Below are positions 1 to 64,000 of a DNA stretch of 64,000 bases, in pieces. The stretch comes from Streptosporangiales bacterium. Its GTDB lineage: Bacteria; Actinomycetota; Actinomycetes; Streptosporangiales; WHST01. The DNA lies in contig WHTA01000002.1 in assembly GCA_009379825.1 (NCBI GenBank), positions 1 to 64,000 on the forward strand. Reading direction: 5' to 3'. The notes beneath the pieces are model-generated. The model did not search any database. It was not told the origin of the DNA and saw only the letters and a program-made list of their open reading frames with translations. Position numbers and translations under genes: made by a program. Within the stretch, counting starts at the first letter, position 1. Every line of letters starts with the position of its first letter.

Positions 1-23
1 CGGCCGAAGCCCGCCAGGCTCAC
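1..23 (-). CDS. Start of next minus-strand gene (partial)
   Basis: A GTG at 23-21, inside the left copy of the direct repeat, begins the same codons (V-S-L-A-G-F-G) as the truncated Tat reading frame at 114-28. The real downstream gene therefore probably restarts here and continues to the left of the window, likely as a Tat-exported protein. Only seven codons are visible, so the product is unknown. Confidence 0.3.
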
Positions 24-27
24 CACG

Positions 28-114
28 TCAGACCGTGCCCGCCGTGCCGAGCGCGGCACCGGAAGCCGCGGCGCCGGCGAGGAACGCCCGCCGGCCGAAG
101 CCCGCCAGGCTCAC
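28..114 (-). pseudogene. Truncated Tat signal peptide ORF
   Basis: A 28-residue frame starts with GTG at 114, overlapping the hexosaminidase stop by four bases (GTGA), and ends at a TGA created by the repeat. It encodes a near-textbook twin-arginine leader: GRRAFLAG followed by an Ala/Gly-rich hydrophobic stretch. It looks like the beginning of a Tat-exported protein duplicated by the 91-bp event. The intact gene probably restarts at 23. Whether the peptide is made is unknown. Confidence 0.5.
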
Positions 115-1925
115 CACGTCAGACCGTGCCCGAACGGGTACAGCGGCGTGTCCGGGTCGTCCGCCCGCGGGATCGTCACCGGCAGCTTGCCCTGCGGCGC
201 CTTCTCGCCGTACATCACCTTCGCCAGCGACTCCATGGCGACCGCGTTGAACGAGTAGGTGGCGAGGTGGGTGTCCGCCTCGGTGACGTACGCGATGTCG
301 TACGGGTCGCGCACACCGACGACCACCACCGGTTTGCCGGTCGCGACCAGCTCGCGCACCAGCTGCTGCTGCTTGCCCGCCGGGTCGGTCGGGTTGCCCC
401 CGGGGTTGGTCTCGTCGGTGTCCCACGCCTTCATCGTCAGCACCACGGTGACGTCGTTCGTCTCGGCGGCTGCCTTGGCCGCGGCGATCGACTCGTCGGA
501 CGGGCGTGCGCCGGTCTCGAGCGTCTGCGTGGTGGCGTCGCGCTCCTCAAGCGAGGACGCGAGCGCGCCCGTGGTGTCCTCGCCCCAGCCGGTGACGAGA
601 ACGTTGCGCGGTTCGGCGGACAGCGGCAGGTGATCGCCGCCGTTCTTCACCAGCGTCGTCGTGCTATCGGTGATCTCCTGTGCGCGGGCGAGGTTCTGCT
701 CGGTGCCCACGACGTCCATCACAGCGTCCTCGTCGACGAACGGGTGGTCGATCTGGCCGTTGCGCCACTTCAGTTCGAGCACCCGGTACACGGACTCGTC
801 GATGCGCTTCTCGGTCAGCTCGCCGTCCTTCACCGCATCGATCACCGCGTCGTACGCGACGTCGAACTCGGGCGGGTTGAGCAGGACGTCGGCGCCCGCC
901 TTCAGCGCTAGCACGGGTGCGCGGTCGTTGCCGTACTTCTCCGTGATGCCGGCCATGTCGAGCGAGTCGGTGACGATGACGCCGTCGTACCCGAGCTCGC
1001 CGCGCAGGATGTCGGTGAGGATCGGCTTCGACACGGTGGCCGGGTCACCGGAGGGATCGAGCGCGGGCACCTGGATGTGCGCCGTCATGATCGAGTCGAT
1101 GCCGCGGTCGATGGCGGCCTCGAACGGCGGCAGGTCGAGCTCCTCCCACTGCTGCCTGGTGTGCTCGATAACCGGGAAGCCGTAGTGGCTGTCGGTGGCT
1201 GTGTCGCCGTGGCCGGGGAAGTGCTTCGCCGCGGACGAGATCCCCGCGTCGCCCTCGTAGCCGCCGACCTGTGCGGCGGTGTGCTGTGCCGCCAGCTGTG
1301 GGTCCTCGCTGAACGACCGCACGCCGATCACCGGGTTCAGCGGGTTGACGTTCACGTCCGCCACGGGCGCGAAGTCGTGCCGTACGCCCATCGCGGCCAG
1401 CTCAGTGCCGGTGATCGCGGCGGCGTCACGGGACGCCGCGGTGCTCCCGCCGGCGGCGAGTGCCATGTTGCCGGGGAACTGGGTCGCCGGTGGGCCGACA
1501 CGGACGATCACGCCGCCCTCCTGGTCGATCGAGGCGAGCAGCGGCACCTCGGCGCCGGTGGACGTGGCGGTCTCCTGCAGGCCGTTGGAGAGCTCGGCGA
1601 CCTTCGTCGGATGGCTGGTGTTGTCCGCCCACGCGAAGTACAGCACGCCGCCCAGGTGGTACTTCTCCACCACCTCGCGCGCCGTCGGCACGCCGTAGTC
1701 GTCGATGTTGCCCTGGTGCGGCCCGTCGGCGGTCTGCCCGTAGACCCTGGTGGAGAAGAGCTGTCCGACCTTCTCCTTCAGCGTCATCCCGGCGATGGTC
1801 GACTTGATCCAGCCGTGCATCCGAGAGTCCTTTGCCGAGTTCCCCGCATGGGCCGCGGGCGCGGTCACCCCGGTGGCGAGCAGTGCGGCTACCGCGAACG
1901 TTGGGACGATACGACGACTACGCAT
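111..1925 (-). CDS. Secreted GH3 beta-N-acetylhexosaminidase (NagZ-like)
   Basis: A 604-residue glycoside hydrolase family 3 enzyme, expected to release beta-linked N-acetylglucosamine or a related sugar outside the cell. Residues 1-27 form a signal peptide (RSRR, hydrophobic core, AHA cleavage site). The NagZ signature KHFPGHGDT lies at 234-242 with DSH just after it; this is the loop that supplies the His/Asp pair in NagZ enzymes. VTDSLDM at 318-324 carries the predicted nucleophile Asp320. About 200 further residues resemble the GH3 C-terminal alpha/beta domain, which is absent from minimal Gram-negative NagZ but common in Gram-positive forms. It overlaps the next minus-strand start by 4 bp, so the two are probably co-transcribed. 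The exact substrate is inferred. Confidence 0.9.
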   Translation of the reverse strand: MRSRRIVPTFAVAALLATGVTAPAAHAGNSAKDSRMHGWIKSTIAGMTLKEKVGQLFSTRVYGQTADGPHQGNIDDYGVPTAREVVEKYHLGGVLYFAWADNTSHPTKVAELSNGLQETATSTGAEVPLLASIDQEGGVIVRVGPPATQFPGNMALAAGGSTAASRDAAAITGTELAAMGVRHDFAPVADVNVNPLNPVIGVRSFSEDPQLAAQHTAAQVGGYEGDAGISSAAKHFPGHGDTATDSHYGFPVIEHTRQQWEELDLPPFEAAIDRGIDSIMTAHIQVPALDPSGDPATVSKPILTDILRGELGYDGVIVTDSLDMAGITEKYGNDRAPVLALKAGADVLLNPPEFDVAYDAVIDAVKDGELTEKRIDESVYRVLELKWRNGQIDHPFVDEDAVMDVVGTEQNLARAQEITDSTTTLVKNGGDHLPLSAEPRNVLVTGWGEDTTGALASSLEERDATTQTLETGARPSDESIAAAKAAAETNDVTVVLTMKAWDTDETNPGGNPTDPAGKQQQLVRELVATGKPVVVVGVRDPYDIAYVTEADTHLATYSFNAVAMESLAKVMYGEKAPQGKLPVTIPRADDPDTPLYPFGHGLTW

Positions 1926-2077
1926 GGCTGTCTCCCTGCGGCGCGCAGCGAATCGGCGTACGGGGGAAATTTGCCCCAGCTGCCGTTAGCCAGGCAACTT
2001 ACCCACCTGGGTGACGTCGGTCAACGCCTTGGCCGCAGGTGGTACCCGTGGTGATGGCGACCGCGTAGATTCGGCCT

Positions 2078-2815
2078 GTGCTCGACTACGACCGCGAAGC
2101 GGACTGCTACGACGCGACCAGGGGCGGCCAGGTGCGTGCCGACGCCGCCGCGGACGCGCTAGACTGGTTGTTCGGCCCCACCGTGCGGCAGGTGCTCGAC
2201 GTCGGCGCCGGTACGGGGATCGTCAGTGCGGCGCTGGCTGCCACCGGCAAGACGGTGTACGGCGCGGACGCGTCGGCCGGCATGCTGCGGCTGGCCGCCG
2301 GGCGGCTGCCCGGCAGGCGGATGTGCGCCGACGTGACCAGGCTGCCGGTCCGTGACGGCATGTTCGACGGGGTGTTCGTGATGTGGCTGCTGCACCTGGT
2401 GCGCGACTCCGCCGGCGCGGTCGCGGAGTGCGTGCGGGTGTTGCGGCCGGGCGGGCTGTTCGTCACCAGCGTCGAGGTGCACTCCACCCACCAGCGGGTG
2501 GCGTCCGACGTCACGGAGATCCTCATGCGCTACGCGAAGCCGGGCTGGCAGGACCGGGAACGCGACCGGCGCGACAAGGTGGTGGCCGCGGCGGACGCCG
2601 CAGGGGCGCGGTACGCGGGCGAGACCACGTACGTCGGCCACGGCCGCGGCATGGTGCCCGCACACGTGGCACGGGAGATGGCCGACGGCATGGTGCCCAT
2701 CGGCCGGCTCGACGACGACGCGAAGGCCGCATGCGTCCGCGAGCTGGAGGCCCTGCCGGACCAGACGGCCAGACGCCCCGACCCGGTGTACACCCTGGTC
2801 GCGTTCGTCGCCTGA
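2078..2815 (+). CDS. Class I SAM-dependent methyltransferase
   Basis: A 245-residue methyltransferase of the UbiE/Methyltransf_11 type. Motif I is LDVGAGTG near residue 40, an acidic residue ends beta-2 (GADAS), and the post-motif LRPGG lies near residue 128. Translation starts at GTG 2078; no long N-terminal extension is possible because a TAG lies just upstream. The substrate is unknown. The gene is divergent from the hexosaminidase (152 bp between starts) and convergent with the CGNR gene, with 8 bp between stops. Small-molecule methylation is the safest reading. Confidence 0.85.
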   Translation: MLDYDREADCYDATRGGQVRADAAADALDWLFGPTVRQVLDVGAGTGIVSAALAATGKTVYGADASAGMLRLAAGRLPGRRMCADVTRLPVRDGMFDGVFVMWLLHLVRDSAGAVAECVRVLRPGGLFVTSVEVHSTHQRVASDVTEILMRYAKPGWQDRERDRRDKVVAAADAAGARYAGETTYVGHGRGMVPAHVAREMADGMVPIGRLDDDAKAACVRELEALPDQTARRPDPVYTLVAFVA

Positions 2816-2823
2816 GTGAGCGG

Positions 2824-3405
2824 TCAGGTCTGCCGGCGCTCCCGGTAGGCGGCGGCCTTCACCCGGCTCTGGCAGGCGGTCGAGCAGAACCTGCGTGAGG
2901 TGTCCACGTACGCGCGGTCGCAGCTCGGTGCTGAGCAGATGCCGAGCCGCTCGGCGTACTCGCCGCCGAGCACTACGGCGAGGCCGGTTGCGCAGCTCGC
3001 GGTCCAGCCGCCGACGAGCGAGCCGTCGGTGCCGTGGAAGTGCAGGTGCCAGGGCTCGCCGTCGTGCTTGCTGAGCTCTGGGCGTGCGCCGCTGTCCGCG
3101 AGCAGCCGGTTGACGGTGCCGGCGGCGGTGTCGAGGTCGGCGGCGGCGACTGCCTCGAAGACCGTACGCAGCCGCGCGGCGAGGGCGACCAGGTCGTCGA
3201 CGTCGGCGCGGTCAGGCGCGGTCTGCCGCCGGTTCGGCGAGCTGGTGGCCGCGAGGGCGCCGGCGACGGCGTCGAGCAGGGCGTCGCCGGCGGGCAGCGG
3301 GTACGGCCGGCCGCGGGCCTCGCCGGGGGTCGCGACGTTGACCAGGTCGACCGTCACCCGCACGACCGCATCCATGTGACTGTTGAAGTCCACTTGACCG
3401 GTCAC
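2824..3405 (-). CDS. ABATE/CGNR zinc-finger family regulator
   Basis: A 193-residue protein with an N-terminal ABATE-like domain (NSH near the start and DLVNVATP) and a C-terminal zinc-finger region. The last 45 residues carry C-x4-C, then SRRFCSTAC followed by QSRVKAAAYRERR. This matches the CGNR finger family, with QSR where CGNR usually stands. Members are predicted DNA-binding regulators; the ligand is unknown. The start is GTG 3405; an in-frame ATG at 3376 is an alternative. It is divergently transcribed from the methyltransferase at 3460, and a palindrome sits over its start codon, which suggests it controls that gene and itself (inference). Confidence 0.8.
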   Translation of the reverse strand: MTGQVDFNSHMDAVVRVTVDLVNVATPGEARGRPYPLPAGDALLDAVAGALAATSSPNRRQTAPDRADVDDLVALAARLRTVFEAVAAADLDTAAGTVNRLLADSGARPELSKHDGEPWHLHFHGTDGSLVGGWTASCATGLAVVLGGEYAERLGICSAPSCDRAYVDTSRRFCSTACQSRVKAAAYRERRQT

Positions 3406-3422
3406 GCCTTCCTGACTAGATC
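3394..3422 (+). promoter_or_regulatory. Candidate promoter with palindromic operator
   Basis: TTGACC (3394-3399), a 17-bp spacer and TAGATC (3417-3422) form a plausible -35/-10 pair for the methyltransferase at 3460. The -35 box is embedded in the perfect 10-bp palindrome TGACCGGTCA (3395-3404), which also covers the GTG start of the divergent CGNR gene. A protein bound there could shut off both genes. Confidence 0.5.
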
Positions 3423-3459
3423 ACTGTCGTACTCGATTATGCCAGTGACGGGAGTCCTC

Positions 3460-4230
3460 ATGCTGCAGACCGATGCCGCCGTGTCCTGGGTGGCGAGCTG
3501 GGATCGCCAGCAGGAGAAGTACATGGCCGACCGCGAGGAGCGGTTCGCGGTGATCGCGGACGTCCTGGAGACCACCACCGGCCGACCGGACCCGCTGGTC
3601 GTGGACGTGGGCTGCGGCCCGGGGTCGCTGGCGGCACGCATCCTCGACCGGCTGCCCGCCGCGCAGGTGGTGGGCGTGGACAGCGACCCGCTGCTGCTCG
3701 GGCTGGCCGCCGGCGCGTACGGCGACCGCTCCGGCCTGCGGCTGGTCGACGCCGACCTGCGCGCCGACGGCTGGCCGGGCCGGCTCGGCCTCGACCGGCC
3801 CGCGGACGCGGTCGTCAGCACCACAGCGCTGCACTGGCTGTACCGCGACGAGCTGGCGAGGGCGTACGCGGACTTCGCCGGCGTGCTGCGGCCCGGCGGG
3901 GTGTTCGTGGACGGCGACCACATCTACGAGGGGCCCGACCGGCCCCGCCTCGACCAGCTGATCCGTACCTTGCGGGAGACGCGGGCGGTGCGGGCCGGCG
4001 TGCCGCACGACGGCACCGCGTGGCAGAGCTGGTGGGCCGAGGTGACCGCGGCGCCCGAGCTGGCGGAGCTGGTGACCGAGCGGTCGCAGCGCTCCCTGGA
4101 CCACAACGGCAGCAGCGACGTCTGGTTCGCCGACCGGCTGGAGCTGCTCGACAAGACCGGCTTCGTCGAGGCCGGTACGGTCTGGCAGTCCGGCGACGAC
4201 CGCGTGCTGGTCGCGTTCCGCGGCGAGTGA
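3460..4230 (+). CDS. Class I SAM-dependent methyltransferase
   Basis: A 256-residue methyltransferase. Motif I is VVDVGCGPGS near residue 50, an acidic residue follows in GVDSD, and LRPGGVFVDGDH lies in the second half. ATG 3460 is preferred because GGGAG lies five bases upstream; ATG 3439 is in the same frame. It is divergent from the CGNR-type regulator and is probably its target. The stop is 9 bp from the convergent HEAT-like gene. The substrate is unknown, and it is not a close duplicate of the methyltransferase at 2078. Confidence 0.85.
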   Translation: MLQTDAAVSWVASWDRQQEKYMADREERFAVIADVLETTTGRPDPLVVDVGCGPGSLAARILDRLPAAQVVGVDSDPLLLGLAAGAYGDRSGLRLVDADLRADGWPGRLGLDRPADAVVSTTALHWLYRDELARAYADFAGVLRPGGVFVDGDHIYEGPDRPRLDQLIRTLRETRAVRAGVPHDGTAWQSWWAEVTAAPELAELVTERSQRSLDHNGSSDVWFADRLELLDKTGFVEAGTVWQSGDDRVLVAFRGE

Positions 4231-4239
4231 CCGCCAGGG

Positions 4240-4959
4240 TCAGAACAGGCTGGGGCTGAGTGAGGCGGCGGCGAGCCTGGCGGCCTGCCGCACCTCCTGC
4301 TCCCGGTCGTCGACCAGCGGTGCGAGCACCCGCCAGGCGGCCTCCTGGTGCGCCTTCGCCGCGCGGCAGCCGAGCGCACGGGCGACCGCCCACCTGGCCT
4401 GTGGCTGCGTCCCCCTGGCCAGGGTGCCGAGCCACGCCAGGGTGAGGTCCGGGTGGTAGCGCAGCATGCCGTCGCCGATGGTGATCGGCGCGAGCACGTA
4501 GCGCACCTCCTCGGTGCCGTCCGCCATCAGCGGCGTCAGCGCGTCGAGCAGCCGGCGCGCGGTGGCGGTGTCCGCGGACGCGGCCGCCCAGCCGGTGCCG
4601 ACCGCGGCGGCCCTGCGGGCCTCCACGGAGGAGTGGCTCGCCCACCGCTTCACGACGTCCGAGCCGTCGCTGTACGACGTGACCAGCTCGGCGATGGCCA
4701 GCGCCACCCAGTCGCGCACGGCCGGGGACTCGTCCCTGGCCAGCCGGCGCAGCCGCGCCTCGGCGGCGGCCGCGCGGACCAGCCAGGCGGACGGCACGAG
4801 CAGCGCGGCCACCTGCCGCGCGGACGGGTCGGTCGAGTCGGCGAGGCCGCGCAGCAGCCGCCAGTCGGGTGGCTTCAGCCAGCGGACGAGGAACATCTTC
4901 AGCGCGTCCGGCGCCGTCCCGGTGGCCAGCTCGGTGTAGGAACGGAGCAGCTTCTCCAC
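4240..4959 (-). CDS. HEAT-like helical repeat protein
   Basis: About 239 residues of Ala- and Leu-rich helical repeats, for example AVRDWVALAIAEL, VEARRAAAVGTG, QARWAVARALG and VRQAARLAAAS. This spacing is typical of HEAT or DNA-alkylation-repair-like scaffolds. No catalytic motif was seen. The start is uncertain: GTG 4959 is the best in-frame choice and lacks a clear ribosome site. The frame stays open further upstream but reads through sequence with no conserved look. A scaffold or protein-binding role is inferred from the fold only. Confidence 0.65.
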   Translation of the reverse strand: MEKLLRSYTELATGTAPDALKMFLVRWLKPPDWRLLRGLADSTDPSARQVAALLVPSAWLVRAAAAEARLRRLARDESPAVRDWVALAIAELVTSYSDGSDVVKRWASHSSVEARRAAAVGTGWAAASADTATARRLLDALTPLMADGTEEVRYVLAPITIGDGMLRYHPDLTLAWLGTLARGTQPQARWAVARALGCRAAKAHQEAAWRVLAPLVDDREQEVRQAARLAAASLSPSLF

Positions 4960-5205
4960 TTGTACGGGGTCACGTGTAGCGCATACCCGGATGGCGTCAT
5001 GGCGCCATGCAGTGCGCGACAACGGAGCGACTCCCGAAGCCTGAGCAGACAGTATGGCAGCGTGCGGTGAAGTACGCCGTCCCCCTGTTATGCAGGGTAG
5101 TTGAGGTCGGCAGTTGCCGAAAGCGCGGGACCGAGGGTGTCGGCCAGATCGCTGCCCGCTGTCCCCCGCGGGCTGCGTCCGCGGTGCGCAGGGCAGGGCT
5201 GGACA

Positions 5206-6450
5206 ATGGGGTACGTGGCAGACAACGCATCGGCTCGCGACATCGTGGTGCTCGGCTCGACCGGCTCCGTCGGCACCCAGGCGCTCGAGGTCGCGGGGCG
5301 GAACCCGGACGCGTTCCGCGTGGTCGGGCTGGCGGCGAGCGGCACGCGCACCGAGCTGCTCGTGCAGCAGGCGCTGGACTTCGGCGTCGCGGCGATCGCC
5401 GTGACGCGCACGTCGGCGGTGCAGGACGTCCAGCTCGCGCTCTACGCCGAGGCGCAGAAGCGGGGGTACGCCAAGGGCGAACACCGACTGCCGAAGCTGC
5501 TCGGCGGGCCGGACGCGGCCGCCGAGCTGGCGGCGTGGCCGTGCGACACCGTGCTGAACGCGATCGACGGCTCCGCCGGGCTGCCGGCCACGCTGGCCGC
5601 GCTGACCGCCGGCCGCACGCTGGCGCTGGCCAACAAGGAGTCGCTGATCGTCGGCGGCGAGCTGGTGCGGCAGCTGGCCGCGCCCGGGCAGATCGTGCCC
5701 GTCGACTCCGAGCACTCCGCGCTCGCCCAGTGCCTGCGCGGCGGCGACCCGGACGAGGTGCGCAAGCTGGTGCTCACCGCCAGTGGCGGGCCGTTCCGCG
5801 GCAGGTCGCGGGCGGACCTGACCGAGGTCACCCCGGAGCAGGCGCTCGCGCACCCGACCTGGCAGATGGGCCCGCTGGTCACGGTCAACTCCGCAACCCT
5901 GGTGAACAAGGCGCTCGAGGTCATCGAGGCGCACCTGCTGTTCGGGGTGCCGCTCGACCGGATCGAGGTCACCGTCCACCCGCAGTCGATGATCCACTCG
6001 ATGGTCGAGTTCGTCGACGGTTCGACGCTGGCGCAGTGCTCGCCGCCGGACATGCGGCTGCCGATCTCGCTCGGCCTCGGCTGGCCACGCCGGGTCGCGG
6101 ACGCGGCGCCCGCGGTCGACTGGCGGCAGGCGCACACCTGGGAGTTCTTCCCGCTCGACGACGAGGCGTTCCCCTCGGTGCGCCTGGCCAGGGAGGTGGC
6201 GGCCAGCGGCGGCACGTACCCTGCCGTCTACAACGCGGCCAACGAGGAATGTGTCACCGCCTTCCTCGACCACCAGCTGCCTTTCCTCGGTATCGTCGAC
6301 ACTGTCCAACGCGTCGTCGAGGCGCACGCAGAGGCGGCCGACCCCGCGGCCACTGCCGGGTTGACGGTCGGTGCCGTGCTGGAGGCGGACGCCTGGGCGC
6401 GGGAGAGGGCTCGAGAGATCGCAGGCATCCGAAGGGATAAGAGGCAGTAG
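5206..6450 (+). CDS. dxr: 1-deoxy-D-xylulose 5-phosphate reductoisomerase
   Basis: Converts DXP to 2-C-methyl-D-erythritol 4-phosphate with NADPH, the first committed step of the MEP isoprenoid pathway. Visible signatures are the NADPH-binding GSTGSVG near residue 16, [11 protein letters not shown], the metal/substrate loop VDSEHSA, the flexible-loop [12 protein letters not shown] and NAANEECV in the C-terminal half. The length of about 414 residues is normal. ATG 5206 has AGGG seven bases upstream; GTG 5215 is a possible shorter start. It abuts rseP with no gap, and ispG, another MEP gene, follows, a conserved actinobacterial order. Confidence 0.97.
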
Positions 6451-7674
6451 ATGTCCGACATTGCGTTGCTCGGCTGGGCGGGCATCCTGCTCTTCATCGT
6501 GGCCCTACTGACGTCGATCATGCTGCACGAGGCCGGCCACTTCGTGTTCGCCAAGAAGTACGGCATGAAGGCGTCGGAGTTCTTCGTCGGCTTCGGGCCG
6601 CGGCTGTGGTCGTTCCGGCGCGGTGAGACCGAGTTCGGGATCAAGGCGCTGCCGCTCGGTGGCTACGTGAAGATCCTCGGCATGACGCCGCTGGAGGAGC
6701 TCGACCCGGCCGAGCAGCACCGGGCGTTCTACAAGCAGAAGCCGTGGCACCGCTTCATGGTGCTCGTGGCCGGCTCGCTGACGCACTTCGTGATCGGCAT
6801 CGTGATCCTGCTGATCCTGTTGATGGCCGTCGGGATCCCGATGAAGGAGCAGACCCTCGAGCTGCAGGCGGTCTCGAAGTGCCTGCCCACCTCGAACGCC
6901 AGCGCGTCCTGCGCCTCGGACGCGGGCAAGACCCCCGCGGCGAAGGCCGGCATCAAGCCGGGCGACAAGATCACCGGGTTCAACGGTGCGCCGGTGCAGT
7001 CGTGGGACGGGCTCAGCAAGGAGCTGCGGGCGCACGGCGGCGAGAAGGTCACGGTGACCGTCGAGCGGGGCGGCCAGACGAAGGAGCTGTCGACGACCCT
7101 CGCGACGGTCGAGGACCAGCAGACCGGCAAGCAGATCGGTTTCCTCGGCGTGACCGCGGGTGAGCGCATCAGCGGCTACCAGACGTACGGTCCGCTCGAG
7201 GCGGTCGGGAAGACCGGCGAGGTCTTCGTGCTGCAGATCGGGCTGATCTTCAAGACGCTCGGCCAGCTGCCCGCCGCGATCCCGAAGCTGTTCAGCGAGG
7301 AGCGCGGCGAGACCGAGGGCGGTCAGGTAGGCAGCGTGGTCGGCGCGGGCCGGATGGCCGGCTCGCTGTTCGGCTCCGACGACCCAGGTCGCGCCAAGGC
7401 GTCGAACTTCCTGAACATGCTGCAGAGCATCAACGTGTTCATCGGCGTGTTCAACCTGCTCCCGTTGCTGCCGATGGACGGCGGGCACATCGCGGTGCTG
7501 TTCTGGGAGCGGATAAAGGCGTGGTTCGCGCGCAAGCGCGGGAAGCTGGACCCAGGTCCGGTGGACATGACCAAGCTGATGCCGCTGACCTACGCGGTGT
7601 TCGTACTGTTGGTCGGTCTGGGCGCGGTGTTGATCACGGCTGACGTGGTCAACCCGCTGGAAAGCCCGTTCTGA
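6451..7674 (+). CDS. rseP: RIP site-2 protease, RseP family
   Basis: Intramembrane zinc metalloprotease of 407 residues that cleaves membrane-bound regulators such as anti-sigma factors. HEAGH at residues 26-30 in the first membrane segment gives two zinc ligands and the catalytic Glu; LLPMDGGH near residue 345 gives the conserved Asp. A PDZ domain occupies roughly residues 150-240 (KAGIKPGDKITGFNG). The start codon follows the dxr stop directly, so the two are probably translationally coupled. It is the M50B form found between dxr and ispG in actinobacteria (Rip1-like). Its targets cannot be told from the sequence. Confidence 0.95.
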   Translation: MSDIALLGWAGILLFIVALLTSIMLHEAGHFVFAKKYGMKASEFFVGFGPRLWSFRRGETEFGIKALPLGGYVKILGMTPLEELDPAEQHRAFYKQKPWHRFMVLVAGSLTHFVIGIVILLILLMAVGIPMKEQTLELQAVSKCLPTSNASASCASDAGKTPAAKAGIKPGDKITGFNGAPVQSWDGLSKELRAHGGEKVTVTVERGGQTKELSTTLATVEDQQTGKQIGFLGVTAGERISGYQTYGPLEAVGKTGEVFVLQIGLIFKTLGQLPAAIPKLFSEERGETEGGQVGSVVGAGRMAGSLFGSDDPGRAKASNFLNMLQSINVFIGVFNLLPLLPMDGGHIAVLFWERIKAWFARKRGKLDPGPVDMTKLMPLTYAVFVLLVGLGAVLITADVVNPLESPF

Positions 7675-7688
7675 GGGGACGGACGTAG

Positions 7689-8843
7689 ATGAGCACTAAC
7701 CTCGGGATGCCGACGTTGCCGCCGCAGGCGCTGGCCGAGCGGCGTGCGACCCGGCAGCTGATGGTCGGCAAGGTGCCGGTAGGCGGCGGCGCACCGATCT
7801 CGGTGCAGTCGATGACGGTGACGAAGACGACGGACGTGGACGCGACGCTTCAGCAGATCGCGGAGCTGACCGCGGCCGGCTGCGACATCGTCCGGGTCGC
7901 CGTGCCGAGCAGGGACGACTCCGAGGCACTGCCGGCGATCGTGGCGAAGAGCCAGCTGCCGGTCGTCGCGGACATCCACTTCCAGCCGAAGTACGTCTTC
8001 GGCGCGATCGAGGCCGGCTGCGCGGCGGTGCGGGTCAACCCGGGCAACATCAAGAAGTTCGACGACCAGGTCAAGGAGATCGCCGCCGCGGCCAAGGCCA
8101 ACGGCACGCCGATCCGGATCGGTGTGAACGCCGGCTCGCTCGACCCGCGCCTGCTGGAGAAGCACGGCAAGGCGACGGCGGAGGCACTCGTGGAGTCGGC
8201 GCTGTGGGAGGCGTCGCTGTTCGAGGAGCACGGCTTCTACGACATAAAGATCTCCGTGAAGCACCACGACCCCGTCGTCATGGTGCAGGCGTACCGGCAG
8301 CTCGCCGACCGCTGCGACTACCCGCTGCACCTCGGTGTGACCGAGGCGGGCCCGGCGTTCCAGGGCACCATCAAGTCCGCGACCGCGTTCGGTGCGCTGC
8401 TCGCCGAGGGCATCGGCGACACCATCAGGGTCTCGCTGTCGGCGCCGCCGGTCGAGGAGGTCAAGGTCGGCAGCGCGATCCTCGAGTCGCTCGGCCTGCG
8501 GCCGCGGAAGCTGGAGATCGTCTCCTGCCCGTCGTGCGGCCGTGCCCAGGTGGACGTCTACAAGCTGGCCGACGAGGTCACCGCGGGTCTGGAGGGCATG
8601 GAGGTGCCGCTGCGGGTCGCGGTGATGGGCTGCGTGGTGAACGGCCCCGGCGAGGCGCGCGAAGCGGACCTCGGGGTGGCGTCGGGCAACGGCAAGGGCC
8701 AGATCTTCGTCAAGGGCGAGGTCGTCAAGACGGTGCCCGAGGCGATGATCGTGGAGACGCTGATCGAAGAGGCGATGCGAATTGCCGAGGACATGGAGTC
8801 CGACGGCGTAAGCTCTGGGCCACCCGAGGTGTCGGTCACCTAG
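7689..8843 (+). CDS. ispG: HMBPP synthase (flavodoxin type)
   Basis: Iron-sulfur enzyme that converts MEcPP to HMBPP, the penultimate MEP step. At 384 residues it is the bacterial short form. The N-terminal TIM barrel starts with the typical [13 protein letters not shown] and SVQSMT. The [4Fe-4S] cluster ligands are the two cysteines of SCPSCGR (near residue 280) and the cysteine of [10 protein letters not shown] (near 315). A strong GGGG ribosome site precedes ATG 7689, 14 bp after rseP. It forms an operon with dxr and rseP. Confidence 0.97.
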
Positions 8844-8859
8844 CCGGAGAGGTGGGCGC

Positions 8860-9699
8860 GTGCTGCGGACCTCGCCGTGTCGCGTGCTGGACGATCGGGA
8901 CCTGCCGGCCGTCCAGGCTGTACTCGCGCGCGACCCGGTCACCGACGTCTTCGTCGGCTCGCGGGTCAGCACCTGCGGGCTGGACTCGTGGCGGCTCGGC
9001 GCCGAGATCTGGGGGTACCACGAGCACGGCGAGCTGGTCTCGCTCTGCTATTCCGGTGCGAACCTGGTGCCGGTGCAGGCGACCCAGGCGGCCGCACGGG
9101 TCTTCGCCGACCGGGCGCGCCGGCAGGGCAGGCGGTGTTCGTCGATCGTCGGGCCGATCCAGGCGGTCGAGCCGATGTGGCGGATGCTGGAGTCCGCGTG
9201 GGGACCAGCGCGCGCGGTGCGCGTACAGCCGCACATGGCCGCGGGCGCGTCGCCCGGCTGCGCACCCGACCCGGCCGTGCGGCGGGTACGTGAGGACGAG
9301 GTCGACCTGGTCCTGCCGTCGTGCATCGCCATGTTCATCGAGGAGGTCGGGGTGTCACCGGTGGCTGGTGACGGCGGCGCTCTCTACCGCGCGCGGGTGT
9401 GGGAGCTGATCAGGCAGGGCCGTGCCTTCGCGCGCATCGAGGACGGTGTGGTGGTGTTCAAGGCGGAGATCGCGGCCGCCACCCGGCAGGCGTGCCAGAT
9501 CCAGGGCGTCTGGGTGCCGCCGGAGTTCCGCAGCCGAGGACTCGCCGCGGCCGGTATCGCGGCGGTGGCCGCCGAGGCGCAACGGTCGGTCGCATCGCGG
9601 GTGAGCCTGTACGTCAACGACTACAACGCGCCCGCCAGGGCGGCGTACCAGAAGGCCGGCTTCGGCGAGATCGGCTGCTTCATGTCCGTGCTGTTCTGA
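8860..9699 (+). CDS. GNAT acetyltransferase with DUF4081 domain
   Basis: A 279-residue protein starting at GTG 8860, 16 bp after ispG. The N-terminal half fits the DUF4081 domain often fused to actinobacterial GNATs. The C-terminal GNAT fold contains VWVPPEFRSRGLAAAGIAAV, the acetyl-CoA binding region with R-x-x-G-x-A/G, and ends with the usual YVNDYNAPARAAYQKAGF. It commonly sits behind ispG in actinobacteria; the substrate is not known. The motif is intact, so activity is likely. Confidence 0.88.
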   Translation: MLRTSPCRVLDDRDLPAVQAVLARDPVTDVFVGSRVSTCGLDSWRLGAEIWGYHEHGELVSLCYSGANLVPVQATQAAARVFADRARRQGRRCSSIVGPIQAVEPMWRMLESAWGPARAVRVQPHMAAGASPGCAPDPAVRRVREDEVDLVLPSCIAMFIEEVGVSPVAGDGGALYRARVWELIRQGRAFARIEDGVVVFKAEIAAATRQACQIQGVWVPPEFRSRGLAAAGIAAVAAEAQRSVASRVSLYVNDYNAPARAAYQKAGFGEIGCFMSVLF

Positions 9700-9780
9700 C
9701 GTTCACCATGACGGTTGTCATGGTGAGCTGCCGATGTGCATCACTGCCGCTGCGACGTCGCCGCGGTCAGAGTCGTCGGT

Positions 9781-10678
9781 ATGACACCCCCATTCGCCGC
9801 CGTCTCGTTGGCCGGTCTGGTCAAGCGGTACGGGCCGACCACCGCCGTCGACGGGGTGCAGCTGGCCGTCGCACCCGGTGAGGTCGTGGCGTTGCTCGGC
9901 CCGAACGGCGCCGGCAAGTCCACGACCATCGACATGATGCTCGGCCTCACCCGGCCGGACGCGGGCACTGGGGAGCTGTTCGGGCGACCGCCGCGCGCCG
10001 CGATCGCGGCCGGCCAGGTCGGCGCAATGCTGCAGAACGGGCAGCTGCTGCCGGACATCACCGTGACAGAAGCGGTGGCCCTGGTCGCCTCGCTGCACCA
10101 TAACCCGGCGGCCGTCGGCGAGGCGCTGGCGCGTGCGGGCATCGAGCAGCTGGCCAGGCGCAGGACCGGCAGGCTCTCCGGCGGGCAGCAGCAGCGGGTG
10201 CGGTACGCCATGGCGCTCGTCGCCGACCCGGACCTGATCGTGCTGGACGAGCCGACGGCCGGGATGGACGTGGAGTCGCGGATCGCGTTCTGGCGGTCCA
10301 TCCGCGCCGAGACCACGGCGGGCAAGAGTGCTGTTCGCCACCCACTACCTGGCCGAGGCGGACGAGCAGGCCGACCGGGTCGTGGTGCTGAACCGGGGCA
10401 GGGTCGTCGCCGACGGCTCCGCCGCCGAGGTCAAGTCCGTGGTGTCGAGCCGGCTGGTGTCGGCGACGCTCCCGGCGGCCGACGCCGGGCGGCTGCGGCT
10501 GTTGCCCGGCGTCGACGACGTCACCGTGCACGGCAGCACGGTGCAGCTGCGGTGCAGTGATTCCGACGCCGCGCTGCGAGCGCTGCTCGCCGCGTACCCA
10601 CGGGCCGAGCACCCGGAGGTGACCGGTGCCGACCTCACCGCGGCCTTCCTCACCCTGACCGGTGGAGCGGACGAATGA
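9781..10678 (+). pseudogene. ABC-2 exporter ATPase, frameshifted
   Basis: The ATPase of a DrrA/NatA-like exporter. Frame 1 (from ATG 9781) carries Walker A GPNGAGKST, the signature LSGGQQQRV and Walker B LIVLDEPTAGMD. At about 10320-10330 the homology jumps to another frame, where FATHYLAEADEQADRVV (H-loop) continues to 10678. One base lies between the Lys codon of TTAGK and the GTG of the new frame, so one base was gained or two lost. Without correction the protein lacks the switch histidine and its C-terminal third. It overlaps the permease start by 4 bp, as in an intact operon. Sequencing error cannot be excluded, but the kinase downstream is broken too. Confidence 0.85.
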
Positions 10679-11400
10679 GCCTGACCTATCTGCGCGTCGA
10701 GATCATGCGGCAGGTGCGGGACCCGAGGACGCTGATCTTCACCGTGGCGATGCCGTCGGTGCTGTTCCTGATCTTCAGCAACACCAGCAGCGGTGAGCTC
10801 GGTGGCATCTCGTCGAGTGCCTACCTGATGGTGAGCATGGCCGCGTACGGCTCGATCGGCGCGGCGATGTTCTCCGCGTCCGGCATCGCGCTCGAACGCA
10901 GGATCGGCTGGAACAGGCAGCTGCGGCTGACCCCGTTGCCGCCGCAGGCGTACGTGCTCGTGAAGGGGACCGTGGCGTGGCTGGTGACGCTGGTGGGGCT
11001 GTTGCTGGTGTACCTCGTCGGTCTCGGCTGCGGGGTCGACCTGACGTGGACGCGGTGGCTGGAGTCGCTCGCCGCCACCTGGCTCGCGGTGCTGCCGTTC
11101 GTGCTGCTCGGTATCGGCATCGGGTACGTCGGCAAGGTCGACCTGGTGCAGCCCGTGACCATGATCGTGTTCCTCGGCATGTCGATCGTCGGCGGGCTGT
11201 GGGTGCCGGTGCAGGCGATGCCGGACCTGCTGGCACAGCTGGCCAGGGTGGTGCCTTCGTACTGGCTCGGCGCCGCCGGCCGGGCACCGCTCGGCGCACC
11301 GGGCTTCGGGGTCGAGGGCGTGCTCGTGCTGGCGGCCTGGGCCGTGCTGTTCGGCGGGCTCGCCGCGTGGCGGTACCGGGCAGACACCACCCGCGTGTGA
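10675..11400 (+). CDS. ABC-2 type transporter permease
   Basis: Membrane component of 241 residues with about six hydrophobic segments, beginning with the typical ABC-2 entry YLRVEIMRQVRDPRTLIFTVAMP. The start overlaps the ATPase by ATGA. The frame is intact although the partner ATPase and the sensor kinase downstream are disrupted. Exporters of this type with a NarL-family two-component system usually handle peptides, antibiotics or lipids. No substrate can be assigned. Confidence 0.88.
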   Translation: MSLTYLRVEIMRQVRDPRTLIFTVAMPSVLFLIFSNTSSGELGGISSSAYLMVSMAAYGSIGAAMFSASGIALERRIGWNRQLRLTPLPPQAYVLVKGTVAWLVTLVGLLLVYLVGLGCGVDLTWTRWLESLAATWLAVLPFVLLGIGIGYVGKVDLVQPVTMIVFLGMSIVGGLWVPVQAMPDLLAQLARVVPSYWLGAAGRAPLGAPGFGVEGVLVLAAWAVLFGGLAAWRYRADTTRV

Positions 11401-11414
11401 CGGGGCGGAGTACC

Positions 11415-12486
11415 GTGCAGGACATGGCAGGCGACGGCGAGCGGCCCCCGTTCGAGGAGCCGAAGTTCCCCGGCAGGCGATGGAGCTGGCTGTTGGCCGG
11501 GGTGTGGCTGCTCTACCTCGTCTACCCGGTGACCGACCTGGCCACCTCGGCCCGGCCGTGGTGGCAGGTGGCCGCGGGTGTCGCGCTCACCGTGGCGTTC
11601 GCGGGGGTCTACCTGCTTGCCCTGCGCTGTGGGCTGGCCCCTGACCTCGGGCGCGGTGCGCACTGGCGTGCGTGCCGCTCGGGCTGCTCGCGATCACCGG
11701 CTGCATGGTCCTGCTCGTCGGGCTGGCGAGCAGCACCTACCTGGTGTTCAGCATCGTCGTGGCGATCGCGCTGTGGCGGCCCGCGGCGAGCCTGGCGCTG
11801 ACGGCCGTGGCCGTCGGGTGGGCGTCGTACCTGCTGCCGCGGCTGCTCGGCGAACCCCCGGTGGTGGAGCTCGTCGTCATCATCGTGGTGGTGGCCGCGC
11901 TCATCTACGTGCTGCGGCACCTGCAGCGGCAGCAGGCGGTGACCCGCAGGGCGCGCGAGGACATGGCGCAGCTGGCTGTCGACGCGGAGCGGGCCAGGTT
12001 CTCCCGCGACCTGCACGACATCGTCGGGCACAGCCTCACCGGCATCATCGTGAAGGCGGAGCTCGCCGCCGCGTTGGCGAAGCGGCGGCCGGGTACCGGG
12101 AGGTCACGCTCGCGGGCGAGCTGGCGTCGGCCCGTGCAGTGCTCGACGCCGCGGGGATCGTGGCGGACCTGCCGGCCGCGGTCGACGAGGTGCCGGGCGA
12201 GCTGCGTCAGCTGTTCGGCTGGGTGGTCCGCGAGGGGGTGACGAACGTGGTGCGGCACAGCCGGGCGCACACCTGCCGGATCGCCGTTACCGCCATGTCG
12301 GTGACGGTGGCCGACGACGGGCGCGGCGCGAAGGCGGCGGACGGCAACGGGCTCACCGGGCTGCGGGAGCGCGTACAGGCGGCCGGTGGCACGGTGACCG
12401 CCGACGCCCCCGCCGGCGGCGGGTTCCGGCTGCACGCCGCGATGCCGGCGCACGAGCCGGCCGCGGACCGCGGGGTGCCGGCATGA
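11415..12486 (+). pseudogene. Sensor histidine kinase with frameshifts and deletion
   Basis: A DesK/NarX-type kinase split over three frames. It starts at GTG 11415 (GGAG just upstream) with membrane segments, shifts near 11650-11672 into a frame with further membrane segments and the H-box FSRDLHDIVGHSL, and shifts again near 12090-12105 into a frame that carries YREVTLAGELASARAVL and the ATP-binding region with ADDGRGAKAADGNGLTG. Between AALAKRR and AGYREV about 30 residues usual for the family (the second dimerisation helix) are missing, so the second lesion is a deletion as well as a frameshift. The last codons overlap the response regulator (ATGA). Confidence 0.82.
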
Positions 12487-13091
12487 CCATCACCGTGCTA
12501 CTCGCCGACGACCAGAACCTGGTGCGGGGCGCGATGGCCGCGCTGCTCTCGCTGGAACGCGACATCGAGGTCGTCGCGCAGGTCGACCACGGCGACCGGG
12601 TGGTCGCGGCGGCCGAGCAGGCACGGCCGGACGTCGCGCTGCTCGACGTGCAGCTGCCCGGGCTGGACGGCATCGCCTGCACGGCCGCCCTGCGGGAGAC
12701 GGTGCCGACCTGCCGGGTGCTGGTCGTCACGACCTTCGGCCGGCCCGGCTACCTGCGGCGGGCGATGGAGGCGGGCGCGAGCGGGTTCATGGTGAAGGAC
12801 GCGCCCGTCGAGCAGCTCGCGGACGCGATCAGGCGGGTGCACGCGGGGCTGCGGGTGGTCGACCCGGACCTGGCGGCCGCGTCGCTCGCGGCGGGGGAGT
12901 CGCCGCTGACCGCGCGGGAACGCGACGCGCTCGTGGCGGCCCGCGACGGCGGCACCATCGCCGACCTCGCCGGGCGGCTGTACCTCTCCGAGGGAACGGT
13001 GCGTAACTACCTGTCCAGCGCGATCGGCAAGACCGACACGAGGACCAGGGCCGAGGCGGCCCGGGTGGCGGAGACACGCGGCTGGCTCTGA
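12483..13091 (+). CDS. NarL/LuxR-family response regulator
   Basis: A 202-residue regulator. The receiver domain occupies residues 1-120 with the acidic pair D9/D10 and phospho-acceptor Asp55 in LLDVQLPG. The LuxR-type helix-turn-helix covers roughly 135-195 (LTARERDALVAARDGGTIADLAGRL, then LSEGTVRNYLSSAIGKT). It starts inside the last codons of the kinase gene, so it was built to be co-translated with it. With the kinase broken, the regulator is probably orphaned or served by another kinase. Confidence 0.92.
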   Translation: MTITVLLADDQNLVRGAMAALLSLERDIEVVAQVDHGDRVVAAAEQARPDVALLDVQLPGLDGIACTAALRETVPTCRVLVVTTFGRPGYLRRAMEAGASGFMVKDAPVEQLADAIRRVHAGLRVVDPDLAAASLAAGESPLTARERDALVAARDGGTIADLAGRLYLSEGTVRNYLSSAIGKTDTRTRAEAARVAETRGWL

Positions 13092-13201
13092 CCTGCTACG
13101 CCGTGCACACCGCGTGATGCCCGTGCCGGAGCCGGGATGATCGCGGTTAGACTTCGAGGAAACTGCCCCCCGACGTCGTCCGCAGGAGTTCTGTCATCCC
13201 C

Positions 13202-14134
13202 ATGCGTACGAGCACTCCGAGGGTCTCCGCTGGTCGTCGCGTCCTGGTCACGGGTGGTGCGGGTTTCATCGGCACCGCGGTGGTCGACGCGTTGGTGGCG
13301 GCCGGCGACGAGGTCGTCGTCGCCGACCGCAGGCCGCCGGCCAACCGCGAGGTCGCGTACGTAGCCGGCGACCTGCTCGACCCCGCGATCCGCGAGAAGG
13401 CGTTCGCGGCCGGCGTCGACGCCGTCGTGCACCTGGCCGCGTTCACGTCCGTGCTGCGCTCCGTGGAACGGCCGGCAGACTGCCTGCGGGCCAACGTGGA
13501 GCTCACCGCACAGCTGCTCGAACTGTCCAGGCTCCGCGACGTCGGAACGTTCGTGCTTGCGTCCACGAACGCGGTCGCAGGCGACCACGGCACCACGCCG
13601 ATCACCGAGGACTCCCCGCTGCGCCCGATGTCGCCGTACGGCGCCACCAAGGCGGCGGCGGAGATGCTGCTCGCCGGGTACGCGGGCGCGTACCAGATGA
13701 CCACGTCGGCGCTGCGGTTCTCGAACGTCTACGGGCCGGGCATGCAGGAGAAGGACAGCTTCGTGCCGCGGCTGATGCGTGCGGCGCTGACCGGCACCGG
13801 GGTAGAGGTCTACGGCGACGGTGAGCAGTGCCGCGACCTGGTGCACGTCGACGACGCGGTGCAGGGCGTACGGCTGGCTCTCGCCGGCCAGCTGCCCGGC
13901 CCGGCGATCATCGCGTCCGGACAGTCGGTGACGGTGAACGAGCTGGTCGCCGCGGCGCGCGAGGTGACGGGCGCGCCGATCCCCGTGACGCGCGTGCCGG
14001 CGAAGGCCGGCGAGATGCCCGCCGTCGTGGTCGACGTCGCGCGCTCCCGCGCCAGGGGCTACGTACCCGGCCACGACCTGGCGTCCGGGTTGGCTACCGT
14101 ATGGGACGACTGGCGCCCGGCCGAGACCGGGTGA
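13202..14134 (+). CDS. NAD-dependent sugar epimerase/dehydratase
   Basis: Extended short-chain dehydrogenase of 310 residues. The dinucleotide-binding GGAGFIG is at 18-24 and the catalytic Tyr/Lys pair is in SPYGATKAAAE, preceded by an ASTNAVAG serine strand. This fits UDP-glucose 4-epimerase-like enzymes that make nucleotide sugars. The stop overlaps a possible GTG start of the glycosyltransferase gene by 4 bp, so the two are one operon. With the GT2, GtrA and SQD1-like genes nearby it probably supplies a sugar for a surface glycan. Confidence 0.88.
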   Translation: MRTSTPRVSAGRRVLVTGGAGFIGTAVVDALVAAGDEVVVADRRPPANREVAYVAGDLLDPAIREKAFAAGVDAVVHLAAFTSVLRSVERPADCLRANVELTAQLLELSRLRDVGTFVLASTNAVAGDHGTTPITEDSPLRPMSPYGATKAAAEMLLAGYAGAYQMTTSALRFSNVYGPGMQEKDSFVPRLMRAALTGTGVEVYGDGEQCRDLVHVDDAVQGVRLALAGQLPGPAIIASGQSVTVNELVAAAREVTGAPIPVTRVPAKAGEMPAVVVDVARSRARGYVPGHDLASGLATVWDDWRPAETG

Positions 14135-14166
14135 ATACCTGCGAGCTGTACGGGAAGGCGACCGAG

Positions 14167-14994
14167 GTGACGACTACCGACGTCGAACCGGCCATCGACG
14201 ACACCGACACGCAAGCCCTGCGCGCGTTCGCGCAGGAGTACGGCGACGCCAGGTTCAGTCCTGTCGTGATCATCATCGCGGCGTACAACGAGGCGCAGGG
14301 GATCGGTGCGGTCGTCGAGCGGATACCGCGGTGTAGCTGCGGCATGGACGTCCAGACGCTCGTCGTCGATGACGGCAGCCCGGACGCGACCGCAGACGCC
14401 GCCCGCAGGCACGGTGCGTACGTCTGCCGCGCGCCGCGCAACCGCGGCCAGGGTGCGGCGCTGCGGCTTGGCTACCGGCTCGCGAGGGAACGCGGCGCGC
14501 AGTGCCTCGTCACCACCGACGCGGACGGCCAGTACGACATCGAGGAGCTGCCGCTGCTGCTGCAGCCGCTCGTCGACGGCACCGCGGACTTCGTCACCGG
14601 GTCCCGGGTGCTCGGCAGCCACCAGGCGACCGACGTCGCTCGGCGGGTGGGCACGCCGGTGTTCGCCTGGTTGGTCAGCGCGCTGACCGGGACGAGGGTG
14701 ACCGACACGTCGTTCGGGTTCCGCGCGATGCGCGCCGAGGTCACCGGCGACGTCACGCTCGCGCAACCGCAGTACCAGTCCTCTGAGCTGCTGATCGGCG
14801 TGCTCGCCCGGGGCTACCGCGTGCTCGAACAGCCGATGCGCATGCTGCGCCGCAACCAGGGCAGCACGAAGAAGGGCGGTTCGGTCGTCTACGGCTGGAA
14901 CTACTTCCGCGTGGTGGTCGGCACCTGGCGGCGGGAACGCGGCCGGAACAGGCGGTCGAGGAGCACGAAGCGGCCGGCGAAGAGCACCGCGTAG
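14167..14994 (+). CDS. GT2 glycosyltransferase (polyprenyl-phosphate sugar type)
   Basis: Family 2 glycosyltransferase of about 275 residues, GT-A fold. It shows VVIIIAAYNEAQGIGAVV, VVDDGSPD and the DADGQYD metal site near residue 120, and it lacks C-terminal membrane spans. It resembles dolichol-phosphate mannose synthases and bactoprenol glucosyltransferases, which commonly pair with GtrA flippases; a gtrA-like gene lies next door. GTG 14167 has GGGAAGG eight bases upstream; GTG 14131, overlapping the epimerase stop, is also possible. Its last 94 bases are antisense to the 3' end of the GtrA gene, giving a basic tail rich in R and K. Confidence 0.87.
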   Translation: MTTTDVEPAIDDTDTQALRAFAQEYGDARFSPVVIIIAAYNEAQGIGAVVERIPRCSCGMDVQTLVVDDGSPDATADAARRHGAYVCRAPRNRGQGAALRLGYRLARERGAQCLVTTDADGQYDIEELPLLLQPLVDGTADFVTGSRVLGSHQATDVARRVGTPVFAWLVSALTGTRVTDTSFGFRAMRAEVTGDVTLAQPQYQSSELLIGVLARGYRVLEQPMRMLRRNQGSTKKGGSVVYGWNYFRVVVGTWRRERGRNRRSRSTKRPAKSTA

Positions 14995-15395
14995 GTCGCG
15001 AGGAACACCGCGCCGACCAGGCCGACCTCGAGCCAGTGGATGCTGGTCACCTTCGGCACGAGGATGCTCGCCGCGTGCGTGCTGAGGCTCGCCAGCCCGA
15101 CGGTCACGAGCACGATGGCGACGTACGGGAGCACCTCGCGCAGCAGGTCGTGCCGGCCCTTGCGGCCCCAGGTCCAGTTGCGGTTGAGGAAGTAGTTCGG
15201 GACGGCGCCGGCCAGCCAGCCGAGCACGGTCGCGGCGGTGCTGCCCGCGCCTACGACGCCGTACACGAAGAGGAAGGCGACCTCGGAGCAGATGGTCGCG
15301 ATGACGGAACCCGCGGTGTACTTGCTCAGCTTCACGCCGAGCGGTGACCGCAGGATCCGGGCGGCGAGCGGGTTCTGCATGAGTCGTCTTCGCAC
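14901..15395 (-). CDS. GtrA-like membrane protein
   Basis: A small integral membrane protein of about 164 residues with four hydrophobic segments and the GtrA-family core KYTAGSVIATICSEVAFLF, GAVPNYFLNRNWTW and a basic C-terminus. GtrA proteins are thought to flip lipid-linked sugars. GTG 15395 follows GGGG in the arm of a hairpin; ATG 15380 is a second choice. The C-terminal 31 codons overlap the convergent GT2 gene. With the GT2 it forms a likely lipid-linked sugar synthesis and flipping pair. Confidence 0.88.
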   Translation of the reverse strand: MRRRLMQNPLAARILRSPLGVKLSKYTAGSVIATICSEVAFLFVYGVVGAGSTAATVLGWLAGAVPNYFLNRNWTWGRKGRHDLLREVLPYVAIVLVTVGLASLSTHAASILVPKVTSIHWLEVGLVGAVFLATYAVLFAGRFVLLDRLFRPRSRRQVPTTTRK

Positions 15396-15400
15396 GCTAC

Positions 15401-15434
15401 CCCAACGGGTCGCAGGCGGCGACGACCCGTTGGG
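15401..15434 (-). promoter_or_regulatory. 12-bp hairpin over the GtrA ribosome site
   Basis: A perfect inverted repeat: CCCAACGGGTCG (15401-15412), a 10-base loop, CGACCCGTTGGG (15423-15434). It lies between the methyltransferase stop (15455) and the GtrA GTG (15395). On the minus-strand transcript the final G-run of the second arm is the best ribosome site for GtrA, so the hairpin may hide it. It could instead act as a weak terminator; no T-run follows. Confidence 0.6.
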
Positions 15435-15454
15435 CTCCCGGCTGGTGGACGGGG

Positions 15455-16183
15455 TCAGCACGGCACGCGTGCCACGCCGAGGACGGACTGGCCGAACGGC
15501 GGCGTGAAGAACCGCTCGGTCGCCCGGGTCACCGGCACCACGAACCGGTCGTAGAGCCGCACCAGGCGCGGGTTGGGACTGCCGACGCCGCCCTTGCGTA
15601 CCGCCAGCCACCAGGCGATGCCGCCGAGCAGGTTGACCGGCCGGACGCTGTCCGGCCGCAGCCCGGCGCTCTCGAACGCGGCACGGAGCGTGCGCGGTGT
15701 GTACCGACGATGGTGACCTACCGCGCGGTCGAAGTCGCCGTAGAGCGCCTGGTACCCGGGTACCCACATGATCACCGTGCCGCCCGGGCGGACGTGCGCG
15801 GCCAGCCGGCGCAGCGCGTCGACGTCGTCTTCGATGTGCTCGAGCACGTTGACCGCGAGCACGGTGTCGACCGGCTCGTCCAGGTCCACGGTGCCCTCCG
15901 CGTCCATCTGTCTGGCCTCGATCTCCGGGCGCTCGTCGAACCGCTGCGCCATCAGTCGTACGCAGTCGGGGTCGAGGTCGGTCACCAGGTAGTGCTTCGG
16001 CCCGGTGAACGTGCTCGCGAACTCGCCCATGCCCGCGCCGACCTCGAGTACGATGTCGCCACAGTGCGGGCGGATGAGATCATGCTGGTAGCGCTTGTAG
16101 CGCACCTGCAGGCCCGAGTCTTCTGGGTCACGTCCGGTAGCGGCGAAGAATGCGCCACTTCCGGTCGCTGGTTCGGAACTCAA
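15455..16183 (-). CDS. Class I SAM-dependent methyltransferase
   Basis: A 242-residue methyltransferase with motif I LEVGAGMGEF near residue 48, VTDLDPD, NVLEHIEDD and VRPGGTVIMWVPG. The pattern YGDFDRAVGHHRRYTPRTL is common in methyltransferases encoded in glycan clusters. The apparent start is TTG 16183, with GGAG upstream. Divergent from the SQD1-like gene (161 bp) and upstream of gtrA on the same strand, it is likely part of the same glycolipid or glycan pathway. The acceptor is unknown. Confidence 0.85.
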   Translation of the reverse strand: MSSEPATGSGAFFAATGRDPEDSGLQVRYKRYQHDLIRPHCGDIVLEVGAGMGEFASTFTGPKHYLVTDLDPDCVRLMAQRFDERPEIEARQMDAEGTVDLDEPVDTVLAVNVLEHIEDDVDALRRLAAHVRPGGTVIMWVPGYQALYGDFDRAVGHHRRYTPRTLRAAFESAGLRPDSVRPVNLLGGIAWWLAVRKGGVGSPNPRLVRLYDRFVVPVTRATERFFTPPFGQSVLGVARVPC

Positions 16184-16253
16184 AACAGTGTTCTCCGACG
16201 ATCCTTTATCTGGATTTGTAACAGTCTCGTCACAGGCCCGCCAGCCTATCGGT

Positions 16254-16259
16254 TAAGGT
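16254..16259 (+). promoter_or_regulatory. Candidate -10 box for the SQD1-like gene
   Basis: TAAGGT matches the actinobacterial -10 pattern TAnnnT and lies about 85 bp before the ATG at 16345, in the comparatively AT-rich divergent spacer 16184-16344. No convincing -35 was seen. The spacer must also hold the promoter of the methyltransferase on the other strand. Confidence 0.3.
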
Positions 16260-16320
16260 CGGAAGGACTGGTGGCGGCAGCTGGTGCCCGTTCGGGTCGC
16301 CGCGACGAGATGACCAGTAG

Positions 16321-17523
<1,203 letters not shown>

Positions 17524-17540
17524 GCTCGCGCGACCGACGA

Positions 17541-17579
17541 CGGCGCCCGGCACCGCGGTGTGCCGGGCGCCGCTTTCGG
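17541..17579 (+). terminator. Terminator after the SQD1-like gene
   Basis: A 13-bp perfect stem CGGCGCCCGGCAC/GTGCCGGGCGCCG (17541-17553 and 17560-17572) with a six-base loop, followed by CTTTCGG. It lies 18 bp after the stop codon, with a short T-run as usual in high-GC genomes. Confidence 0.75.
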
Positions 17580-17676
17580 TGATCCAGGCCGGCCCGGCGT
17601 GGAAGTCCGCGTGAGCGGCGGTCGAGCGGATCGCTATCCTCGCGTGCATCACTTCCCGACGACCGAGGAGCTGGCC

Positions 17677-19449
17677 GTGCTCAGGATGTCCACCCTGTTC
17701 CTTCGCACCCTGCGCGAGGACCCCACGGACGCCGAGGTGCCGAGTCACCGGCTGCTCGTGCGTGCCGGCTACATCCGCAGGGCGGCTCCCGGCATCTACT
17801 CCTGGCTGCCGCTTGGCTGGCGGGTCTACATGAACGTCGAGCGCATCGTCAGGGAGGAGATGGACGCGGCGGGCTTCCAGGAGGTGCACTTCCCCGCGCT
17901 GCTGCCGCGCGCCCCGTACGAGGCGACCAACAGGTGGCTGGAGTACGGCGACGACATGTTCCGGTTGAAGGACCGCAGGGGCAACGACATGCTGCTCGCG
18001 CCGACGCACGAGGAGATGTTCGCGCTCGCGGTGAAGGACCTGTACTCCTCGTACAAGGACCTGCCGCTGTCGATCTACCAGATCCAGTGGAAGTACCGCG
18101 ACGAGCCGCGGCCGCGTGCCGGAATCCTCCGCGGCAGGGAGTTCTGCATGAAGGACTCCTACTCGTTCGACGTGGACGGCGCCGGGCTCGACCGGTCGTA
18201 CGACAGGCACCGCGAGGCGTACAAGCGACTGTTCGACCGGCTGGGACTCGACTACGTGACGGTGGCGGCGATGTCCGGCGCGATGGGCGGCTCGCGCAGC
18301 GAGGAGTTCCTCACGCCGCTCGAGGCCGGCGAGGACACCTTCGTCAGCTGCAGCTCGTGCGACTACGCCGCCAACACCGAGGCCGTCGAGGTCTCCCCGC
18401 CGCAGCCGCGGCTGGTCGACGGGCTGCCGGCGGCACACGTGGAGGACACGCCGGACACCCCGACCATCGAGACCCTCGTCGACCTGTTCAACCAGCGCGA
18501 CGACCTGCGCCGCCCGGACCGCGACTGGACCGCGGCGGACACGCTGAAGAACGTCGTCGTGAAGCTCGTACACCCGGACGGCAGCACCCAGCCGCTCGTC
18601 GTGGGCGTGCCCGGCGACCGCGACGTCGACCAGAAGCGGCTGGACGCCCAGGTCTACCCGGCCACCATCGAGCCGTTCACCGAGGAGGACTTCGAGGCGC
18701 ACCCGGCCATGGTCAAGGGCTACATCGGCCCGCAGATCCTCGGCGAGGACAAGCCCGCCGGTGTCCGCTTCCTCGTCGATCCGCGGATCGTAGACGGCAC
18801 CCGGTGGATCACCGGCGCGAACGAGCCGGGCAAGCACGTCGCCGACCTGGTCGCAGGGCGCGACTTCACCGCCGACGGCACGATCGAGGCCGCCGAGGTC
18901 GCCGACGGCGACCCGTGCCCGCGGTGCGGGTCACCGATGAGCATCGCCCGCGGCATCGAGATCGGCCACATCTTCCAGCTCGGCACCCGCTACGCCGAGG
19001 CGCTCGGCCTCACCGTGCTCGACGAGCGCGGCGAGCAGGTGACCGTGACGATGGGGTCGTACGGCATCGGGGTGAGCCGGCTGGTCGCCACCATCGCGGA
19101 GAAGCACCACGACGACATGGGCCTGGTGTGGCCGCGCGAGGTCAGCCCCGCCGACGTGCACGTGGTGGCCACCGGCAAGGACGACGCCGTCTTCGCCGCG
19201 GCGGAGAAGCTCGCCGCCGGCCTGGAGTCGCAGCGTGCGCAGGTGCTCTACGACGACCGGCGCGGGGTGTCCGCGGGCGTGAAGTTCAACGACGCGGAGC
19301 TGCTCGGCGTGCCGACCCTCGTCGTGGTCGGCCGCGGCCTCGCGGACGGCAAGATCGAGGTACGCGACCGCGCGTCCGGCGAGCGCCGCGACGTCAGCGT
19401 GGACGACGCCGTCGAGCAGATCGCCGGCCAGCTCGGCCCCCGCCGATGA
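17677..19449 (+). CDS. proS: Prolyl-tRNA synthetase
   Basis: Class II aminoacyl-tRNA synthetase of 590 residues, bacterial type. It begins with the conserved [13 protein letters not shown] and shows motif 2 in [22 protein letters not shown], the LAPTHEE loop, an insertion (editing) domain between about 220 and 400, motif 3 in [12 protein letters not shown] and the anticodon-binding C-terminus. GTG 17677 is chosen because GAGGAG lies six bases before it. It stands alone, between the terminator of the glycan cluster and the HAD gene. Confidence 0.97.
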
Positions 19450-19463
19450 CTGCGCCTCCTGCC

Positions 19464-19550
19464 GACCTCCCGCGCTCCGCTCCTCGCTCACTTGCGCCCT
19501 GCGCACATCCCACCCGTTGCCTGCTCGCTGCGATGCTCACGCGGGAGGTC
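19464..19550 (+). promoter_or_regulatory. Long-range inverted repeat over the HAD ribosome site
   Basis: GACCTCCCGCG (19464-19474) and CGCGGGAGGTC (19540-19550) are perfect 11-bp complements 65 bases apart, between proS and the HAD gene. The second arm contains the Shine-Dalgarno sequence GGGAGG, seven bases before ATG 19556. Pairing in the mRNA would block translation of the HAD gene. This is inferred from sequence only. Confidence 0.45.
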
Positions 19551-19555
19551 TCCTG

Positions 19556-20275
19556 ATGACCGTACGGGCGGTCATCTTCGACTGGGGCGGCACGCTCACG
19601 CCGTACCACCAGCTCGACTACGTCGAGGTGTGGCGGCAGGTCGCCAGGACGCTCGACCCCGCGCGGGCGGACGACCTCACCGCGGCGCTGCTCGGCGCCG
19701 AGGAGGAGCTGTGGCGGCGGGCGCGGGAGGAACAGCGCAGCGGGCACATGGCGGAGGTGTGCGCCGCCGCGGGCATCCCGCTGGACGACGCGTACCGCAG
19801 CGCGTTCTTCCAGGCGTGGGAGGCGCACACGTACACCGACCCGGACGCCGACGCGTTGCTGCGGGAGCTGCGGGCGCGCGACATCGTGGTGGGCCTGCTG
19901 TCGAACACCACCTGGCCGCGCGACTGGCTGGACGGCGTGCTCGCCAGGGACGGTGTGCTCGGGCACTTCGACGCCACCGTGTACAGCTGCGAGCTGGACT
20001 GCGTGAAACCGCACCCGGAGGCGTTCCGCCACGCGATGGAGCGCGTAGGGGTGCAGACGCCGGCCAGCGCCGTGTACGTCGGTGACCGCGCCTACGACGA
20101 CGTCTACGGGGCCCAGCGCGCCGGCATGCGGACGGTGCTGGTGCCGCACAGCGACATCCCGGCCGCCGAACGCTGGGGCGAGCCGGCAGAGCCGGACGCC
20201 ACCGTCCAGTGCCTGGCCGACCTCCTGCCGCTGGTCGACGAATGGCGTGCAGCCGGCAAATCGACCAAATTTTAG
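19556..20275 (+). CDS. HAD-family hydrolase
   Basis: A phosphatase-like protein of 239 residues. Motif I is FDWGGTLTP with the nucleophile Asp9 but Trp and Gly where DxD is usual, so the general acid may be replaced. Motif II is LLSNTTW, and motifs III/IV are CVKPHPEAF and VGDRAYDDVYGAQRAGM. The lack of the second Asp (DWG) is known in a HAD subgroup and could mean altered chemistry. ATG 19556 has GGGAGG seven bases upstream. The substrate is unknown. Confidence 0.87.
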   Translation: MTVRAVIFDWGGTLTPYHQLDYVEVWRQVARTLDPARADDLTAALLGAEEELWRRAREEQRSGHMAEVCAAAGIPLDDAYRSAFFQAWEAHTYTDPDADALLRELRARDIVVGLLSNTTWPRDWLDGVLARDGVLGHFDATVYSCELDCVKPHPEAFRHAMERVGVQTPASAVYVGDRAYDDVYGAQRAGMRTVLVPHSDIPAAERWGEPAEPDATVQCLADLLPLVDEWRAAGKSTKF

Positions 20276-20356
20276 CTACTCATTGTAGTTTGATGCCTAC
20301 CTCTCGGTTACCGTCGCCGGAACGGAGTGTCCGGACGGAGAGGTGAGGGTGACCGG

Positions 20357-21373
20357 GTGGGGCTGACGGAGAAGGTGGCACCTCGTGGCACCAGACGGAG
20401 GAAGCTGGCCGCTGGCTTGGCGCGGAAGGTGCGACCGGACCGGACGCCACCGCCGCCACCACCCGTGGTGCGCAGGGAGAACCGGACGCTGAAGGAGAGC
20501 TGGGCCGACAAGGACCCGAACGCGCTGGAGAACTACCTGGTCAGCGGTTTCCAGAACCCGCAGGTCAACGCCCAGAGCATCATCGCCAGGCACCACCTGA
20601 TCCGGCAGCTGTTCGGCAACCGGTACGAGGACCTGATGCGGGCCGAGCTCGAACACTGCGTCGAGGCGACCAAGGCACTGCGCCGCCGCGCCAAGGAGCT
20701 TGACGTCCGGATGGGGTCCTTCCTGAAGGACCACAAGCGAGCGGGCGTGCTCGAGGTGAGCGAGGTCATCGCCGATTGGCAGGACACGTACGAGAAGGAG
20801 TGGGCGGCGGCCCTCGCGGACCGCAAGGCCAAGCCGTTGTCGGTGCTGGAGTTCGCCTGCGGCTCGGCCAACGACTACCGCTACTTCGACAGCTACGGCA
20901 TCGCCAGGTTCCTCGACTACACCGGCGTCGACCTGAACGACAAGAACGTCGCCAACGCCAGGCGCCGGTTCCCGACGGTGAACTTCGAGGTGGGCAGCGT
21001 CCTCCACCTGCCGCACAAGAGCCGGAGCTTCGACTACGTCGTGGCGTTCGACATCTTCGAGCACCTGTCGCTGGAAGCCATGGAGCAGGCGGTGCGGGAG
21101 GCCTGCCGGTTGGCGAAGAAGGGGATGGTGCTGACCTTCTTCAGCATGGTCGACGAGCCCGAGCACATGGTGCGGCCGCGCCGGAAGTACTTCTGGAACC
21201 GGCTGAGCATGCCGAAGGTGCGCGAGCTGGTGGGGGAGAGCTTCGCGTCGATCGAGGTCATGAAGATCAGGGACCTGATGAACGACGAGTTCGGATTCCC
21301 GTACTCCTACAACAAGAACGCCTGGACGTTCATCCCCGGCGCAAGTAGCCGGTCAGGTCCGCAGGCCGGGTAG
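20357..21373 (+). CDS. SAM-dependent methyltransferase, N-extended
   Basis: About 338 residues: a basic, Pro-rich N-terminal tail, then a helical region to about residue 160, then a methyltransferase fold with VLEFACGSANDYRYF (motif I), GVDLNDKNV and VVAFDIFEHLS. It ends in the pattern FGFPYSYNKNAW. GTG 20357 is favoured over GTG 20327 because of the GAGGTGAGGG ahead of it; both are plausible. The last 21 bp overlap the convergent DUF4439 gene. The substrate is unknown; the layout resembles methyltransferases that act on glycans or surface metabolites. Confidence 0.75.
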   Translation: MGLTEKVAPRGTRRRKLAAGLARKVRPDRTPPPPPPVVRRENRTLKESWADKDPNALENYLVSGFQNPQVNAQSIIARHHLIRQLFGNRYEDLMRAELEHCVEATKALRRRAKELDVRMGSFLKDHKRAGVLEVSEVIADWQDTYEKEWAAALADRKAKPLSVLEFACGSANDYRYFDSYGIARFLDYTGVDLNDKNVANARRRFPTVNFEVGSVLHLPHKSRSFDYVVAFDIFEHLSLEAMEQAVREACRLAKKGMVLTFFSMVDEPEHMVRPRRKYFWNRLSMPKVRELVGESFASIEVMKIRDLMNDEFGFPYSYNKNAWTFIPGASSRSGPQAG

Positions 21374-21781
21374 TGGGTCGACGGCGCCGCTCCACTCCGC
21401 CTGCCGTACCGCGCTCTCCTGCATGGCGAGGATGCTCAGCCGGCGGATGCGCCGGCCGGCTGCCGCTACCAGCTGGGAGTACGCGCCCAGCGTCGCGCGT
21501 TCCAGGTCGGCGGCCAGGTCCCGCGCCTTCGCGGGTCCGGTGACAGGGAACGGCAGGCGGTAGCTGGCCGCGGCCGGCCGTGGCGTGGCGTCCTTCGCCC
21601 GGATCACGGCCTCCAGCCGGTCCCGCGCCGCCCGGTGCGCGTTCAGGTGTTCCGCCGCCCGTTTGCGCTGCCGCCCGCGCAGGTGCGCCCCCGCGACGGC
21701 GTACCCGTAGACGGCCGCGTGCTCCCGGTCCAGCGCCTCCTGCAGCGCGTCGACGGGGCCCGGTGCGGGTGAAGGGGTCAC
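21353..21781 (-). CDS. DUF4439 ferritin-like protein
   Basis: A 142-residue, mostly helical protein that fits the DUF4439 ferritin-like family of actinobacteria (LQEALDREHAAVYGYAVAGAHL at the N-terminus, a Glu-His pair in helix 1, and LAMQESAVRQAEW at the end). The GTG start at 21781 overlaps the stop of the upstream lipoprotein gene by GTGA, so the pair is co-translated. The function is not known; metal binding is suggested by the family, but most carboxylate ligands of true ferritins are not obvious here. Confidence 0.75.
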   Translation of the reverse strand: MTPSPAPGPVDALQEALDREHAAVYGYAVAGAHLRGRQRKRAAEHLNAHRAARDRLEAVIRAKDATPRPAAASYRLPFPVTGPAKARDLAADLERATLGAYSQLVAAAGRRIRRLSILAMQESAVRQAEWSGAVDPLPGLRT

Positions 21782-22308
21782 TGGCGCACCTCGCGGAGCA
21801 GCTGGTCGTGGGCGGCCGAGCAGGCGCTCATGCTGGCCAGCACCTGCGCGAGCGTCCTGCCGGCCTCGAGCGCGTCGTCCACCAGACGGGTCGCGGCGCG
21901 GCGTTCCAGCCGGCGGAGGTCGGCGAGCGTCGGCGCCGCGGTGGTGGGCGATGCCGACGGGGTGGCGCTGGTGGACCGCTTGGCGCGGTGCCCCTTGGGC
22001 AACCTGGCGCGCAGCTCGCTGCGGTGTGCTTCGTGCCGCTTTCTGAACGGCCGCAGCGTGGCCGCCAGCCGCCCGCGGTCGTCGGCGACCGCGTCGTACG
22101 CCGCGAGGAGCTCGTCGGTACGCTTCAGCGCGCGCACCGTGATCGCGATGTCCGGATCGGGCGGTGCGGACTCCGTACGCTCCTTCAGTAACGGCCGGCA
22201 CCCGGCGGAGAGGCCGATCGCCGCGACCGTCGACGCCGCTCCGGCCAGGAATCGCCGGCGGGCGGGCGCCGCCGTCGGTCGTGGTGAGTGCTCGGGCACG
22301 GAGGTCAA
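21778..22308 (-). CDS. Tat-exported lipoprotein, hypothetical
   Basis: A 176-residue protein whose N-terminus has a twin-arginine motif (ARRRFLAGAAS) followed by the lipobox LSAGC, giving a Tat-dependent lipoprotein with the lipidated Cys near residue 37. The rest is helical, charged and Thr/Ser/Ala-rich in the middle, with an end (RLERRAATRLVDDALEAG) similar in style to its ferritin-like neighbour. The best start is TTG 22308; GTG 22299 is an alternative. It is probably partner to the DUF4439 protein at the outer membrane face. Function unknown. Confidence 0.7.
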   Translation of the reverse strand: MTSVPEHSPRPTAAPARRRFLAGAASTVAAIGLSAGCRPLLKERTESAPPDPDIAITVRALKRTDELLAAYDAVADDRGRLAATLRPFRKRHEAHRSELRARLPKGHRAKRSTSATPSASPTTAAPTLADLRRLERRAATRLVDDALEAGRTLAQVLASMSACSAAHDQLLREVRQ

Positions 22309-22473
22309 TCTTTCATACCGCCCCGTGGCGGGATCGGGCGCGTCGACACACCTGGCGGCGCAAAGGCCGTTGCTGGCCGACGCTTGCGCGGAACTCCCGC
22401 TACGCTGTGACAGCCCACCGATTCAGGTTCTCGACAGACGTGCCGCGTAGCGGCGAGGGGGGAGGTGGGGTGC

Positions 22474-22998
22474 GTGCCCGGCACCGAGTTGCGTGACCGA
22501 CTGGTCGCGGTGATCGGCCCGGCGGTAGGTGACGACGGTCTCGAGCTCGAGACCGTCACCGTCCAGCCCGTGGGTCGCCGCCGCGTCGTACGCGTGGTCG
22601 TCGACCGCGACGGCGGCGTGACGTCGGACGAGCTCGCCGAGGCCAGCCAGCGGGTGTCCCGCGCGCTGGACGAGGCGGACACCATGGGTGCCGGTGCGTA
22701 CACGCTGGAGCTGAGCACTCCGGGGACCGACCGACCACTGTCCGAGCCGAAGCACTGGCGCCGCGCCCGCTCCAGGCTGGTCCGCGTGCCGCTGCAGCAG
22801 GCCGACGACGAGACCGTCGAGCTGCGTGGCCGGGTGGTCACCGCGGACGACGACGCCGTCGTGCTGGAGCACGACGGCGACCAGCATCGTTACCTATACG
22901 AGAACCTCGGTGCAGGCAGGGTCGAGGTCGAGTTCCGGCGGCCGGCTGGCGACGCCGCTGGGGCAGCCGAGCCGGAGGCAGGGGAGGACGTGCAGTGA
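22474..22998 (+). CDS. rimP: Ribosome maturation factor RimP
   Basis: A 174-residue RimP, needed for 30S subunit maturation. The N-terminal alpha/beta domain includes [27 protein letters not shown] and [14 protein letters not shown], the family signature. The C-terminal domain is SH3-like. GTG 22474 follows GGAGG by eight bases; an upstream GTG at 22465 overlaps that site. The stop overlaps nusA by GTGA, starting the classic nusA operon. Confidence 0.94.
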
Positions 22999-23999
22999 AC
23001 ATCGATATCCAGGCGCTGCGCGGGCTCGAACGCGAGAAGGACATCTCGTTCGAGCAGATCGTCACGACCATCGAGGCCGCACTCCTCGTCGCGTACCACC
23101 ACAACACGGGCTCGAGGCAGCACGCCCGGGTGGAGCTCGACCGCGAGACCGGCGTGGTCACCGTGTGGGGGCAGGAGCACGCCGAGGACGGCACCGTGCT
23201 GCGCGAGTACGACGACACCCCTGTCGGATTCGGCCGGATCGCCGCGACCACCGCCAAGCAGGTGATCCTGCAGCGGCTGCGGGAGGCCGAGGAAGAGGTC
23301 ACCTACGGGGAGTACGCCGGCCGCGAGGGCGACGTCGCCGCCGGCATCATCCAGCAGGGCAAGGACCCGCGGAACGTCTTCGTCGACCTCGGCGACCTGG
23401 AGGCCGTGCTGCCGCCCGCGGAGCAGGTGCCGGGCGAGGTCTACGAGCACGGCGAGCGGCTGCGCTGCTACATCATCGGGGTGCGCAAGGGCGTCCGGGG
23501 TCCGTCGGTCACCGTCTCCCGCACCCACCCGAACCTGGTGAAGAAGCTGTTCGAGCTCGAGGTGCCGGAGATCGCCGACGGCAGCGTAGAGATCTCCGCC
23601 GTCGCGCGGGAGGCGGGGCACCGGACGAAGATCGCGGTGCGGTCCACGAAGCCGGGGCTGAACGCGAAGGGCGCCTGCATCGGGCCGATGGGTCAGCGTG
23701 TACGCAACGTAATGGCGGAGCTACACGGCGAAAAAATCGACATCGTCGACTACTCGGACGACCCGGCGGAGTTCATCCGGCAGGCGCTCTCGCCGGCCCG
23801 GGTGGCGAAGGTGGAGATCATCGACCCGACCGCGCGTGCGGCCAGGATCGTCGTCCCTGACTACCAGTTGTCACTGGCGATCGGCCGGGAGGGACAGAAC
23901 GCGCGACTGGCCGCCAGGCTCACCGGATGGCGCATCGACATCCGGCCCGACACGGCCGAGCCGACGCCGGGCGCGGCGGCCGATGCCACTCTTGGGTAG
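22995..23999 (+). CDS. nusA: Transcription termination/antitermination factor NusA
   Basis: A 334-residue NusA of the short Gram-positive/actinobacterial form. The N-terminal RNA polymerase-binding domain (about 1-120) is followed by S1 (about 125-195, [14 protein letters not shown]) and two KH domains ([19 protein letters not shown] and [20 protein letters not shown]). There is no C-terminal acidic repeat as in E. coli. It overlaps rimP by 4 bp. Confidence 0.96.
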
Positions 24000-24008
24000 A
24001 CTTCCCCC

Positions 24009-24377
24009 GTGATGGTCGAGCGGCCGCCACAGCGCACCTGTGTGGGCTGTCGGGGTCGGGCGGCCAAGAGCGACTTACTCCGGGTAGTGGCCGTCGGTGA
24101 CGTACTGGTCCCCGACCCACGCGCCCGGACGCCGGGGCGGGGTGCATACTTGCACCCCGCGCTCGCGTGCCTGGATCTCGCCACGCGCAGACGGGCGTTC
24201 GCACGTGCTCTGCGTGCCGACGGCGGCCTCGACCTGGCGCGAGTCAGGACGTTCCTGGCGGGGACCGTCCCCGGCGGAGAAAGCGAGGAGTGCGATGTCA
24301 TATCCGCCGAGCGTGACGCTACGACGCCGAGAGATCGGCGGAGCGGGATGAACACGAAAGACGGGTCGATGAAGTGA
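24009..24377 (+). CDS. ylxR: YlxR/DUF448 RNA-binding protein (RnpM-like)
   Basis: A 122-residue protein of the YlxR family, which sits between nusA and infB in Gram-positives and binds RNA (RnpM in some species). The first 80 residues show the family pattern RTCVGCRGR, VPDPRARTPGRGAYLHP and a basic helix (TRRRAFARALR). The tail of about 40 residues after residue 82 is extra and unconserved-looking. Translation begins at GTG 24009, which is directly followed by ATG. Confidence 0.87.
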   Translation: MMVERPPQRTCVGCRGRAAKSDLLRVVAVGDVLVPDPRARTPGRGAYLHPALACLDLATRRRAFARALRADGGLDLARVRTFLAGTVPGGESEECDVISAERDATTPRDRRSGMNTKDGSMK

Positions 24378-24452
24378 TGAGCGCTCGATGAGCAGCAGGC
24401 GATGAACACCGACGAGTAGCGGTCCGGCGCGCCCGGGCCGATGGGAGCGAGA

Positions 24453-27413
<2,961 letters not shown>

Positions 27414-27457
27414 GTCTGCGGCGGGCGCCAGCTCGCGGCAGGTGAGAACTGACTGTC

Positions 27458-27754
27458 ATGTTCGTCGGGACACTGGAGCTCGACCTGCTCCTCGGTGACG
27501 TCCACTCGCTGAAGGAGAAGCGGTCGATCGTACGGCCGGTCGTGGCCGAGCTGCGGCGGCGTTTCCTCGTCGCCGCAGCCGAGGTCGGCGATGTCGAGGT
27601 GTACCGGCGGGTGACCGTCGGAGTGGCGGTCGTGGCCGGTGCCGCCGGGCACTGCCAGCATGTCCTCGAAGCTTGTGAGCGGCTCGTCGCCGCCCGCCCG
27701 GAGCTGGACGTGCTGGCCGCCAGGCACCGGGTCCTCGGCGACGAAGACACGTAG
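27458..27754 (+). CDS. DUF503 (YlxP) protein
   Basis: A 98-residue protein of the DUF503/YlxP family, always found between infB and rbfA in Gram-positives. It contains the family's opening VGTLELDLLLGDVHSLKEKRSIVRPVV and an alternating beta-alpha fold. A role in ribosome biogenesis is suspected from the gene order, but no activity is established. The start is ATG 27458, 44 bp after infB. Confidence 0.9.
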   Translation: MFVGTLELDLLLGDVHSLKEKRSIVRPVVAELRRRFLVAAAEVGDVEVYRRVTVGVAVVAGAAGHCQHVLEACERLVAARPELDVLAARHRVLGDEDT

Positions 27755-27774
27755 GGAGAGAGGGGGCGGCCGCG

Positions 27775-28212
27775 GTGCCGGTGAACGAACAGCGACAGCG
27801 GAGGCTGCAGGACCGCATCCGCGAGATCGTCGCGCGCATGCTGGAGCGGCAGATCAAGGACCCACGGCTCGGGTTCGTAACGGTGACCGACGTGCGGATC
27901 ACCGCGGACCTGCGCGACGCCACGGTCTTCTACACCGTCTACGGCGACGACGCCGACTGGGAGGGCACGGCGGCCGCGCTGGCCAGCGCGCAGGGGCTGA
28001 TCCGCGCCGAGGTGGGCAAGCAGACCGGCATCAAGCACACGCCGACGGTGGCGTTCCAGCCGGACGAGCTGCCCACCAACGCGCGGCACATCGACGACCT
28101 GATCCACCAGGCGCGCCGTCGCGACGAAGAGGTCGCGCAGCTGGCCGTCGACGCCCAGCCGATCGGCGACGCGGACCCGTACCGCAAGCCGGCGACCGAC
28201 GACGAGGCGTAA
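27775..28212 (+). CDS. rbfA: Ribosome-binding factor A
   Basis: A 145-residue RbfA, which assists 16S rRNA 5'-end maturation at low temperature. The KH-like fold shows RRLQDRIREIVARMLERQIKDPRLGFVTVTDVRITADL and the C-terminal helix IDDLIHQARRRDEE. GTG 27775 is eight bases after AGGGGG; GTG 27781 is a near alternative. Part of the infB-truB-ribF run. Confidence 0.95.
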   Translation: MPVNEQRQRRLQDRIREIVARMLERQIKDPRLGFVTVTDVRITADLRDATVFYTVYGDDADWEGTAAALASAQGLIRAEVGKQTGIKHTPTVAFQPDELPTNARHIDDLIHQARRRDEEVAQLAVDAQPIGDADPYRKPATDDEA

Positions 28213-28224
28213 GACCGGCCTGTC

Positions 28225-29112
28225 ATGGGTGACGCGAACGAGGCGCCGGGAGGGCTGGCGATCGTCGACAAGCCGGCCGGCTGGACGTCGCACGACGTGG
28301 TCGCGAAGATGCGCCGGCTGGCCGGCACCCGCAAGGTCGGCCACGCCGGCACGCTGGACCCGATGGCGACCGGCGTGCTGGTCGTCGGCATCGGCAGGGC
28401 GACCAGGCTGCTCGGCCGGCTGGCGCTGACCGACAAGGTCTACGAAGCGACGATCAGGCTGGGGGCGTCGACGACGACCGACGACGCCGAGGGCGAGCTG
28501 GTCGCGCAGGCGGCACCTGCCGGCGTCACCGACGCCGCGTTCGCGGACGCCGTTCGGACGCTCACCGGTACCATCAGCCAGGTGCCGTCCGCCGTGTCCG
28601 CGGTCAAGGTGGACGGCAAGCGCGCGTACCAGCGGGTCAGGTCCGGCGAGCAGGTCGAGCTGGAGGCACGCCAGGTGACGGTGAGCCGCTTCGACGTGTC
28701 GGCCGTCAGGCGCGACGACCCGGCGTACCTCGACGTGGACGCTGTGGTGGAGTGCAGCACCGGCACGTACGTCCGCGCGCTCGCCCGTGACCTCGGCGCG
28801 GCGCTCGGCGTCGGCGGCCACCTGACCGCGCTGCGGCGTACCAGGGTGGGGCCGTTCACCCTCGACGTGGCGCGCACGCTCGAGCAGCTGGCCGAGGAGT
28901 TCACCGCGCTGCCGCTCGGCGACGCGGCCGCGCTGGCGTTCCCGCGCCGGCAGGTCGACGCCGCCATGGCCAGGTCGCTGGCCCACGGCGGCCGGTTGCC
29001 GGCGACGGGCACGGAGGGGCCGGTGGCCGTCTACGGCCCGGACGGCAGCTTCCTCGCGCTGGTGGAGGACCAGGCAGGACGGGCGAAACCGGTCGCCGTG
29101 TTCGCGCCGTAA
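28225..29112 (+). CDS. truB: tRNA pseudouridine-55 synthase
   Basis: Makes pseudouridine 55 in the T-loop of tRNAs. At 295 residues it is typical. GLAIVDKPAGWTSHDVV begins the fold, and the catalytic Asp45 lies in HAGTLDPMATGVL. The C-terminal region (after about 230) resembles a PUA-like extension. ATG 28225 is 12 bp after rbfA. Confidence 0.96.
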   Translation: MGDANEAPGGLAIVDKPAGWTSHDVVAKMRRLAGTRKVGHAGTLDPMATGVLVVGIGRATRLLGRLALTDKVYEATIRLGASTTTDDAEGELVAQAAPAGVTDAAFADAVRTLTGTISQVPSAVSAVKVDGKRAYQRVRSGEQVELEARQVTVSRFDVSAVRRDDPAYLDVDAVVECSTGTYVRALARDLGAALGVGGHLTALRRTRVGPFTLDVARTLEQLAEEFTALPLGDAAALAFPRRQVDAAMARSLAHGGRLPATGTEGPVAVYGPDGSFLALVEDQAGRAKPVAVFAP

Positions 29113-29189
29113 CGGTGTCCACCGCCGGTCCGTAGAGTGGGCGGCAGGTGGCTGGACACGTCGTAGGGATCGTGAAAGGTAGGGGTCAG

Positions 29190-30131
29190 GTGAGCGCGGT
29201 GCCGCTGTGGCACGGGTTCGACGAGGTGCCAGAAGGCTTCGGTCCCTCGGTGGTGACCATCGGAGTGTTCGACGGCGTGCACCGCGGGCACGCGCGGGTC
29301 GTCGGCGCCGCCGCGGAACGCGCCCGCGCGGTGGGCGCGCAGACCGTCGTGGTCACCTTCCACCCGCACCCGCAGAGCGTGATCCGCCCGGACACGGCGC
29401 TGCCGCTGCTGTCGCTGCCGGAGCACCGGGCACCGCTCGCGGCCGCCGCGGGTGCCGACGCCGTCCTTGTGCTGCCGTTCACCGCGGAGATGTCCAAGCA
29501 GGCGCCGGAGGACTTCGTCGCGGACCTGGTGCGGTGGCTGCGGCCGACGGCGTTCGTCGTCGGCGACGACTTCAGGTTCGGGCACAAGGCGGCCGGCGAC
29601 GTGCAGCTGCTCGCCGAGCTGGGGCAGCGCTACGGCTACACGGCGGAGATCATCCCCGCGCAGGGCGACGTGGAGGCGCGGTTCTCGTCCTCGCGCACCC
29701 GGGCGGCGCTGCTTGCCGGTGACGTGGCGGTCGCCGCCGAGGTGCTCGGCCGGCCGTTCGCCGTGTCCGGCGTGGTCGTCGAGGGTGCCCACCGCGGCCG
29801 TGAGCTCGGCTTTCCCACCGCCAACCTGATGAGCCCGCAGGAGCTCGTGGTGCCCGCGGACGGGATCTACGCGGGCTGGCTGGAGCGGGCCGGGGGCAGC
29901 CGGCTGCCGGCGGCGATCTCGGTGGGGACGAACCCGCAGTTCCACGGTGCGGAACGACAGGTGGAGGCGTACTGCCTGGACCGCGACGACCTGGAGCTGT
30001 ACGGCGAGCGCGTCCGGGTGGAGTTCGTCGCCCGGGTCCGCGGGCAGCAGGTCTTCGACTCGGTGGATGCGCTGGTCGAGCAGATGAAGGCCGACGTGGA
30101 CGCCATCCGCGAGTTGCTCGGCTCCACCTAG
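29190..30131 (+). CDS. ribF: Bifunctional riboflavin kinase/FAD synthetase
   Basis: Two-domain enzyme of about 313 residues. The N-terminal FAD synthetase (nucleotidyltransferase) has [15 protein letters not shown] (HxGH-like) and [10 protein letters not shown]. The C-terminal riboflavin kinase begins [11 protein letters not shown] and holds YAGWLER and [13 protein letters not shown] 29190 fits the family length and is preceded by AGGGG; GTG 29148 would add 14 unconserved residues. It is the last gene before rpsO. Confidence 0.95.
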
Positions 30132-30298
30132 CCGGCCCGGCATGCCTGCGGGGGGACGTGTTCACCTGGGCTGTTACTCTGGACATGCCGTCTATGCCGG
30201 CCGCGGATCGAGAGTGCGCGGGTGGTGTGGCGCCGGTTGACCCGGAGCGCACCTGTCAAGGCCCGCAGCGCCGCGCAACGACCATTGGAAGGAGCCTC

Positions 30299-30568
30299 GT
30301 GTCGCTCGACATCGCCACGAAGCAGAAGATCATCTCCGAGTACGCCACGGCTGAGGGTGACACCGGTTCGCCAGAGGTCCAGGTGGCGCTGCTGACCCAG
30401 CGCATCACCGAGCTCACCGAGCACATGAAGGAGCACAAGCACGACCACCACAGCCGTCGTGGTCTGCTGCTCCTGGTAGGGAAGCGCCGTCGGCTGCTGA
30501 ACTACCTACACAAGAGCGACATCACCCGCTACCGGAGCCTCATCGAACGGCTCGGGTTGCGGCGCTGA
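30299..30568 (+). CDS. rpsO: Ribosomal protein S15
   Basis: An 89-residue S15, a primary 16S binder. It has the expected [34 protein letters not shown] and the end [15 protein letters not shown] 30299 follows GGAAGGAG by four bases. The 167-bp gap from ribF contains TTACTCT at 30174-30180 (TAnnnT), a candidate -10 for an rpsO promoter. In many bacteria S15 represses its own mRNA; that was not tested here. Confidence 0.97.
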
Positions 30569-30576
30569 CAAACCCG

Positions 30577-30618
30577 GAGAGCGGACTCTCGACGAGGAGT
30601 CCGCTCTCTTCAGTATTT
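30577..30618 (+). terminator. rpsO intrinsic terminator
   Basis: A perfect 12-bp stem GAGAGCGGACTC (30577-30588) and GAGTCCGCTCTC (30597-30608) with an 8-base loop, then TTCAGTATTT. It follows the rpsO stop closely and separates it from pnp. Confidence 0.85.
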
Positions 30619-30780
30619 GCACAACTGGATCAACGTACCTGCCCACACTTCGGGACTAGCGTCTCGACGGTCCTCGGTAGTGGTACGCGGTGAGCGCCAG
30701 GCGCGACACCGCGTGCTTCGATCGATGACCGGCGCGACGCCCTAGCAGCGAAGAGTGGGCCGGTAAGGAAGGAGCGACCC

Positions 30781-32988
30781 GTGGAGGGTCCAGAGGTTCA
30801 CTACGCCGAGGCAGTCATCGACAATGGCTCGTTCGGCAAGCAGGTCATCAGGTTCGAGACCGGTCGGCTGGCCCGGCTGGCGAACGGCTCCGCCGTCGCG
30901 TATCTCGGCGACACCATGGTGTTGTCCGCGACCACCGCGTCGAAGCAGCCGAAGGAGCACCTCGACTTCTTCCCCCTGACGGTCGACGTCGAGGAGAAGA
31001 TGTACGCGGTCGGCCGGATTCCCGGCTCGTTCTTCCGCCGGGAGGGGCGCCCGAGCACGGACGCCGTCCTCACCTGCCGGTTGACCGACCGCGCGCTGCG
31101 CCCGTCGTTCGTCGACGGTCTGCGCAACGAGGTGCAGATCGTGGCCACCGTGCTCTCGCTGGAGCCGGACCACATGTACGACGTCGTGGCGATGAACGCC
31201 GCGTACGCGTCCACGCTGCTGGCCGGCCTGCCGTTCAGCGGCCCGCTCGGCTCGGTGCGGATGGCGCTGGTCGACGGCGAATGGATCGCGTTCCCGACGC
31301 ACGAGCAGGTCGGCAAGGCCGTCTTCGACATGGTGATCGCCGGCCGGATGCTCGACGACGACGACGTCGCGATCATGATGGTCGAGGCGGAGGCCACCGG
31401 GGCCACCGTCGAGCTGGTGCGCGGTGGCGCGCAGGCGCCGACGGAGGAGATCGTGGCCAGCGGCCTGGAGGCCGCCAAGCCGCACATCAGGGTGCTCTGC
31501 CACGCGCAGGCCGACCTGGCCCGGCGCGCCGGCGTAACGCACGGCGAGTACCCGGTGGTCGTCGACTACCAGGAGGACGTCGCGGAGGCCGTCGAGGCGG
31601 CCGCGGCCGACGAGCTCGGCCGCGTGCTGACCATCGCGGACAAGCAGCAGCGCGAGTCCGAGACCGACCAGGTGAAGGCGAACGTCAAGGAGCAGCTCGC
31701 CGAGCGCTTCACCGAGCGCGAGAAGGAGATCTCCGCCGCGTTCAGGTCGCTGACCAAGAAGCTGGTCAGGCAGCGGATCATCCGCGACAAGGTGCGTATC
31801 GACGGGCGCGGGCTGGCCGACATCAGGCGGCTGTCGGCCGAGGTCGGCGTGGTGCCGCGGGTGCACGGCTCGGCGCTCTTCGAGCGCGGCGAGACCCAGG
31901 TGCTCGGCATCACCACGCTGAACATGCTCGGGCTGGAGCAGAAGCTCGACACGCTCTCGCCGGAGACGACGAAGCGGTACATGCACAACTACAACATGCC
32001 GCCGTTCTCCACCGGTGAGACCGGCCGCGTCGGGTCGCCGAAGCGGCGCGAGATCGGCCACGGTGCGCTCGCCGAGCGGGCCATCGAACCGGTGCTGCCG
32101 ACGCGGGAGGAGTTCCCGTACGCGATCCGCCAGGTGTCCGAGGCGATCGGCTCGAACGGGTCGACGTCGATGGGCTCGGTGTGCGCGAGCACCATGGGGC
32201 TGCTGCAGGCGGGCGTTCCGCTGAAGGCCACCATTGCCGGCATCGCCATGGGTCTGATCAGCGACAAGGACGACGACGGGCAGACCCAGTACGTGACGCT
32301 GACCGACATCCTCGGTGCCGAGGACGCGTTCGGCGACATGGACTTCAAGGTCGCAGGCAGCCGCGAGTACGTCACTGCGCTGCAGCTCGACACGAAGCTC
32401 GACGGCATCCCGGCGAACATCCTCGCCGGCGCGCTCACCCAGGCACGTGAGGCCAGGCTGACCATCCTCGGTGTGATGGAGGAGGCCATCTCCGCCCCGG
32501 CCGAGATGTCCCCGTACGCGCCGCGGATCATCACCATCAAGGTGCCGGTGGACAAGATCGGCGAGGTGATCGGGCCGAAGGGCAAGGTCATCAACACGAT
32601 CCAGGACGAGACCGGCGCGGACATCTCGATCGAGGACGACGGCACGATCTACATCGGTGCGTCCGACGGCAAGTCCGCCGAGGAGGCGCGTGCGCAGATC
32701 AACGCCATCGCCAACCCGCAGCTGCCCGAGGTCGGCGAGCGCTACCTGGGCACGGTCGTGAAGATCACGTCGTTCGGTGCGTTCATCTCGCTGCTGCCCG
32801 GCCGTGACGGGTTGCTGCACGTCTCCAACATGCGGGCCCTCAACGACAACAAGCGGGTCAACGAGGTGGAGGACGTGGCCAAGATCGGTGACAAGATCCA
32901 GGTGGAGATCACCGAGATCGACTCGCGCGGCAAGCTGTCGCTCGTGCCCGTGCTCGAGGGGAACTCCGAGGACGACGACGAGGAGTAA
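30781..32988 (+). CDS. pnp: Polyribonucleotide nucleotidyltransferase
   Basis: PNPase of 735 residues: two RNase PH domains (about 20-150 and 330-560) linked by a helical insertion, then KH ([21 protein letters not shown]) and S1 ([27 protein letters not shown]). It degrades and polymerises RNA 3' ends using phosphate. GTG 30781 lies after a GGAAGGAG-type site. It has its own upstream region of 212 bp after the rpsO terminator and ends at TAA. Confidence 0.97.
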
Positions 32989-33028
32989 CGGCGCGTCCCG
33001 GGGGATTCCAACGGCGAAGCGAGGTGCT

Positions 33029-35121
<2,093 letters not shown>

Positions 35122-35246
35122 GTAATACGGCAGTCAAGACTGTTCGTCGCACCGTCCTTCGCGATGATCGTTCTTCCCCGACTGGTAACTTGGCGCGCGC
35201 TGAGGTGCCGACGACTCGGGGAGGTAGGCCGCGCACGGCTGCGACG

Positions 35247-36873
35247 ATGGCAAGAACGGACGGGGACCAAGCAGTCGAGCTCGAGGAGCGGCCCAGCCTG
35301 ACCGACACCGGTGGCGCCGCCGCTGGCACCGTCGGGCCCGCGCGTACCGACTGGATCGTGTAAGGGCGCGCTGAGCTGGCTGCTGGCGAACCTGGGCTGG
35401 ACGTTCGTGCTCGCCGCCACCGGGTTCGTGGTGTTCGTGCTGTGGCTGGCCTTCAGCAGGTACGGGAACATCCCGCTCGGCAGCGACGACGAGAAGCCGG
35501 AGTTCCGCACGGTCTCATGGATCGCCATGATGTTCAGCGCGGGTATGGGCATCGGCCTGATGTTCTTCGGCATGGCGGAGCCGCTGACCTTCTTCATGGG
35601 CCCGCCGCCAGGCACCGAGCCTGCCAGGAGCCAGGCGGCGATCGAGACGGCCATGGCGACGTCCCTGTTCCACTGGACGCTGCACCCGTGGGCGATCTAC
35701 GCGGTGCTGGGCCTGGCCATCGCGTATAGCTCCTTCCGCCGCGGCCGCCGGCAGCTGATCAGCGCCGCCTTCGTACCGCTGCTCGGCAGGCGGCGCGCCG
35801 AGGGCCCGGTGAGCAAGCTGATCGACGCGCTCGCGTTGTTCGCCACGCTGTTCGGGTCGGCCGCCTCGCTCGGCATCGGCGCGCTGCAGATCAAGACCGG
35901 CATGCAGGAAGCGGGCTGGATCGCCGGTCTCGGACCGTCCGTGCTGGTCCCGATCATCGTCGTGTTGACCGTGTGTTTCATCCTGTCCGCCGTCTCCGGC
36001 ATCGCACGGGGCATCCAGTACCTGTCGAACCTCAACATGGTGCTTGCGGCGCTGCTCGCGCTCTTCCTGTTCGTCGTCGGCCCGACCGTCCTCATCATGC
36101 AGCTCCTGCCGACCTCGGTCGGGACGTACCTCCAGGACTTCGGCACGATGGCGGCTCGCTCGGGCGCGACCGGCGGCAAGGAGATGGACAAGTTCCTGTC
36201 CACCTGGACGATCTTCTACTGGGCGTGGTGGATCTCCTGGACGCCGTTCGTCGGGATGTTCCTCGCCCGGATCAGCCGCGGCCGCACCGTGCGGCAGTTC
36301 GTGGCCGGCGTGATCCTGGTGCCCAGCCTGGTGAGCCTGGTCTGGTTCTCGATCTTCGGCGGCACCGCGATCGACGAGCAGCGGAAGGGCGGCAACCCCT
36401 TCGGGGACGGCTTCCCCGAGGAGATCACCTTCAACGTGCTGCAGCAGCTGCCGTGGACCGGCATCACGTCGGTGGTGGTCATGGCGTTGGTGGCCATCTT
36501 CTTCGTCTCAGGTGCCGACGCGGCGTCGATCGTGATGGGCACGTTGTCGCAGCGCGGATCCATCGAGCCGCGCCGCTGGATGGTCATCTTCTGGGGAGCC
36601 GCGACCGGCGGGAACAAGGCGCTCCAGGGCATCCAGAACCCGACCTTCATCGGCGCGCTGCCGTTTGCGATCGTGCTCGTGCTGCTGTGTTTCTCGCTGA
36701 CCAGGGACCTGCGTACCGACCCGATGATGCAGCGCGACGCCAAGGGCTCGGACGTGCTCGAGACCGCGGTCGTCAAGGGCGCCAAGGAACACAGCGGGGG
36801 GTTCGAGCTGGTCATCAGCGAGGCCAACGGCGCCGACGGGTCGGCAGACTCGGGTAGCCAGCGGCAGAACTAG
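35247..36873 (+). pseudogene. BCCT transporter, first membrane helix lost
   Basis: A betaine/carnitine/choline-type transporter. A first frame (ATG 35247) encodes a cytoplasmic tail ending RTDWIV, then stops at TAA 35361. From about 35363 another frame continues with GALSWLLANLGWTFVLAAT and runs intact to 36873, including MMFSAGMGIGLMFFGMAEPL and the WTIFYWAWWISWTPFVGMF core. In intact BCCT proteins about 25-30 residues (TM1) separate WIVFG from that point, so an out-of-frame deletion of roughly 80-90 bp is likely. A late internal start could still make an 11-helix protein, but the missing helix argues against function. Confidence 0.8.
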
Positions 36874-36960
36874 CCGCAGGGGGTGGACGCCGGACCGACA
36901 CCTTCGCCATGATCAACATCCGAGGGGGTACGACTCGGGGGTAGACGGAGGTACTCGGCG

Positions 36961-38538
36961 GTGGCCGCTACGTTCAGCACGGCGGGTCGTGGCGGTGACG
37001 TCGTGATCCGGGGCGCAACGGTGGTGGACGGGCTCCTCGGCACGCCCGAGGTACGCGACGTCCTGCTCGACGGCGCGCGGATCGCGGCCGTGGAGCCCGC
37101 CGGCGCGATCCCGTCCGAGGGGTACCGCAGCCTCGACGCAGGCGACCTGGTGCTCGCGCCCGGGTTCATCGACGTGCACTCGCACGCGGACAACGCGCCG
37201 CTGCTCGACGAGGACGACACCACGAAGATCCTGCAGGGCGTCACCACGGAGGTCGTCGGCAACTGCGGGTTCTCGCTGGCTCCCGTCGGGCATGGCAGGC
37301 GGGCCGAGCTGGCCGCGCTGACCAGCCGGATCTTCCCCGAGCTGCCGTGGGGCTGGTCGTCGTTCGCGGAGCTGCTCGACCGGCTCGACACCGCCGGGTA
37401 CGTGACGAACTACGTGCCGCTTGCCGGGCACGGCACGCTGCGGCTCGCCGTGGCCGGCATGGCGAACAAGCCGACCACCCGGCCGCAGCGCCGGCAGATG
37501 GGGGAGCTGCTGCGCGCGGCGATGGACGCCGGCTGCTTCGGCCTGTCCAGCGGTCTGATCTACCCGCCAGCGGTGTTCAGCGACGCCGACGAGCTGGTCG
37601 AGCTGGCGAAGTGGCTGCCGGACGGCGGGATCTACGCGACCCACATGCGCAACGAGGGTGAGCACCTGGCGCAGAGCATCGACGAGGCGTTGACCATCGG
37701 CCGGTCGGCCGACCGCGCCGTGCAGATCTCCCACCTGAAGGCCGCCGGCCGGCCGAGCTGGGGGAGCGTGCCTGCGGCGCTCGAGCAGCTCGCCGCGGCG
37801 CGGGAGGCGGGCCAGCCGGTCACCCAGGACGTCTACCCGTACACGGCGTCTTCCACCATGCTGACCACCTGGCTGCCGGCGTGGTTCCAGGAGGATGGTG
37901 AGCCCGACATGCTTGCCGGCCTCGCCGACCCGCCGACCCTCGACCGGCTCCGGGCGGAGTGCAGCGACGCGTGGGACGAGGTGCTCGTCGCGTCCACCGC
38001 AAGCCACGAGCTGGAGGGGCTGACCGTCAGGGAGATCGGCGAGCGGCTCGGCTGCGACCCGTTCGACGCCTTCGTCGAGGTGCTGTGCAGGGAACGGCTG
38101 CGGGTGTCCGCGGTGATGTTCAGCATGACCGAGGACGACCTCGTCGCCGGCCTGCTCGACGACCACACGATGATCGGTTCCGACGGGCTGCCGCCCGGTG
38201 TCGGCGGCAAGCCGCATCCGCGGCTGTTCGGTACTTTCCCGCGGGTGCTCGGCCGGTACGTACGGGAGCGGCAGCTGCTCGACCTGAGCGTCGCCGTACA
38301 CAAGATGACCGCGCTGCCCGCCGCCACGTTCGGCCTGGCCGACCGCGGCAGCATCCGGCCGGGCATGGTCGCCGACCTGGTCGCGTTCGACCCGGCCGAG
38401 GTGCGCGACGTCGGCGACTACCGCGACCCTGTGCACGCGCCGACCGGGATCAGCTGGGTCATGCAGGCCGGCAAGTTCGTGGTGAGCGCCGGACGCTGGC
38501 ACGGCGAGCGCCAGGGCCAGCGGCTGACCCGCGGCTGA
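36961..38538 (+). CDS. D-aminoacylase-like amidohydrolase
   Basis: A 525-residue metal-dependent amidohydrolase of the N-acyl-D-amino-acid deacylase group. The opening strand VVIRGATVVDG, the metal site DVHSHAD near residue 73, the VTTEVVGNCGFS stretch and the later QISHLKAAG and DGLPP fit the urease-like fold of this family. GTG 36961 has GGAGG upstream. It could act on N-acyl-D-amino acids or related amides. It stands alone between the broken transporter and the riboswitch. Confidence 0.87.
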   Translation: MAATFSTAGRGGDVVIRGATVVDGLLGTPEVRDVLLDGARIAAVEPAGAIPSEGYRSLDAGDLVLAPGFIDVHSHADNAPLLDEDDTTKILQGVTTEVVGNCGFSLAPVGHGRRAELAALTSRIFPELPWGWSSFAELLDRLDTAGYVTNYVPLAGHGTLRLAVAGMANKPTTRPQRRQMGELLRAAMDAGCFGLSSGLIYPPAVFSDADELVELAKWLPDGGIYATHMRNEGEHLAQSIDEALTIGRSADRAVQISHLKAAGRPSWGSVPAALEQLAAAREAGQPVTQDVYPYTASSTMLTTWLPAWFQEDGEPDMLAGLADPPTLDRLRAECSDAWDEVLVASTASHELEGLTVREIGERLGCDPFDAFVEVLCRERLRVSAVMFSMTEDDLVAGLLDDHTMIGSDGLPPGVGGKPHPRLFGTFPRVLGRYVRERQLLDLSVAVHKMTALPAATFGLADRGSIRPGMVADLVAFDPAEVRDVGDYRDPVHAPTGISWVMQAGKFVVSAGRWHGERQGQRLTRG

Positions 38539-38588
38539 GCCCGCCGGTGCTGCGCATCGGTACCATGGGTGCTCAGACAACTCGATAC

Positions 38589-38677
38589 GTGGTCGTCCAG
38601 GGGAAGCCGGTGCGAATCCGGCGCTGACCCGCAACCGTGAGCCCGTCCCGGGTGAGCCGGAGAACCTGAGCGACCAC
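38589..38677 (+). ncRNA. Cobalamin riboswitch
   Basis: The conserved B12 core is visible: GGGAAGCCGGTGCGAATCC, then GACCCGCAACCGTGAGCCC, then GAGCCGGAGAACCTG. P1 is closed by GTGGTCG (38589-38595) and CGACCAC (38671-38677). It lies upstream of an ECF transporter operon, so B12 or a precursor should control uptake of itself. The core is typical and needs no unusual fold. Downstream hairpins at 38687-38758 are the likely expression platform. Confidence 0.93.
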
Positions 38678-38735
38678 CTGCGGCTCCTCCGTCGAGGTTT
38701 GCGGGACGGAGCCCGGACCGCCCGGTCCGGTCGCC

Positions 38736-38758
38736 GTCCCCGTGCACTGCACGGGGAC
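38736..38758 (+). terminator. Riboswitch expression-platform hairpin
   Basis: GTCCCCGTGC (38736-38745), a three-base loop, GCACGGGGAC (38749-38758). Two smaller stems precede it: CTCCGTC/GACGGAG (38687-38693, 38705-38711) and CCGGACC/GGTCCGG (38713-38719, 38724-38730). Together they form a stack of exclusive or serial hairpins between aptamer and gene. There is no T-run, so it may act by Rho or by hiding a start. Confidence 0.45.
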
Positions 38759-38815
38759 TCGTACTGTCCGGGCGTGCGGGGTCCGGTGCGCGCACTCACC
38801 GACCCCGAGAGGCAA

Positions 38816-39946
38816 GTGAAGGCAGTGCTACGTGTTGCCCCGCGGGGCTTGCATCCGATCGCCTGGTGGTTGTGGGCGCTCGGGTTGGCGACCGCGGCGA
38901 GCCGCACCACCAACCCCCTCCTGCTCGGCCTGGTCCTCGGCTGCGTCGCGCTCGTCGTCGTCACCAAGCGCGGCGACGCGCCGTGGGCCCGCGGGTTCCG
39001 CGTCTACCTGGTCCTCGGGCTGGTCGTCGTCGCCATCCGGGTGGCGTTCCACATGCTGCTCGGCACCGGCGGCAGCAGCGACGACCCGGTGCTGTTCGAG
39101 CTGCCCACCGTGCCCCTGCCGGAGTGGCTGGCCGGCATCAGGCTCGGCGGTCCGGTGCTGCTCGGCGGTGTGCTGGCCGCGGCGTACGAGGGGCTGCGGC
39201 TGGCCACCCTGCTGTGCTGCGTGGGTGCCGCGAACGTGCTGGCGAACCCGAAGCGGGCGCTGCGCGCGCTACCCGGCGCACTGCACGAGGTCGGGGTCGC
39301 CGTGGTGATCGCGCTGACCGTCGCGCCGCAGGTCATCGAGAGCGGCCAGCGGGTGCTGCGGGCGCGGCGGCTGCGCGGCGCGACAGGCGGCTGGCTGCGG
39401 CGGCTGCGCGGGCTCGCCGTGCCGGTGCTGCAGGACGCGCTCAACCGGTCGCTGGCGCTGGCCGCGGCGATGGACTCCCGCGGGTACGGCCGCACGGTCA
39501 CCGCGTCGGCCGCCAGCAGGAGAGCCACCGCGGTGCTGGTCGTCGGCGGCCTGGTCGGGGTGTGCCTCGGTGCGTACGGCCTGCTGGACGGCGCCGCGCC
39601 GGCCGTGCTCGGCCTGCCGATGCTGGGCCTGGGCGTCGCGCTGTGCGTCGCCGGCCTGGTGGCCGGCGGGCGCCGGGTCAGCCGGACGAGCTACCGGCCG
39701 GACCCGTGGCGGTTGCCGGAGTGGCTGGTCGCCGGCAGCGGAGTGGTCGCGGCGGCGCTCGTCGTCGCCAGCTCGGCGGCGGTGGCCCAGGCGGCCGAGC
39801 AGCCGCTGGCCGCACCGCAGCTGGGCTGGCTGCCGCTGCTCGCCGTGCTGGTCGCGTGCGCGCCCGCGGTCGTGGCGCCGGCGCCGGTACGTACGGGGGA
39901 GACCGGCACACCAGGCCCCCGGTGGCCGGCCGAGGTGGTCGGATGA
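38816..39946 (+). CDS. ecfT: ECF transporter T component
   Basis: Transmembrane energy-coupling protein of about 376 residues with several membrane helices. The two EcfT motifs that grip the ATPases are visible: RARRLRGATG and AMDSRGYG. The region after about residue 240 has further hydrophobic helices that are longer than in minimal EcfT. The start is uncertain (GTG 38816 or 38825), with GAGAGG just upstream. Preceded by a B12 riboswitch and overlapping ecfA by ATGA. Confidence 0.88.
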   Translation: MKAVLRVAPRGLHPIAWWLWALGLATAASRTTNPLLLGLVLGCVALVVVTKRGDAPWARGFRVYLVLGLVVVAIRVAFHMLLGTGGSSDDPVLFELPTVPLPEWLAGIRLGGPVLLGGVLAAAYEGLRLATLLCCVGAANVLANPKRALRALPGALHEVGVAVVIALTVAPQVIESGQRVLRARRLRGATGGWLRRLRGLAVPVLQDALNRSLALAAAMDSRGYGRTVTASAASRRATAVLVVGGLVGVCLGAYGLLDGAAPAVLGLPMLGLGVALCVAGLVAGGRRVSRTSYRPDPWRLPEWLVAGSGVVAAALVVASSAAVAQAAEQPLAAPQLGWLPLLAVLVACAPAVVAPAPVRTGETGTPGPRWPAEVVG

Positions 39947-41571
39947 TCCACCTCGAGCAGGTCACCGTGACGTACACCGACGCCGCTGCGCCGACCCTGG
40001 TGGACGCCGACCTCACCGTCCCTGAAGGCGAGCTGTGCCTGGTCGTCGGGCGTACCGGGGCGGGTAAGTCCACCCTGCTCGGCTTGGTCACCGGTCTGGT
40101 GCCGCACTTCACCGGCGGCACGGTGGCGGGCCGGGTCACGGTCGCCGGCCGCGACACCCGCACCCACCGGCCCAGAGAGCTCGCCGACGTGGTCGGCCGG
40201 GTGGGCCAGGACCCGCTCGCCGGGTTCGTCACGGACACCGTCAAGGAGGAGCTCGCGTACGGCATGGAGCAGCTCGCGCTCCCCGCCGACGTGATGCGCA
40301 AGCGGGTCGAGGAGACGCTCGACCTGCTCGGGCTCGCGGACCTGCGCGGGCGGTCGCTGCGCACGTTATCCGGCGGCCAGCAGCAACGGGTGGCGATCGG
40401 CTCGGTGCTCACCGCCCATCCGAGCGTGCTGGTGCTCGACGAGCCGACGTCCGCGCTCGATCCGGGCGGCGCCGAGGAGGTGCTCGCCGCCGTCACCAGG
40501 CTGGTGCACGACCTGGGCGTGACGGTGCTGCTCGCCGAGCACCGGCTGGAGCGCGTGGTGCAGTACGCCGACCGGGTGGTGGCGGTGGCGGCCGACGGCT
40601 CGGTCACCGACGGCCCGCCGGCGGGCATGCTGCTGACGACCGAGGTCGCGCCGCCGGTCGTCGAGCTCGGCCGGCTCGCCGGCTGGCGGCCGCTGCCGCT
40701 TTCCGTACGGGACGCGCGCCGGCTCGCCGGCCCGCTGCGTGAGCGGCTGGCGGCGGCCACGCCGCCGCCGTCGGCGAACGGCGCCGGCGACACCCTGCTG
40801 GCCGCACGCGGCGTGCTGGTCAGGCACGGCGACGTGGTTGCCGTACGTGCCGTCGACCTGGAGCTGTCCGCGGGCGAGGTCACCGCGCTGATGGGACGCA
40901 ACGGGGCGGGCAAGTCGTCGCTGCTGTGGGCGCTGCAGGGCAGCGGTCCGCGGCACGGCGGCACCGTACGGGTCGGCGCCGCGGACCCCGGCCGGCTATC
41001 GGCGGCGCAGGCGCGGTCGCTGGTGGCGCTCGTACCGCAGACACCTGGCGACCTGCTCTACCTGGAGACGGTCGACGAGGAGTGCGCGCAGGCCGACGCC
41101 GAGTCCGCCGTACCGGCCGACGCGACCCGTGCGCTGCTGGACGAGCTGGCGCCGGGTATCGACGGCGCACGGCACCCGGACGACCTGTCCGAGGGCCAGC
41201 GGCTCGCCCTGGTGCTCGCGGTGCAGCTCGTCGGCCGGCCGTCGGTGGTGCTGCTGGACGAGCCCACCCGCGGGTTGGACTACCCGGCGAAGCGGCGGCT
41301 GGCGGAGGTGTTGCGTTCGCTGGCCAGCGACGGCGCCAGCGTGCTCGTGGCGACGCACGACGTGGAGTTCGCGGCCGGCGTTGCCGGCCGCGTGGTGGTG
41401 CTCGCCGGCGGCGAGGTCGTCGCCGACGACGCGGCCGCGGCGGTGGTCGTCTCGTCGCCGCTGTTCGCGCCCCAGGTGGCCAAGGTGCTCCGTACGGGAC
41501 CGTGGCTGACCGTCGACGAGGTACGGCGCGGGCTGCCGGACCTCGCCGCACCGACGGGCGAGGGCCGGTGA
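39943..41571 (+). CDS. ecfA: ECF transporter ATPases, fused EcfA-EcfA
   Basis: A single 542-residue chain with two ABC ATPase domains. The first has Walker A GRTGAGKST, signature LSGGQQQRV and LVLDEPTSALD; the second has GRNGAGKSS, signature-like LSEGQRLAL and VLLDEPTRGLD. The second signature is degenerate (SEGQ), as in many EcfA pairs. Fusion of both halves is typical of some actinobacteria. The domains are joined by a linker near residue 270. It overlaps both ecfT and ecfS by 4 bp. Confidence 0.93.
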   Translation: MIHLEQVTVTYTDAAAPTLVDADLTVPEGELCLVVGRTGAGKSTLLGLVTGLVPHFTGGTVAGRVTVAGRDTRTHRPRELADVVGRVGQDPLAGFVTDTVKEELAYGMEQLALPADVMRKRVEETLDLLGLADLRGRSLRTLSGGQQQRVAIGSVLTAHPSVLVLDEPTSALDPGGAEEVLAAVTRLVHDLGVTVLLAEHRLERVVQYADRVVAVAADGSVTDGPPAGMLLTTEVAPPVVELGRLAGWRPLPLSVRDARRLAGPLRERLAAATPPPSANGAGDTLLAARGVLVRHGDVVAVRAVDLELSAGEVTALMGRNGAGKSSLLWALQGSGPRHGGTVRVGAADPGRLSAAQARSLVALVPQTPGDLLYLETVDEECAQADAESAVPADATRALLDELAPGIDGARHPDDLSEGQRLALVLAVQLVGRPSVVLLDEPTRGLDYPAKRRLAEVLRSLASDGASVLVATHDVEFAAGVAGRVVVLAGGEVVADDAAAAVVVSSPLFAPQVAKVLRTGPWLTVDEVRRGLPDLAAPTGEGR

Positions 41572-42374
41572 CCGGGCCGGCGGCGGTGCGGCTGCGGCCG
41601 TGGTCGGTGGTGGCGCTGGTGGCCTCGTCCGTCGTCGGGCTGGTGATGTTCGGCTGGCCGTTCTTCATGACGCCGGGGTCGAGCTTCAGCGCGGCACACG
41701 AGGCGCCGCTGCTGTTCGCGACGCTGTTGCTGTTGGTCGTCGCCGTGGTGCTCGCCCAGCTGGCCGAGGGCGGTATCGACGTGAAAGCGCTCGCGCTGCT
41801 CGGCGTGCTGACGGCGATCGGTGCGGTGCTGCGGCCGTTGGGCGCCGGGCTGGCCGGCCTGGAGACCGTCTTCTTCCTGCTCGTCGTCGCTGGCCGGGTG
41901 CTCGGGCCAGGCTTCGGGTTCGTGCTCGGCAGCACGACGCTGTTCGCGTCCGCGCTGCTCACCGGCGGCGTCGGTCCGTGGCTGCCGTTCCAGATGTTCG
42001 CCGCGGCCTGGGTGGGGCTCGGCGCCGGGCTGCTCCCGCCCGCCCGCGGCCGCGCGGAGGTCGTCCTGCTGGCCGGCTACGGCGCGCTGTCGGCGTTCCT
42101 CTACGGGTTCGCGATCAACCTCTCCGCCTGGCCGTTCGTGCTCGGCGGCGACACCGCGCTTTCGTTCGACCCGGCGGCGTCCGCCTGGACGAACCTGCAC
42201 CGGTACGTGCTTTACGACCTGGCCACCTCGCTGGGGTGGGACGCCGGCCGGGCCCTCACGAATGCGGTGCTGATCGCGGTGACCGGCCGCGTGCTGCTCG
42301 CGACGCTGCGCCGGGCGGTGCGCAAGGCGGCCTTCCACGCGCCGGTGCGCTTCGGGCCGGACCAAGTGCGCTAG
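41568..42374 (+). CDS. ECF substrate-binding S component (B12-type candidate)
   Basis: A 268-residue membrane protein with about six or more helices. Riboswitch control and operon position make it the substrate-specific subunit of the ECF transporter, likely for cobalamin or a B12 building block. Hydrophobic helices include SVVALVASSVVGLVMFGWPFF and LLVVAVVLAQL. It does not match the short, compact folate or biotin S proteins. The substrate is inferred from the riboswitch. A T-rich terminator follows at 42381. Confidence 0.8.
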   Translation: MTGPAAVRLRPWSVVALVASSVVGLVMFGWPFFMTPGSSFSAAHEAPLLFATLLLLVVAVVLAQLAEGGIDVKALALLGVLTAIGAVLRPLGAGLAGLETVFFLLVVAGRVLGPGFGFVLGSTTLFASALLTGGVGPWLPFQMFAAAWVGLGAGLLPPARGRAEVVLLAGYGALSAFLYGFAINLSAWPFVLGGDTALSFDPAASAWTNLHRYVLYDLATSLGWDAGRALTNAVLIAVTGRVLLATLRRAVRKAAFHAPVRFGPDQVR

Positions 42375-42380
42375 ATCACA

Positions 42381-42421
42381 CCGACTCTTGACGGTTCCAA
42401 GGAAGACAAGCGTCGGTTTTT
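42381..42421 (+). terminator. ECF operon terminator
   Basis: CCGAC-T-CTTG (42381-42390) pairs with CAAG-C-GTCGG (42407-42416) with one mismatch, then TTTTT at 42417-42421. The inner loop can form a second small stem (TTCC/GGAA). It sits 7 bp after the S-component stop and is one of the better U-run terminators in the window. Confidence 0.8.
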
Positions 42422-42512
42422 GAGTTTCAATGGATATGTACGGCGGTGGTTGATGATCCGCTGATACAGATACCAGACGTAAGACATGATGACCATCGAG
42501 GAGGAGATAGCA

Positions 42513-42638
42513 ATGGCGACGGTATGGGCACTGCTGGCCGGTGAGGCGGCGCTGGGTGTCGTCCTGTCAGTGGTGGCAGCGAAGTGGATCATGAGCTCGC
42601 GTTCCCGTACCGCTCCGGCGCAGCACGAGGCTCGCTGA
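42513..42638 (+). CDS. 41-residue membrane protein
   Basis: A small ORF with a very strong ribosome site, GAGGAGGAG, six bases before ATG 42513. It encodes a single hydrophobic helix (WALLAGEAALGVVLSVVAAKW) followed by a short polar tail ending QHEAR. It lies between the ECF terminator (42381-42421) and another terminator (42668-42695), so it is its own transcription unit. The spacer 42422-42512 is AT-rich and contains TTG-type boxes but no clear promoter pair. The function is unknown; many bacterial single-helix proteins modulate larger membrane partners. Confidence 0.65.
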   Translation: MATVWALLAGEAALGVVLSVVAAKWIMSSRSRTAPAQHEAR

Positions 42639-42667
42639 TCCTCACCTCGCTCGACGAGCATTAGACC

Positions 42668-42695
42668 AGGCTCCCGGCCCACCGGCCGGGAGCCT
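42668..42695 (+). terminator. Terminator after the 41-residue protein
   Basis: A perfect 12-bp stem AGGCTCCCGGCC (42668-42679) and GGCCGGGAGCCT (42684-42695) with a CACC loop, followed by GACGCATTTC. It may also stop transcription from the opposite lipoprotein gene. Confidence 0.75.
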
Positions 42696-42805
42696 GACGC
42701 ATTTCCGCCCGGCCTTGCCGCCGGGGCGGCGGCGGAGGCTGCGGTCGCCGGGCAACGGCTGGCGGACTGGCGGCAGGGGCATGCTTCTCCTCTGCCGGCG
42801 GCCGG

Positions 42806-43270
42806 CTACTCGGGGCCCATACCGGTACCGACGGGCACCGCAGCCAACCGCCCGCAGCCGGCCACGGACGGGGCCGACCGCCCGCCGCCTACTGCGGCGG
42901 TGGCTGCCAGCCCTGCTCCGGCGGCGGTGGTCCTTGTGGCGGTGTGTCGCTGCGGCGGCGGTGGTCCTTGTGGCGGTGGGCCGTACGGCGAGGTGGGTGC
43001 CTGGTTGCCTAGGACCGGCGGGCCGCTGAGTACCTGCTGCAGCTCGTGCTCCCGCTGCCGTTTCTTCTTCGCCGAGCTGCGGGCCATGAGGACGATGACG
43101 AGCACGACCAGGCCGACGAACACTACCGCGGCGGCGAGGCCGCCGATGATGGCTGGCCAGTTGGTCTCCGCCTCGCAGGTTCCTGTCGAGCTGCTGCAGC
43201 CGCCACCGCAGCCGGCCGCGAGCAGGGCCGCACCCGTGACGATCCCGGCGAGTGCCGCGCGTCTGAACAT
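42806..43270 (-). CDS. Lipoprotein with duplicated, frame-shifted tail
   Basis: A 154-residue lipoprotein. The signal ends in LLAAGCGGGCSS with a lipobox near residue 21; a second membrane helix spans about residues 40-65, and a Pro-rich tail starts GPPPQGPPPPQ. A 34-bp tandem duplication in this tail shifts the frame: removing one copy gives GPPPQGPPPPEQGWQPPPQ and a stop at 42890, which looks like the ancestral end. As it stands, the last roughly 50 residues are in a new frame and are Ala/Thr/Gly-rich. No function is assignable. Confidence 0.7.
   Translation of the reverse strand: MFRRAALAGIVTGAALLAAGCGGGCSSSTGTCEAETNWPAIIGGLAAAVVFVGLVVLVIVLMARSSAKKKRQREHELQQVLSGPPVLGNQAPTSPYGPPPQGPPPPQRHTATRTTAAGAGLAATAAVGGGRSAPSVAGCGRLAAVPVGTGMGPE
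42919..42978 (-). repeat. 34-bp-offset tandem duplication in the lipoprotein tail
   Basis: Bases 42919-42944 and 42953-42978 are identical 26-mers, 34 bp apart. Since 34 mod 3 is 1, the duplication shifts the downstream frame. Undoing it restores the obvious Pro-Gln-rich ending and a stop at 42890. It is a replication-slippage-like lesion in a C/G-rich stretch. Confidence 0.9.
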
Positions 43271-43323
43271 CACCGCATGGTGCCATCGCTGGCTCGACGG
43301 TGCACGACCGGAACCGGCCACGG

Positions 43324-44154
43324 TCAGCCGCGGGCCAGGTAGTCGACCACGCCGGCGGTGAGACCGCGGACCATCCGCTTCCTGCCCTTGGCGCTGCGCA
43401 GCACCTTCGCGTCCGCCGTGTTGCGCATGTTGCCCATCTCCACCATGGCCGCGGGGGAGCGCGCCAGGTTCAACGTGCCGAGGTCGTCGCGCGCCTCGAT
43501 GCCGTTCTTGCCCAGGTACGTCGACCTGGTGAAGCCGTGGCCGGCGAGCGCGTCCGCGACGTCGGTCGCGAGCGACCTCGACTCGCCGAACGTACCGGCG
43601 GTGTAGCCGGGGACCTTCGCCGGACGCAGCACGGTGAAGCCGTGCGCCCGCGCGCTGCTGCCGTCGGCATGTACGGAGACGAGCAGGTCGGCGTCGTGCC
43701 TGGCGGCCGTCCTGCCGCGCTCGTCCATGCACGGTCCGACGCCGTGGTCGTTCTTCCTGGTGAGGATCACCGTGGCGCCGTGTGCGCGCAGCCGCTTCGT
43801 CAGCCGCTTCGTGACCGCCCAGTTGAGCGCGTGCTCCGGGTAGCCGCCGTCGGTCTCGGCGCCGACGGTGTTGCACGGCTTGCGCAGCCCGCCCGCGTCG
43901 ACCAGCTTGTTGATCCGCTGCGGATGCGCGGCGTTGGCGCCGTTGTGCCCGGGGTCGACCACGATCACCCGGCCGTGCAGCGGTGGCCGGTCGGCCGTGG
44001 CGCTCTTCGTCGGTGTGCGTTCCGACGAAGACGTGCTGCGCGACTCGTCCGGGGTGCCGGTGGAGCGCGCGTCGGACGTCGCGGGCACACAGGCCGCGGT
44101 CGCCACGAGGCTTGCGACGGTGCCCGCTACTACCCATTTCCGGCCGTTGCGCAC
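43324..44154 (-). CDS. Secreted N-acetylmuramoyl-L-alanine amidase (Amidase_3)
   Basis: A 276-residue lipoprotein-type amidase. The signal ends in LVATAAC (lipobox) near residue 22, followed by a Ser/Thr-rich linker to about 60. The Amidase_3 catalytic core follows: VVDPGHNGAN (zinc His), ETDGGYPEHALN (Glu), VSVHADGS (zinc His) and VEMGNM (catalytic Glu). It hydrolyses the amide between muramic acid and L-alanine in peptidoglycan. The start is GTG 44154. The gene is divergent from the acyl-CoA synthetase gene. Confidence 0.93.
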   Translation of the reverse strand: MRNGRKWVVAGTVASLVATAACVPATSDARSTGTPDESRSTSSSERTPTKSATADRPPLHGRVIVVDPGHNGANAAHPQRINKLVDAGGLRKPCNTVGAETDGGYPEHALNWAVTKRLTKRLRAHGATVILTRKNDHGVGPCMDERGRTAARHDADLLVSVHADGSSARAHGFTVLRPAKVPGYTAGTFGESRSLATDVADALAGHGFTRSTYLGKNGIEARDDLGTLNLARSPAAMVEMGNMRNTADAKVLRSAKGRKRMVRGLTAGVVDYLARG

Positions 44155-44259
44155 GTCGCGAGGTTACCGTGCCGCCGTCCCCCGGTCGCCGACCGACAGG
44201 CGGTAGCCGACAGTGCCGGAAGCGACTAGCCTCCGGGGAGAATCGAACGGAGGACGATG

Positions 44260-45933
44260 ATGCCTGTCGAGCGACCGACCCGTGACTGCGAACCCAACCT
44301 GCAGTCCTACGACGACGAGCGGGCCGCTTTCGACCTGACGCCGCCGGAACGGTTCAACCCCGTCCTCGACATCGTGGAGAGTTGGGCGAAGGCCGACCCG
44401 GACGCGCTCGCACTGCTCAGCCTGGACGCCAAGGGCGACGTGTCGGCGAGGCACACCGCGGCAGAGCTGGCGGCGCTGTCGCGGCAGGCCGCGCGTGCGT
44501 TCCTCGACCTGGGCATCGGCAAGGGCGACTCCGTCTTCGTGATGCTCCCGCGGGTGCCCGCCTGGTACGCGGCCGTGCTCGGCGCGATCAGGATCGGCGC
44601 CATCCCCATGCCGGGGCCGAACCTGCTCACCGCCAAGGACATCGCGTACCGGGTCACGTCTGCCGACGCGGTCGCCGTCGTCGTCGACGGACCTGGCGCG
44701 GCGAAGGTCGACGAGGTGGTGGCCGAGCTGCCGACGGTACGGCGCAAGCTCTGCGTGGCCGGCGACGGCGCCGTGGCGGACGGCTGGATCGACTTCGACA
44801 CGGCCGTCGCCGAGGCCGGTGACGCCGCGACGCCAACCGATCCGACGGCGGCGTCCGACCCGATGCTCATCTACTTCACCTCCGGCACGGTCGCGCACCC
44901 GAAGATGGTGTTGCACACCCAGGCGTCGCTGAGCCTCGGCCACGTCATCACCGCGCGGTACTGGCACGACCTGCGGCCCGGCGACCTGCACTGGACGATC
45001 TCAGACACCGGCTGGGCGAAGGCCGCGTGGGGGAAGCTGTTCGGCCAGTGGCACCAGCGCGCGACCGTCGTGCAGATGGACATGGGCAAGCCGGACGCCG
45101 ACACCATCCTCCGGGTCGTGCAGGACCAGGGCATCACGTCGTTCTGCGCGCCGCCGACGCTGTACCGGATGCTCGTGCTTGCCGACCTCGGCGCGTACGA
45201 CTTCTCCACGCTGCGGCACTGCACGAGCGCGGGCGAGCCGCTCAACCCCGAGGTGATCAAGGTGTGGAAGGAGGGCACCGGCGGGCTGACCGTCTACGAC
45301 GGTTACGGCCAGACGGAGACCACGAACATCGTCGCCAACTACCGCGCGGTGCCGGTGCGGCCGGGCTCGATGGGCAAGCCGGCACCCGGCTACGAGGTGG
45401 ACGTGCGCGACGACGACGGCGGTGAGGTGCCGACCGGTGAGGTCGGCAACGTCTGCGTGCGGGCCGAGCCGAGGCCGCTCGGGCTGTTCCGCGAGTACTA
45501 CCGGGCGCCGGACGCGACCGCCGCGGTGTTCACCGGTGGCTGGTACTTCACCGGCGACAAGGCGCGCAAGGACGCGGACGGCTACTTCTGGTTCGAGGGC
45601 AGGTCGGACGACGTGATCACGTCGTCTGCGTACCGGATCGGGCCGTTCGAGGTGGAGTCAGCGCTCGTCGAGCACCCGGCCGTCGCCGAGTCAGCGGTCG
45701 TCGGCAAGGACGACCCGCAGCGGACGCAGATCGTCACCGCGTTCGTCATCCTCGCGCCCGGCTACACCGGTTCGCCCGAGCTCGCCGTGGAGATCCAGGA
45801 GTTCGTGAAGGCCCAGACCGCGCCGTACAAGTACCCGCGCGAGGTGTTCTTCGTCAGCGAGCTGCCGAAGACGGTGTCCGGCAAGATCCGTCGCACCGAG
45901 CTGCGCGACTGGCTGCGCGAGGGCAGGTTCTGA
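44260..45933 (+). CDS. Acyl-CoA synthetase (AMP-forming, medium-chain type)
   Basis: ANL adenylate-forming enzyme of 557 residues. It activates a carboxylate to acyl-AMP and then CoA thioester. The P-loop is YFTSGTVAHPKM, a variant of the usual YTSGTTGxPK. The adenine-binding GYGQTETT, the YFTGDKARKD hinge and the catalytic Lys of KTVSGKIRR are present. The chain resembles medium-chain and aryl acyl-CoA synthetases. ATG 44260 has GGAGG six bases away; ATG 44257 is adjacent. The substrate cannot be read from the sequence. Confidence 0.9.
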   Translation: MPVERPTRDCEPNLQSYDDERAAFDLTPPERFNPVLDIVESWAKADPDALALLSLDAKGDVSARHTAAELAALSRQAARAFLDLGIGKGDSVFVMLPRVPAWYAAVLGAIRIGAIPMPGPNLLTAKDIAYRVTSADAVAVVVDGPGAAKVDEVVAELPTVRRKLCVAGDGAVADGWIDFDTAVAEAGDAATPTDPTAASDPMLIYFTSGTVAHPKMVLHTQASLSLGHVITARYWHDLRPGDLHWTISDTGWAKAAWGKLFGQWHQRATVVQMDMGKPDADTILRVVQDQGITSFCAPPTLYRMLVLADLGAYDFSTLRHCTSAGEPLNPEVIKVWKEGTGGLTVYDGYGQTETTNIVANYRAVPVRPGSMGKPAPGYEVDVRDDDGGEVPTGEVGNVCVRAEPRPLGLFREYYRAPDATAAVFTGGWYFTGDKARKDADGYFWFEGRSDDVITSSAYRIGPFEVESALVEHPAVAESAVVGKDDPQRTQIVTAFVILAPGYTGSPELAVEIQEFVKAQTAPYKYPREVFFVSELPKTVSGKIRRTELRDWLREGRF

Positions 45934-45934
45934 C

Positions 45935-47119
45935 TCACCGCGGCGCCGGGCGCTGCGCCAGCGAGACGCCGGCCGCGACGAAGAGGACACCGGTCGACAC
46001 GGCGAGGCCGAGCTCGATCCCGCCGGCGGTGTCCGCGAGCAGGCCGGCAAGCACCGGTCCCGCGGACTGGCCGGTGGCGAACGCGACGGTGAGCCCGCCG
46101 ATCGCCGGCGTCCACTGGTGCGGCGCGAGCTGGGCGCGGGCGATGTCGGTGAAGACCGCGACCACCATGAGGAACGACGTGCCGAAGAGGATCGTGGAGA
46201 CCAGCCCCGCGACGGCGGACTGGGTCAGCAGCGGTATCCCGGCGCCCACGGCGAGCACACCGAGGACGGCCGCCGTACGGGCCGAGTGGCCGAGCCGTCG
46301 CAACACCGGCGACCAGCACAGCGGCCCGACCACGCCGGCCAGCCCGAGCAGGCACCAGAACCCGGCGACGCCCACCGTGCCGACGCCCTCGTGTTGCAGG
46401 AACGCGACGATGAACGTCAGGTAGGCGATGCAGCCGACCCCGAACAGGCTGTAGGCGAGCAGCGCGGGGACGAGCTTCGCGGCCGGCCAGCTGTCGCCGG
46501 TACGCACCGGCGCCGGCGGCGGTTCGACCGTCCGTCGTGCCGCCGGCAGCACTGCCAGCAACGCGGCGAACGTCAGCACGCCGAGCAGCGCCCACGCGAC
46601 CCGCCAGCCGACGCTGTCGGAGAGCGCGGCCAGCAGTACGGGCACGGTGAGGCCGCTCGCGGCGATGCCGGTGCCCGTGCCGGCCGAGTACACGGCCATC
46701 GGCAGCGGACCCGCGCCGCCTCGCGCGCTGACCGTCTGCACCAGCAGACCGGCGCCGACGACGAAGGTGGCGGCGCCGGAGAACCCGGACACGGCGCGGA
46801 GCAACAACAGCGGCAGCAGCGACGTGGTGAGCGCGCACCCGAGCAACGAGCCGCCGGTGACCAGGAAGCTGCCGACGAACGTACGGCGGGAGCCGAACCT
46901 GGCGGCGATCCTCGCCGCCAGCAGCGATCCGGCGAGGTAGCCGATCGCGTTGGCCGTGTTCACCCCGCCCGCCGTGGCGAACGACCAGTGCAGCTGTGTC
47001 TTCATCGGCGGCAGCAGCAGGGTGTAGGCGAACCGGCCGAGGCCGAGCGCGGCGAACGGCCCGAGCGAGAGGGCGGCGGCCAGCCACAGCGTCGCCGGCC
47101 GTGGTGCCGGTCGGGTCAC
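45935..47119 (-). CDS. MFS transporter, YbfB/YjiJ family
   Basis: A 394-residue MFS protein with about twelve helices. The N-terminal ALGLGRFAYTLLLPPM fits the YbfB/YjiJ family. The start is GTG 47119, four bases after the menA stop, so it is co-transcribed with menA. Members are mostly uncharacterised small-molecule exporters. The stop is 1 bp away from the acyl-CoA synthetase stop on the other strand. Confidence 0.88.
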   Translation of the reverse strand: MTRPAPRPATLWLAAALSLGPFAALGLGRFAYTLLLPPMKTQLHWSFATAGGVNTANAIGYLAGSLLAARIAARFGSRRTFVGSFLVTGGSLLGCALTTSLLPLLLLRAVSGFSGAATFVVGAGLLVQTVSARGGAGPLPMAVYSAGTGTGIAASGLTVPVLLAALSDSVGWRVAWALLGVLTFAALLAVLPAARRTVEPPPAPVRTGDSWPAAKLVPALLAYSLFGVGCIAYLTFIVAFLQHEGVGTVGVAGFWCLLGLAGVVGPLCWSPVLRRLGHSARTAAVLGVLAVGAGIPLLTQSAVAGLVSTILFGTSFLMVVAVFTDIARAQLAPHQWTPAIGGLTVAFATGQSAGPVLAGLLADTAGGIELGLAVSTGVLFVAAGVSLAQRPAPR

Positions 47120-47123
47120 CCGG

Positions 47124-48002
47124 TCACACTGCGGACAGGGTCAGCCCGGCGGTGAGCAGCACGCCGTAGGCGAGCTCCAGCCGGCCGGTGTCGCGCAGGG
47201 CCAGGACCAACGGCGCGCCCGTCGCGCCGCCGACCACGAGCCGCAGCGGCAGCCAGGCGAGCGGGATGGCGAGCAGCGCGAGTGCGCTCCACGGCCGCAG
47301 CACGATCACCGCCACCGTGCCGGCGAGGGCGGCGGCGAGCAGCACGACGTAGAGCCTGCGGGTGCCGCGGTCGCCGAGCAGCACGGCCAGGGTGCGCTTG
47401 CCGGCCGCGGCGTCGGTGGGGATGTCGCGCAGGTTGTTGACCACGAGCAGGTCCACCACGAGGAACGCGACCGGCAGGCTGCACCACAGCGCGAGCCAGC
47501 TGAGCTGCTCCGTCTGCACGAACGCGGTGCCGACCACCGGTACGACGCCGAAGAACACCAGCACGCTGATCTCGCCGAGCGCACGGTAGCCGTACGGCCT
47601 GCTGCCGCCGGTGTAGAACCAGGCGGCCGCCAGCGCGGGCGCGCCGACCGCCAACAGCCACAGCGTGGTGACGACCGCGAGGACCAGCCCGACGACGGCC
47701 GCGACGGCGAAGCAGCAGACCGCCGTCACCAGCACCGTGCGCGGCCGGGCCAGACCGGAGCCGACCAGCCTGGCCGGCCCGACGCGGTGCTCGTCGGTGC
47801 CGCGGATGCCGTCGCTGTAGTCGTTCGCGTAGTTGCAGCCGACCTGCAGTGCCACCGCGACGAGCATCGCCAGCAGCGCCCGCCACCAGACGATGCCGTC
47901 CTCCGCGTACGCCACGGCGGTGCCGACGAGTACCGGGGTGACGGAAGCGGGCAGGGTGCGCGGGCGGGCGCCATCCAGCCAGGCGCGGGCGGTACTCGTC
48001 AT
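47124..48002 (-). CDS. menA: 1,4-dihydroxy-2-naphthoate polyprenyltransferase
   Basis: A 292-residue UbiA-family membrane enzyme that attaches the prenyl tail to 1,4-dihydroxy-2-naphthoate, the step before MenG in menaquinone synthesis. The two Asp-rich sites are visible: NYANDYSDGIRGTDE and NNLRDIPTD. About eight helices are predicted. The other men genes are not in view. It leads the menA-MFS pair on the minus strand. Confidence 0.95.
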   Translation of the reverse strand: MTSTARAWLDGARPRTLPASVTPVLVGTAVAYAEDGIVWWRALLAMLVAVALQVGCNYANDYSDGIRGTDEHRVGPARLVGSGLARPRTVLVTAVCCFAVAAVVGLVLAVVTTLWLLAVGAPALAAAWFYTGGSRPYGYRALGEISVLVFFGVVPVVGTAFVQTEQLSWLALWCSLPVAFLVVDLLVVNNLRDIPTDAAAGKRTLAVLLGDRGTRRLYVVLLAAALAGTVAVIVLRPWSALALLAIPLAWLPLRLVVGGATGAPLVLALRDTGRLELAYGVLLTAGLTLSAV

Positions 48003-48023
48003 CAGCGGCAGCTTATCGACAGG

Positions 48024-48581
48024 TCAGCTCAGCCGCGTGACCATCCGGACCTGTTCCGCGACGGTGTCTGGCGCCAGCTCGTCCAGGTCGAGGCCGCGGC
48101 GGGAGCCGTCCGCGGCCCAGCCGGAAGAGGTGAGGAAGCCGCGGTAGCGGGCGTCATCGGCGAACACCCACGTGGACAGCGTCTGGTAACCGTCCTCGCG
48201 CAGCAGGTCGACGGTGGCGTTGAGCAACCGGCTGCCGTGCCCGGCGTGGTAGTGGTCCGGGTCGACGGTGAGTGTGTACAACTCCGCGTCGGTACGCGCC
48301 CAGCGGTCGTCGTCGCCGCTCGGTCCGTACGCGGCGAACCCGGTGACGGTGTTCCTGGCCAGCGCGGTCAGTACCCGGTGGTGGCTGCTCGGCGGCTGCT
48401 CGACCGACTGCAGCCACTGCTGCTCGTACTGCTCGCGTGCGGCCTCGCCGGTCATCGAGTCGAGCGCCGTGGCGGGCAGCAGCTCGCGAAACGCCGCGCG
48501 CCAGCTGCGTACCTGGATGTGCGCGATCGCGGGGGCATCGGCCGCGAGCGCGGGGCGCACGCTGACGTCGGACTGTTCCAC
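48024..48581 (-). CDS. GNAT family N-acetyltransferase
   Basis: A 185-residue acetyltransferase. The acetyl-CoA binding segment DPDHYHAGHGSRLLNATVDLL has the Q/R-x-x-G-x-G/A pattern (H-A-G-H-G-S here, slightly altered), and the end (YRGFLTSSGW) fits the family. It lies 21 bp upstream of menA on the same strand and may be co-transcribed. The start is GTG 48581. The acceptor is unknown. Confidence 0.85.
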   Translation of the reverse strand: MEQSDVSVRPALAADAPAIAHIQVRSWRAAFRELLPATALDSMTGEAAREQYEQQWLQSVEQPPSSHHRVLTALARNTVTGFAAYGPSGDDDRWARTDAELYTLTVDPDHYHAGHGSRLLNATVDLLREDGYQTLSTWVFADDARYRGFLTSSGWAADGSRRGLDLDELAPDTVAEQVRMVTRLS

Positions 48582-48735
48582 GGCCCGAAACTATCGACCC
48601 GCCGCGTGGCCGTACGCCCCGGGCAGTGCCTGTGAGATACGTAACCAAAGATATGGGACGCGTCGATCACCGGCAGCCAGTCACTTTTCGTGCACAATCC
48701 TTCACAAGAAGTAGTCGAATCTGTGGAGTGGCGCG

Positions 48736-49158
48736 ATGGGTTGCGGGTCGAAGCCGTTATGGGCGGGCAAATGCACGTGGTTCTGTTGCGGCAACAAGTG
48801 GGGGCCGTGCAAGTCGGCGGGTAACGGCGCGTGCGGCACCTGCCAGTCGAACAAGCTGATGGGGGCGTGGCCGTACGCGTCCGACAACTGCTGGGACATC
48901 ACCCGGCCGGACCGCTGCGGCGAGAAGCTGCCGAAGCGCGGGTGCGGCGCGGAGATGAAGGTGAAGCACAACTGCTCGGGCAAGAGCGTCTGCATCACCA
49001 TCGCCGACTGCGGGCCGCGGACGAAGAGCTTCTGCGACGCGAAGTCGTGCTGCGGCTCGACCTGCCGTACGAACCACATCATCGACCTCACCCCGGCGGC
49101 GTTCGTCAAGATCGGGAACCTGGACAGCGGCCACGTCCCTGTGCTGATCTACGAATGA
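48736..49158 (+). CDS. 17-cysteine double-psi-barrel-like protein
   Basis: A 140-residue protein with 17 cysteines, many in the N-terminal half as CC or C-x2-C groups, and no evident signal peptide. From about residue 70 it shows the pattern of an RlpA/expansin-like double-psi beta-barrel: HNCSGKSVCITIADCGPR and IDLTPAAFVKIGNL. Such proteins are usually extracellular. The cysteine content predicts a disulfide-rich or metal-binding protein. The ATG is eight bases after GGAG. It overlaps the next, Tat-exported gene by ATGA, and a MauE-like gene follows, suggesting joint export and disulfide maturation (inference). Confidence 0.75.
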   Translation: MGCGSKPLWAGKCTWFCCGNKWGPCKSAGNGACGTCQSNKLMGAWPYASDNCWDITRPDRCGEKLPKRGCGAEMKVKHNCSGKSVCITIADCGPRTKSFCDAKSCCGSTCRTNHIIDLTPAAFVKIGNLDSGHVPVLIYE

Positions 49159-49757
49159 GCGGCATCGACCGCAGGAACTTCCTCACCGCAGCGGCGTTGA
49201 GCGGGGCCGCGATCGTCGGCGCCTCCGCGCTCGGCGGGCTGGACGCGGACGCGGCGTTCGCGGCGCCGACGAAACCGTTGGATCCCGCGGTGTCGGAGAG
49301 CTCGTTCGCCGAGGGGGTCGTCACCGCCAGGAACGGCAACATGCTGACCGTTGCCGGCTCATACGGGGAGACGCACCACGTGCAGGTCACCAACGCCACC
49401 AGCATCTGGAAGCTGCGCCCGGCCGACGCCGATGCGATCGAGCTCGGCGACGGCATGTACGGGCGTGGCGTGCCGATGCCCGACGGCAGCATCGCGGCGG
49501 ACGCCGTGTGGCTGAACATCGTGAACCTCGACGGCGACCTGACGGACGTCGGCCAGGACCGGCTTACGCTCCTGCACGCCGGCCACTCCATCCTCGGCCG
49601 CGTCGTCCGCGGACTCACCGTCGCGAAGGTGGCCGGCCGCGCCGCCACCGCCGACCTGTCCGGGCTGCGGATCGGGCACAGCGTGCAGGTGCTGGGCGCC
49701 TGGAACCCGGCGGACGACTCGGTGGACGTAGCCAGGGTCACCGCGGGCGGGTCGTGA
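49155..49757 (+). CDS. Tat-exported protein with DUF5666-like repeats
   Basis: A 200-residue protein with a twin-arginine leader (DRRNFLTAAALSG, then AFA near residue 35). The mature part has repeated beta-strand segments (EGVVTARNGNMLTV, ILGRVVRGLTVAKV and VQVLGAWNPADD) that look like small OB-like or DUF5666-type domains. It starts inside the last codons of the Cys-rich gene and ends at 49757, where the MauE-like gene begins. The three genes are a unit. Function unknown. Confidence 0.72.
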   Translation: MSGIDRRNFLTAAALSGAAIVGASALGGLDADAAFAAPTKPLDPAVSESSFAEGVVTARNGNMLTVAGSYGETHHVQVTNATSIWKLRPADADAIELGDGMYGRGVPMPDGSIAADAVWLNIVNLDGDLTDVGQDRLTLLHAGHSILGRVVRGLTVAKVAGRAATADLSGLRIGHSVQVLGAWNPADDSVDVARVTAGGS

Positions 49758-50596
49758 TGGAGCTGAGCGTCGATGTCGGCGGGTGGGCGGCTGCGGCGGT
49801 GGTGGTGGCCGCGCTGCTCGTCCGGTCCGGCACGGCGAAGGTGTGGCCGTCGGCGTCGGCCGCACCTCCCGAGGCGCTGGTCGTGCTCGCGGGTAGCAAG
49901 CCGCGGGCACGACTGGCGCTGCGGGCCGTCGGGCTGGGCGAGCTGGCGGTGGCCGGGGCGGTGCTGTTCGCGCCGCCGGCCGGCGGCGGCGTGGTCGCGG
50001 TGCTCGGCGTGGTGTTCTGCGGGTACCTGGCGTGGGCCAGGAAGGTGGCGCCGGGCTCCTCGTGCGGGTGCGGGTCGGAGGCGTCGCCGATCACCTGGCG
50101 TACGTTCGCGCGTGCGGCGACCCTCACCGCCGGCGGCACGGTCGTCGGGGTCGGGACGCATCCGTGGTGGCAGGTGGCGCAGCTGCGGCCGGTCGCGTTC
50201 GTAGCGGCGCTGCTGTGTTGCGCGGCGGTCGTGCTGGCGGTCTCGCCGGCGTCGTACCGGTGGCTGCTGCCGCTGCGGCGGCTGCGGGTGCGGCTGTTCG
50301 GCCACCCGCTGGCGGCGGACGAGGACCTGCCGCCGGCCGCGGCCGCCGTCGAGCTGCTCGAGGCGAGCGTGGCGTGGCAGTCGACGGCCCACGTGGTGCG
50401 GTCGAGCCTGCTGGAGCACTGGCTGGTGGACGGCTGGCGGATCCTGCGGTACGCCGGCCGGTACGGCGCGCGCCCGGTGACGGTGTTGTTCGCGGTCGAC
50501 GCGCGGGCGCGGCTGGGGGATCGCGGGGAGCCCGTGGTGCGCGTCTCGGTGCTCGACGACGAGACCGACGAGCAGCTGGCGCTGGCTTCCCCGTAG
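49757..50596 (+). CDS. MauE/DoxX-like membrane protein
   Basis: A 279-residue protein with about four helices in its N-terminal 140 residues and a CGCG motif (GSSCGCGSEAS, Cys103 and Cys105) typical of MauE-like proteins, which in methylamine dehydrogenase clusters support disulfide formation of a Cys-rich subunit. After the helices comes a soluble tail of about 120 residues. ATG 49757 overlaps the previous stop by one base; GTG 49754 is adjacent. The tail resembles no family I recognise. Confidence 0.75.
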   Translation: MELSVDVGGWAAAAVVVAALLVRSGTAKVWPSASAAPPEALVVLAGSKPRARLALRAVGLGELAVAGAVLFAPPAGGGVVAVLGVVFCGYLAWARKVAPGSSCGCGSEASPITWRTFARAATLTAGGTVVGVGTHPWWQVAQLRPVAFVAALLCCAAVVLAVSPASYRWLLPLRRLRVRLFGHPLAADEDLPPAAAAVELLEASVAWQSTAHVVRSSLLEHWLVDGWRILRYAGRYGARPVTVLFAVDARARLGDRGEPVVRVSVLDDETDEQLALASP

Positions 50597-50615
50597 GCCG
50601 CCGGGGCATGGAAAA

Positions 50616-50655
50616 CCCCGGCCCTATCCGCTCGGGGGTTCGAACAGGGCCGGGG
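50616..50655 (+). repeat. Hairpin repeat copy 1
   Basis: CCCCGGCCCT (50616-50625) pairs with AGGGCCGGGG (50646-50655), a 10-bp perfect stem. The 20-base loop holds the shared core GCTCGGGGGTTC (50630-50641). It is flanked by AAAA on the left and, on the right, by a 17-base segment (50656-50672) also found beside copy 5. It may serve as terminator of the Cys-rich/MauE cassette. Confidence 0.8.
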
Positions 50656-50680
50656 CTCTGTGGTGTACATCGAGCCTGTC

Positions 50681-50736
50681 GGTCGAGTGTTACAGCTCCC
50701 GGAGGTGTTTCCGTGCTAACCGGGTTTCACTCGACC
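50681..50736 (+). repeat. Inverted repeat between hairpin copies 1 and 2
   Basis: GGTCGAGTG (50681-50689) pairs with CACTCGACC (50728-50736), a 9-bp perfect stem enclosing 38 bases that can form a smaller CCCGG/CCGGG hairpin. It resembles a two-tier RNA fold. There is no ORF within it. Function unknown. Confidence 0.55.
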
Positions 50737-50749
50737 AGTTGCAGTTTTC

Positions 50750-50791
50750 AGCCTCGGATCGATTGCTCGGGGGTTCAACCAACCCTTGGCT
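50750..50791 (+). repeat. Hairpin repeat copy 2 (degenerate)
   Basis: The loop core GCTCGGGGGTTC (50765-50776) is intact, but the outer arms pair only as AGCC/GGCT (50750-50753, 50788-50791) with some GG/CC support. It looks like a decayed member of the family, or a loop kept for another reason. Confidence 0.55.
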
Positions 50792-50806
50792 TTGATGGAG
50801 AAATCG

Positions 50807-50847
50807 CGACGGCTCGTGCTTTCGTTACAACCGTCGGTGACTTTTTT
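50807..50847 (+). terminator. Hairpin with T-run
   Basis: CGACGG (50807-50812) pairs with CCGTCG (50831-50836), followed by GTGAC and TTTTTT at 50842-50847. The loop is long (18 bases), so it is a modest terminator. It follows hairpin copies 1 and 2 and could end an RNA that contains them. Confidence 0.4.
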
Positions 50848-50894
50848 GGCTCCGCCGTGCCCTACGCAGGTCAACACCGCTGCGGACATGGTTC

Positions 50895-50938
50895 AGCCCC
50901 GGCATCGCTTGCTCGGGGGTTCAAACGATGCCGGGGCT
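50895..50938 (+). repeat. Hairpin repeat copy 3
   Basis: AGCCCCGGCATCG (50895-50907) and CGATGCCGGGGCT (50926-50938) form a perfect 13-bp stem. The 18-base loop holds GCTCGGGGGTTC (50911-50922). Stem sequence differs from copies 1 and 4 while pairing is kept. Downstream CATCGAGCC recurs beside copy 1. Confidence 0.82.
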
Positions 50939-51198
50939 TCTGTACATGTCATCGAGCCGACCCCCGCCGACGTTACGGGCCACCCGAACTTTTTCTCGCC
51001 CCCCGCTGTGACCCGCCCCACAACCAACCCACGGCGAGGCGCGCGACGGCCGCGAGTGGGCCACGTGCGTGCCGAGTGAAGCGAAGGCCTCCAGCCACGC
51101 ACCTTCCACCGGACGCAGGGAACCCGGGGGTCTGGGGCCGGGCCCCCAGAAAGAAACAAAGGGATCAGGGAAATTGGCGAGGCCGCCAATGAACAGGC

Positions 51199-51234
51199 CC
51201 GCCGCTGCCCGCTCGGGGGTTCAGGCAGCGGCGG
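51199..51234 (+). repeat. Hairpin repeat copy 4
   Basis: CCGCCGCTGCC (51199-51209) and GGCAGCGGCGG (51224-51234) form a perfect 11-bp stem. The 14-base loop is CGCTCGGGGGTTCA. The stem is unrelated in sequence to copies 1 and 3. Confidence 0.82.
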
Positions 51235-51401
51235 ACCGTTACTCGCACATTCTTACCGGTCAGTAGCCAGGGCTGCGCAGCTGCTGCGACGGATCGTCAC
51301 GTGACATGCACGGTTGGGGGCGCGGGTGTTCCGGCGGCCCACTGTCGGCGGCCGTCGTAGGTGTCCGGCTGCGGCCATTCATGGGGGGCTGGAGAGAAAA
51401 T

Positions 51402-51432
51402 ACGGGCCGCGGGCGTAACGCCCGCGGCCCGT
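51402..51432 (-). terminator. Strong minus-strand terminator
   Basis: A perfect 14-bp stem ACGGGCCGCGGGCG (51402-51415) / CGCCCGCGGCCCGT (51419-51432) with a TAA loop. On the minus strand it is followed by ATTTTCTC. It lies just beyond hairpin copy 5 in the same direction, so it may end a small RNA that carries copy 5. Confidence 0.75.
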
Positions 51433-51453
51433 GCCCCGATGTACACCACAGAG

Positions 51454-51493
51454 CCCCGGCGCTGCCTGAACCCCCGAGCGGGCGGTGCCGGGG
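51454..51493 (-). repeat. Hairpin repeat copy 5 (opposite strand)
   Basis: On the minus strand the loop reads CGCTCGGGGGTTCA (51467-51480). The 13-bp arms (51454-51466 and 51481-51493) pair with two mismatches. Next to it, 17 bases (51437-51453) are identical to the flank of copy 1. The terminator at 51402-51432 follows. It is inverted relative to copies 1-4. Confidence 0.78.
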
Positions 51494-51597
51494 TGTACGT
51501 TGTCCAGTCTTTCATGGGATCGCTACTCCGCGCAAATGGCATCTCACGAGCAGTAACGGTTGGGCGCGGCTGGGAGCGACGGGGTAGCGTTCGGTCC

Positions 51598-52515
51598 ATG
51601 GCAACAGCGCATACTCTCAGCCCCCCATTCGGACGCATGCTCACTGCCATGGTCACGCCCTTCACCGAGGATGGTCAGCTCGACGTCGAAGGTGCGCAGC
51701 GGCTGGCCAGGCACCTGGTCGACGCGGGAAACGACGGTCTCGTGGTCTCTGGCACCACCGGCGAGTCCCCGGTCACCTCCGACGAAGAGAAGGACCGGTT
51801 GTTGCGCGCCGTCCTGGCGGCCGTGGGTGCCGACGCCTACGTCGTCGCCGGCGTCGGCACCAACGACTCGGAGCACACCGTGCGGCTGGCCCGCGGGGCC
51901 GCGCAGGCCGGTGCGCACGGGCTGCTCGTGGTGAGCCCGTACTACAACAAACCGCCGCAAGCCGGTCTGCTGGCGCACTTCCGGTCGGTGGCGGACGCCA
52001 CCGACCTGCCGATGATGCTCTACGACATCCCGGGCCGCACCGGGGTCGCGCTCGAGTCGGACACGCTGCGCGCGCTGTCCGAGCACGACCGCATCGTCGC
52101 GGTGAAGGACGCGAAGGGCGACCTGTTCGCGGCCTCACAGCTGATCGCGGAGACCGGCCTCGTGTACTACTCCGGCGACGACCCGCTCAACCTCGCGTGG
52201 CTTTCTGTGGGTGCCGCCGGCTTCGTCAGCGTCGTCGGGCACGTGATCGCGGCCGACCTCGCGGCGATGATCCAGGCGTACCACGCGGGCGAGACCACGA
52301 AGGCGCTCGAGATCCACCAGCGCACGCTGCCGGTGGTACAGACCCTGATGAAGCGGACCCAGGGCTGCATCGCCAGCAAGGCGGCGCTGCGGATGCTCGG
52401 ATTGCCCGCGGGACCGGTGCGCCTGCCGTACGTCGACGCGGACCCGGATACGGTGGCTGCGATCCGCGCCGACTTGGCGCTCGCAGGTATCGACGTAGGA
52501 GAAGGCAACGCGTGA
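51598..52515 (+). CDS. dapA: 4-hydroxy-tetrahydrodipicolinate synthase
   Basis: Condenses pyruvate with aspartate semialdehyde at the entry to lysine and diaminopimelate synthesis. The TIM-barrel protein of 305 residues has VSGTTGESPVTSDEE, LLVVSPYYNKPPQ, the YDIPGRTG tyrosine loop and the Schiff-base Lys170 in AVKDAKGD. ATG 51598 lacks a strong ribosome site. The stop overlaps rnj by GTGA, the conserved order. The 1-kb hairpin region lies directly upstream. Confidence 0.96.
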   Translation: MATAHTLSPPFGRMLTAMVTPFTEDGQLDVEGAQRLARHLVDAGNDGLVVSGTTGESPVTSDEEKDRLLRAVLAAVGADAYVVAGVGTNDSEHTVRLARGAAQAGAHGLLVVSPYYNKPPQAGLLAHFRSVADATDLPMMLYDIPGRTGVALESDTLRALSEHDRIVAVKDAKGDLFAASQLIAETGLVYYSGDDPLNLAWLSVGAAGFVSVVGHVIAADLAAMIQAYHAGETTKALEIHQRTLPVVQTLMKRTQGCIASKAALRMLGLPAGPVRLPYVDADPDTVAAIRADLALAGIDVGEGNA

Positions 52516-54200
52516 GTCATCCGCATCCCGAGCTGACCGAACCAGGAGACCTGGCACCAGGCGGTCTTCGCGTCGTCCCGCTGGGTGGCGTCGGCGAGAT
52601 CGGCCGCAACATGACGGTTTTCGAGCACTCCGGACGGTTGCTCGTCGTCGACTGCGGCGTGCTCTTCCCTGAGACCGATCAGCCGGGAGTCGACCTGATC
52701 CTGCCGGACTTCGCGCCCATCAGGGACCGGCTGGACCAGATCGACGCGGTCGTACTCACCCACGGCCACGAGGACCACATCGGCGCGCTGCCGTACCTGC
52801 TGCGGGAGAAGCCCGACATCCCGGTGATCGGCAGCCAGCTCACCCTGGCTCTCGTGGAGAGCAAGCTCGCCGAGCACCGGATCAACCCGTACTCGCTGGA
52901 GGTGAAGGAAGGGCAGCGCGAGCGGATCGGCCCGTTCGAGTGCGAGTTCCTCGCCGTGAACCACTCGATCCCCGACGCGCTTGCCGTGGCCATCCACACC
53001 CCCGCGGGTGTGGTGCTGCACACCGGCGACTTCAAGATGGACCAGCTGCCGCTGGATGGCCGGCTGACCGACCTGCCGGGCTTCGCCCGGTTGGGTGCCG
53101 CCGGTGTCGACCTGCTGCTGTCCGACTCGACGAACGCCGTCACGCCCGGGTTCGTCACCGCCGAGCGGGACATCACCCCGGTGCTGCGGCAGGTCTTCGG
53201 CAGCGCGGACCGGCGGATCATCGTCGCCTGCTTCGCCAGCCACGTGCACCGCGTGCAGCAGGTGCTCAACGCCGCGCACGAGCACGGCAGGCGGGTGGCG
53301 TTCGTCGGGCGGTCGATGGTGCGCAACATGGGCGTCGCGCGCGACCTCGGCTACCTCAGCGTGCCCGGCGGTGTGCTGTGCGACCCGAGCGAGGACGTGG
53401 ACAGCCTGCCGCCCGACGAGGTCGTGCTGGTCTGCACCGGCTCGCAGGGCGAGCCGATGTCCGCGCTGTCGCGGATGGCCAACCGCGACCACCCGGTGCG
53501 GATAGAGCAGGGCGACACCGTCGTGCTGGCGAGCTCGCTCATCCCGGGCAACGAGAACGACGTGTTCCGCGTCGTCAACGGCCTCACCCGGTGGGGTGCG
53601 ACGGTTGTGCACAAGGGCAACGCGCTCGTCCACGTGTCCGGGCACGCCCCGGCCGGCGAGCTGCTGTACGTGCTGAACGCGGTCCGGCCGCGGAACTTCA
53701 TCCCCGTGCACGGCGAGTGGCGGCACCTGCGCGCGCACGCCGAGCTGGCCGAGGCCGCCGGGGTGCCGAAGGACGGCATCGTCATCGCGGAGAACGGCGT
53801 CGTGGTCGACCTGGTCGACGGCAAGGCCAGCATCGAGGGTGCGGTGCCGGTCGGCTACGTGTACGTCGACGGCGCGTCCGTCGGCGACGTGACGGAGGCG
53901 TCGCTGAAGGACCGCAGGATCCTCGGCGAGGAAGGCTTCGTCAGCGTCGTGGTCGCCGTCGAGGCGGCGAGCGGGAAGATCGTCGGCGGCCCGTTCATCC
54001 AGGCCCGCGGCTCCGGCATCGACGAGGAGGCCTTCGACGAGGTGGTGCCGCGCATCGCGGAGGTGCTGCAGGGCGCCGCGGACGACGGCGTCGCCGATGT
54101 GCACCAGCTCAGCCAGCTGGTGCGGCGCACGGTGGGCAAGTGGGTGAACGAGACGTACCGCCGCCGCCCGATGATCGTGCCGTTCGTGGTGGAGGTCTAG
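52512..54200 (+). CDS. rnj: Ribonuclease J
   Basis: Metallo-beta-lactamase-fold RNase of 562 residues with endo- and 5'-exonuclease activity. The zinc motif HGHEDH begins at residue 84. The beta-CASP region (GRSMVRNMGVARDLGY) and the late HGEWRHLRAHAELA fit RNase J. GTG 52512 overlaps dapA and has GGAGAAGG upstream. It ends next to the convergent acylphosphatase. Confidence 0.96.
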   Translation: MSHPHPELTEPGDLAPGGLRVVPLGGVGEIGRNMTVFEHSGRLLVVDCGVLFPETDQPGVDLILPDFAPIRDRLDQIDAVVLTHGHEDHIGALPYLLREKPDIPVIGSQLTLALVESKLAEHRINPYSLEVKEGQRERIGPFECEFLAVNHSIPDALAVAIHTPAGVVLHTGDFKMDQLPLDGRLTDLPGFARLGAAGVDLLLSDSTNAVTPGFVTAERDITPVLRQVFGSADRRIIVACFASHVHRVQQVLNAAHEHGRRVAFVGRSMVRNMGVARDLGYLSVPGGVLCDPSEDVDSLPPDEVVLVCTGSQGEPMSALSRMANRDHPVRIEQGDTVVLASSLIPGNENDVFRVVNGLTRWGATVVHKGNALVHVSGHAPAGELLYVLNAVRPRNFIPVHGEWRHLRAHAELAEAAGVPKDGIVIAENGVVVDLVDGKASIEGAVPVGYVYVDGASVGDVTEASLKDRRILGEEGFVSVVVAVEAASGKIVGGPFIQARGSGIDEEAFDEVVPRIAEVLQGAADDGVADVHQLSQLVRRTVGKWVNETYRRRPMIVPFVVEV

Positions 54201-54208
54201 CCCTCCGG

Positions 54209-54478
54209 CTAGTGCGTGATCCGGAAGCCGTGCGCGCCCGTCGGCTGCTCCTGGTAGGTCTGTACGACGCTCACCCGGGCGTGCCGCGGGCCCTGCCGGC
54301 ACCACTCGACCAGCTGGTCGACCGCGGCCGCGGGTCCCTCGAACACGGCCTCCACGGTGCCGTCGCTGCGGTTGCGCACCCAGCCGGCCACACCGGCGGC
54401 GTCGGCGGCCCGACGGCATGAGTCGCGGAAGAACACGCCCTGCACCGAGCCGGAGACCACGACACGCGTACGTTGCAT
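54209..54478 (-). CDS. acyP: Acylphosphatase
   Basis: An 89-residue acylphosphatase that hydrolyses acyl phosphates. The loop SGSVQGVFFRDSCRRAAD holds the catalytic Arg and WVRNRSDGTVEAVFEG holds the catalytic Asn. The ATG is at 54478. Convergent with rnj, 8 bp between the stops. A regulator or co-factor role is not apparent. Confidence 0.95.
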   Translation of the reverse strand: MQRTRVVVSGSVQGVFFRDSCRRAADAAGVAGWVRNRSDGTVEAVFEGPAAAVDQLVEWCRQGPRHARVSVVQTYQEQPTGAHGFRITH

Positions 54479-54557
54479 GGTGGCCGTCCTACCGCGCCGC
54501 GCCGGTTGCGACAACCCCGGGGGCGGTCGACGGAGCGTGGCTGGGCAGACTGGACCC

Positions 54558-55526
54558 ATGCGTACCGTCGAGGTGGAGGGCCTGGGCACGGTCAGCAAGA
54601 TCGGCCTGGGTACGTGGCAGTTCGGATCCCGCGAATGGGGGTACGGCGAGAACTACGCGGGCGGTGAGGCACACGCCATCGTGCGCCGCGCGCTCGACCT
54701 CGGCGTGACCCTGTTCGACACCGCGGAGATCTACGGCTTCGGCAAGAGCGAACGGATCCTCGGCAAGGCACTGGGCGCCGACCGCAACTCGGTGACGGTG
54801 GCGACGAAGGTCACCCCGGTGGCTCCGGTCGCCGGCCTGGTGAAGCGCGCCGCGAAGGCGAGCGCCAAGCGCATCGGGCTCGACTCGATCCCGCTCTACC
54901 AGGTGCACTGGCCCAACCCGGTGATCCCCGACGCGGTGGTCATGCAGGGGCCGCGGCAGATGCTCGACGAGGGCCTGGTGCAGTCGATCGGCGTGTCGAA
55001 CTACTCGCTGCGCCGGTGGATCGCGGCGGAGCAGGCCCTCGGCCAGCCGGTGGTGTCGAACCAGGTGCACTTCTCGCTGGCGCACCTGCGGCCGCTGTGG
55101 GAGCTGGTGCCGTGGGCGGCCGACAACCACCGCATGGTGGTCGCGTACAGCCCGCTCGAGCAGGGGCTGCTCGGCGGCCGGTACGACGAGAACCACCGGC
55201 CCACCGACCTGCGCGCGGCCAACCCGCTCTTCCTGCCGGAGAACCTAAGGCTCGCCGAGCCGCTGCTGCGTACCCTGCGCGAGGTCGGCGGGCCGCACGA
55301 CGCCAAGCCGGCGCAGGTGGCGCTGGCCTGGCTGCTGTACCACGAGCCGGTCGTCGCGATTCCAGGGGCGCACACCGTCGAGCAGCTGGAGGCGAACGTC
55401 GCCGCGGCCGACATCGAGCTCGCCGACGACGAGTACGAGGCGATCACCGAGGCGGCGCGGGCCTTCCACCCGGAGACCGGCCCCTCGGCGTACGGCAAGA
55501 TCGTGCGGGGCCGGGTCGGCCTGTGA
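54558..55526 (+). CDS. Aldo/keto reductase
   Basis: A 322-residue NADPH-dependent reductase of the AKR superfamily. The catalytic tetrad is visible in LFDTAEIYGFGKSE (Asp, Tyr), VATKVTP (Lys) and YQVHWPNP (His). It precedes the GH4 enzyme and PfkB kinase on the same strand, so it may work in the same sugar pathway. The substrate is open. Confidence 0.9.
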   Translation: MRTVEVEGLGTVSKIGLGTWQFGSREWGYGENYAGGEAHAIVRRALDLGVTLFDTAEIYGFGKSERILGKALGADRNSVTVATKVTPVAPVAGLVKRAAKASAKRIGLDSIPLYQVHWPNPVIPDAVVMQGPRQMLDEGLVQSIGVSNYSLRRWIAAEQALGQPVVSNQVHFSLAHLRPLWELVPWAADNHRMVVAYSPLEQGLLGGRYDENHRPTDLRAANPLFLPENLRLAEPLLRTLREVGGPHDAKPAQVALAWLLYHEPVVAIPGAHTVEQLEANVAAADIELADDEYEAITEAARAFHPETGPSAYGKIVRGRVGL

Positions 55527-55564
55527 ACACCGAGAGTGGGGACGCTGGTGCAGGACAAGCGCGC

Positions 55565-56899
55565 ATGACCCGGTTGGCTGTGTTGGGTGGCGGCGGCTTC
55601 CGGGTGCCGCTGATCTACCGCGCGTTGCTCGGCCAGGACCTCGTGGACGAGATCGCGCTGTTCGACACCGATGCGGAACGGCTCCAGGTGATCGAGGCGG
55701 TGCTCGCGCAGCTGGGTCACGGTCGCCAGGACGCGCCGCGCGTCGTCGTCACCACCGACCTCGACGAGGCGCTCGCCGGGGCGGACTTCGTCTTCGCCGC
55801 GCTGCGCGTCGGCGGCCTGCAGGGGCGCACCATCGACGAGCGCGTCGCGCTGCGCCACGGCGTGCTCGGCCAGGAGACGACCGGCCCGGGCGGCGTCTGT
55901 TACGGGTTGCGCTCGGTGCCGCCGATGGTGGCCGTCGCGGAACGGGTCGCTGCGGTGTGCCCGCAGGCCTGGGTGGTGAACTTCACCAACCCCGCCGGCA
56001 TGGTGACCGAGGCGATGAGCCGCGTGCTCGGCGACCGGGTGATCGGCATCTGTGACTCGCCGATCGCGCTCGGGCGACGGGTGCTGCGGACGTTGGGCGT
56101 GGCACCCGACCACGCGTCACTGCGCTACTACGGGCTGAACCACCTCGGCTGGCTGGACCAGGTCGTCGTGGACGGCACCGACCGGCTGCCGGAGCTGCTC
56201 GCCGACGACGCCAAGCTCGCCGCCTTCGAGGAGGGCCGGCTGTTCGGCGCCACCTGGCTGCGCGCGCTCGGCATGGTGCCGAACGAGTACCTGTACTACT
56301 ACTACTCGAACCGGGAGGCCGTCGCCGGCATCCACGGCGCCGAGCAGACCAGGGGAGAGCTGCTGCAGGCGCAGCAGCAGGCGTTCTACGAGGCGGCGAA
56401 GGCGGCGCCAGGCGACGCACTCGCGCTGTGGGAGCAGACCAGGCGGGAGCGCGAGGAGTCGTATCTCGCGGAGAGCCGGGAGGCGTCCGACCGGCGCGAC
56501 CACGACGATCTGGAGGCAGGCGGTTACGAAGGCGTAGCGGTCGCGTTGATGCGTGCGCTCGGCACCGGCGAGCCGACCGAGCTGATCCTCGACGTGCGTA
56601 ACAAGGGTTCGCTTTCCTGCCTCCCGGACGACGCCGTCGCCGAGGTACCGTGCATTGTCAACGCCAGTGGGCCGCGTCCGCTCGCGATGGCTGACGTGCC
56701 GGGGCATGCCGCTGGTCTGCTGACCACGGTCAAGGCCGTGGAACGCGACACGATCGAGGCCGCGCTGACCGGTGACCGGTTGCTCGCGCTGCGTGCGCTC
56801 GGAAGCCACCCGTTGACCGATTCGGTGCGGAACGCCGAACGCATGCTCGACGATTACGTGTCAGCACACCCGGAAGTAGGCAGGCTCTTCGGGCGCTGA
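55565..56899 (+). CDS. GH4 6-phospho-beta-glucosidase-like
   Basis: Family 4 glycosidase of 444 residues that uses NAD and a divalent metal. The N-terminal LAVLGGGGFRVPL is the cofactor-binding strand. FTNPAGMVTEA, GICDSPIALGRRVL and LNHLGWLDQVV match the GH4 6-phospho-beta-glucosidase group; the CNxP-like motif reads CDSP here. ATG 55565 fits the family start; GTG 55523, overlapping the reductase stop, is possible. The kinase downstream could supply its phosphorylated substrate. Confidence 0.88.
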   Translation: MTRLAVLGGGGFRVPLIYRALLGQDLVDEIALFDTDAERLQVIEAVLAQLGHGRQDAPRVVVTTDLDEALAGADFVFAALRVGGLQGRTIDERVALRHGVLGQETTGPGGVCYGLRSVPPMVAVAERVAAVCPQAWVVNFTNPAGMVTEAMSRVLGDRVIGICDSPIALGRRVLRTLGVAPDHASLRYYGLNHLGWLDQVVVDGTDRLPELLADDAKLAAFEEGRLFGATWLRALGMVPNEYLYYYYSNREAVAGIHGAEQTRGELLQAQQQAFYEAAKAAPGDALALWEQTRREREESYLAESREASDRRDHDDLEAGGYEGVAVALMRALGTGEPTELILDVRNKGSLSCLPDDAVAEVPCIVNASGPRPLAMADVPGHAAGLLTTVKAVERDTIEAALTGDRLLALRALGSHPLTDSVRNAERMLDDYVSAHPEVGRLFGR

Positions 56900-56917
56900 C
56901 TGGAGGAGGTGGGGATC

Positions 56918-58066
56918 GTGGCTGAGCCGACGATGGATGTCGACGCGCTGCACGGCGCGGAAGAAGACTGCCCGCCCGCCGCCGACCCGTACGGCGCCCC
57001 GCTCGAGGACCCGTGCGAGGAGCGGCAGGAGATCGGGGTACGGGCGCTCGGGACGCACGGGGAGCCGTACGACGTGTTCCTCGTCGGCACCGTCTTCCTC
57101 GACATGATCTTCACCGGGATGGCCGGGCCGCCGAAGCCGGGTACCGAGCTGTGGACGTCCGGCCTCGGCTCCGCGCCCGGTGGCATCGCGAACCTGGCGA
57201 CGGCACTGAGCCGGCTGGGGCTGAAGGTCGGCCTGGCCGCCGCCTTCGGCGACGACATGTTCGGCGCCTACCTGTGGCGGACGCTGTCGGAGCAGGAACA
57301 GGTCTGCCTGTGCACGTCGCACCGGGTGAAGGGCTGGCCGACTCCCGTGACGGTGTCGATGTCGTACGACGCGGACCGCAGCATGGTGACGTACGGCGAG
57401 CCGCTGCCCACGGCGCAGGAGCCGAAGGTCACCGACGCGCCCGCGTGCCGTGCGTGTGTCGTCGATCTGGACGGCCCGCTGCCTGAGTGGGTCACGCGGG
57501 CCAGGCAGCGCGGTACGTACGTGTTCGGTGACGTCGGGTGGGACCCGACCGGCGAGTGGTCCACCAGCCTGTTCGACCGGCTCGCCGGGGTGGACGTCTT
57601 CCTGCCGAACGCGGTCGAGGCGATGGCCTACACCCGCACGGCGACGCCGGAGGAGGCGCTGGAGCAGCTGTCACCGCACGTGCCGCTCGTCGTGGTGAAG
57701 GCCGGCAAGGACGGCGCGTACGCCATCGACCGGGAGACCGGCGAGCGGGTGCACGCACCTGCGGTGCAGGTCGAGGCGATCGACCCGACCGGCGCCGGTG
57801 ACGTCTTCGCCGCGGCGTTCGTGTTCGCCAGCCTGTCCGGCTGGAGCCTGGAGCGGCGGCTGCGGTTCGCGAACCTGTGCGCCGCCCTGTCGGTGCGCCA
57901 GTTCAGCGGCTCGCTCGGCGCCCCGTGCTGGCACGAGATCGGCGAGTGGTTCTGCGGCACCGGCGTCCCGCCGACCTACGACTTCGTCGCCGAGCTGCTC
58001 CCCGACCTGCACGGCGTCGACCGCGCTCGGGCTCACCCCACGGTGCGGTACGCCGACGCCGTGTAG
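56918..58066 (+). CDS. PfkB-family sugar kinase with N-terminal extension
   Basis: Ribokinase-family kinase of about 382 residues. The fold starts at VFLVGTVFLDMIF near residue 50, leaving an unusual acidic, Cys-containing N-terminal extension of about 50 residues. GSAPGGIANLATALSRLG is the substrate lid region, and IDPTGAGDVFAAAFVF is the catalytic anion hole with the base Asp. GTG 56918 is eight bases after GGAGG. It presumably phosphorylates a sugar for the GH4 pathway. Confidence 0.88.
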   Translation: MAEPTMDVDALHGAEEDCPPAADPYGAPLEDPCEERQEIGVRALGTHGEPYDVFLVGTVFLDMIFTGMAGPPKPGTELWTSGLGSAPGGIANLATALSRLGLKVGLAAAFGDDMFGAYLWRTLSEQEQVCLCTSHRVKGWPTPVTVSMSYDADRSMVTYGEPLPTAQEPKVTDAPACRACVVDLDGPLPEWVTRARQRGTYVFGDVGWDPTGEWSTSLFDRLAGVDVFLPNAVEAMAYTRTATPEEALEQLSPHVPLVVVKAGKDGAYAIDRETGERVHAPAVQVEAIDPTGAGDVFAAAFVFASLSGWSLERRLRFANLCAALSVRQFSGSLGAPCWHEIGEWFCGTGVPPTYDFVAELLPDLHGVDRARAHPTVRYADAV

Positions 58067-58096
58067 CCAGGGTGCTGCCCGGCTGACCCTCGTGGG

Positions 58097-59002
58097 TCAC
58101 GGCGTGGGCACCGCCGCGGCGACGTCGTGGAGCGCGGCGACGCAGGTGCGGATCGCCGGCCGCTGCCTGTCGGTGCGCCAGGCCGCCACGATCTCCCTGC
58201 CGATCGCCGGCCGCGGCCGGATCAACCGGACGCCCGGCACCGGCTCGGTGAGGCCGAGCGGCGGGACGAACGCGGCCACCACGTTGGCGGCGACGAGCGC
58301 GAGCTGCGTGGGGTACTCGCTGGCGATGCAGGTCACCTCGGGCTCCACGCCCACGCCGCGCAGCGCGTGCACGAGCGAGTCGTGCGCGCCGGTGCCGGGG
58401 AAGCAGCTGACCCAGCCGGTGTCGGCGAGCTCGGCCAGCTCGACGCTGTCGCGGCCGGCCAGCGGATGCCGGGTGGACAGCGCGACGTAGGTGTCCTCGC
58501 GGAGGATCTGGACGTGCGTCACGTCGGCGGCGAACGACAGCGGTTGGTTGTCCCAGCTCTCCACTACCACCATGTCCAGGTCGCCGCGGTGCAGCATCGG
58601 CACCGTGACGACGGCCTCGCCGGTGTAGAGGTTCGGGGACAGTCGCGGGTGCTGCTCGCGCAGCGCCGCGAGGGCCGGCGCCACGAGCGTCCTGGTGGCG
58701 CTCTCCACGGCACCGATGCGCAGCGGGCCGAGGATCTCCGAGTGCAGGTCGGCCAGGTCGGTGTGCGCCGCCGCGAGCTGGCCGAGCACCCTGGCGGCGT
58801 GGTCGGCGAGCACCAGCCCGGCCTGGGTCAGCCGGATGCCCCGGCCGTCCGCCTCGGTCAGCCGGTGCCCGCTCTCGCGCTCCAGCTTGGCTAGCGGCTG
58901 CGAGATGCCGGACGGCGTGACGTGCAGCTCGGTCGCGGCCGCGGCGACCGACCCGAGGCGGCACACGGCGTCGAGCGCGCGGAGCCGCTCGATGCTGAAC
59001 AC
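58097..59002 (-). CDS. LysR-type transcriptional regulator
   Basis: A 301-residue regulator. The winged helix-turn-helix is at residues 1-60 (FSIERLRALDAVCRLGSVAAAA, then TPSGISQPLAKLERESG). The effector domain spans about 90-300. GTG 59002 gives the standard LysR length; a TTG at 59053 would add 17 residues. It is divergent from the EamA gene, with a TAAT-N4-ATTA dyad between, the usual layout for a LysR controlling its neighbour. Confidence 0.9.
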   Translation of the reverse strand: MFSIERLRALDAVCRLGSVAAAATELHVTPSGISQPLAKLERESGHRLTEADGRGIRLTQAGLVLADHAARVLGQLAAAHTDLADLHSEILGPLRIGAVESATRTLVAPALAALREQHPRLSPNLYTGEAVVTVPMLHRGDLDMVVVESWDNQPLSFAADVTHVQILREDTYVALSTRHPLAGRDSVELAELADTGWVSCFPGTGAHDSLVHALRGVGVEPEVTCIASEYPTQLALVAANVVAAFVPPLGLTEPVPGVRLIRPRPAIGREIVAAWRTDRQRPAIRTCVAALHDVAAAVPTP

Positions 59003-59013
59003 GGTAGTGATGC

Positions 59014-59025
59014 TAATCGGTATTA
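59014..59025. promoter_or_regulatory. Candidate LysR operator
   Basis: TAATCGGTATTA is a perfect dyad (TAAT/ATTA) in the 62-bp divergent region between the LysR and EamA genes. The position, just upstream of the LysR GTG, suits autoregulation. Binding is inferred. Confidence 0.45.
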
Positions 59026-59064
59026 CGCAGGAAAGATCACTTGTCCTCAGCAAAACGGCGGGCG

Positions 59065-60084
59065 ATGCTGGCTGTCGTGACGACTGCGGCGGGCCGAGGA
59101 CGGCGACCTACCCCGACGCCGCAGGCGTCGTTCCTCGACCGGATCGATGCGCGCGTACTGGTCGTCCTCGGCGCGGGGTGCATCTCCGTCTCGGCCATTC
59201 TGATGAAGCTGTCGGAGGCCTCCGCGCCCACCGCCAGCTTCTACCGCTGCGTGCTCGCGTTGCCGCTGCTGTTGCCGCTCGTGCTGGCCGAGCGGCGACG
59301 CTGGGGCGTCCGGGCGTGGCGGCGCCAGGGCGTGGAGCTGGTGGCCGGCGTACTGCTCGGCGTCGACATGGTGCTGTGGGGGCTGGCCATCGGCCGGCTG
59401 GGCGCCGGCATCGCCACGGTCGTGGTCAACATCCAGGTCGTGATCGTGCCGCTGTTGGCGCTGCTCGTGTACCGCGAGCGGGTGCCCAGGCGGTTCGTGC
59501 TGATCGTGCCGGTAATGCTGGGCGGGGTCGCCCTGGCCGCGGGCGCCCTCGGCGGCGAGACGGCGACGACCGGCTCCGCATGGTGGGGTGCGGTGTTCGG
59601 CGTCGCCGCCGGTGCGGCGTACGCCGGGTACCTCTTCCTGCTGCGCGGCCGGACGGCGGGCGGTCCCCGCCACCAGGCGCAGCCGGTGCTCGCCGCCACC
59701 GTCGGCGCGGCGCTCGCGAGCGCCGCGCTCGGCCCGTTCGCCGGTGGCTTGGACCTGACGCCCGGCTGGCAGGCAGTGGGATGGCTGGCGGCGCTCGCGG
59801 TGTCCGGTCAGGTCTGCGGCTGGCTGCTGATCAGTGCCGGGCTGCCGCGGTTGCAGTCCAACGTCGGGTCGACGCTGCTGTTGCTGCAGCCGGTGCTCGC
59901 CGTGCTCTTCGCGATCGGTCTGGTGGGGGAGCGGCCGACCGCCTGGCAGCTGCTCGGCTGCGTGGTGGTGATCGCCGGGGTGTGGGTCACGAGCGCGCGC
60001 CCGCGGCGGCCCACGGACCCGGTGGCGGCCGCCGACGCCGACCCTGCTGTAGGGGGCACTCGGGACAGGGCCACTTACACCTGA
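59065..60084 (+). CDS. EamA/DMT family transporter
   Basis: A 339-residue drug/metabolite transporter with ten helices in two EamA repeats (GCISVSAILMKLSEASAPTA, then GVAAGAAYAGYLFLLR). ATG 59065 is likely; TTG 59041 and GTG 59077 are alternatives. Controlled probably by the divergent LysR protein. The cargo is unknown (amino acids or metabolites in related systems). Confidence 0.87.
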   Translation: MLAVVTTAAGRGRRPTPTPQASFLDRIDARVLVVLGAGCISVSAILMKLSEASAPTASFYRCVLALPLLLPLVLAERRRWGVRAWRRQGVELVAGVLLGVDMVLWGLAIGRLGAGIATVVVNIQVVIVPLLALLVYRERVPRRFVLIVPVMLGGVALAAGALGGETATTGSAWWGAVFGVAAGAAYAGYLFLLRGRTAGGPRHQAQPVLAATVGAALASAALGPFAGGLDLTPGWQAVGWLAALAVSGQVCGWLLISAGLPRLQSNVGSTLLLLQPVLAVLFAIGLVGERPTAWQLLGCVVVIAGVWVTSARPRRPTDPVAAADADPAVGGTRDRATYT

Positions 60085-60110
60085 CGTGGCCGGCTCCGTA
60101 GGCTGACCCG

Positions 60111-61646
60111 GTGAACACCCCCGCATCGTCCGCAGCCGCACCGCGGACCGTGCGCAGGGGCCGGGTGCTCGCCGGCCTGATGCTCGCCACCAGCCTGGCC
60201 GCCCTGGACGCCACCGTGGTGGCGACCGCGGTGCCCGCCATCGTCCGCGACCTCGGCGGGTTCTCGGCGTTCCCCTGGGTGTTCAGCGCGTACGTGCTCG
60301 CCGCGGCGGTCACGACGCCGGTGTACGGCAAGCTCGCCGACCTCTACGGCCGCCGCCCGATGATCGTCTTCGGCACGTCGCTGTTCCTCGTCGGCTCGGT
60401 TTTCTGCGGCGTCGCGTGGTCGATGCCGGCGCTGATCATGGCGCGCGCCGTGCAGGGGCTCGGTGCCGGTGCGTTGCAGGGCATCAGCCAGACGGTCGTC
60501 GGCGACCTCTACGACATCGCCGAGCGCGGCCGCATCTCCGGCTGGATGTCCAGCGTCTGGGGGCTGTCCGCCGTGGTCGGGCCCGCGCTCGGCGGCGTGC
60601 TCTCGCAGTACGGCGGATGGCGGCTGATCTTCTTCATCAACATCCCGTTCGGGCTCGCCGCGGTGGCGATGATCGTGCGGTACCTGCGCGAGAACGTCGT
60701 CCGCAGGCGGCACCGCATCGACGTCGGTGGCGCCGTGCTCCTCGTGCTGTGGACAGGCCCGCTCGTGCTGGTGCTGCTCTCTGCGGGCACCAGGTGGCCG
60801 TGGGCGTCCTGGCCGACTTACCTGGCGCTCGGTGGCTGCGTGGTGGCGCTCGTCCTGTTCGTCGTCAGGGAGCGGCGCGCGAGCGAGCCGATGCTGCCGC
60901 CGTGGGTCTTCGGCAGCCGGGTGACGGCGGGCGCGAACCTGGCCAGCCTGTGCGTCGGGCTCACGGTGAGCGGCCTGACCACGTTCCTGCCCACGTTCGC
61001 GCAGAGCGTACTCGGCGCGTCGCCCGTGGCCGCCGGCTTCGTGCTGGCCGCCATGTCGATCGGGTGGCCGGTCGCTGCGACCTGCTCGGCGCGGCTGTAC
61101 ATGCGGATCGGCTTCCGCGACACGGCGCTCGCCGGCGCTGGGCTGTTGCTCGCCGGCAGTGTGACGCTCCTCACCGTGCGGGCGGACTCGTCGCTTTGGC
61201 ACATCGCCGTGGGCAGCCTGGTCGTCGGCTTCGGGCTCGGCCTGCTGTCCAACTCGACGATGGTCGGTGTGCAGTCGATCGTGGACTGGACGCGCCGCGG
61301 CGTGGTCACCGGGTCGCTGATGTTCACCAGGACCATCGGCACCGCGCTCGGCGCGGCGGTACTCGGGGCGGTCGCCAACGCCAGCCTCACCGACTGGCTG
61401 CGCTCCGCGCCCAGGTCGTTGCGCGCCGAGCTGCCCGCGTCGATCGACGACGCCACCCGGGTGATCACCGCGGCCGATACCAGCCAGGCCGCGGTCGAGT
61501 TCCTCCGCGCCGGCCTGTACCTCTCGGTACACCGGGTGCTGTGGGGCGTCGGCGTGGTCGCGGTGATCGCGCTCGTCGTCATGCTGGTGACGCCGCGCAG
61601 GTTCCGCCCGCTGCGCTTCGGCGACGCGCCACCGGACGCCCGGTAG
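60111..61646 (+). CDS. DHA2 multidrug efflux MFS transporter
   Basis: A 511-residue, 14-helix MFS protein of the EmrB/QacA type. Motif D1 is LDATVVATAVPAIVRDLG; motif A is GKLADLYGRRP; motif C is SSVWGLSAVVGPALGG. The start is GTG 60111, 26 bp after the EamA gene, so it may be in the same unit. Exports hydrophobic drugs or dyes in related systems. Its stop abuts the cytochrome gene on the other strand. Confidence 0.92.
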   Translation: MNTPASSAAAPRTVRRGRVLAGLMLATSLAALDATVVATAVPAIVRDLGGFSAFPWVFSAYVLAAAVTTPVYGKLADLYGRRPMIVFGTSLFLVGSVFCGVAWSMPALIMARAVQGLGAGALQGISQTVVGDLYDIAERGRISGWMSSVWGLSAVVGPALGGVLSQYGGWRLIFFINIPFGLAAVAMIVRYLRENVVRRRHRIDVGGAVLLVLWTGPLVLVLLSAGTRWPWASWPTYLALGGCVVALVLFVVRERRASEPMLPPWVFGSRVTAGANLASLCVGLTVSGLTTFLPTFAQSVLGASPVAAGFVLAAMSIGWPVAATCSARLYMRIGFRDTALAGAGLLLAGSVTLLTVRADSSLWHIAVGSLVVGFGLGLLSNSTMVGVQSIVDWTRRGVVTGSLMFTRTIGTALGAAVLGAVANASLTDWLRSAPRSLRAELPASIDDATRVITAADTSQAAVEFLRAGLYLSVHRVLWGVGVVAVIALVVMLVTPRRFRPLRFGDAPPDAR

Positions 61647-62306
61647 CTATTGGCGGTCGCGGGGCGGCCCGTGCGTTGCCTGCGTTTCTTCGTCGGTGGC
61701 CGTGGGCTCGTTCTCGGCCGCCCACCCGGGGTGCTCCACCCAGGCCCACTCCTTACGTACCCGCCCGGTGCGCATGCCGCGGCGGGCCTCGCCGTCCCTG
61801 GAGGCGAACCAGAGGTGGCCGAGCACCACGATGAGGAAGGCGAGCGCGAGCCAGTCGTGCACGAACGTGGCGCCGGTGCGCAGCTGCACCGGCCACGGGT
61901 CGGGGTACCAGAGCATGAGCCCGGTGCCCAGCATCACGAGGATGGCGCCGCAGGTGAACGCGGCGTTCAGCTTCTGGCCGGCGTTGAACTTGCCGATCGG
62001 CAGGTGGCCGAGCCGGTTGTGCTTGCTGCGCAGCCACCGCCAGTCGTGGCGGCCGAACCGCTCGAGCGCCTGTACGTTCGCCCGGAACGCCCGGGCGAGC
62101 AGGCCGAGCAGCGCGGGCACCGGCAGCGCGAAGCCCGCGTAGACGTGGATCGCGGAGACCAGCGGCCGGCGGCCGATCGCGGTCGCCACCGGGCCCACGT
62201 ACAGGGCGACGGCGGTGAGCAGGCAGCAGGCGAACAGCGCGGCCGTGGTCCAGTGCACCCACCTGGTCATCCGGTCGAAGCGCGGGAGGTCGTTGCTCGC
62301 GGCCAT
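61647..62306 (-). CDS. Cytochrome b561-like membrane subunit
   Basis: A 219-residue membrane protein with about four helices and the histidines expected of a di-haem cytochrome b (RWVHWTTAALF, IHVYAGFALP, FVHDWLALAFL and LGHLWF). It lies four bases after the molybdenum enzyme gene in the same direction, so the two probably form a membrane-anchored oxidoreductase that passes electrons to or from the quinone pool. The start is ATG 62306. Confidence 0.87.
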   Translation of the reverse strand: MAASNDLPRFDRMTRWVHWTTAALFACCLLTAVALYVGPVATAIGRRPLVSAIHVYAGFALPVPALLGLLARAFRANVQALERFGRHDWRWLRSKHNRLGHLPIGKFNAGQKLNAAFTCGAILVMLGTGLMLWYPDPWPVQLRTGATFVHDWLALAFLIVVLGHLWFASRDGEARRGMRTGRVRKEWAWVEHPGWAAENEPTATDEETQATHGPPRDRQ

Positions 62307-62310
62307 CGGG

Positions 62311-63018
62311 TCAGCCGATTGGCTCGTCGTTGCGGCCGTTCGACCGGCCCACCCAGGCGTCCACGTCGTAGCCACGGCGCTCCCAGTAGCCGGGCACCAC
62401 CTCGTCGCCGAGCTCGATGCCGCCGAGCCACTTCAGCGACTTGTACCCGTACATCGCGGCGACGTAGAGCCGCACCGGGCCACCGTGCGAGCGGGTGATC
62501 GGCTTGCCGTACATCTGCAGCCCGACGAGGACGTCCCGCCTGTTGGCCTGCGCGAGCGTCAGCGACTCGGTGTAGGTGCCGTCGAACGAGCGGAAGCGTA
62601 CGGCCTTCGCGCCTGTGCGTACGCCCACCTCGTCGAGCAGGTCGGCCAGCAGCACTCCGCGCCACGGCACGTCGAGCACCCGCCACCCGGTGACGCACTG
62701 GAAGTCCTTCGTCATGGCGGTCTGCGGCATGGCCTGCAGGTCCGCGTAGCTGAACGTGGTCGGCCGGTCCACCAGCCCGCCGATCTTGAGCCGGTAGCTC
62801 TCGGCGGTGCGGGTGGGTTCCGAACCGGTCACGGAGTAGTACCTGAAGCCGCCGCTCGCCGGCAGGATGCTGTCCCCGTCGGGCGTCAGGGGAGCGAGGG
62901 CGCGGGAGAGGGCGTCGCCCACCGGGGCGCCGAAGGCAACCCCGAGCGCGCCCAGCCCGACCATGCCGAGCACGACACGGCGGCCGACGGGCGTGCCCCT
63001 CTCCTCGTTCGCGGTCAT
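62311..63018 (-). CDS. Sulfite-oxidase-like molybdopterin enzyme, Tat-exported
   Basis: A 235-residue SUOX-fold protein. The Tat leader has VGRRVVLGMVGLGALGVAFG. The Mo-ligating Cys is in MTKDFQCVTGWRV, and LVGLQMYGKPITRSHGGPVRLYV is a cofactor-binding stretch typical of the family. The related MsrP repairs oxidised methionine in the periplasm, but the substrate here is open. The cytochrome gene behind it would complete an electron-transfer pair. Confidence 0.9.
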   Translation of the reverse strand: MTANEERGTPVGRRVVLGMVGLGALGVAFGAPVGDALSRALAPLTPDGDSILPASGGFRYYSVTGSEPTRTAESYRLKIGGLVDRPTTFSYADLQAMPQTAMTKDFQCVTGWRVLDVPWRGVLLADLLDEVGVRTGAKAVRFRSFDGTYTESLTLAQANRRDVLVGLQMYGKPITRSHGGPVRLYVAAMYGYKSLKWLGGIELGDEVVPGYWERRGYDVDAWVGRSNGRNDEPIG

Positions 63019-63162
63019 CTGTCCATTGCAGCGCGCGCCGGGCCGGGCCGGAAGGGCAGCGGCGCAAACATCACCAGTTCGTCATATCTGGGGCGGGCCC
63101 CCTCCGGCGCCGTACGGCATGCCCTGCTCGCCAGTTCGGCCCCGGCGTGGGAAACTTGGCGA

Positions 63163-63759
63163 ATGGCCAGCGGGAAGCCAGACCTCCACCTTGCTCAGGA
63201 CCCCGACGCTGACGCGCTCCTCTCCCGGGATCCACTTGCCCTCCTCACCGGCATGCTGCTCGATCAGCAGGTCGCCATGGAGTGGGCGTTCGGTGCGCCG
63301 AAGCTGCTCGCCGATCGGCTGGGCAGCAAGCGCCTCGTGGCCGCGGACATCGTGGCCCACGATCCTGAGCAGTTCGTGACCCTCGCTTGCACGCCGCCGG
63401 CGATCCACCGGTACCCGGCGGCGATGGCGAGACGCATCCAGAAGATGTGCACGTACCTCGTCGAGGAGTACGACGGGGACGCCGCGGCGGTGTGGAAGGA
63501 CGCGGCCAGCGGCCGCGACCTGATCCGCAGGCTGACGGCGCTGCCCGGGTTCGGCAAGCAGAAGGCCCAGATCTTCACCGCACTGCTCGGCAAGCAGCTC
63601 GGCGTACGGCCGGACGGCTGGCGCGAGGCTGCCGGTGCGTACGGGGAGGACGGGGTCCGGATGTCCGTCGCCGACATCCTCGACGAGACCACGCTCGCGG
63701 AGGTTCGCGAGTACAAGCGCGAGCAGAAGCGGGCGGCGAAAGCAGCAAAAGGGAGTTGA
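63163..63759 (+). CDS. HhH-GPD-type base-excision repair protein
   Basis: A 198-residue protein of the HhH-GPD base excision DNA repair family. The opening LLTGMLLDQQVAMEWAF matches the glycosylase helix set. The hairpin (LTALPGFGKQKAQIFTALLGK) is the DNA-binding helix-hairpin-helix, but the catalytic Asp after GPD is not clearly present, so the enzyme could be a non-canonical glycosylase. ATG 63163 follows a moderate ribosome site. It is divergent from the molybdenum enzyme. Confidence 0.83.
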   Translation: MASGKPDLHLAQDPDADALLSRDPLALLTGMLLDQQVAMEWAFGAPKLLADRLGSKRLVAADIVAHDPEQFVTLACTPPAIHRYPAAMARRIQKMCTYLVEEYDGDAAAVWKDAASGRDLIRRLTALPGFGKQKAQIFTALLGKQLGVRPDGWREAAGAYGEDGVRMSVADILDETTLAEVREYKREQKRAAKAAKGS

Positions 63760-63989
63760 TCGCGCGGGGGACCGGTAGGTAGGTCCGACGCCGGGTCGCC
63801 TTAGTTCCCCCATCCGTCCCAGTCGTCGAAGTGGCGTGACAGAATGGATAGCTGTGTGCAGCGCCCGGTGTGGCCTGTCCCTGCCTCGAAGAGGCCTGCC
63901 TTGCCCAGGGCGACTGGGCGATCGTCACCCGTTCAGGGTTCGTACCTGCACGGACGCCCTATGCCGCCGACGAGGAGGAAGTGACCACT

Positions 63990-64000
63990 ATGCCAAGCGC
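63990..64000 (+). CDS. Start of next gene (partial)
   Basis: A GAGGAGGAA ribosome site at 63972-63980 is followed by ATG 63990 (and GTG 63981, in frame and nine bases earlier). Only four codons are visible before the window ends. The 230-bp upstream spacer (63760-63989) has no ORF and could hold a long leader or promoter. The product cannot be named. Confidence 0.5.

Follow-up and report, generated by a model that had tools for sequence, protein, structure and literature searches.

In Bacillus subtilis, the yvfRS-yvfTU operon carries genes for an ATPase, a permease, a kinase, and a regulator, in the same order as at the locus described here. Also in B. subtilis, a kinase, a DNA-binding regulator, and an ABC transporter are encoded together, as they are here, in the linearmycin- and amphotericin-responsive locus lnrJK-lnrLMN (formerly yfiJK-yfiLMN); the LnrJK pair switches on LnrLMN, an ABC transporter linked to linearmycin resistance (PMC7472640, PMC4672918). 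As described there, the kinase and regulator genes of lnrJK-lnrLMN come first and are followed by three ABC genes, whereas the order here is ATPase-permease-kinase-regulator, and the two loci are likened by gene content. By analogy with LnrJK-LnrLMN and from its own anatomy, the most likely role of an intact operon of the present type is the inducible export of membrane-active compounds. In intact relatives, the kinase would most likely sense such a compound and phosphorylate the regulator, and the exporter would thereby be switched on, as gene order and the LnrJK-LnrLMN system suggest.

The locus lies within the window, by which we mean the whole 64,000-nucleotide stretch that was analysed (C2:1-64000 of a 6.15-Mb draft genome, G000, in 169 contigs). 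On the plus strand, between positions 9781 and 13091, Pfam searches identified genes for an ABC ATPase, an ABC-2 permease, a HisKA_3 histidine kinase, and a LuxR-type response regulator. The four genes stand in this order on one strand, and the ATPase and kinase genes are not intact. The features are as follows.

9781..10327, plus strand, ABC exporter ATPase, N-terminal part; the frame continues to a stop at 10560
10323..10328, plus strand, frame break 1; 2 nt net shorter than both relatives and outside a homopolymer run (DNA alignment)
10328..10678, plus strand, ABC exporter ATPase, C-terminal part; in a different frame from the N-terminal part
10675..11400, plus strand, ABC-2 type permease, open; Pfam ABC2_membrane, 7.5e-13
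11424..11655, plus strand, sensor kinase, N-terminal part; the frame continues to a stop at 11801
11654..11672, plus strand, frame break 2; about 4 nt net shorter than G002, the size being uncertain
11672..12091, plus strand, sensor kinase, middle part, which includes the first half of HisKA_3; the frame continues to a stop at 12241
12085..12091, plus strand, frame break 3; 79 nt shorter than both relatives, with a short direct repeat and the second half of HisKA_3 missing
12085..12486, plus strand, sensor kinase, C-terminal ATP-binding part in a third frame; Pfam HATPase_c
12483..13091, plus strand, LuxR-type response regulator, open; Pfam Response_reg, 1.1e-23, and GerE, 6.1e-7

The gene identities given in the initial annotation, which had been made from the sequence alone, were correct (Pfam ABC_tran, ABC2_membrane, HisKA_3, HATPase_c, Response_reg, and GerE). 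Its claim that the permease and response regulator remain open also held, each gene occupying one frame by open reading frames, Pfam, and tblastn with orthologues. The regulator combines a receiver with a GerE helix-turn-helix, as in the LuxR type (83.9 and 29.4 bits, respectively, both above the gathering score). The stop-start overlaps said to be preserved across the operon were found at two of its three joints, with ATGA at the ATPase/permease joint (10675) and at the kinase/regulator joint (12483), but not at the permease/kinase joint, where 23 nt separate the stop (ending at 11400) from the ATG at 11424.

Among 40 relatives, only two genomes, G001 and G002, belong to the same genus, and the genomes nearest to the window showed 73 to 81% DNA identity. 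Orthologous operons on contig C15 of G001 and contig C59 of G002 have the same four genes and the same neighbours, with 39 to 85% identity depending on the part compared. In both, the ATPase, permease, kinase, and regulator each lie in one open frame, in contrast to the broken ATPase and kinase of the window. The permease was 67 to 68% identical to its counterparts in the two congeners and the regulator 81 to 85%. The neighbours common to all three include a GNAT protein (Pfam) and what we take to be rseP, ispG, and an epimerase gene. At 13828-14994, the window also encodes a glycosyltransferase without a long N-terminal part (about 490 to 500 residues, hydrophobic by eye) that G001 (L029:4494-6767) and G002 (L030:3768-7001) have ahead of it within a single open frame; the shorter form is either a deletion or a domain difference.

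The two ATPase parts both resemble the orthologous proteins. The N-terminal part was 72 to 75% identical to those of G001 and G002 over 181 residues and contains ABC_tran (residues 24 to 160 of window:9781-10359; E = 1.4e-29), and the C-terminal part was 63 to 68% identical to the orthologues over 116 residues and covers positions 178 to 223 of the drrA profile. When the G002 ATPase was used as a tblastn query, frame 3 was matched up to 10335 and frame 1 from 10328, and a codon-usage scan that uses no alignment to relatives switched frame at 10328. Together with DNA alignment, these methods all placed the change at about 10326 to 10328, where a frameshift near 10325 had been reported.

The kinase is spread over three frames. 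Its N-terminal part was 39% (G001) and 56% (G002) identical over 71 residues and gave no Pfam match at E = 0.001, and its C-terminal part was 68 to 73% identical to the relatives. In tblastn, the match in frame 2 ended at 11639 (G001) or 11666 (G002), that in frame 1 ran from 11654 or 11672, respectively, up to 12091, and that in frame 3 began at 12073; the codon-usage scan switched at 11662 and 12082. The changes fall at about 11655 to 11670 and about 12088, which agrees with the shifts near 11660 and 12100 noted earlier. The size of the first of these is taken from a single usable DNA alignment, that with G002. The second carries a GGCCGG/GCCGG repeat at the join and a loss of 79 nt, or about 26 codons by DNA alignment; a loss had been predicted at this point and was found, at a size below the 30 or so codons proposed. 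Pfam matched positions 1 to 36 of the 68 of HisKA_3, compared with 1 to 67 in the intact G001 and G002 kinases, and no single frame of the window kinase holds a complete HisKA_3 together with the ATP-binding domain. HATPase_c was recognized in the window (E = 2.3e-6; 28.5 bits versus a cut-off of 26.4) and is weak in the congeners, at 24.0 bits, below the same cut-off, in G001 and unlisted in G002. The three breaks span 1.8 kb, in line with the earlier count of three lesions in less than 2 kb.

We compared 93 related loci, 80 of them covered by up to 12.7 kb and 13 by only about 3.7 kb, with 4 pairs being the same stretch twice. The ATPase-permease-kinase-regulator order was found in 83; of the rest, 3 had no regulator match and 7 had matches to the ATPase and permease only. 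This recurrent order suggests that the kinase is the sensor of the adjoining exporter. When the window, L029, and L030 were added (96 sequences, five pairs being the same stretch twice), tblastn recovered the ATPase in one frame in 95, only the window being split, and the kinase in one frame in 87 of the 89 sequences with a kinase match, although this test would miss small breaks near gene ends. The breaks in the operon are neither ancient nor conserved. The other split kinase, in a related operon of Acrocarpospora corrugata (L115), was matched in two frames with 57% of the query covered and is possibly an independent break. We also considered whether the split genes might yield working proteins by programmed or tolerated frameshifting, through recoding or translation restart. 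The second part of the ATPase begins with a GTG at 10328, and the second part of the kinase with one at 11672. However, relatives keep both genes in one frame in the proportions just given, and the 79-nt loss takes half of HisKA_3, which is beyond restoration by recoding. Programmed frameshifting was judged unlikely because the break is not conserved in relatives, and we regard recoding or restart of any kind as very improbable indeed.

The reading that we favour, to which we would give an even chance, is that a widespread actinobacterial operon of ATPase, ABC-2 permease, HisKA_3 kinase, and LuxR-type regulator is present here as a recently inactivated copy. Under this reading, we infer that the lesions are present in the organism itself. 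The ATPase would then be cut before its C-terminal part and the kinase distributed over three frames without half of HisKA_3; with both so affected, pump and signalling should fail if the sequence is right, their functions presumably being lost, and the system should be off in the window's genome. The permease and regulator may still be open because too little time has passed since inactivation.

No second intact copy of the operon was seen in the same genome, where the best other regulator was 56% identical and the best other ATPase, among the 150 scored out of 229 candidates, 44%. A second kinase-regulator pair, both genes open, occurs on contig C64 (L031:8698-10394); it consists of a 367-residue kinase and a regulator 56% identical to that of the window, and it adjoins a membrane protein that is CPBP-like by eye. 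Conceivably, the regulator and permease are retained in a new role now that their partners are lost, with the regulator driven, for example, by the kinase of the C64 pair. The two genes are indeed open and not unusually diverged, and the C64 regulator is related to that of the operon. Unbroken genes are, however, also expected under very recent inactivation, and no ATPase above the 44% identity given for the scored candidates appeared among the matches listed, a replacement partner for the permease thus not being evident. We consider retention for a new use quite unlikely.

The age of the lesions was estimated from nonsynonymous divergence. On the window lineage, the ATPase parts had estimated dN values of 0.111 and 0.177 and the kinase parts values of 0.212, 0.234, and 0.098, compared with 0.160 for the intact permease, 0.081 for the regulator, and 0.042 to 0.107 for four neighbours. 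Some broken parts were more diverged than the neighbours, but likewise on the other two lineages; the ratio of dN to the mean of G001 and G002 was about 0.7 to 1.6 for broken parts and 0.7 to 1.9 for intact genes, the permease being highest, in a comparison of point estimates. Since divergence, measured relative to G001 and G002, is no greater in the broken parts than in the intact adjoining genes, the lesions are either young or not real. A few dozen neutral substitutions accompanying three indels might be invisible in such dN values; recent decay is therefore allowed, and long decay is not suggested. It counts against decay that all three lesions would need to be recent, because dN relative to the two congeners is no higher in the broken parts than in intact neighbours. 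The initial annotation had posed the alternatives of recent decay and a local assembly problem. The word "recent" is compatible with dN, whereas "local" applies only in part, as similar breaks occur elsewhere in the sampled genome.

The main rival explanation is that weakly covered or wrongly joined stretches of a high-GC draft assembly produced the breaks and that the operon of the organism is intact and working. That the broken parts look as constrained as intact genes, with the regulator and permease untouched, fits this explanation, as does the frequency of breaks in the 169-contig draft. With a codon-usage frame model trained on long open reading frames of G000 and G001, a strict rule returned 24 breaks over 861 kb and 274 same-strand junctions of the window's genome and 4 over 810 kb and 247 junctions of G001, a rate more than five times that of the congener (binomial P = 0.00017; without the operon, 21 versus 4, P = 0.0008), which argues against decay. 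The strict count is 24 rather than 25 after removal of a site in infB (window 25529), a false alarm in which a Gly/Arg/Pro-rich low-complexity N-terminal region, open in one frame, mimics another frame. Looser lists held 48 sites in the window's genome and 14 in G001, false alarms included, as judged by reading. For five of the strict sites (C2:70179, C3:42576, and the three in the operon), the DNA of intact relatives served as a check, and the remaining 19 of the 24 depend on the codon model and on how their translations read; an ADH-like gene at C2:109415, which is on the loose list only, was checked in the same way. The six aligned sites, all outside homopolymer runs, differed by -2, about -4, and -79 nt in the operon and by -2, -1, and +4 nt at the other three places; homopolymer sequencing error was unsupported at these net changes of 1 to 79 nt. 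Indels of this size outside homopolymer runs are not known as the usual long-read error, which speaks against a sequence fault. An orthologue-based scan for frame changes between the samples of G000 and G001 gave none in 58 and 62 gene alignments (53 and 56 kb); it also missed the operon, probably through its overlap filter, and it was set aside as insensitive.

The breaks also cluster, which is expected once a gene is free to decay and speaks against a sequence fault, although poorly covered stretches could have the same effect. Three breaks fall within 1.8 kb in the operon, versus 21 others in the 861 kb sampled, and 5 adjacent pairs lie less than 1.5 kb apart versus 0.94 expected (P = 0.0017). 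Without the operon, the clustering is weak (3 pairs versus 0.72 expected; P = 0.03), and two of those pairs are the three sites in one transporter-like gene on C8. That cluster lies at G000:C8:6670-7183 (L197), and another, at G000:C5:22988-40540 (L193 and L194), involves several genes. The 79-nt loss with a short repeat at its ends would favour decay, being of the kind that replication slippage gives; a join at a short repeat may also be an assembly product. Decay would likewise be favoured by the three frame changes relative to two congeners, with the ATPase in one frame in all of the 96 sequences but the window.

Random sequence faults should not discriminate between conserved and accessory genes. 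In G001, 10 of 28 broken genes outside the operon (3/10 plus 7/18; 17 genes from the strict list and 11 from the loose list only) had a homologue with 50% identity or more, and so did 12 of 20 intact genes picked at random (Fisher P = 0.14); with the threshold raised to 60%, the counts were 6/28 and 9/20 (P = 0.12). The comparison is a weak one: the E-value limit was uneven, at 1e-15 for 10 broken genes and 1e-6 for the other 18 and the intact genes, and the 12/20 is a lower bound with 150 of 335 first-look candidates scored, homologues of at least 50% identity having been counted by eye. Adding the operon's ATPase and kinase, which are conserved in G001, gives 12/30 broken genes and weakens the contrast further. 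The lean of broken genes toward having no close homologue is thus not significant, and this, with the conservation of the operon's own ATPase and kinase, counts against decay. Near G000:C1:10249 (L143), a methionyl-tRNA-synthetase-like gene is apparently frame-broken, and a different, open copy on C14 backs it, which counts for decay. This second copy and the homologue contrast lean slightly toward real decay without deciding. No broken universal single-copy gene was recognized by eye among the flagged sites, a sample of little power, which goes a little against a sequence fault.

A gene reading like an error-prone DnaE2-type polymerase is apparently frame-broken near G000:C1:117565 (L185), the corresponding stretch of G001 being 78% identical and without stops. 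On a broader view, which we think rather unlikely, this uncultured lineage is in an early genome-wide wave of gene loss, the operon being one of many casualties. The genes hit would then range over transporters, methyltransferases, oxidoreductases, and an error-prone polymerase (as named by reading), all caught before their remains lost their coding signature. Scaled from 861 kb to 6.15 Mb, the 24 breaks would become about 170. Genes with frame transitions numbered 206,991, or about 187 per genome, in an ab initio survey that covered 1106 complete prokaryotic genomes (PMC3711429), and by that figure the window's genome is not extreme, the methods differing between the two counts. A literature search on frameshifts in metagenome assemblies found nothing on point. 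We favour recent real decay over a fault in the draft, which we nonetheless give a chance not far short of even.

The operon type is common, and its loss is ordinary whether by decay or by sequence fault; the broken operon raises no new question. Its message is mainly one of caution: the lesions are real in the sequence, and biological decay cannot be called without reads because the sampled draft is rich in apparent frame breaks. If real, they offer a small example of an inducible exporter lost together with its sensor. Among drug exporters, the likeness to DrrAB-type ABC-2 systems is one of profiles, with all scores below the curated cut-offs. The best NCBIfam profile of the intact congeners' ATPases was drrA (TIGR01188; 184.6 and 187.5 bits versus 312.45), and the window permease matched the DrrB family (TIGR00025) weakly (25.6 bits versus 146.9); on these scores, assignment to the DrrAB daunorubicin exporter was rejected. 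Compared with lnrJK-lnrLMN, the window differs in that its ATPase and kinase are broken.

Follow-up and report, generated by a model that had tools for sequence, protein, structure and literature searches.

Three adjacent genes in the window (by which we mean the whole 64,000-nucleotide stretch of Streptosporangiales DNA analysed here) make up a real conserved module. They lie on one strand and encode a leaderless, Cys-rich double-psi beta-barrel protein (P1), a protein with a Tat signal (P2) and a MauE-like membrane protein (P3). To our mind, there is an even chance that this cassette represents a Tat hitchhiker pair equipped with a disulfide-forming membrane enzyme of its own, the CGC motif of the latter acting on the inside and oxidation preceding export. 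This reading builds on what was observed directly: the genes and their conservation, the missing leader of P1, the Tat leader of P2, the conserved cysteines and a fused sister form.

A search of 84,980 species genomes with a P1 profile returned 193 relatives, of which the best 80 were taken; these came mainly from Streptomyces, Actinacidiphila and Nonomuraea, plus a Stackebrandtia MAG. In the best 80 of the 193, P2 was found downstream of P1 at every locus (80/80) and P3 was third at all 77 loci with enough contig, while three contigs stopped right after P2; being the closest loci, they bias these frequencies towards close relatives. Seven further loci, including that of the window, had P2 in 7/7 cases and P3 in 6/7. 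Taken together, P2 stands next to P1 in 87/87 loci examined and P3 is third in 83 of the 84 with enough contig, with the reservation that at least one of the seven further loci probably comes from the same strain as one of the 80 (the upstream stretches of L039 and L104 are identical). The exception is G003 (L031:5128-5448, minus strand), where P1 and P2 are followed by an ORF without a clear start codon; no MauE domain was detectable in this third position, although the ORF weakly resembles the C-terminal domain of P3 (E 1.5e-4 in a one-locus search), and it is possibly a remnant or an assembly problem.

Such conservation of the set across genera rules out chance. Within the class, the cassette is patchy: P1 and P2 occurred at strong scores in the same 5 of about 390 genomes (394 in the P1 search) and nowhere else, and the P2 search added three weak matches, each spanning only a DUF5666-sized part. 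Co-occurrence of the genes in other genomes, which the initial annotation had suggested looking for, is thus borne out by both the neighbourhoods and the genome counts. That annotation had also held that shared export would fail if P1 homologues lacked their partners or carried signal peptides; we found no homologue without a P2-like part and none with a signal peptide of its own. Clustering of neighbours at 67 loci revealed no other conserved gene, and we rejected a larger operon, as no fourth gene was conserved. In the window, P1 and P2 overlap by 4 bp and P2 and P3 by 1 bp. These overlaps are not kept across homologues, the genes in Streptomyces usually being set apart by short gaps. P1 and P2 are each single-copy in the source genome, where a second MauE-like match, below the cut-off, lies elsewhere. 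Searching with the P1 sequence alone gave no relative, and it was the P1 profile that found them. In the phylum sample, P1 appeared only in the source genome; plasmid records yielded a single match, in an 11.85 Mb record (Nonomuraea gerenzanensis), and the phage search yielded none.

Two features of the flanking DNA deserve a record of their own. The DNA separating the cassette from a dapA-like gene (window positions 50608-51493) holds five exact copies of GCTCGGGGGTTC, at 50630, 50765, 50911 and 51211 on the plus strand and at 51468 on the minus strand; the 6.15 Mb genome has no others. At least three of the five form the constant loop of a hairpin, whose stems differ and yet pair, and one copy scored 28.5 bits against the Rfam F6 sRNA, below the gathering threshold of 46. 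Upstream of P1, TTGTCATG was present within 150 bases in 41 of 74 Streptomyces-type loci (L040-L113), frequently at a distance of about 35-55 bases from the start; judging by its placement, it could be a regulator site or a promoter element.

P1 (48736..49158, plus strand; 140 aa) contains 17 cysteines and scores 33.7 bits against the Pfam family DPBB_1 (PF03330), above the cut-off of 28.8. No signal peptide was found in P1 or its homologues. The gap between the in-frame stop and the ATG in the window is 7 codons, and in several homologues, the window included, such a stop lies just 5-15 codons upstream, making a hidden leader impossible there. Sampled homologues share the same M-A-C-G-S N-terminus with a ribosome-binding site ahead of it. 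A wrongly chosen start codon masking a leader is thus ruled out by the near upstream stop together with the shared start, and the description of a 17-Cys double-psi-barrel protein lacking a signal peptide, given in the initial annotation, agrees with these results. Of the 17 cysteines, 14 are invariant across 87 sequences, C3 and C86 vary jointly and C13 is extra. Both C3 and C86 were present in 78 of these sequences and both absent from 9, whereas neither ever occurred singly; such joint behaviour suggests that they form a disulfide, and their loss may have been a single evolutionary event in one clade.

The AlphaFold model of P1 (pLDDT 88) is a double-psi barrel. Among known folds, PA4485 (4avr) comes closest, with a Z of 13.8 and an rmsd of 1.5 over 92 residues; next, at Z of about 10-12, are a cyanophage baseplate domain, kiwellins, expansins, the loosenin PcaLOOL12 and the Streptomyces papain inhibitor (SPI). 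P1 therefore shares the double-psi beta-barrel fold with loosenins, the D1 domain of expansins, kiwellin, SPI and RlpA/PA4485. At the sequence level, the PDB returned no match to the P1 and P3 profiles, and single-sequence phmmer gave nothing more than a weak match at chance level. The likeness to expansins extends to the IDLTPAAF segment of P1, which resembles the expansin segment holding the key Asp and contains D117, invariant in 55 sequences; position 14 is T or S in all seven aligned sequences. For BsEXLX1, Asp82 and Thr12 are presumed to make up the D1 site (PMC9888185), and T/S14 and D117 of P1 would correspond to T12 and D82 of that protein. Nevertheless, P1 scores only 15.9 bits against the NCBIfam model NF041144 (EXLX1; cut-off 100) and has no D2 domain, since the protein stops after D1. 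It also has far more cysteines than loosenins and microbial expansins and, unlike these proteins, which bear secretion signals, it has none, so that P1 does not qualify as a secreted loosenin. Binding of a polysaccharide outside the cell is the likeliest guess for P1 from its fold, although a fold match is no demonstration of such binding.

P2 (49155..49757, plus strand; 200 aa) begins with MSGIDRRNFLTAAALSGAAIVGASALGGLDADAAFAAP, a Tat-type leader with an RRNFL motif and an AFA-A cleavage site, and scores 19.0 bits against the NCBIfam Tat signal model TIGR01409 (cut-off 16.7). The twin-arginine motif was found in 86 of 87 P2 homologues, the sole exception being a split ORF, and the AxA site in 84 of 87; the hydrophobic region of the homologues has a mean 15-residue hydropathy of 1.56. 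With all three elements in place, P2 is, by sequence criteria, a Tat substrate, and TatC is present in the source genome. Against DUF5666 (PF18914), P2 stays below the cut-off (18 bits versus 27). From residue 51 onward, the AlphaFold model has a pLDDT of about 90, and the mature part consists of two OB folds matching PriB, SSB and CusF at Z of about 9 (CusF 9.2). Since these are tied, generic OB folds, we set them aside as a guide to the function of P2. The mature part contains no cysteine in 67 of the 87 homologues and one in the remainder.

Taken together, the P1 and P2 genes have the arrangement of a hitchhiker pair, a leaderless cargo encoded beside a partner with a Tat signal. The same arrangement is known from MelC1/MelC2 of Streptomyces, where a leaderless cargo and a Tat-signal helper are likewise encoded side by side: MelC2, which has no signal peptide, leaves the cell in complex with the Tat protein MelC1, while its homologue MelD2 is intracellular, the homologous MelD pair without a Tat signal remaining inside (PMC2758597). 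The two systems differ in their folds; the cassette has no copper enzyme, its cargo is disulfide-rich and a MauE-like membrane protein is its fixed third member.

The partnership of P1 and P2 is also strongly supported by a sister locus of Streptosporangiales, in which P2-like and P1-like domains are joined in one gene; next to it lies a gene for a related MauE, likewise with the extra C-terminal domain. The fused protein is roughly 320 aa long, its N-terminal part resembling P2 and its C-terminal part being a weak DPBB/P1 match; in profile-profile comparison, the N-terminal half matched P2 at 97.1% (E 7e-11) and the C-terminal half matched P1 at 90.8% (E 1e-6). All 25 weak P1/DPBB matches examined had this fused gene together with MauE. 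Natural fusion of proteins that are encoded separately elsewhere is standard evidence of joint working and, given this fusion beside a MauE gene, we regard it as well supported by the sequences that P1 and P2 are partners. One genome (G034) carries one P1 cassette and a second weak match, probably the fused form, while a search of the source genome with the fused profile returned P1 only.

Of the Tat leader, the fused protein retains the RR...LTAALLG start; hydrophobic stretch and AxA region have both been lost. Its truncated Tat leader is apparently non-functional and the fused form is probably not exported; without a working-looking signal in this widespread form, export may not be universal. 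The Asp at the position of D117 is lost in it as well. Two of its Cys columns, roughly equal to C80 and C106 of P1, were both present in 33 and both absent in 3 of 36 distinct sequences, never singly, the loss resting on those three. In the fused proteins of L156-L173, the RRR..TAALLG N-terminus is conserved despite the absent Tat hydrophobic region, and this segment may have a separate role. In 12 of 18 sister loci (L158-L173; motif search, one Pfam-confirmed), the fused gene has a divergent neighbour that encodes a sigma-70/ECF-type sigma factor; no such gene adjoins the cassette of the window.

The third gene product, P3 (49757..50596, plus strand; 279 aa), scores 36.3 bits against Pfam MauE (PF07291; cut-off 27). 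Family scores and overlaps thus confirm the initial annotation of a Tat-signal gene overlapping P1 and a MauE-like gene overlapping P2. The same annotation gave the motif of the MauE-like protein as CGCG: a Cys motif is indeed present (residues 103-105), while its conserved core is CGC, found between TM3 and TM4 in 82 of 83 homologues, the exception being a split ORF. P3 shares its Pfam family and the CGC motif with the MauE of mau clusters and differs from it in the extra C-terminal domain (about residues 183-279) and in the presumed client, a barrel protein. As had been noticed from the window alone, methylamine dehydrogenase is absent: neither a conserved dehydrogenase nor any other mau gene accompanies P1-P3 at the 67 loci, which rules out a methylamine-dehydrogenase reading.

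The hydropathy of 82 homologues indicates five TM segments in P3. Lys and Arg cluster at three places: the TM1-TM2 loop, the CGC loop (net charge about +1.7) and a very Arg-rich stretch that leads into the soluble C-terminal domain and is on the same side as the CGC loop. The TM2-TM3 loop is nearly free of them. The sister MauE proteins (17 sequences) have the same charge pattern. By the positive-inside rule, this distribution predicts that the CGC motif and the C-terminal domain are on the cytoplasmic side, a topology based only on hydropathy and that rule, with a modest net charge of the CGC loop. With the motif predicted inside, the disulfides would be set before export, not after it.

From these data, we infer a P1:P2 complex, the facing of the CGC motif, oxidation before export, the export itself, a ligand and a cell-wall function. 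P1, a disulfide-rich barrel of the loosenin/expansin-D1/RlpA fold, could not be exported alone, being leaderless. In the cytoplasm, it would bind the two-OB-fold P2, and the CGC of P3, at the inner membrane face, would form or shuffle the P1 disulfides, with the membrane as the probable acceptor of the electrons from this oxidation. Once P1 is folded, the complex of P1 and P2 would then exit through the Tat translocase on the signal peptide of P2. Outside, P1 would probably bind a cell-wall or environmental polysaccharide, since the putative expansin-type Thr/Ser and Asp positions are kept. Co-export and disulfide setting by the cassette are plausible, and the order would probably be oxidation first and export second. 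The initial annotation, which had proposed shared export and maturation, fares well in that the partnership, the leaderless P1, the Tat leader of P2 and the CGC of P3 hold at nearly every locus; it fares less well in that the CGC is predicted to be cytoplasmic and the fused form has no working-looking signal. The Tat pathway exported PhoA and antibody fragments only when their disulfides had formed beforehand (PMC6708511), a requirement that a CGC enzyme facing the cytoplasm would fit. On the other side, the lack of a detectable MauE domain beside P1 and P2 of G003 counts against this reading, as do the fused form without a hydrophobic region, with regard to export, and the Tat export of some other proteins without prior disulfides (PMC6708511).

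The last observation also favours a rather unlikely alternative, proposed in the initial annotation, in which the module is the same and P3 works on the outer face, P1 being carried reduced or partly folded with P2 and receiving its disulfides after export. A separate VKOR oxidase, encoded apart from the cassette in the source genome, fits such an arrangement. Methylamine dehydrogenase is a periplasmic enzyme, and it is in its beta-subunit that MauE has been speculated to form disulfides (PMC7794033), which likewise speaks for the outer face. Nevertheless, the CGC loop of both MauE groups carries a net positive charge and shares its side of the membrane with the Arg-rich stretch, pointing to the cytoplasm, and with so many cysteines in P1, a cargo that is folded while still reduced is less likely.

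If the CGC is indeed cytoplasmic, one might also think of P1-P2-P3 as an intracellular or membrane-associated redox complex at the inner face, with the P2 leader acting only as an anchor or being lineage-specific. The fused OB-OB-DPBB form, with just a truncated RR segment, is consistent with this, as is the coexistence of exported and intracellular versions of MelC/MelD in Streptomyces (PMC2758597). We consider such a complex unlikely: nearly all P2 homologues keep the full hydrophobic region and the AxA site, which is hard to explain without export, and P1 retains D117, the putative expansin-type Asp, which the fused form has lost. Under the preferred hitchhiker reading, the MelC/MelD split could have its counterpart here, in an exported cassette of separate genes and a fused sister without a leader.

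It is improbable that P1 is instead a metal-binding Cys-rich protein or maturation chaperone without disulfides, with P3 handling metal or thiols. Many cysteines in a protein made in the cytoplasm would suit this idea, and the copper carrier CusF (Z 9.2) is among the OB-fold matches of P2. Yet CusF ties with many unrelated OB folds, the mature P2 is nearly devoid of cysteines, the cysteines of both P1 and the fused form vary in pairs, and the fold relatives of P1 include disulfide-bearing wall proteins (PMC9888185).

Finally, we rejected as hardly credible a RiPP locus with P3 as the modifier of a Cys-rich precursor: decRiPPter does list three RiPP candidate families from Streptomyces in which mauE homologues adjoin small Cys-rich precursors with at least 8 Cys, and the available portion of that paper describes no Tat/OB partner for them, but the scan took products under 100 aa (PMC7794033), whereas P1, at 140 aa, is a folded domain with a recognised Pfam fold, and the neighbourhoods of the 67 loci share no modifying enzyme, protease or transporter.

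In the literature searched, mainly non-subscription papers, we found no description of this three-gene set. The Tat system exports folded proteins, and the cytoplasm is normally reducing. How a disulfide-dependent cargo folds before Tat export remains an open question, so far bypassed by engineering (CyDisCo, PMC6708511). Tentatively, and with rather less confidence than in the hitchhiker reading itself, we speculate that the cassette is a dedicated bacterial system in which a MauE-type CGC enzyme on the cytoplasmic side sets the disulfides of a leaderless Cys-rich protein, the folded cargo leaves by Tat on the signal of its partner, and the fused sister stays inside. With a natural cassette that unites a leaderless cargo rich in Cys, a carrier with a Tat signal and a membrane thiol enzyme whose motif is predicted to lie inside, this question would become directly testable, and such a cassette could aid the secretion of disulfide proteins from Streptomyces.

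Follow-up and report, generated by a model that had tools for sequence, protein, structure and literature searches.

A hairpin array beside dapA

Five hairpins that share a loop but differ in their stems lie in the window (the whole stretch of 64,000 nucleotides analysed here), and we wondered what kind of element would hold its loop so constant while its stem changes. A first-pass annotation of this DNA had reported five elements with a common loop core. All five matches to the 12-base core GCTCGGGGGTTC were exact (50630, 50765, 50911 and 51211 on the plus strand, 51479 on the minus strand), and they are the only ones in the 6.15 Mb genome, all inside one intergenic gap; the reversed control pattern of the core had no match genome-wide. 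The gap is bounded by the end of a MauE-domain gene on one side and, on the other, by dapA, encoding 4-hydroxy-tetrahydrodipicolinate synthase (51598–52515, plus strand; PF00701, 7.4e-80).

Folded as single strands, all five units were more stable than almost every dinucleotide-shuffled control (z −3.6 to −7.8). Stems of 10–13 bp, perfectly paired in three copies, had been described; on the opposite strand the stems are longer and run to 14–19 pairs. The annotation had overlooked that this is the functional strand, which is minus for copies 1–4 and plus for copy 5, and on which the loop is C-rich, GAACCCCCGAGC. An invariant G-C pair closes the stem beside the loop; this pair and CCCCGA are constant, and the remaining stem sequence varies between units. 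Copy 1 (50612–50659, minus strand, loop GAACCCCCGAGC) folds at −35.8 kcal/mol (z −6.1) and copy 3 (50895–50938, minus strand) at −34.6 kcal/mol (z −7.8), the latter scoring 62 bits with R3, a covariance model of the hairpin only. Copy 2 (50750–50791, minus strand) is a degraded unit with a partly decayed stem and the weakest fold among the five (−19.4 kcal/mol, z −3.6; 29.2 bits with R3). Copy 4 occupies 51196–51237 on the minus strand, and copy 5, the dapA-proximal unit (51453–51494, plus strand), stands where most other genomes have their single copy.

Promoter-like boxes precede four of the five hairpins

Four of the five copies also carry GTAAC-N16/17-CGAT at a fixed distance upstream on the functional strand, which had likewise escaped notice. 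The layout of these units is GTAAC(A/G), 16–17 nt, CGAT, ~10 nt and then the hairpin with loop ACCCCCGAG. Pattern matching placed the candidate promoter of copy 1 at 50669–50693 (minus strand; −35 GTAAC at 50689–50693, −10 CGAT at 50669–50672, spacing 16), and GTAACG-N17-CGAT at 50803–50828 for copy 2 and 50951–50976 for copy 3 (both minus strand) and at 51415–51440 (plus strand) for copy 5. Copy 4 retains its hairpin without the canonical GTAAC/CGAT pair upstream; the pair is also absent from the last unit of one congener (G002) and present in another (G001). The flank common to copies 1 and 5 that the annotation had pointed out is the −10/spacer segment CGATGTACACCACAGAGCC and part of a 69-nt inverted match. 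A 15-bp perfect palindrome (51402–51432) surrounds the −35 element of copy 5, with a palindrome at the same place in unit 1 of G001, and could be an operator or a terminator.

The boxes match the C. glutamicum SigD consensus, −35 GTAAC(A/G) and −10 GAT (PMC6338062), so that four of the five copies have a predicted SigD/ShbA-type promoter of GTAAC(A/G), 16–17 nt and (C)GAT. The genome of the window encodes a SigD/ShbA sigma factor (NF007230, 254.6 bits, curated cut-off 209), which also matches solved structures of SigD (3vep) and of an ECF sigma factor (9isn). A GTAAC-N17-CGAT site at the start of the sigma factor gene itself (G000:C27, ~45.5–45.9 kb, L173) suggests that the gene is autoregulated, and the ORF that follows, which matches no family and has a single hydrophobic segment, may encode an anti-sigma factor. 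The remaining GTAAC-N16/17-CGAT sites of the genome had no hairpin of the array kind downstream. Although the box consensus is like that of SigD/ShbA-dependent promoters in C. glutamicum and S. coelicolor, the targets listed in PMC6338062 are protein genes, unlike the hairpin units here.

Copies 1–4 were inverted as a block

In two congeners the array sits between thyX and dapA and points throughout towards dapA; G001 has five units and G002 four. Units match one to one between species wherever the comparison is clear; copy 1, for example, is orthologous to unit 2 of G001. Relative to dapA, copies 1–4 and a thyX stub are inverted as one block in the window species. The stub (51248–51312, minus strand) is a remnant of the thyX 3′ end and downstream sequence, and 66 nt of it align at 75.8% identity with the end of thyX in congener locus L042. 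Whereas thyX is retained beside the array in the congeners, it was cut to its last codons by inversion/deletion in the window species; a search of the rest of the assembly, which had no positive control in that genome, gave no thyX. A further inverted repeat, GGGGGTCTGGGG..CCCCCAG, adjoins copy 4 and is conserved in all three species (window 51117–51157, L042 3850–3885, L043 ~760–790).

Inverted repeats and an inversion might be expected of a DNA-level element, and a REP-like element or recombination site had been among the roles first suggested, to which an integration site folded as single-stranded DNA may be added. However, the units occupy one locus only, without the dispersed copies of a REP or mobile hairpin; they are orthologous in the congeners, mostly occur as one copy beside dapA elsewhere, and keep a fixed spacing to sigma-factor-type boxes. 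Because of promoter register and synteny, this reading is largely refuted and we regard it as very improbable.

Stems covary across actinomycete families

Selection for structure, as the annotation had proposed, was borne out by covariation in sets of 11, 38 and 35 units. In a MAFFT alignment of 11 units, which was not fitted to structure, 97.7% of cells pair and 10 of the 16 pairs have two-sided changes, a result reached by none of 500 shuffles and lost when partners were slid. The two larger alignments were fitted to the model and are hence biased towards structure; here, 98.3% of cells pair in the set of 38 units from two families, with 147 two-sided cells, and 96.6% in the set of 35 units from other families, with 161 two-sided cells that cover all 16 pairs. 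The covariation also supports a binding loop in small RNAs, an option that had been named correctly but for the other strand. We checked whether the copies are unique to the window and fail to covary in relatives; they are found in relatives and covary there, which does not refute the first proposal.

These results also bear on a reading of the hairpins as chance or decaying sequence, or simply as terminators that work in both directions between thyX and dapA. Copy 2 is indeed decaying, and GC-rich hairpins are common in such genomes (a scan of the window for 10-bp stems gave 24 matches, several overlapping), but loop, box spacing and covariation are conserved across many families. The covariation in relatives refutes this reading as a full explanation, and its probability is negligible.

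To follow the element further, we searched 201 genomes of the order with a model of array-type units (R1) and 395 genomes of the class with a second model (R2). R1 matched 99 of the order genomes, mostly with a single copy, and R2 95 of the class genomes; in a 296-genome sample of the phylum, every match among those listed fell within the class. Of 27 loci examined in the larger related family, 26 have the element ahead of dapA on the dapA strand. It was also present, always on the dapA strand, in 27 of 41 named dapA loci, including all 18 from Streptomyces, Kitasatospora and Streptacidiphilus, all six from Actinomadura, both from Nonomuraea, and also Herbidospora. Near-identical units among the named matches came from Actinomadura, Nonomuraea and Herbidospora, and an assignment of the larger related family to Pseudonocardiaceae was rejected. 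No match was obtained at the other 14 named loci, including Nocardiopsis, Jiangella, Pseudonocardiales, Micromonospora and Frankia, and the element was absent from the five Pseudonocardiales dapA loci tested. R3 also recovered Streptomyces and other dapA copies at 48–57 bits. Copy 5, which has a loop of the ACCCCCGAG type and precedes dapA in the same orientation, belongs to this dapA-linked hairpin RNA family, for which we found no description in the literature searched, although this does not prove that none exists.

The boxes GTAAC(A/G)-N16/17-CGAT recur in 35 of the 38 units and 23 of the 35 units of the two larger alignments, 28–32 nt from the loop CCCCGA where this could be cleanly measured. 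Streptomyces units lack them and have TTGCGG-N18-TAGCCT-like boxes instead; as the Streptomyces promoter differs, SigD control is not universal. This is consistent with the few targets of S. coelicolor ShbA, for which only hrdB and shbA were found (PMC9205884).

Two other leads were dropped. Outside the genus, the 12-mer alone gave dispersed matches which, in the 30 loci inspected, were not in hairpins of the array kind, and a tRNA-like reading of GGGGGTTC was rejected, as there is no tRNA in the window or in these 30 loci.

The hairpin probably lies outside the main dapA mRNA

Outside the mycobacteria-like family, most lineages have the element ahead of dapA and in the same orientation, so it might be a cis-acting 5′ leader or attenuator, a hairpin within the dapA mRNA that controls lysine/diaminopimelate synthesis. 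However, dapA has a separate promoter-like −10, TAGCGT at 51585–51590 (plus strand), recognized by a TANNNT rule across dapA loci: of 73 loci, 69 have TANNNT at exactly −13 relative to the dapA start codon, and the remaining four have it at −12. A −10 so strictly placed points to a leaderless-type dapA message that excludes the hairpin, which is therefore probably a separate small RNA. Moreover, four of the five window copies (copies 1–4) point away from dapA, three of these keeping their boxes, the distance between hairpin and dapA varies from about 60 to 840 nt, and one genome of another family (G395) has copies away from dapA. We thus consider a leader unlikely. G395 (L133–L137) has five dispersed hairpin copies, all of them away from dapA; GTAAC/CGAT boxes accompany two, and a second TGAACCCCCGAGC precedes two.

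The units are built like the mycobacterial F6 RNA

No Rfam family reached its gathering threshold with the five elements. The only sensible near-match was F6 (RF01791), with 28.5 and 20.8 bits for window copies against a gathering threshold of 46, the higher score being the weak match of copy 4 at 51190–51243; the search of the window's own genome with this family gave no match. Being below threshold, the element was not assigned to F6. Both nevertheless have, at the RNA 5′ end, a single hairpin whose C-rich loop contains CCCCCGA (for the window units, with a start inferred from the promoter position), and promoter boxes, spacing, hairpin and CCCCCGA coincide. R2, which had no mycobacterial training data, landed on the site of RF01791 itself in one genome (G247, 875288–875368 versus 875280–875337), and the flanking genes at the matched mycobacterial locus were recognized by eye as fadA2- and fadE5-like. 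In contrast, R3 gave mycobacterial F6 only 15–24 bits, where it matched at all, so homology with F6 is not proven; from its build, the element may be a relative of F6. An F6-like unit was also seen in another genome (L131, G311), adjoining a gene that by eye resembles glucose-6-phosphate isomerase.

6C RNA has two C-loop hairpins, whereas the window units have one. Tandem multicopy sRNAs such as Qrr and CcsR consist of several similar genes with conserved seed loops; they differ from the array in phylum and sequence, and in the array an ECF-type promoter is retained by most units and the stem can change almost freely. 6C RNA (RF01066), like the element actinobacterial and described as working through C-rich loops (Mai et al. 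2019, as cited in PMC8557902), matched at 21.9 bits, below its gathering threshold of 47. F6 is a proven sRNA, which in M. tuberculosis is 102 nt long, is processed to 58 nt and uses a SigF promoter (PMC8557902). In M. smegmatis its promoter contains GTAACG, and a seed of 8 nt in its loop base-pairs with the 5′ UTR of rpfE2 (PMC8583896). F6 (SfdS) shares with the units the single 5′ hairpin, the C-rich CCCCCGA loop and, in M. smegmatis, the GTAACG promoter, but it lies between fadA2 and fadE5 rather than beside dapA, the flanks of its loop differ (CUGA..CCGACCCG), its M. tuberculosis promoter is of the SigF type, and it forms no tandem array.

A probable tandem array of SigD-type small RNA genes

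The array, the covariation, the promoter-like anatomy, the linkage to dapA, the orthology and the inversion are read directly from the sequence, and the explanation we consider likely is a tandem array of SigD-type, F6-like sRNA genes, for which we infer transcription, SigD dependence, RNA ends and base-pairing targets. According to this model, the ancestral state would be one copy just upstream of dapA, transcribed apart from it; amplification in the genus would have given four to five tandem units, and in the window species the block of copies 1–4 would then have been inverted and thyX lost. At at least four copies, a SigD/ShbA-type ECF sigma factor would start transcription ~6–10 nt after CGAT, placing the RNA 5′ end at or beside the foot of the hairpin. 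The predicted product is a stable hairpin RNA of roughly 45–60 nt that displays the loop ACCCCCGAG, likely to be the seed that pairs with UCGGGGG-type stretches in the 5′ portions of the mRNAs it targets, as with F6 in M. smegmatis. The copies need not all be active: the canonical boxes are missing from copy 4 and from the final unit of G002, and the stem of copy 2 is decaying.

A constant loop on a freely varying stem, present in several copies, would also suit a protein-binding sponge or decoy, in which the stem presents the loop as a protein site and more copies titrate more protein. Yet no protein is known or was found for this loop, and the similar F6 works by loop base-pairing (PMC8583896), so we judge a sponge quite unlikely. 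For the sRNA array, a genome-wide target search returned 49 TCGGGGG-N4-12-ATG sites, mostly at unconvincing gene starts, and identified no target. The rpf gene carries TTCGGGGGAC ~100 nt ahead of its predicted start, which is no more than a weak lead to a target.

More tentatively, and as a possibility somewhat short of probable, the units may belong to a class-wide actinomycete sRNA family with an ancestral single SigD/ShbA gene beside dapA, of which F6 would be a relocated descendant, and which was amplified in tandem in the window genus and dispersed elsewhere, for example in G395. In published descriptions, F6 is an RNA of mycobacteria whose SigF/SigD promoter switch is puzzling; if RNAs built alike form a wider family, in Streptomyces, Actinomadura, Nonomuraea and others, this would point to the GTAAC/GAT promoter, and perhaps to the location beside dapA, as the older state. 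Such a family would also supply harmless model species and allow comparative identification of targets. With its free stems, the tandem array separates selected features (loop and pairing) from unselected ones, and it provides a clear setting in which a barely studied RNA family can be tested. Elsewhere, the window holds an ordinary Actino-pnp RNA (30666–30733) and a cobalamin riboswitch (38557–38684).
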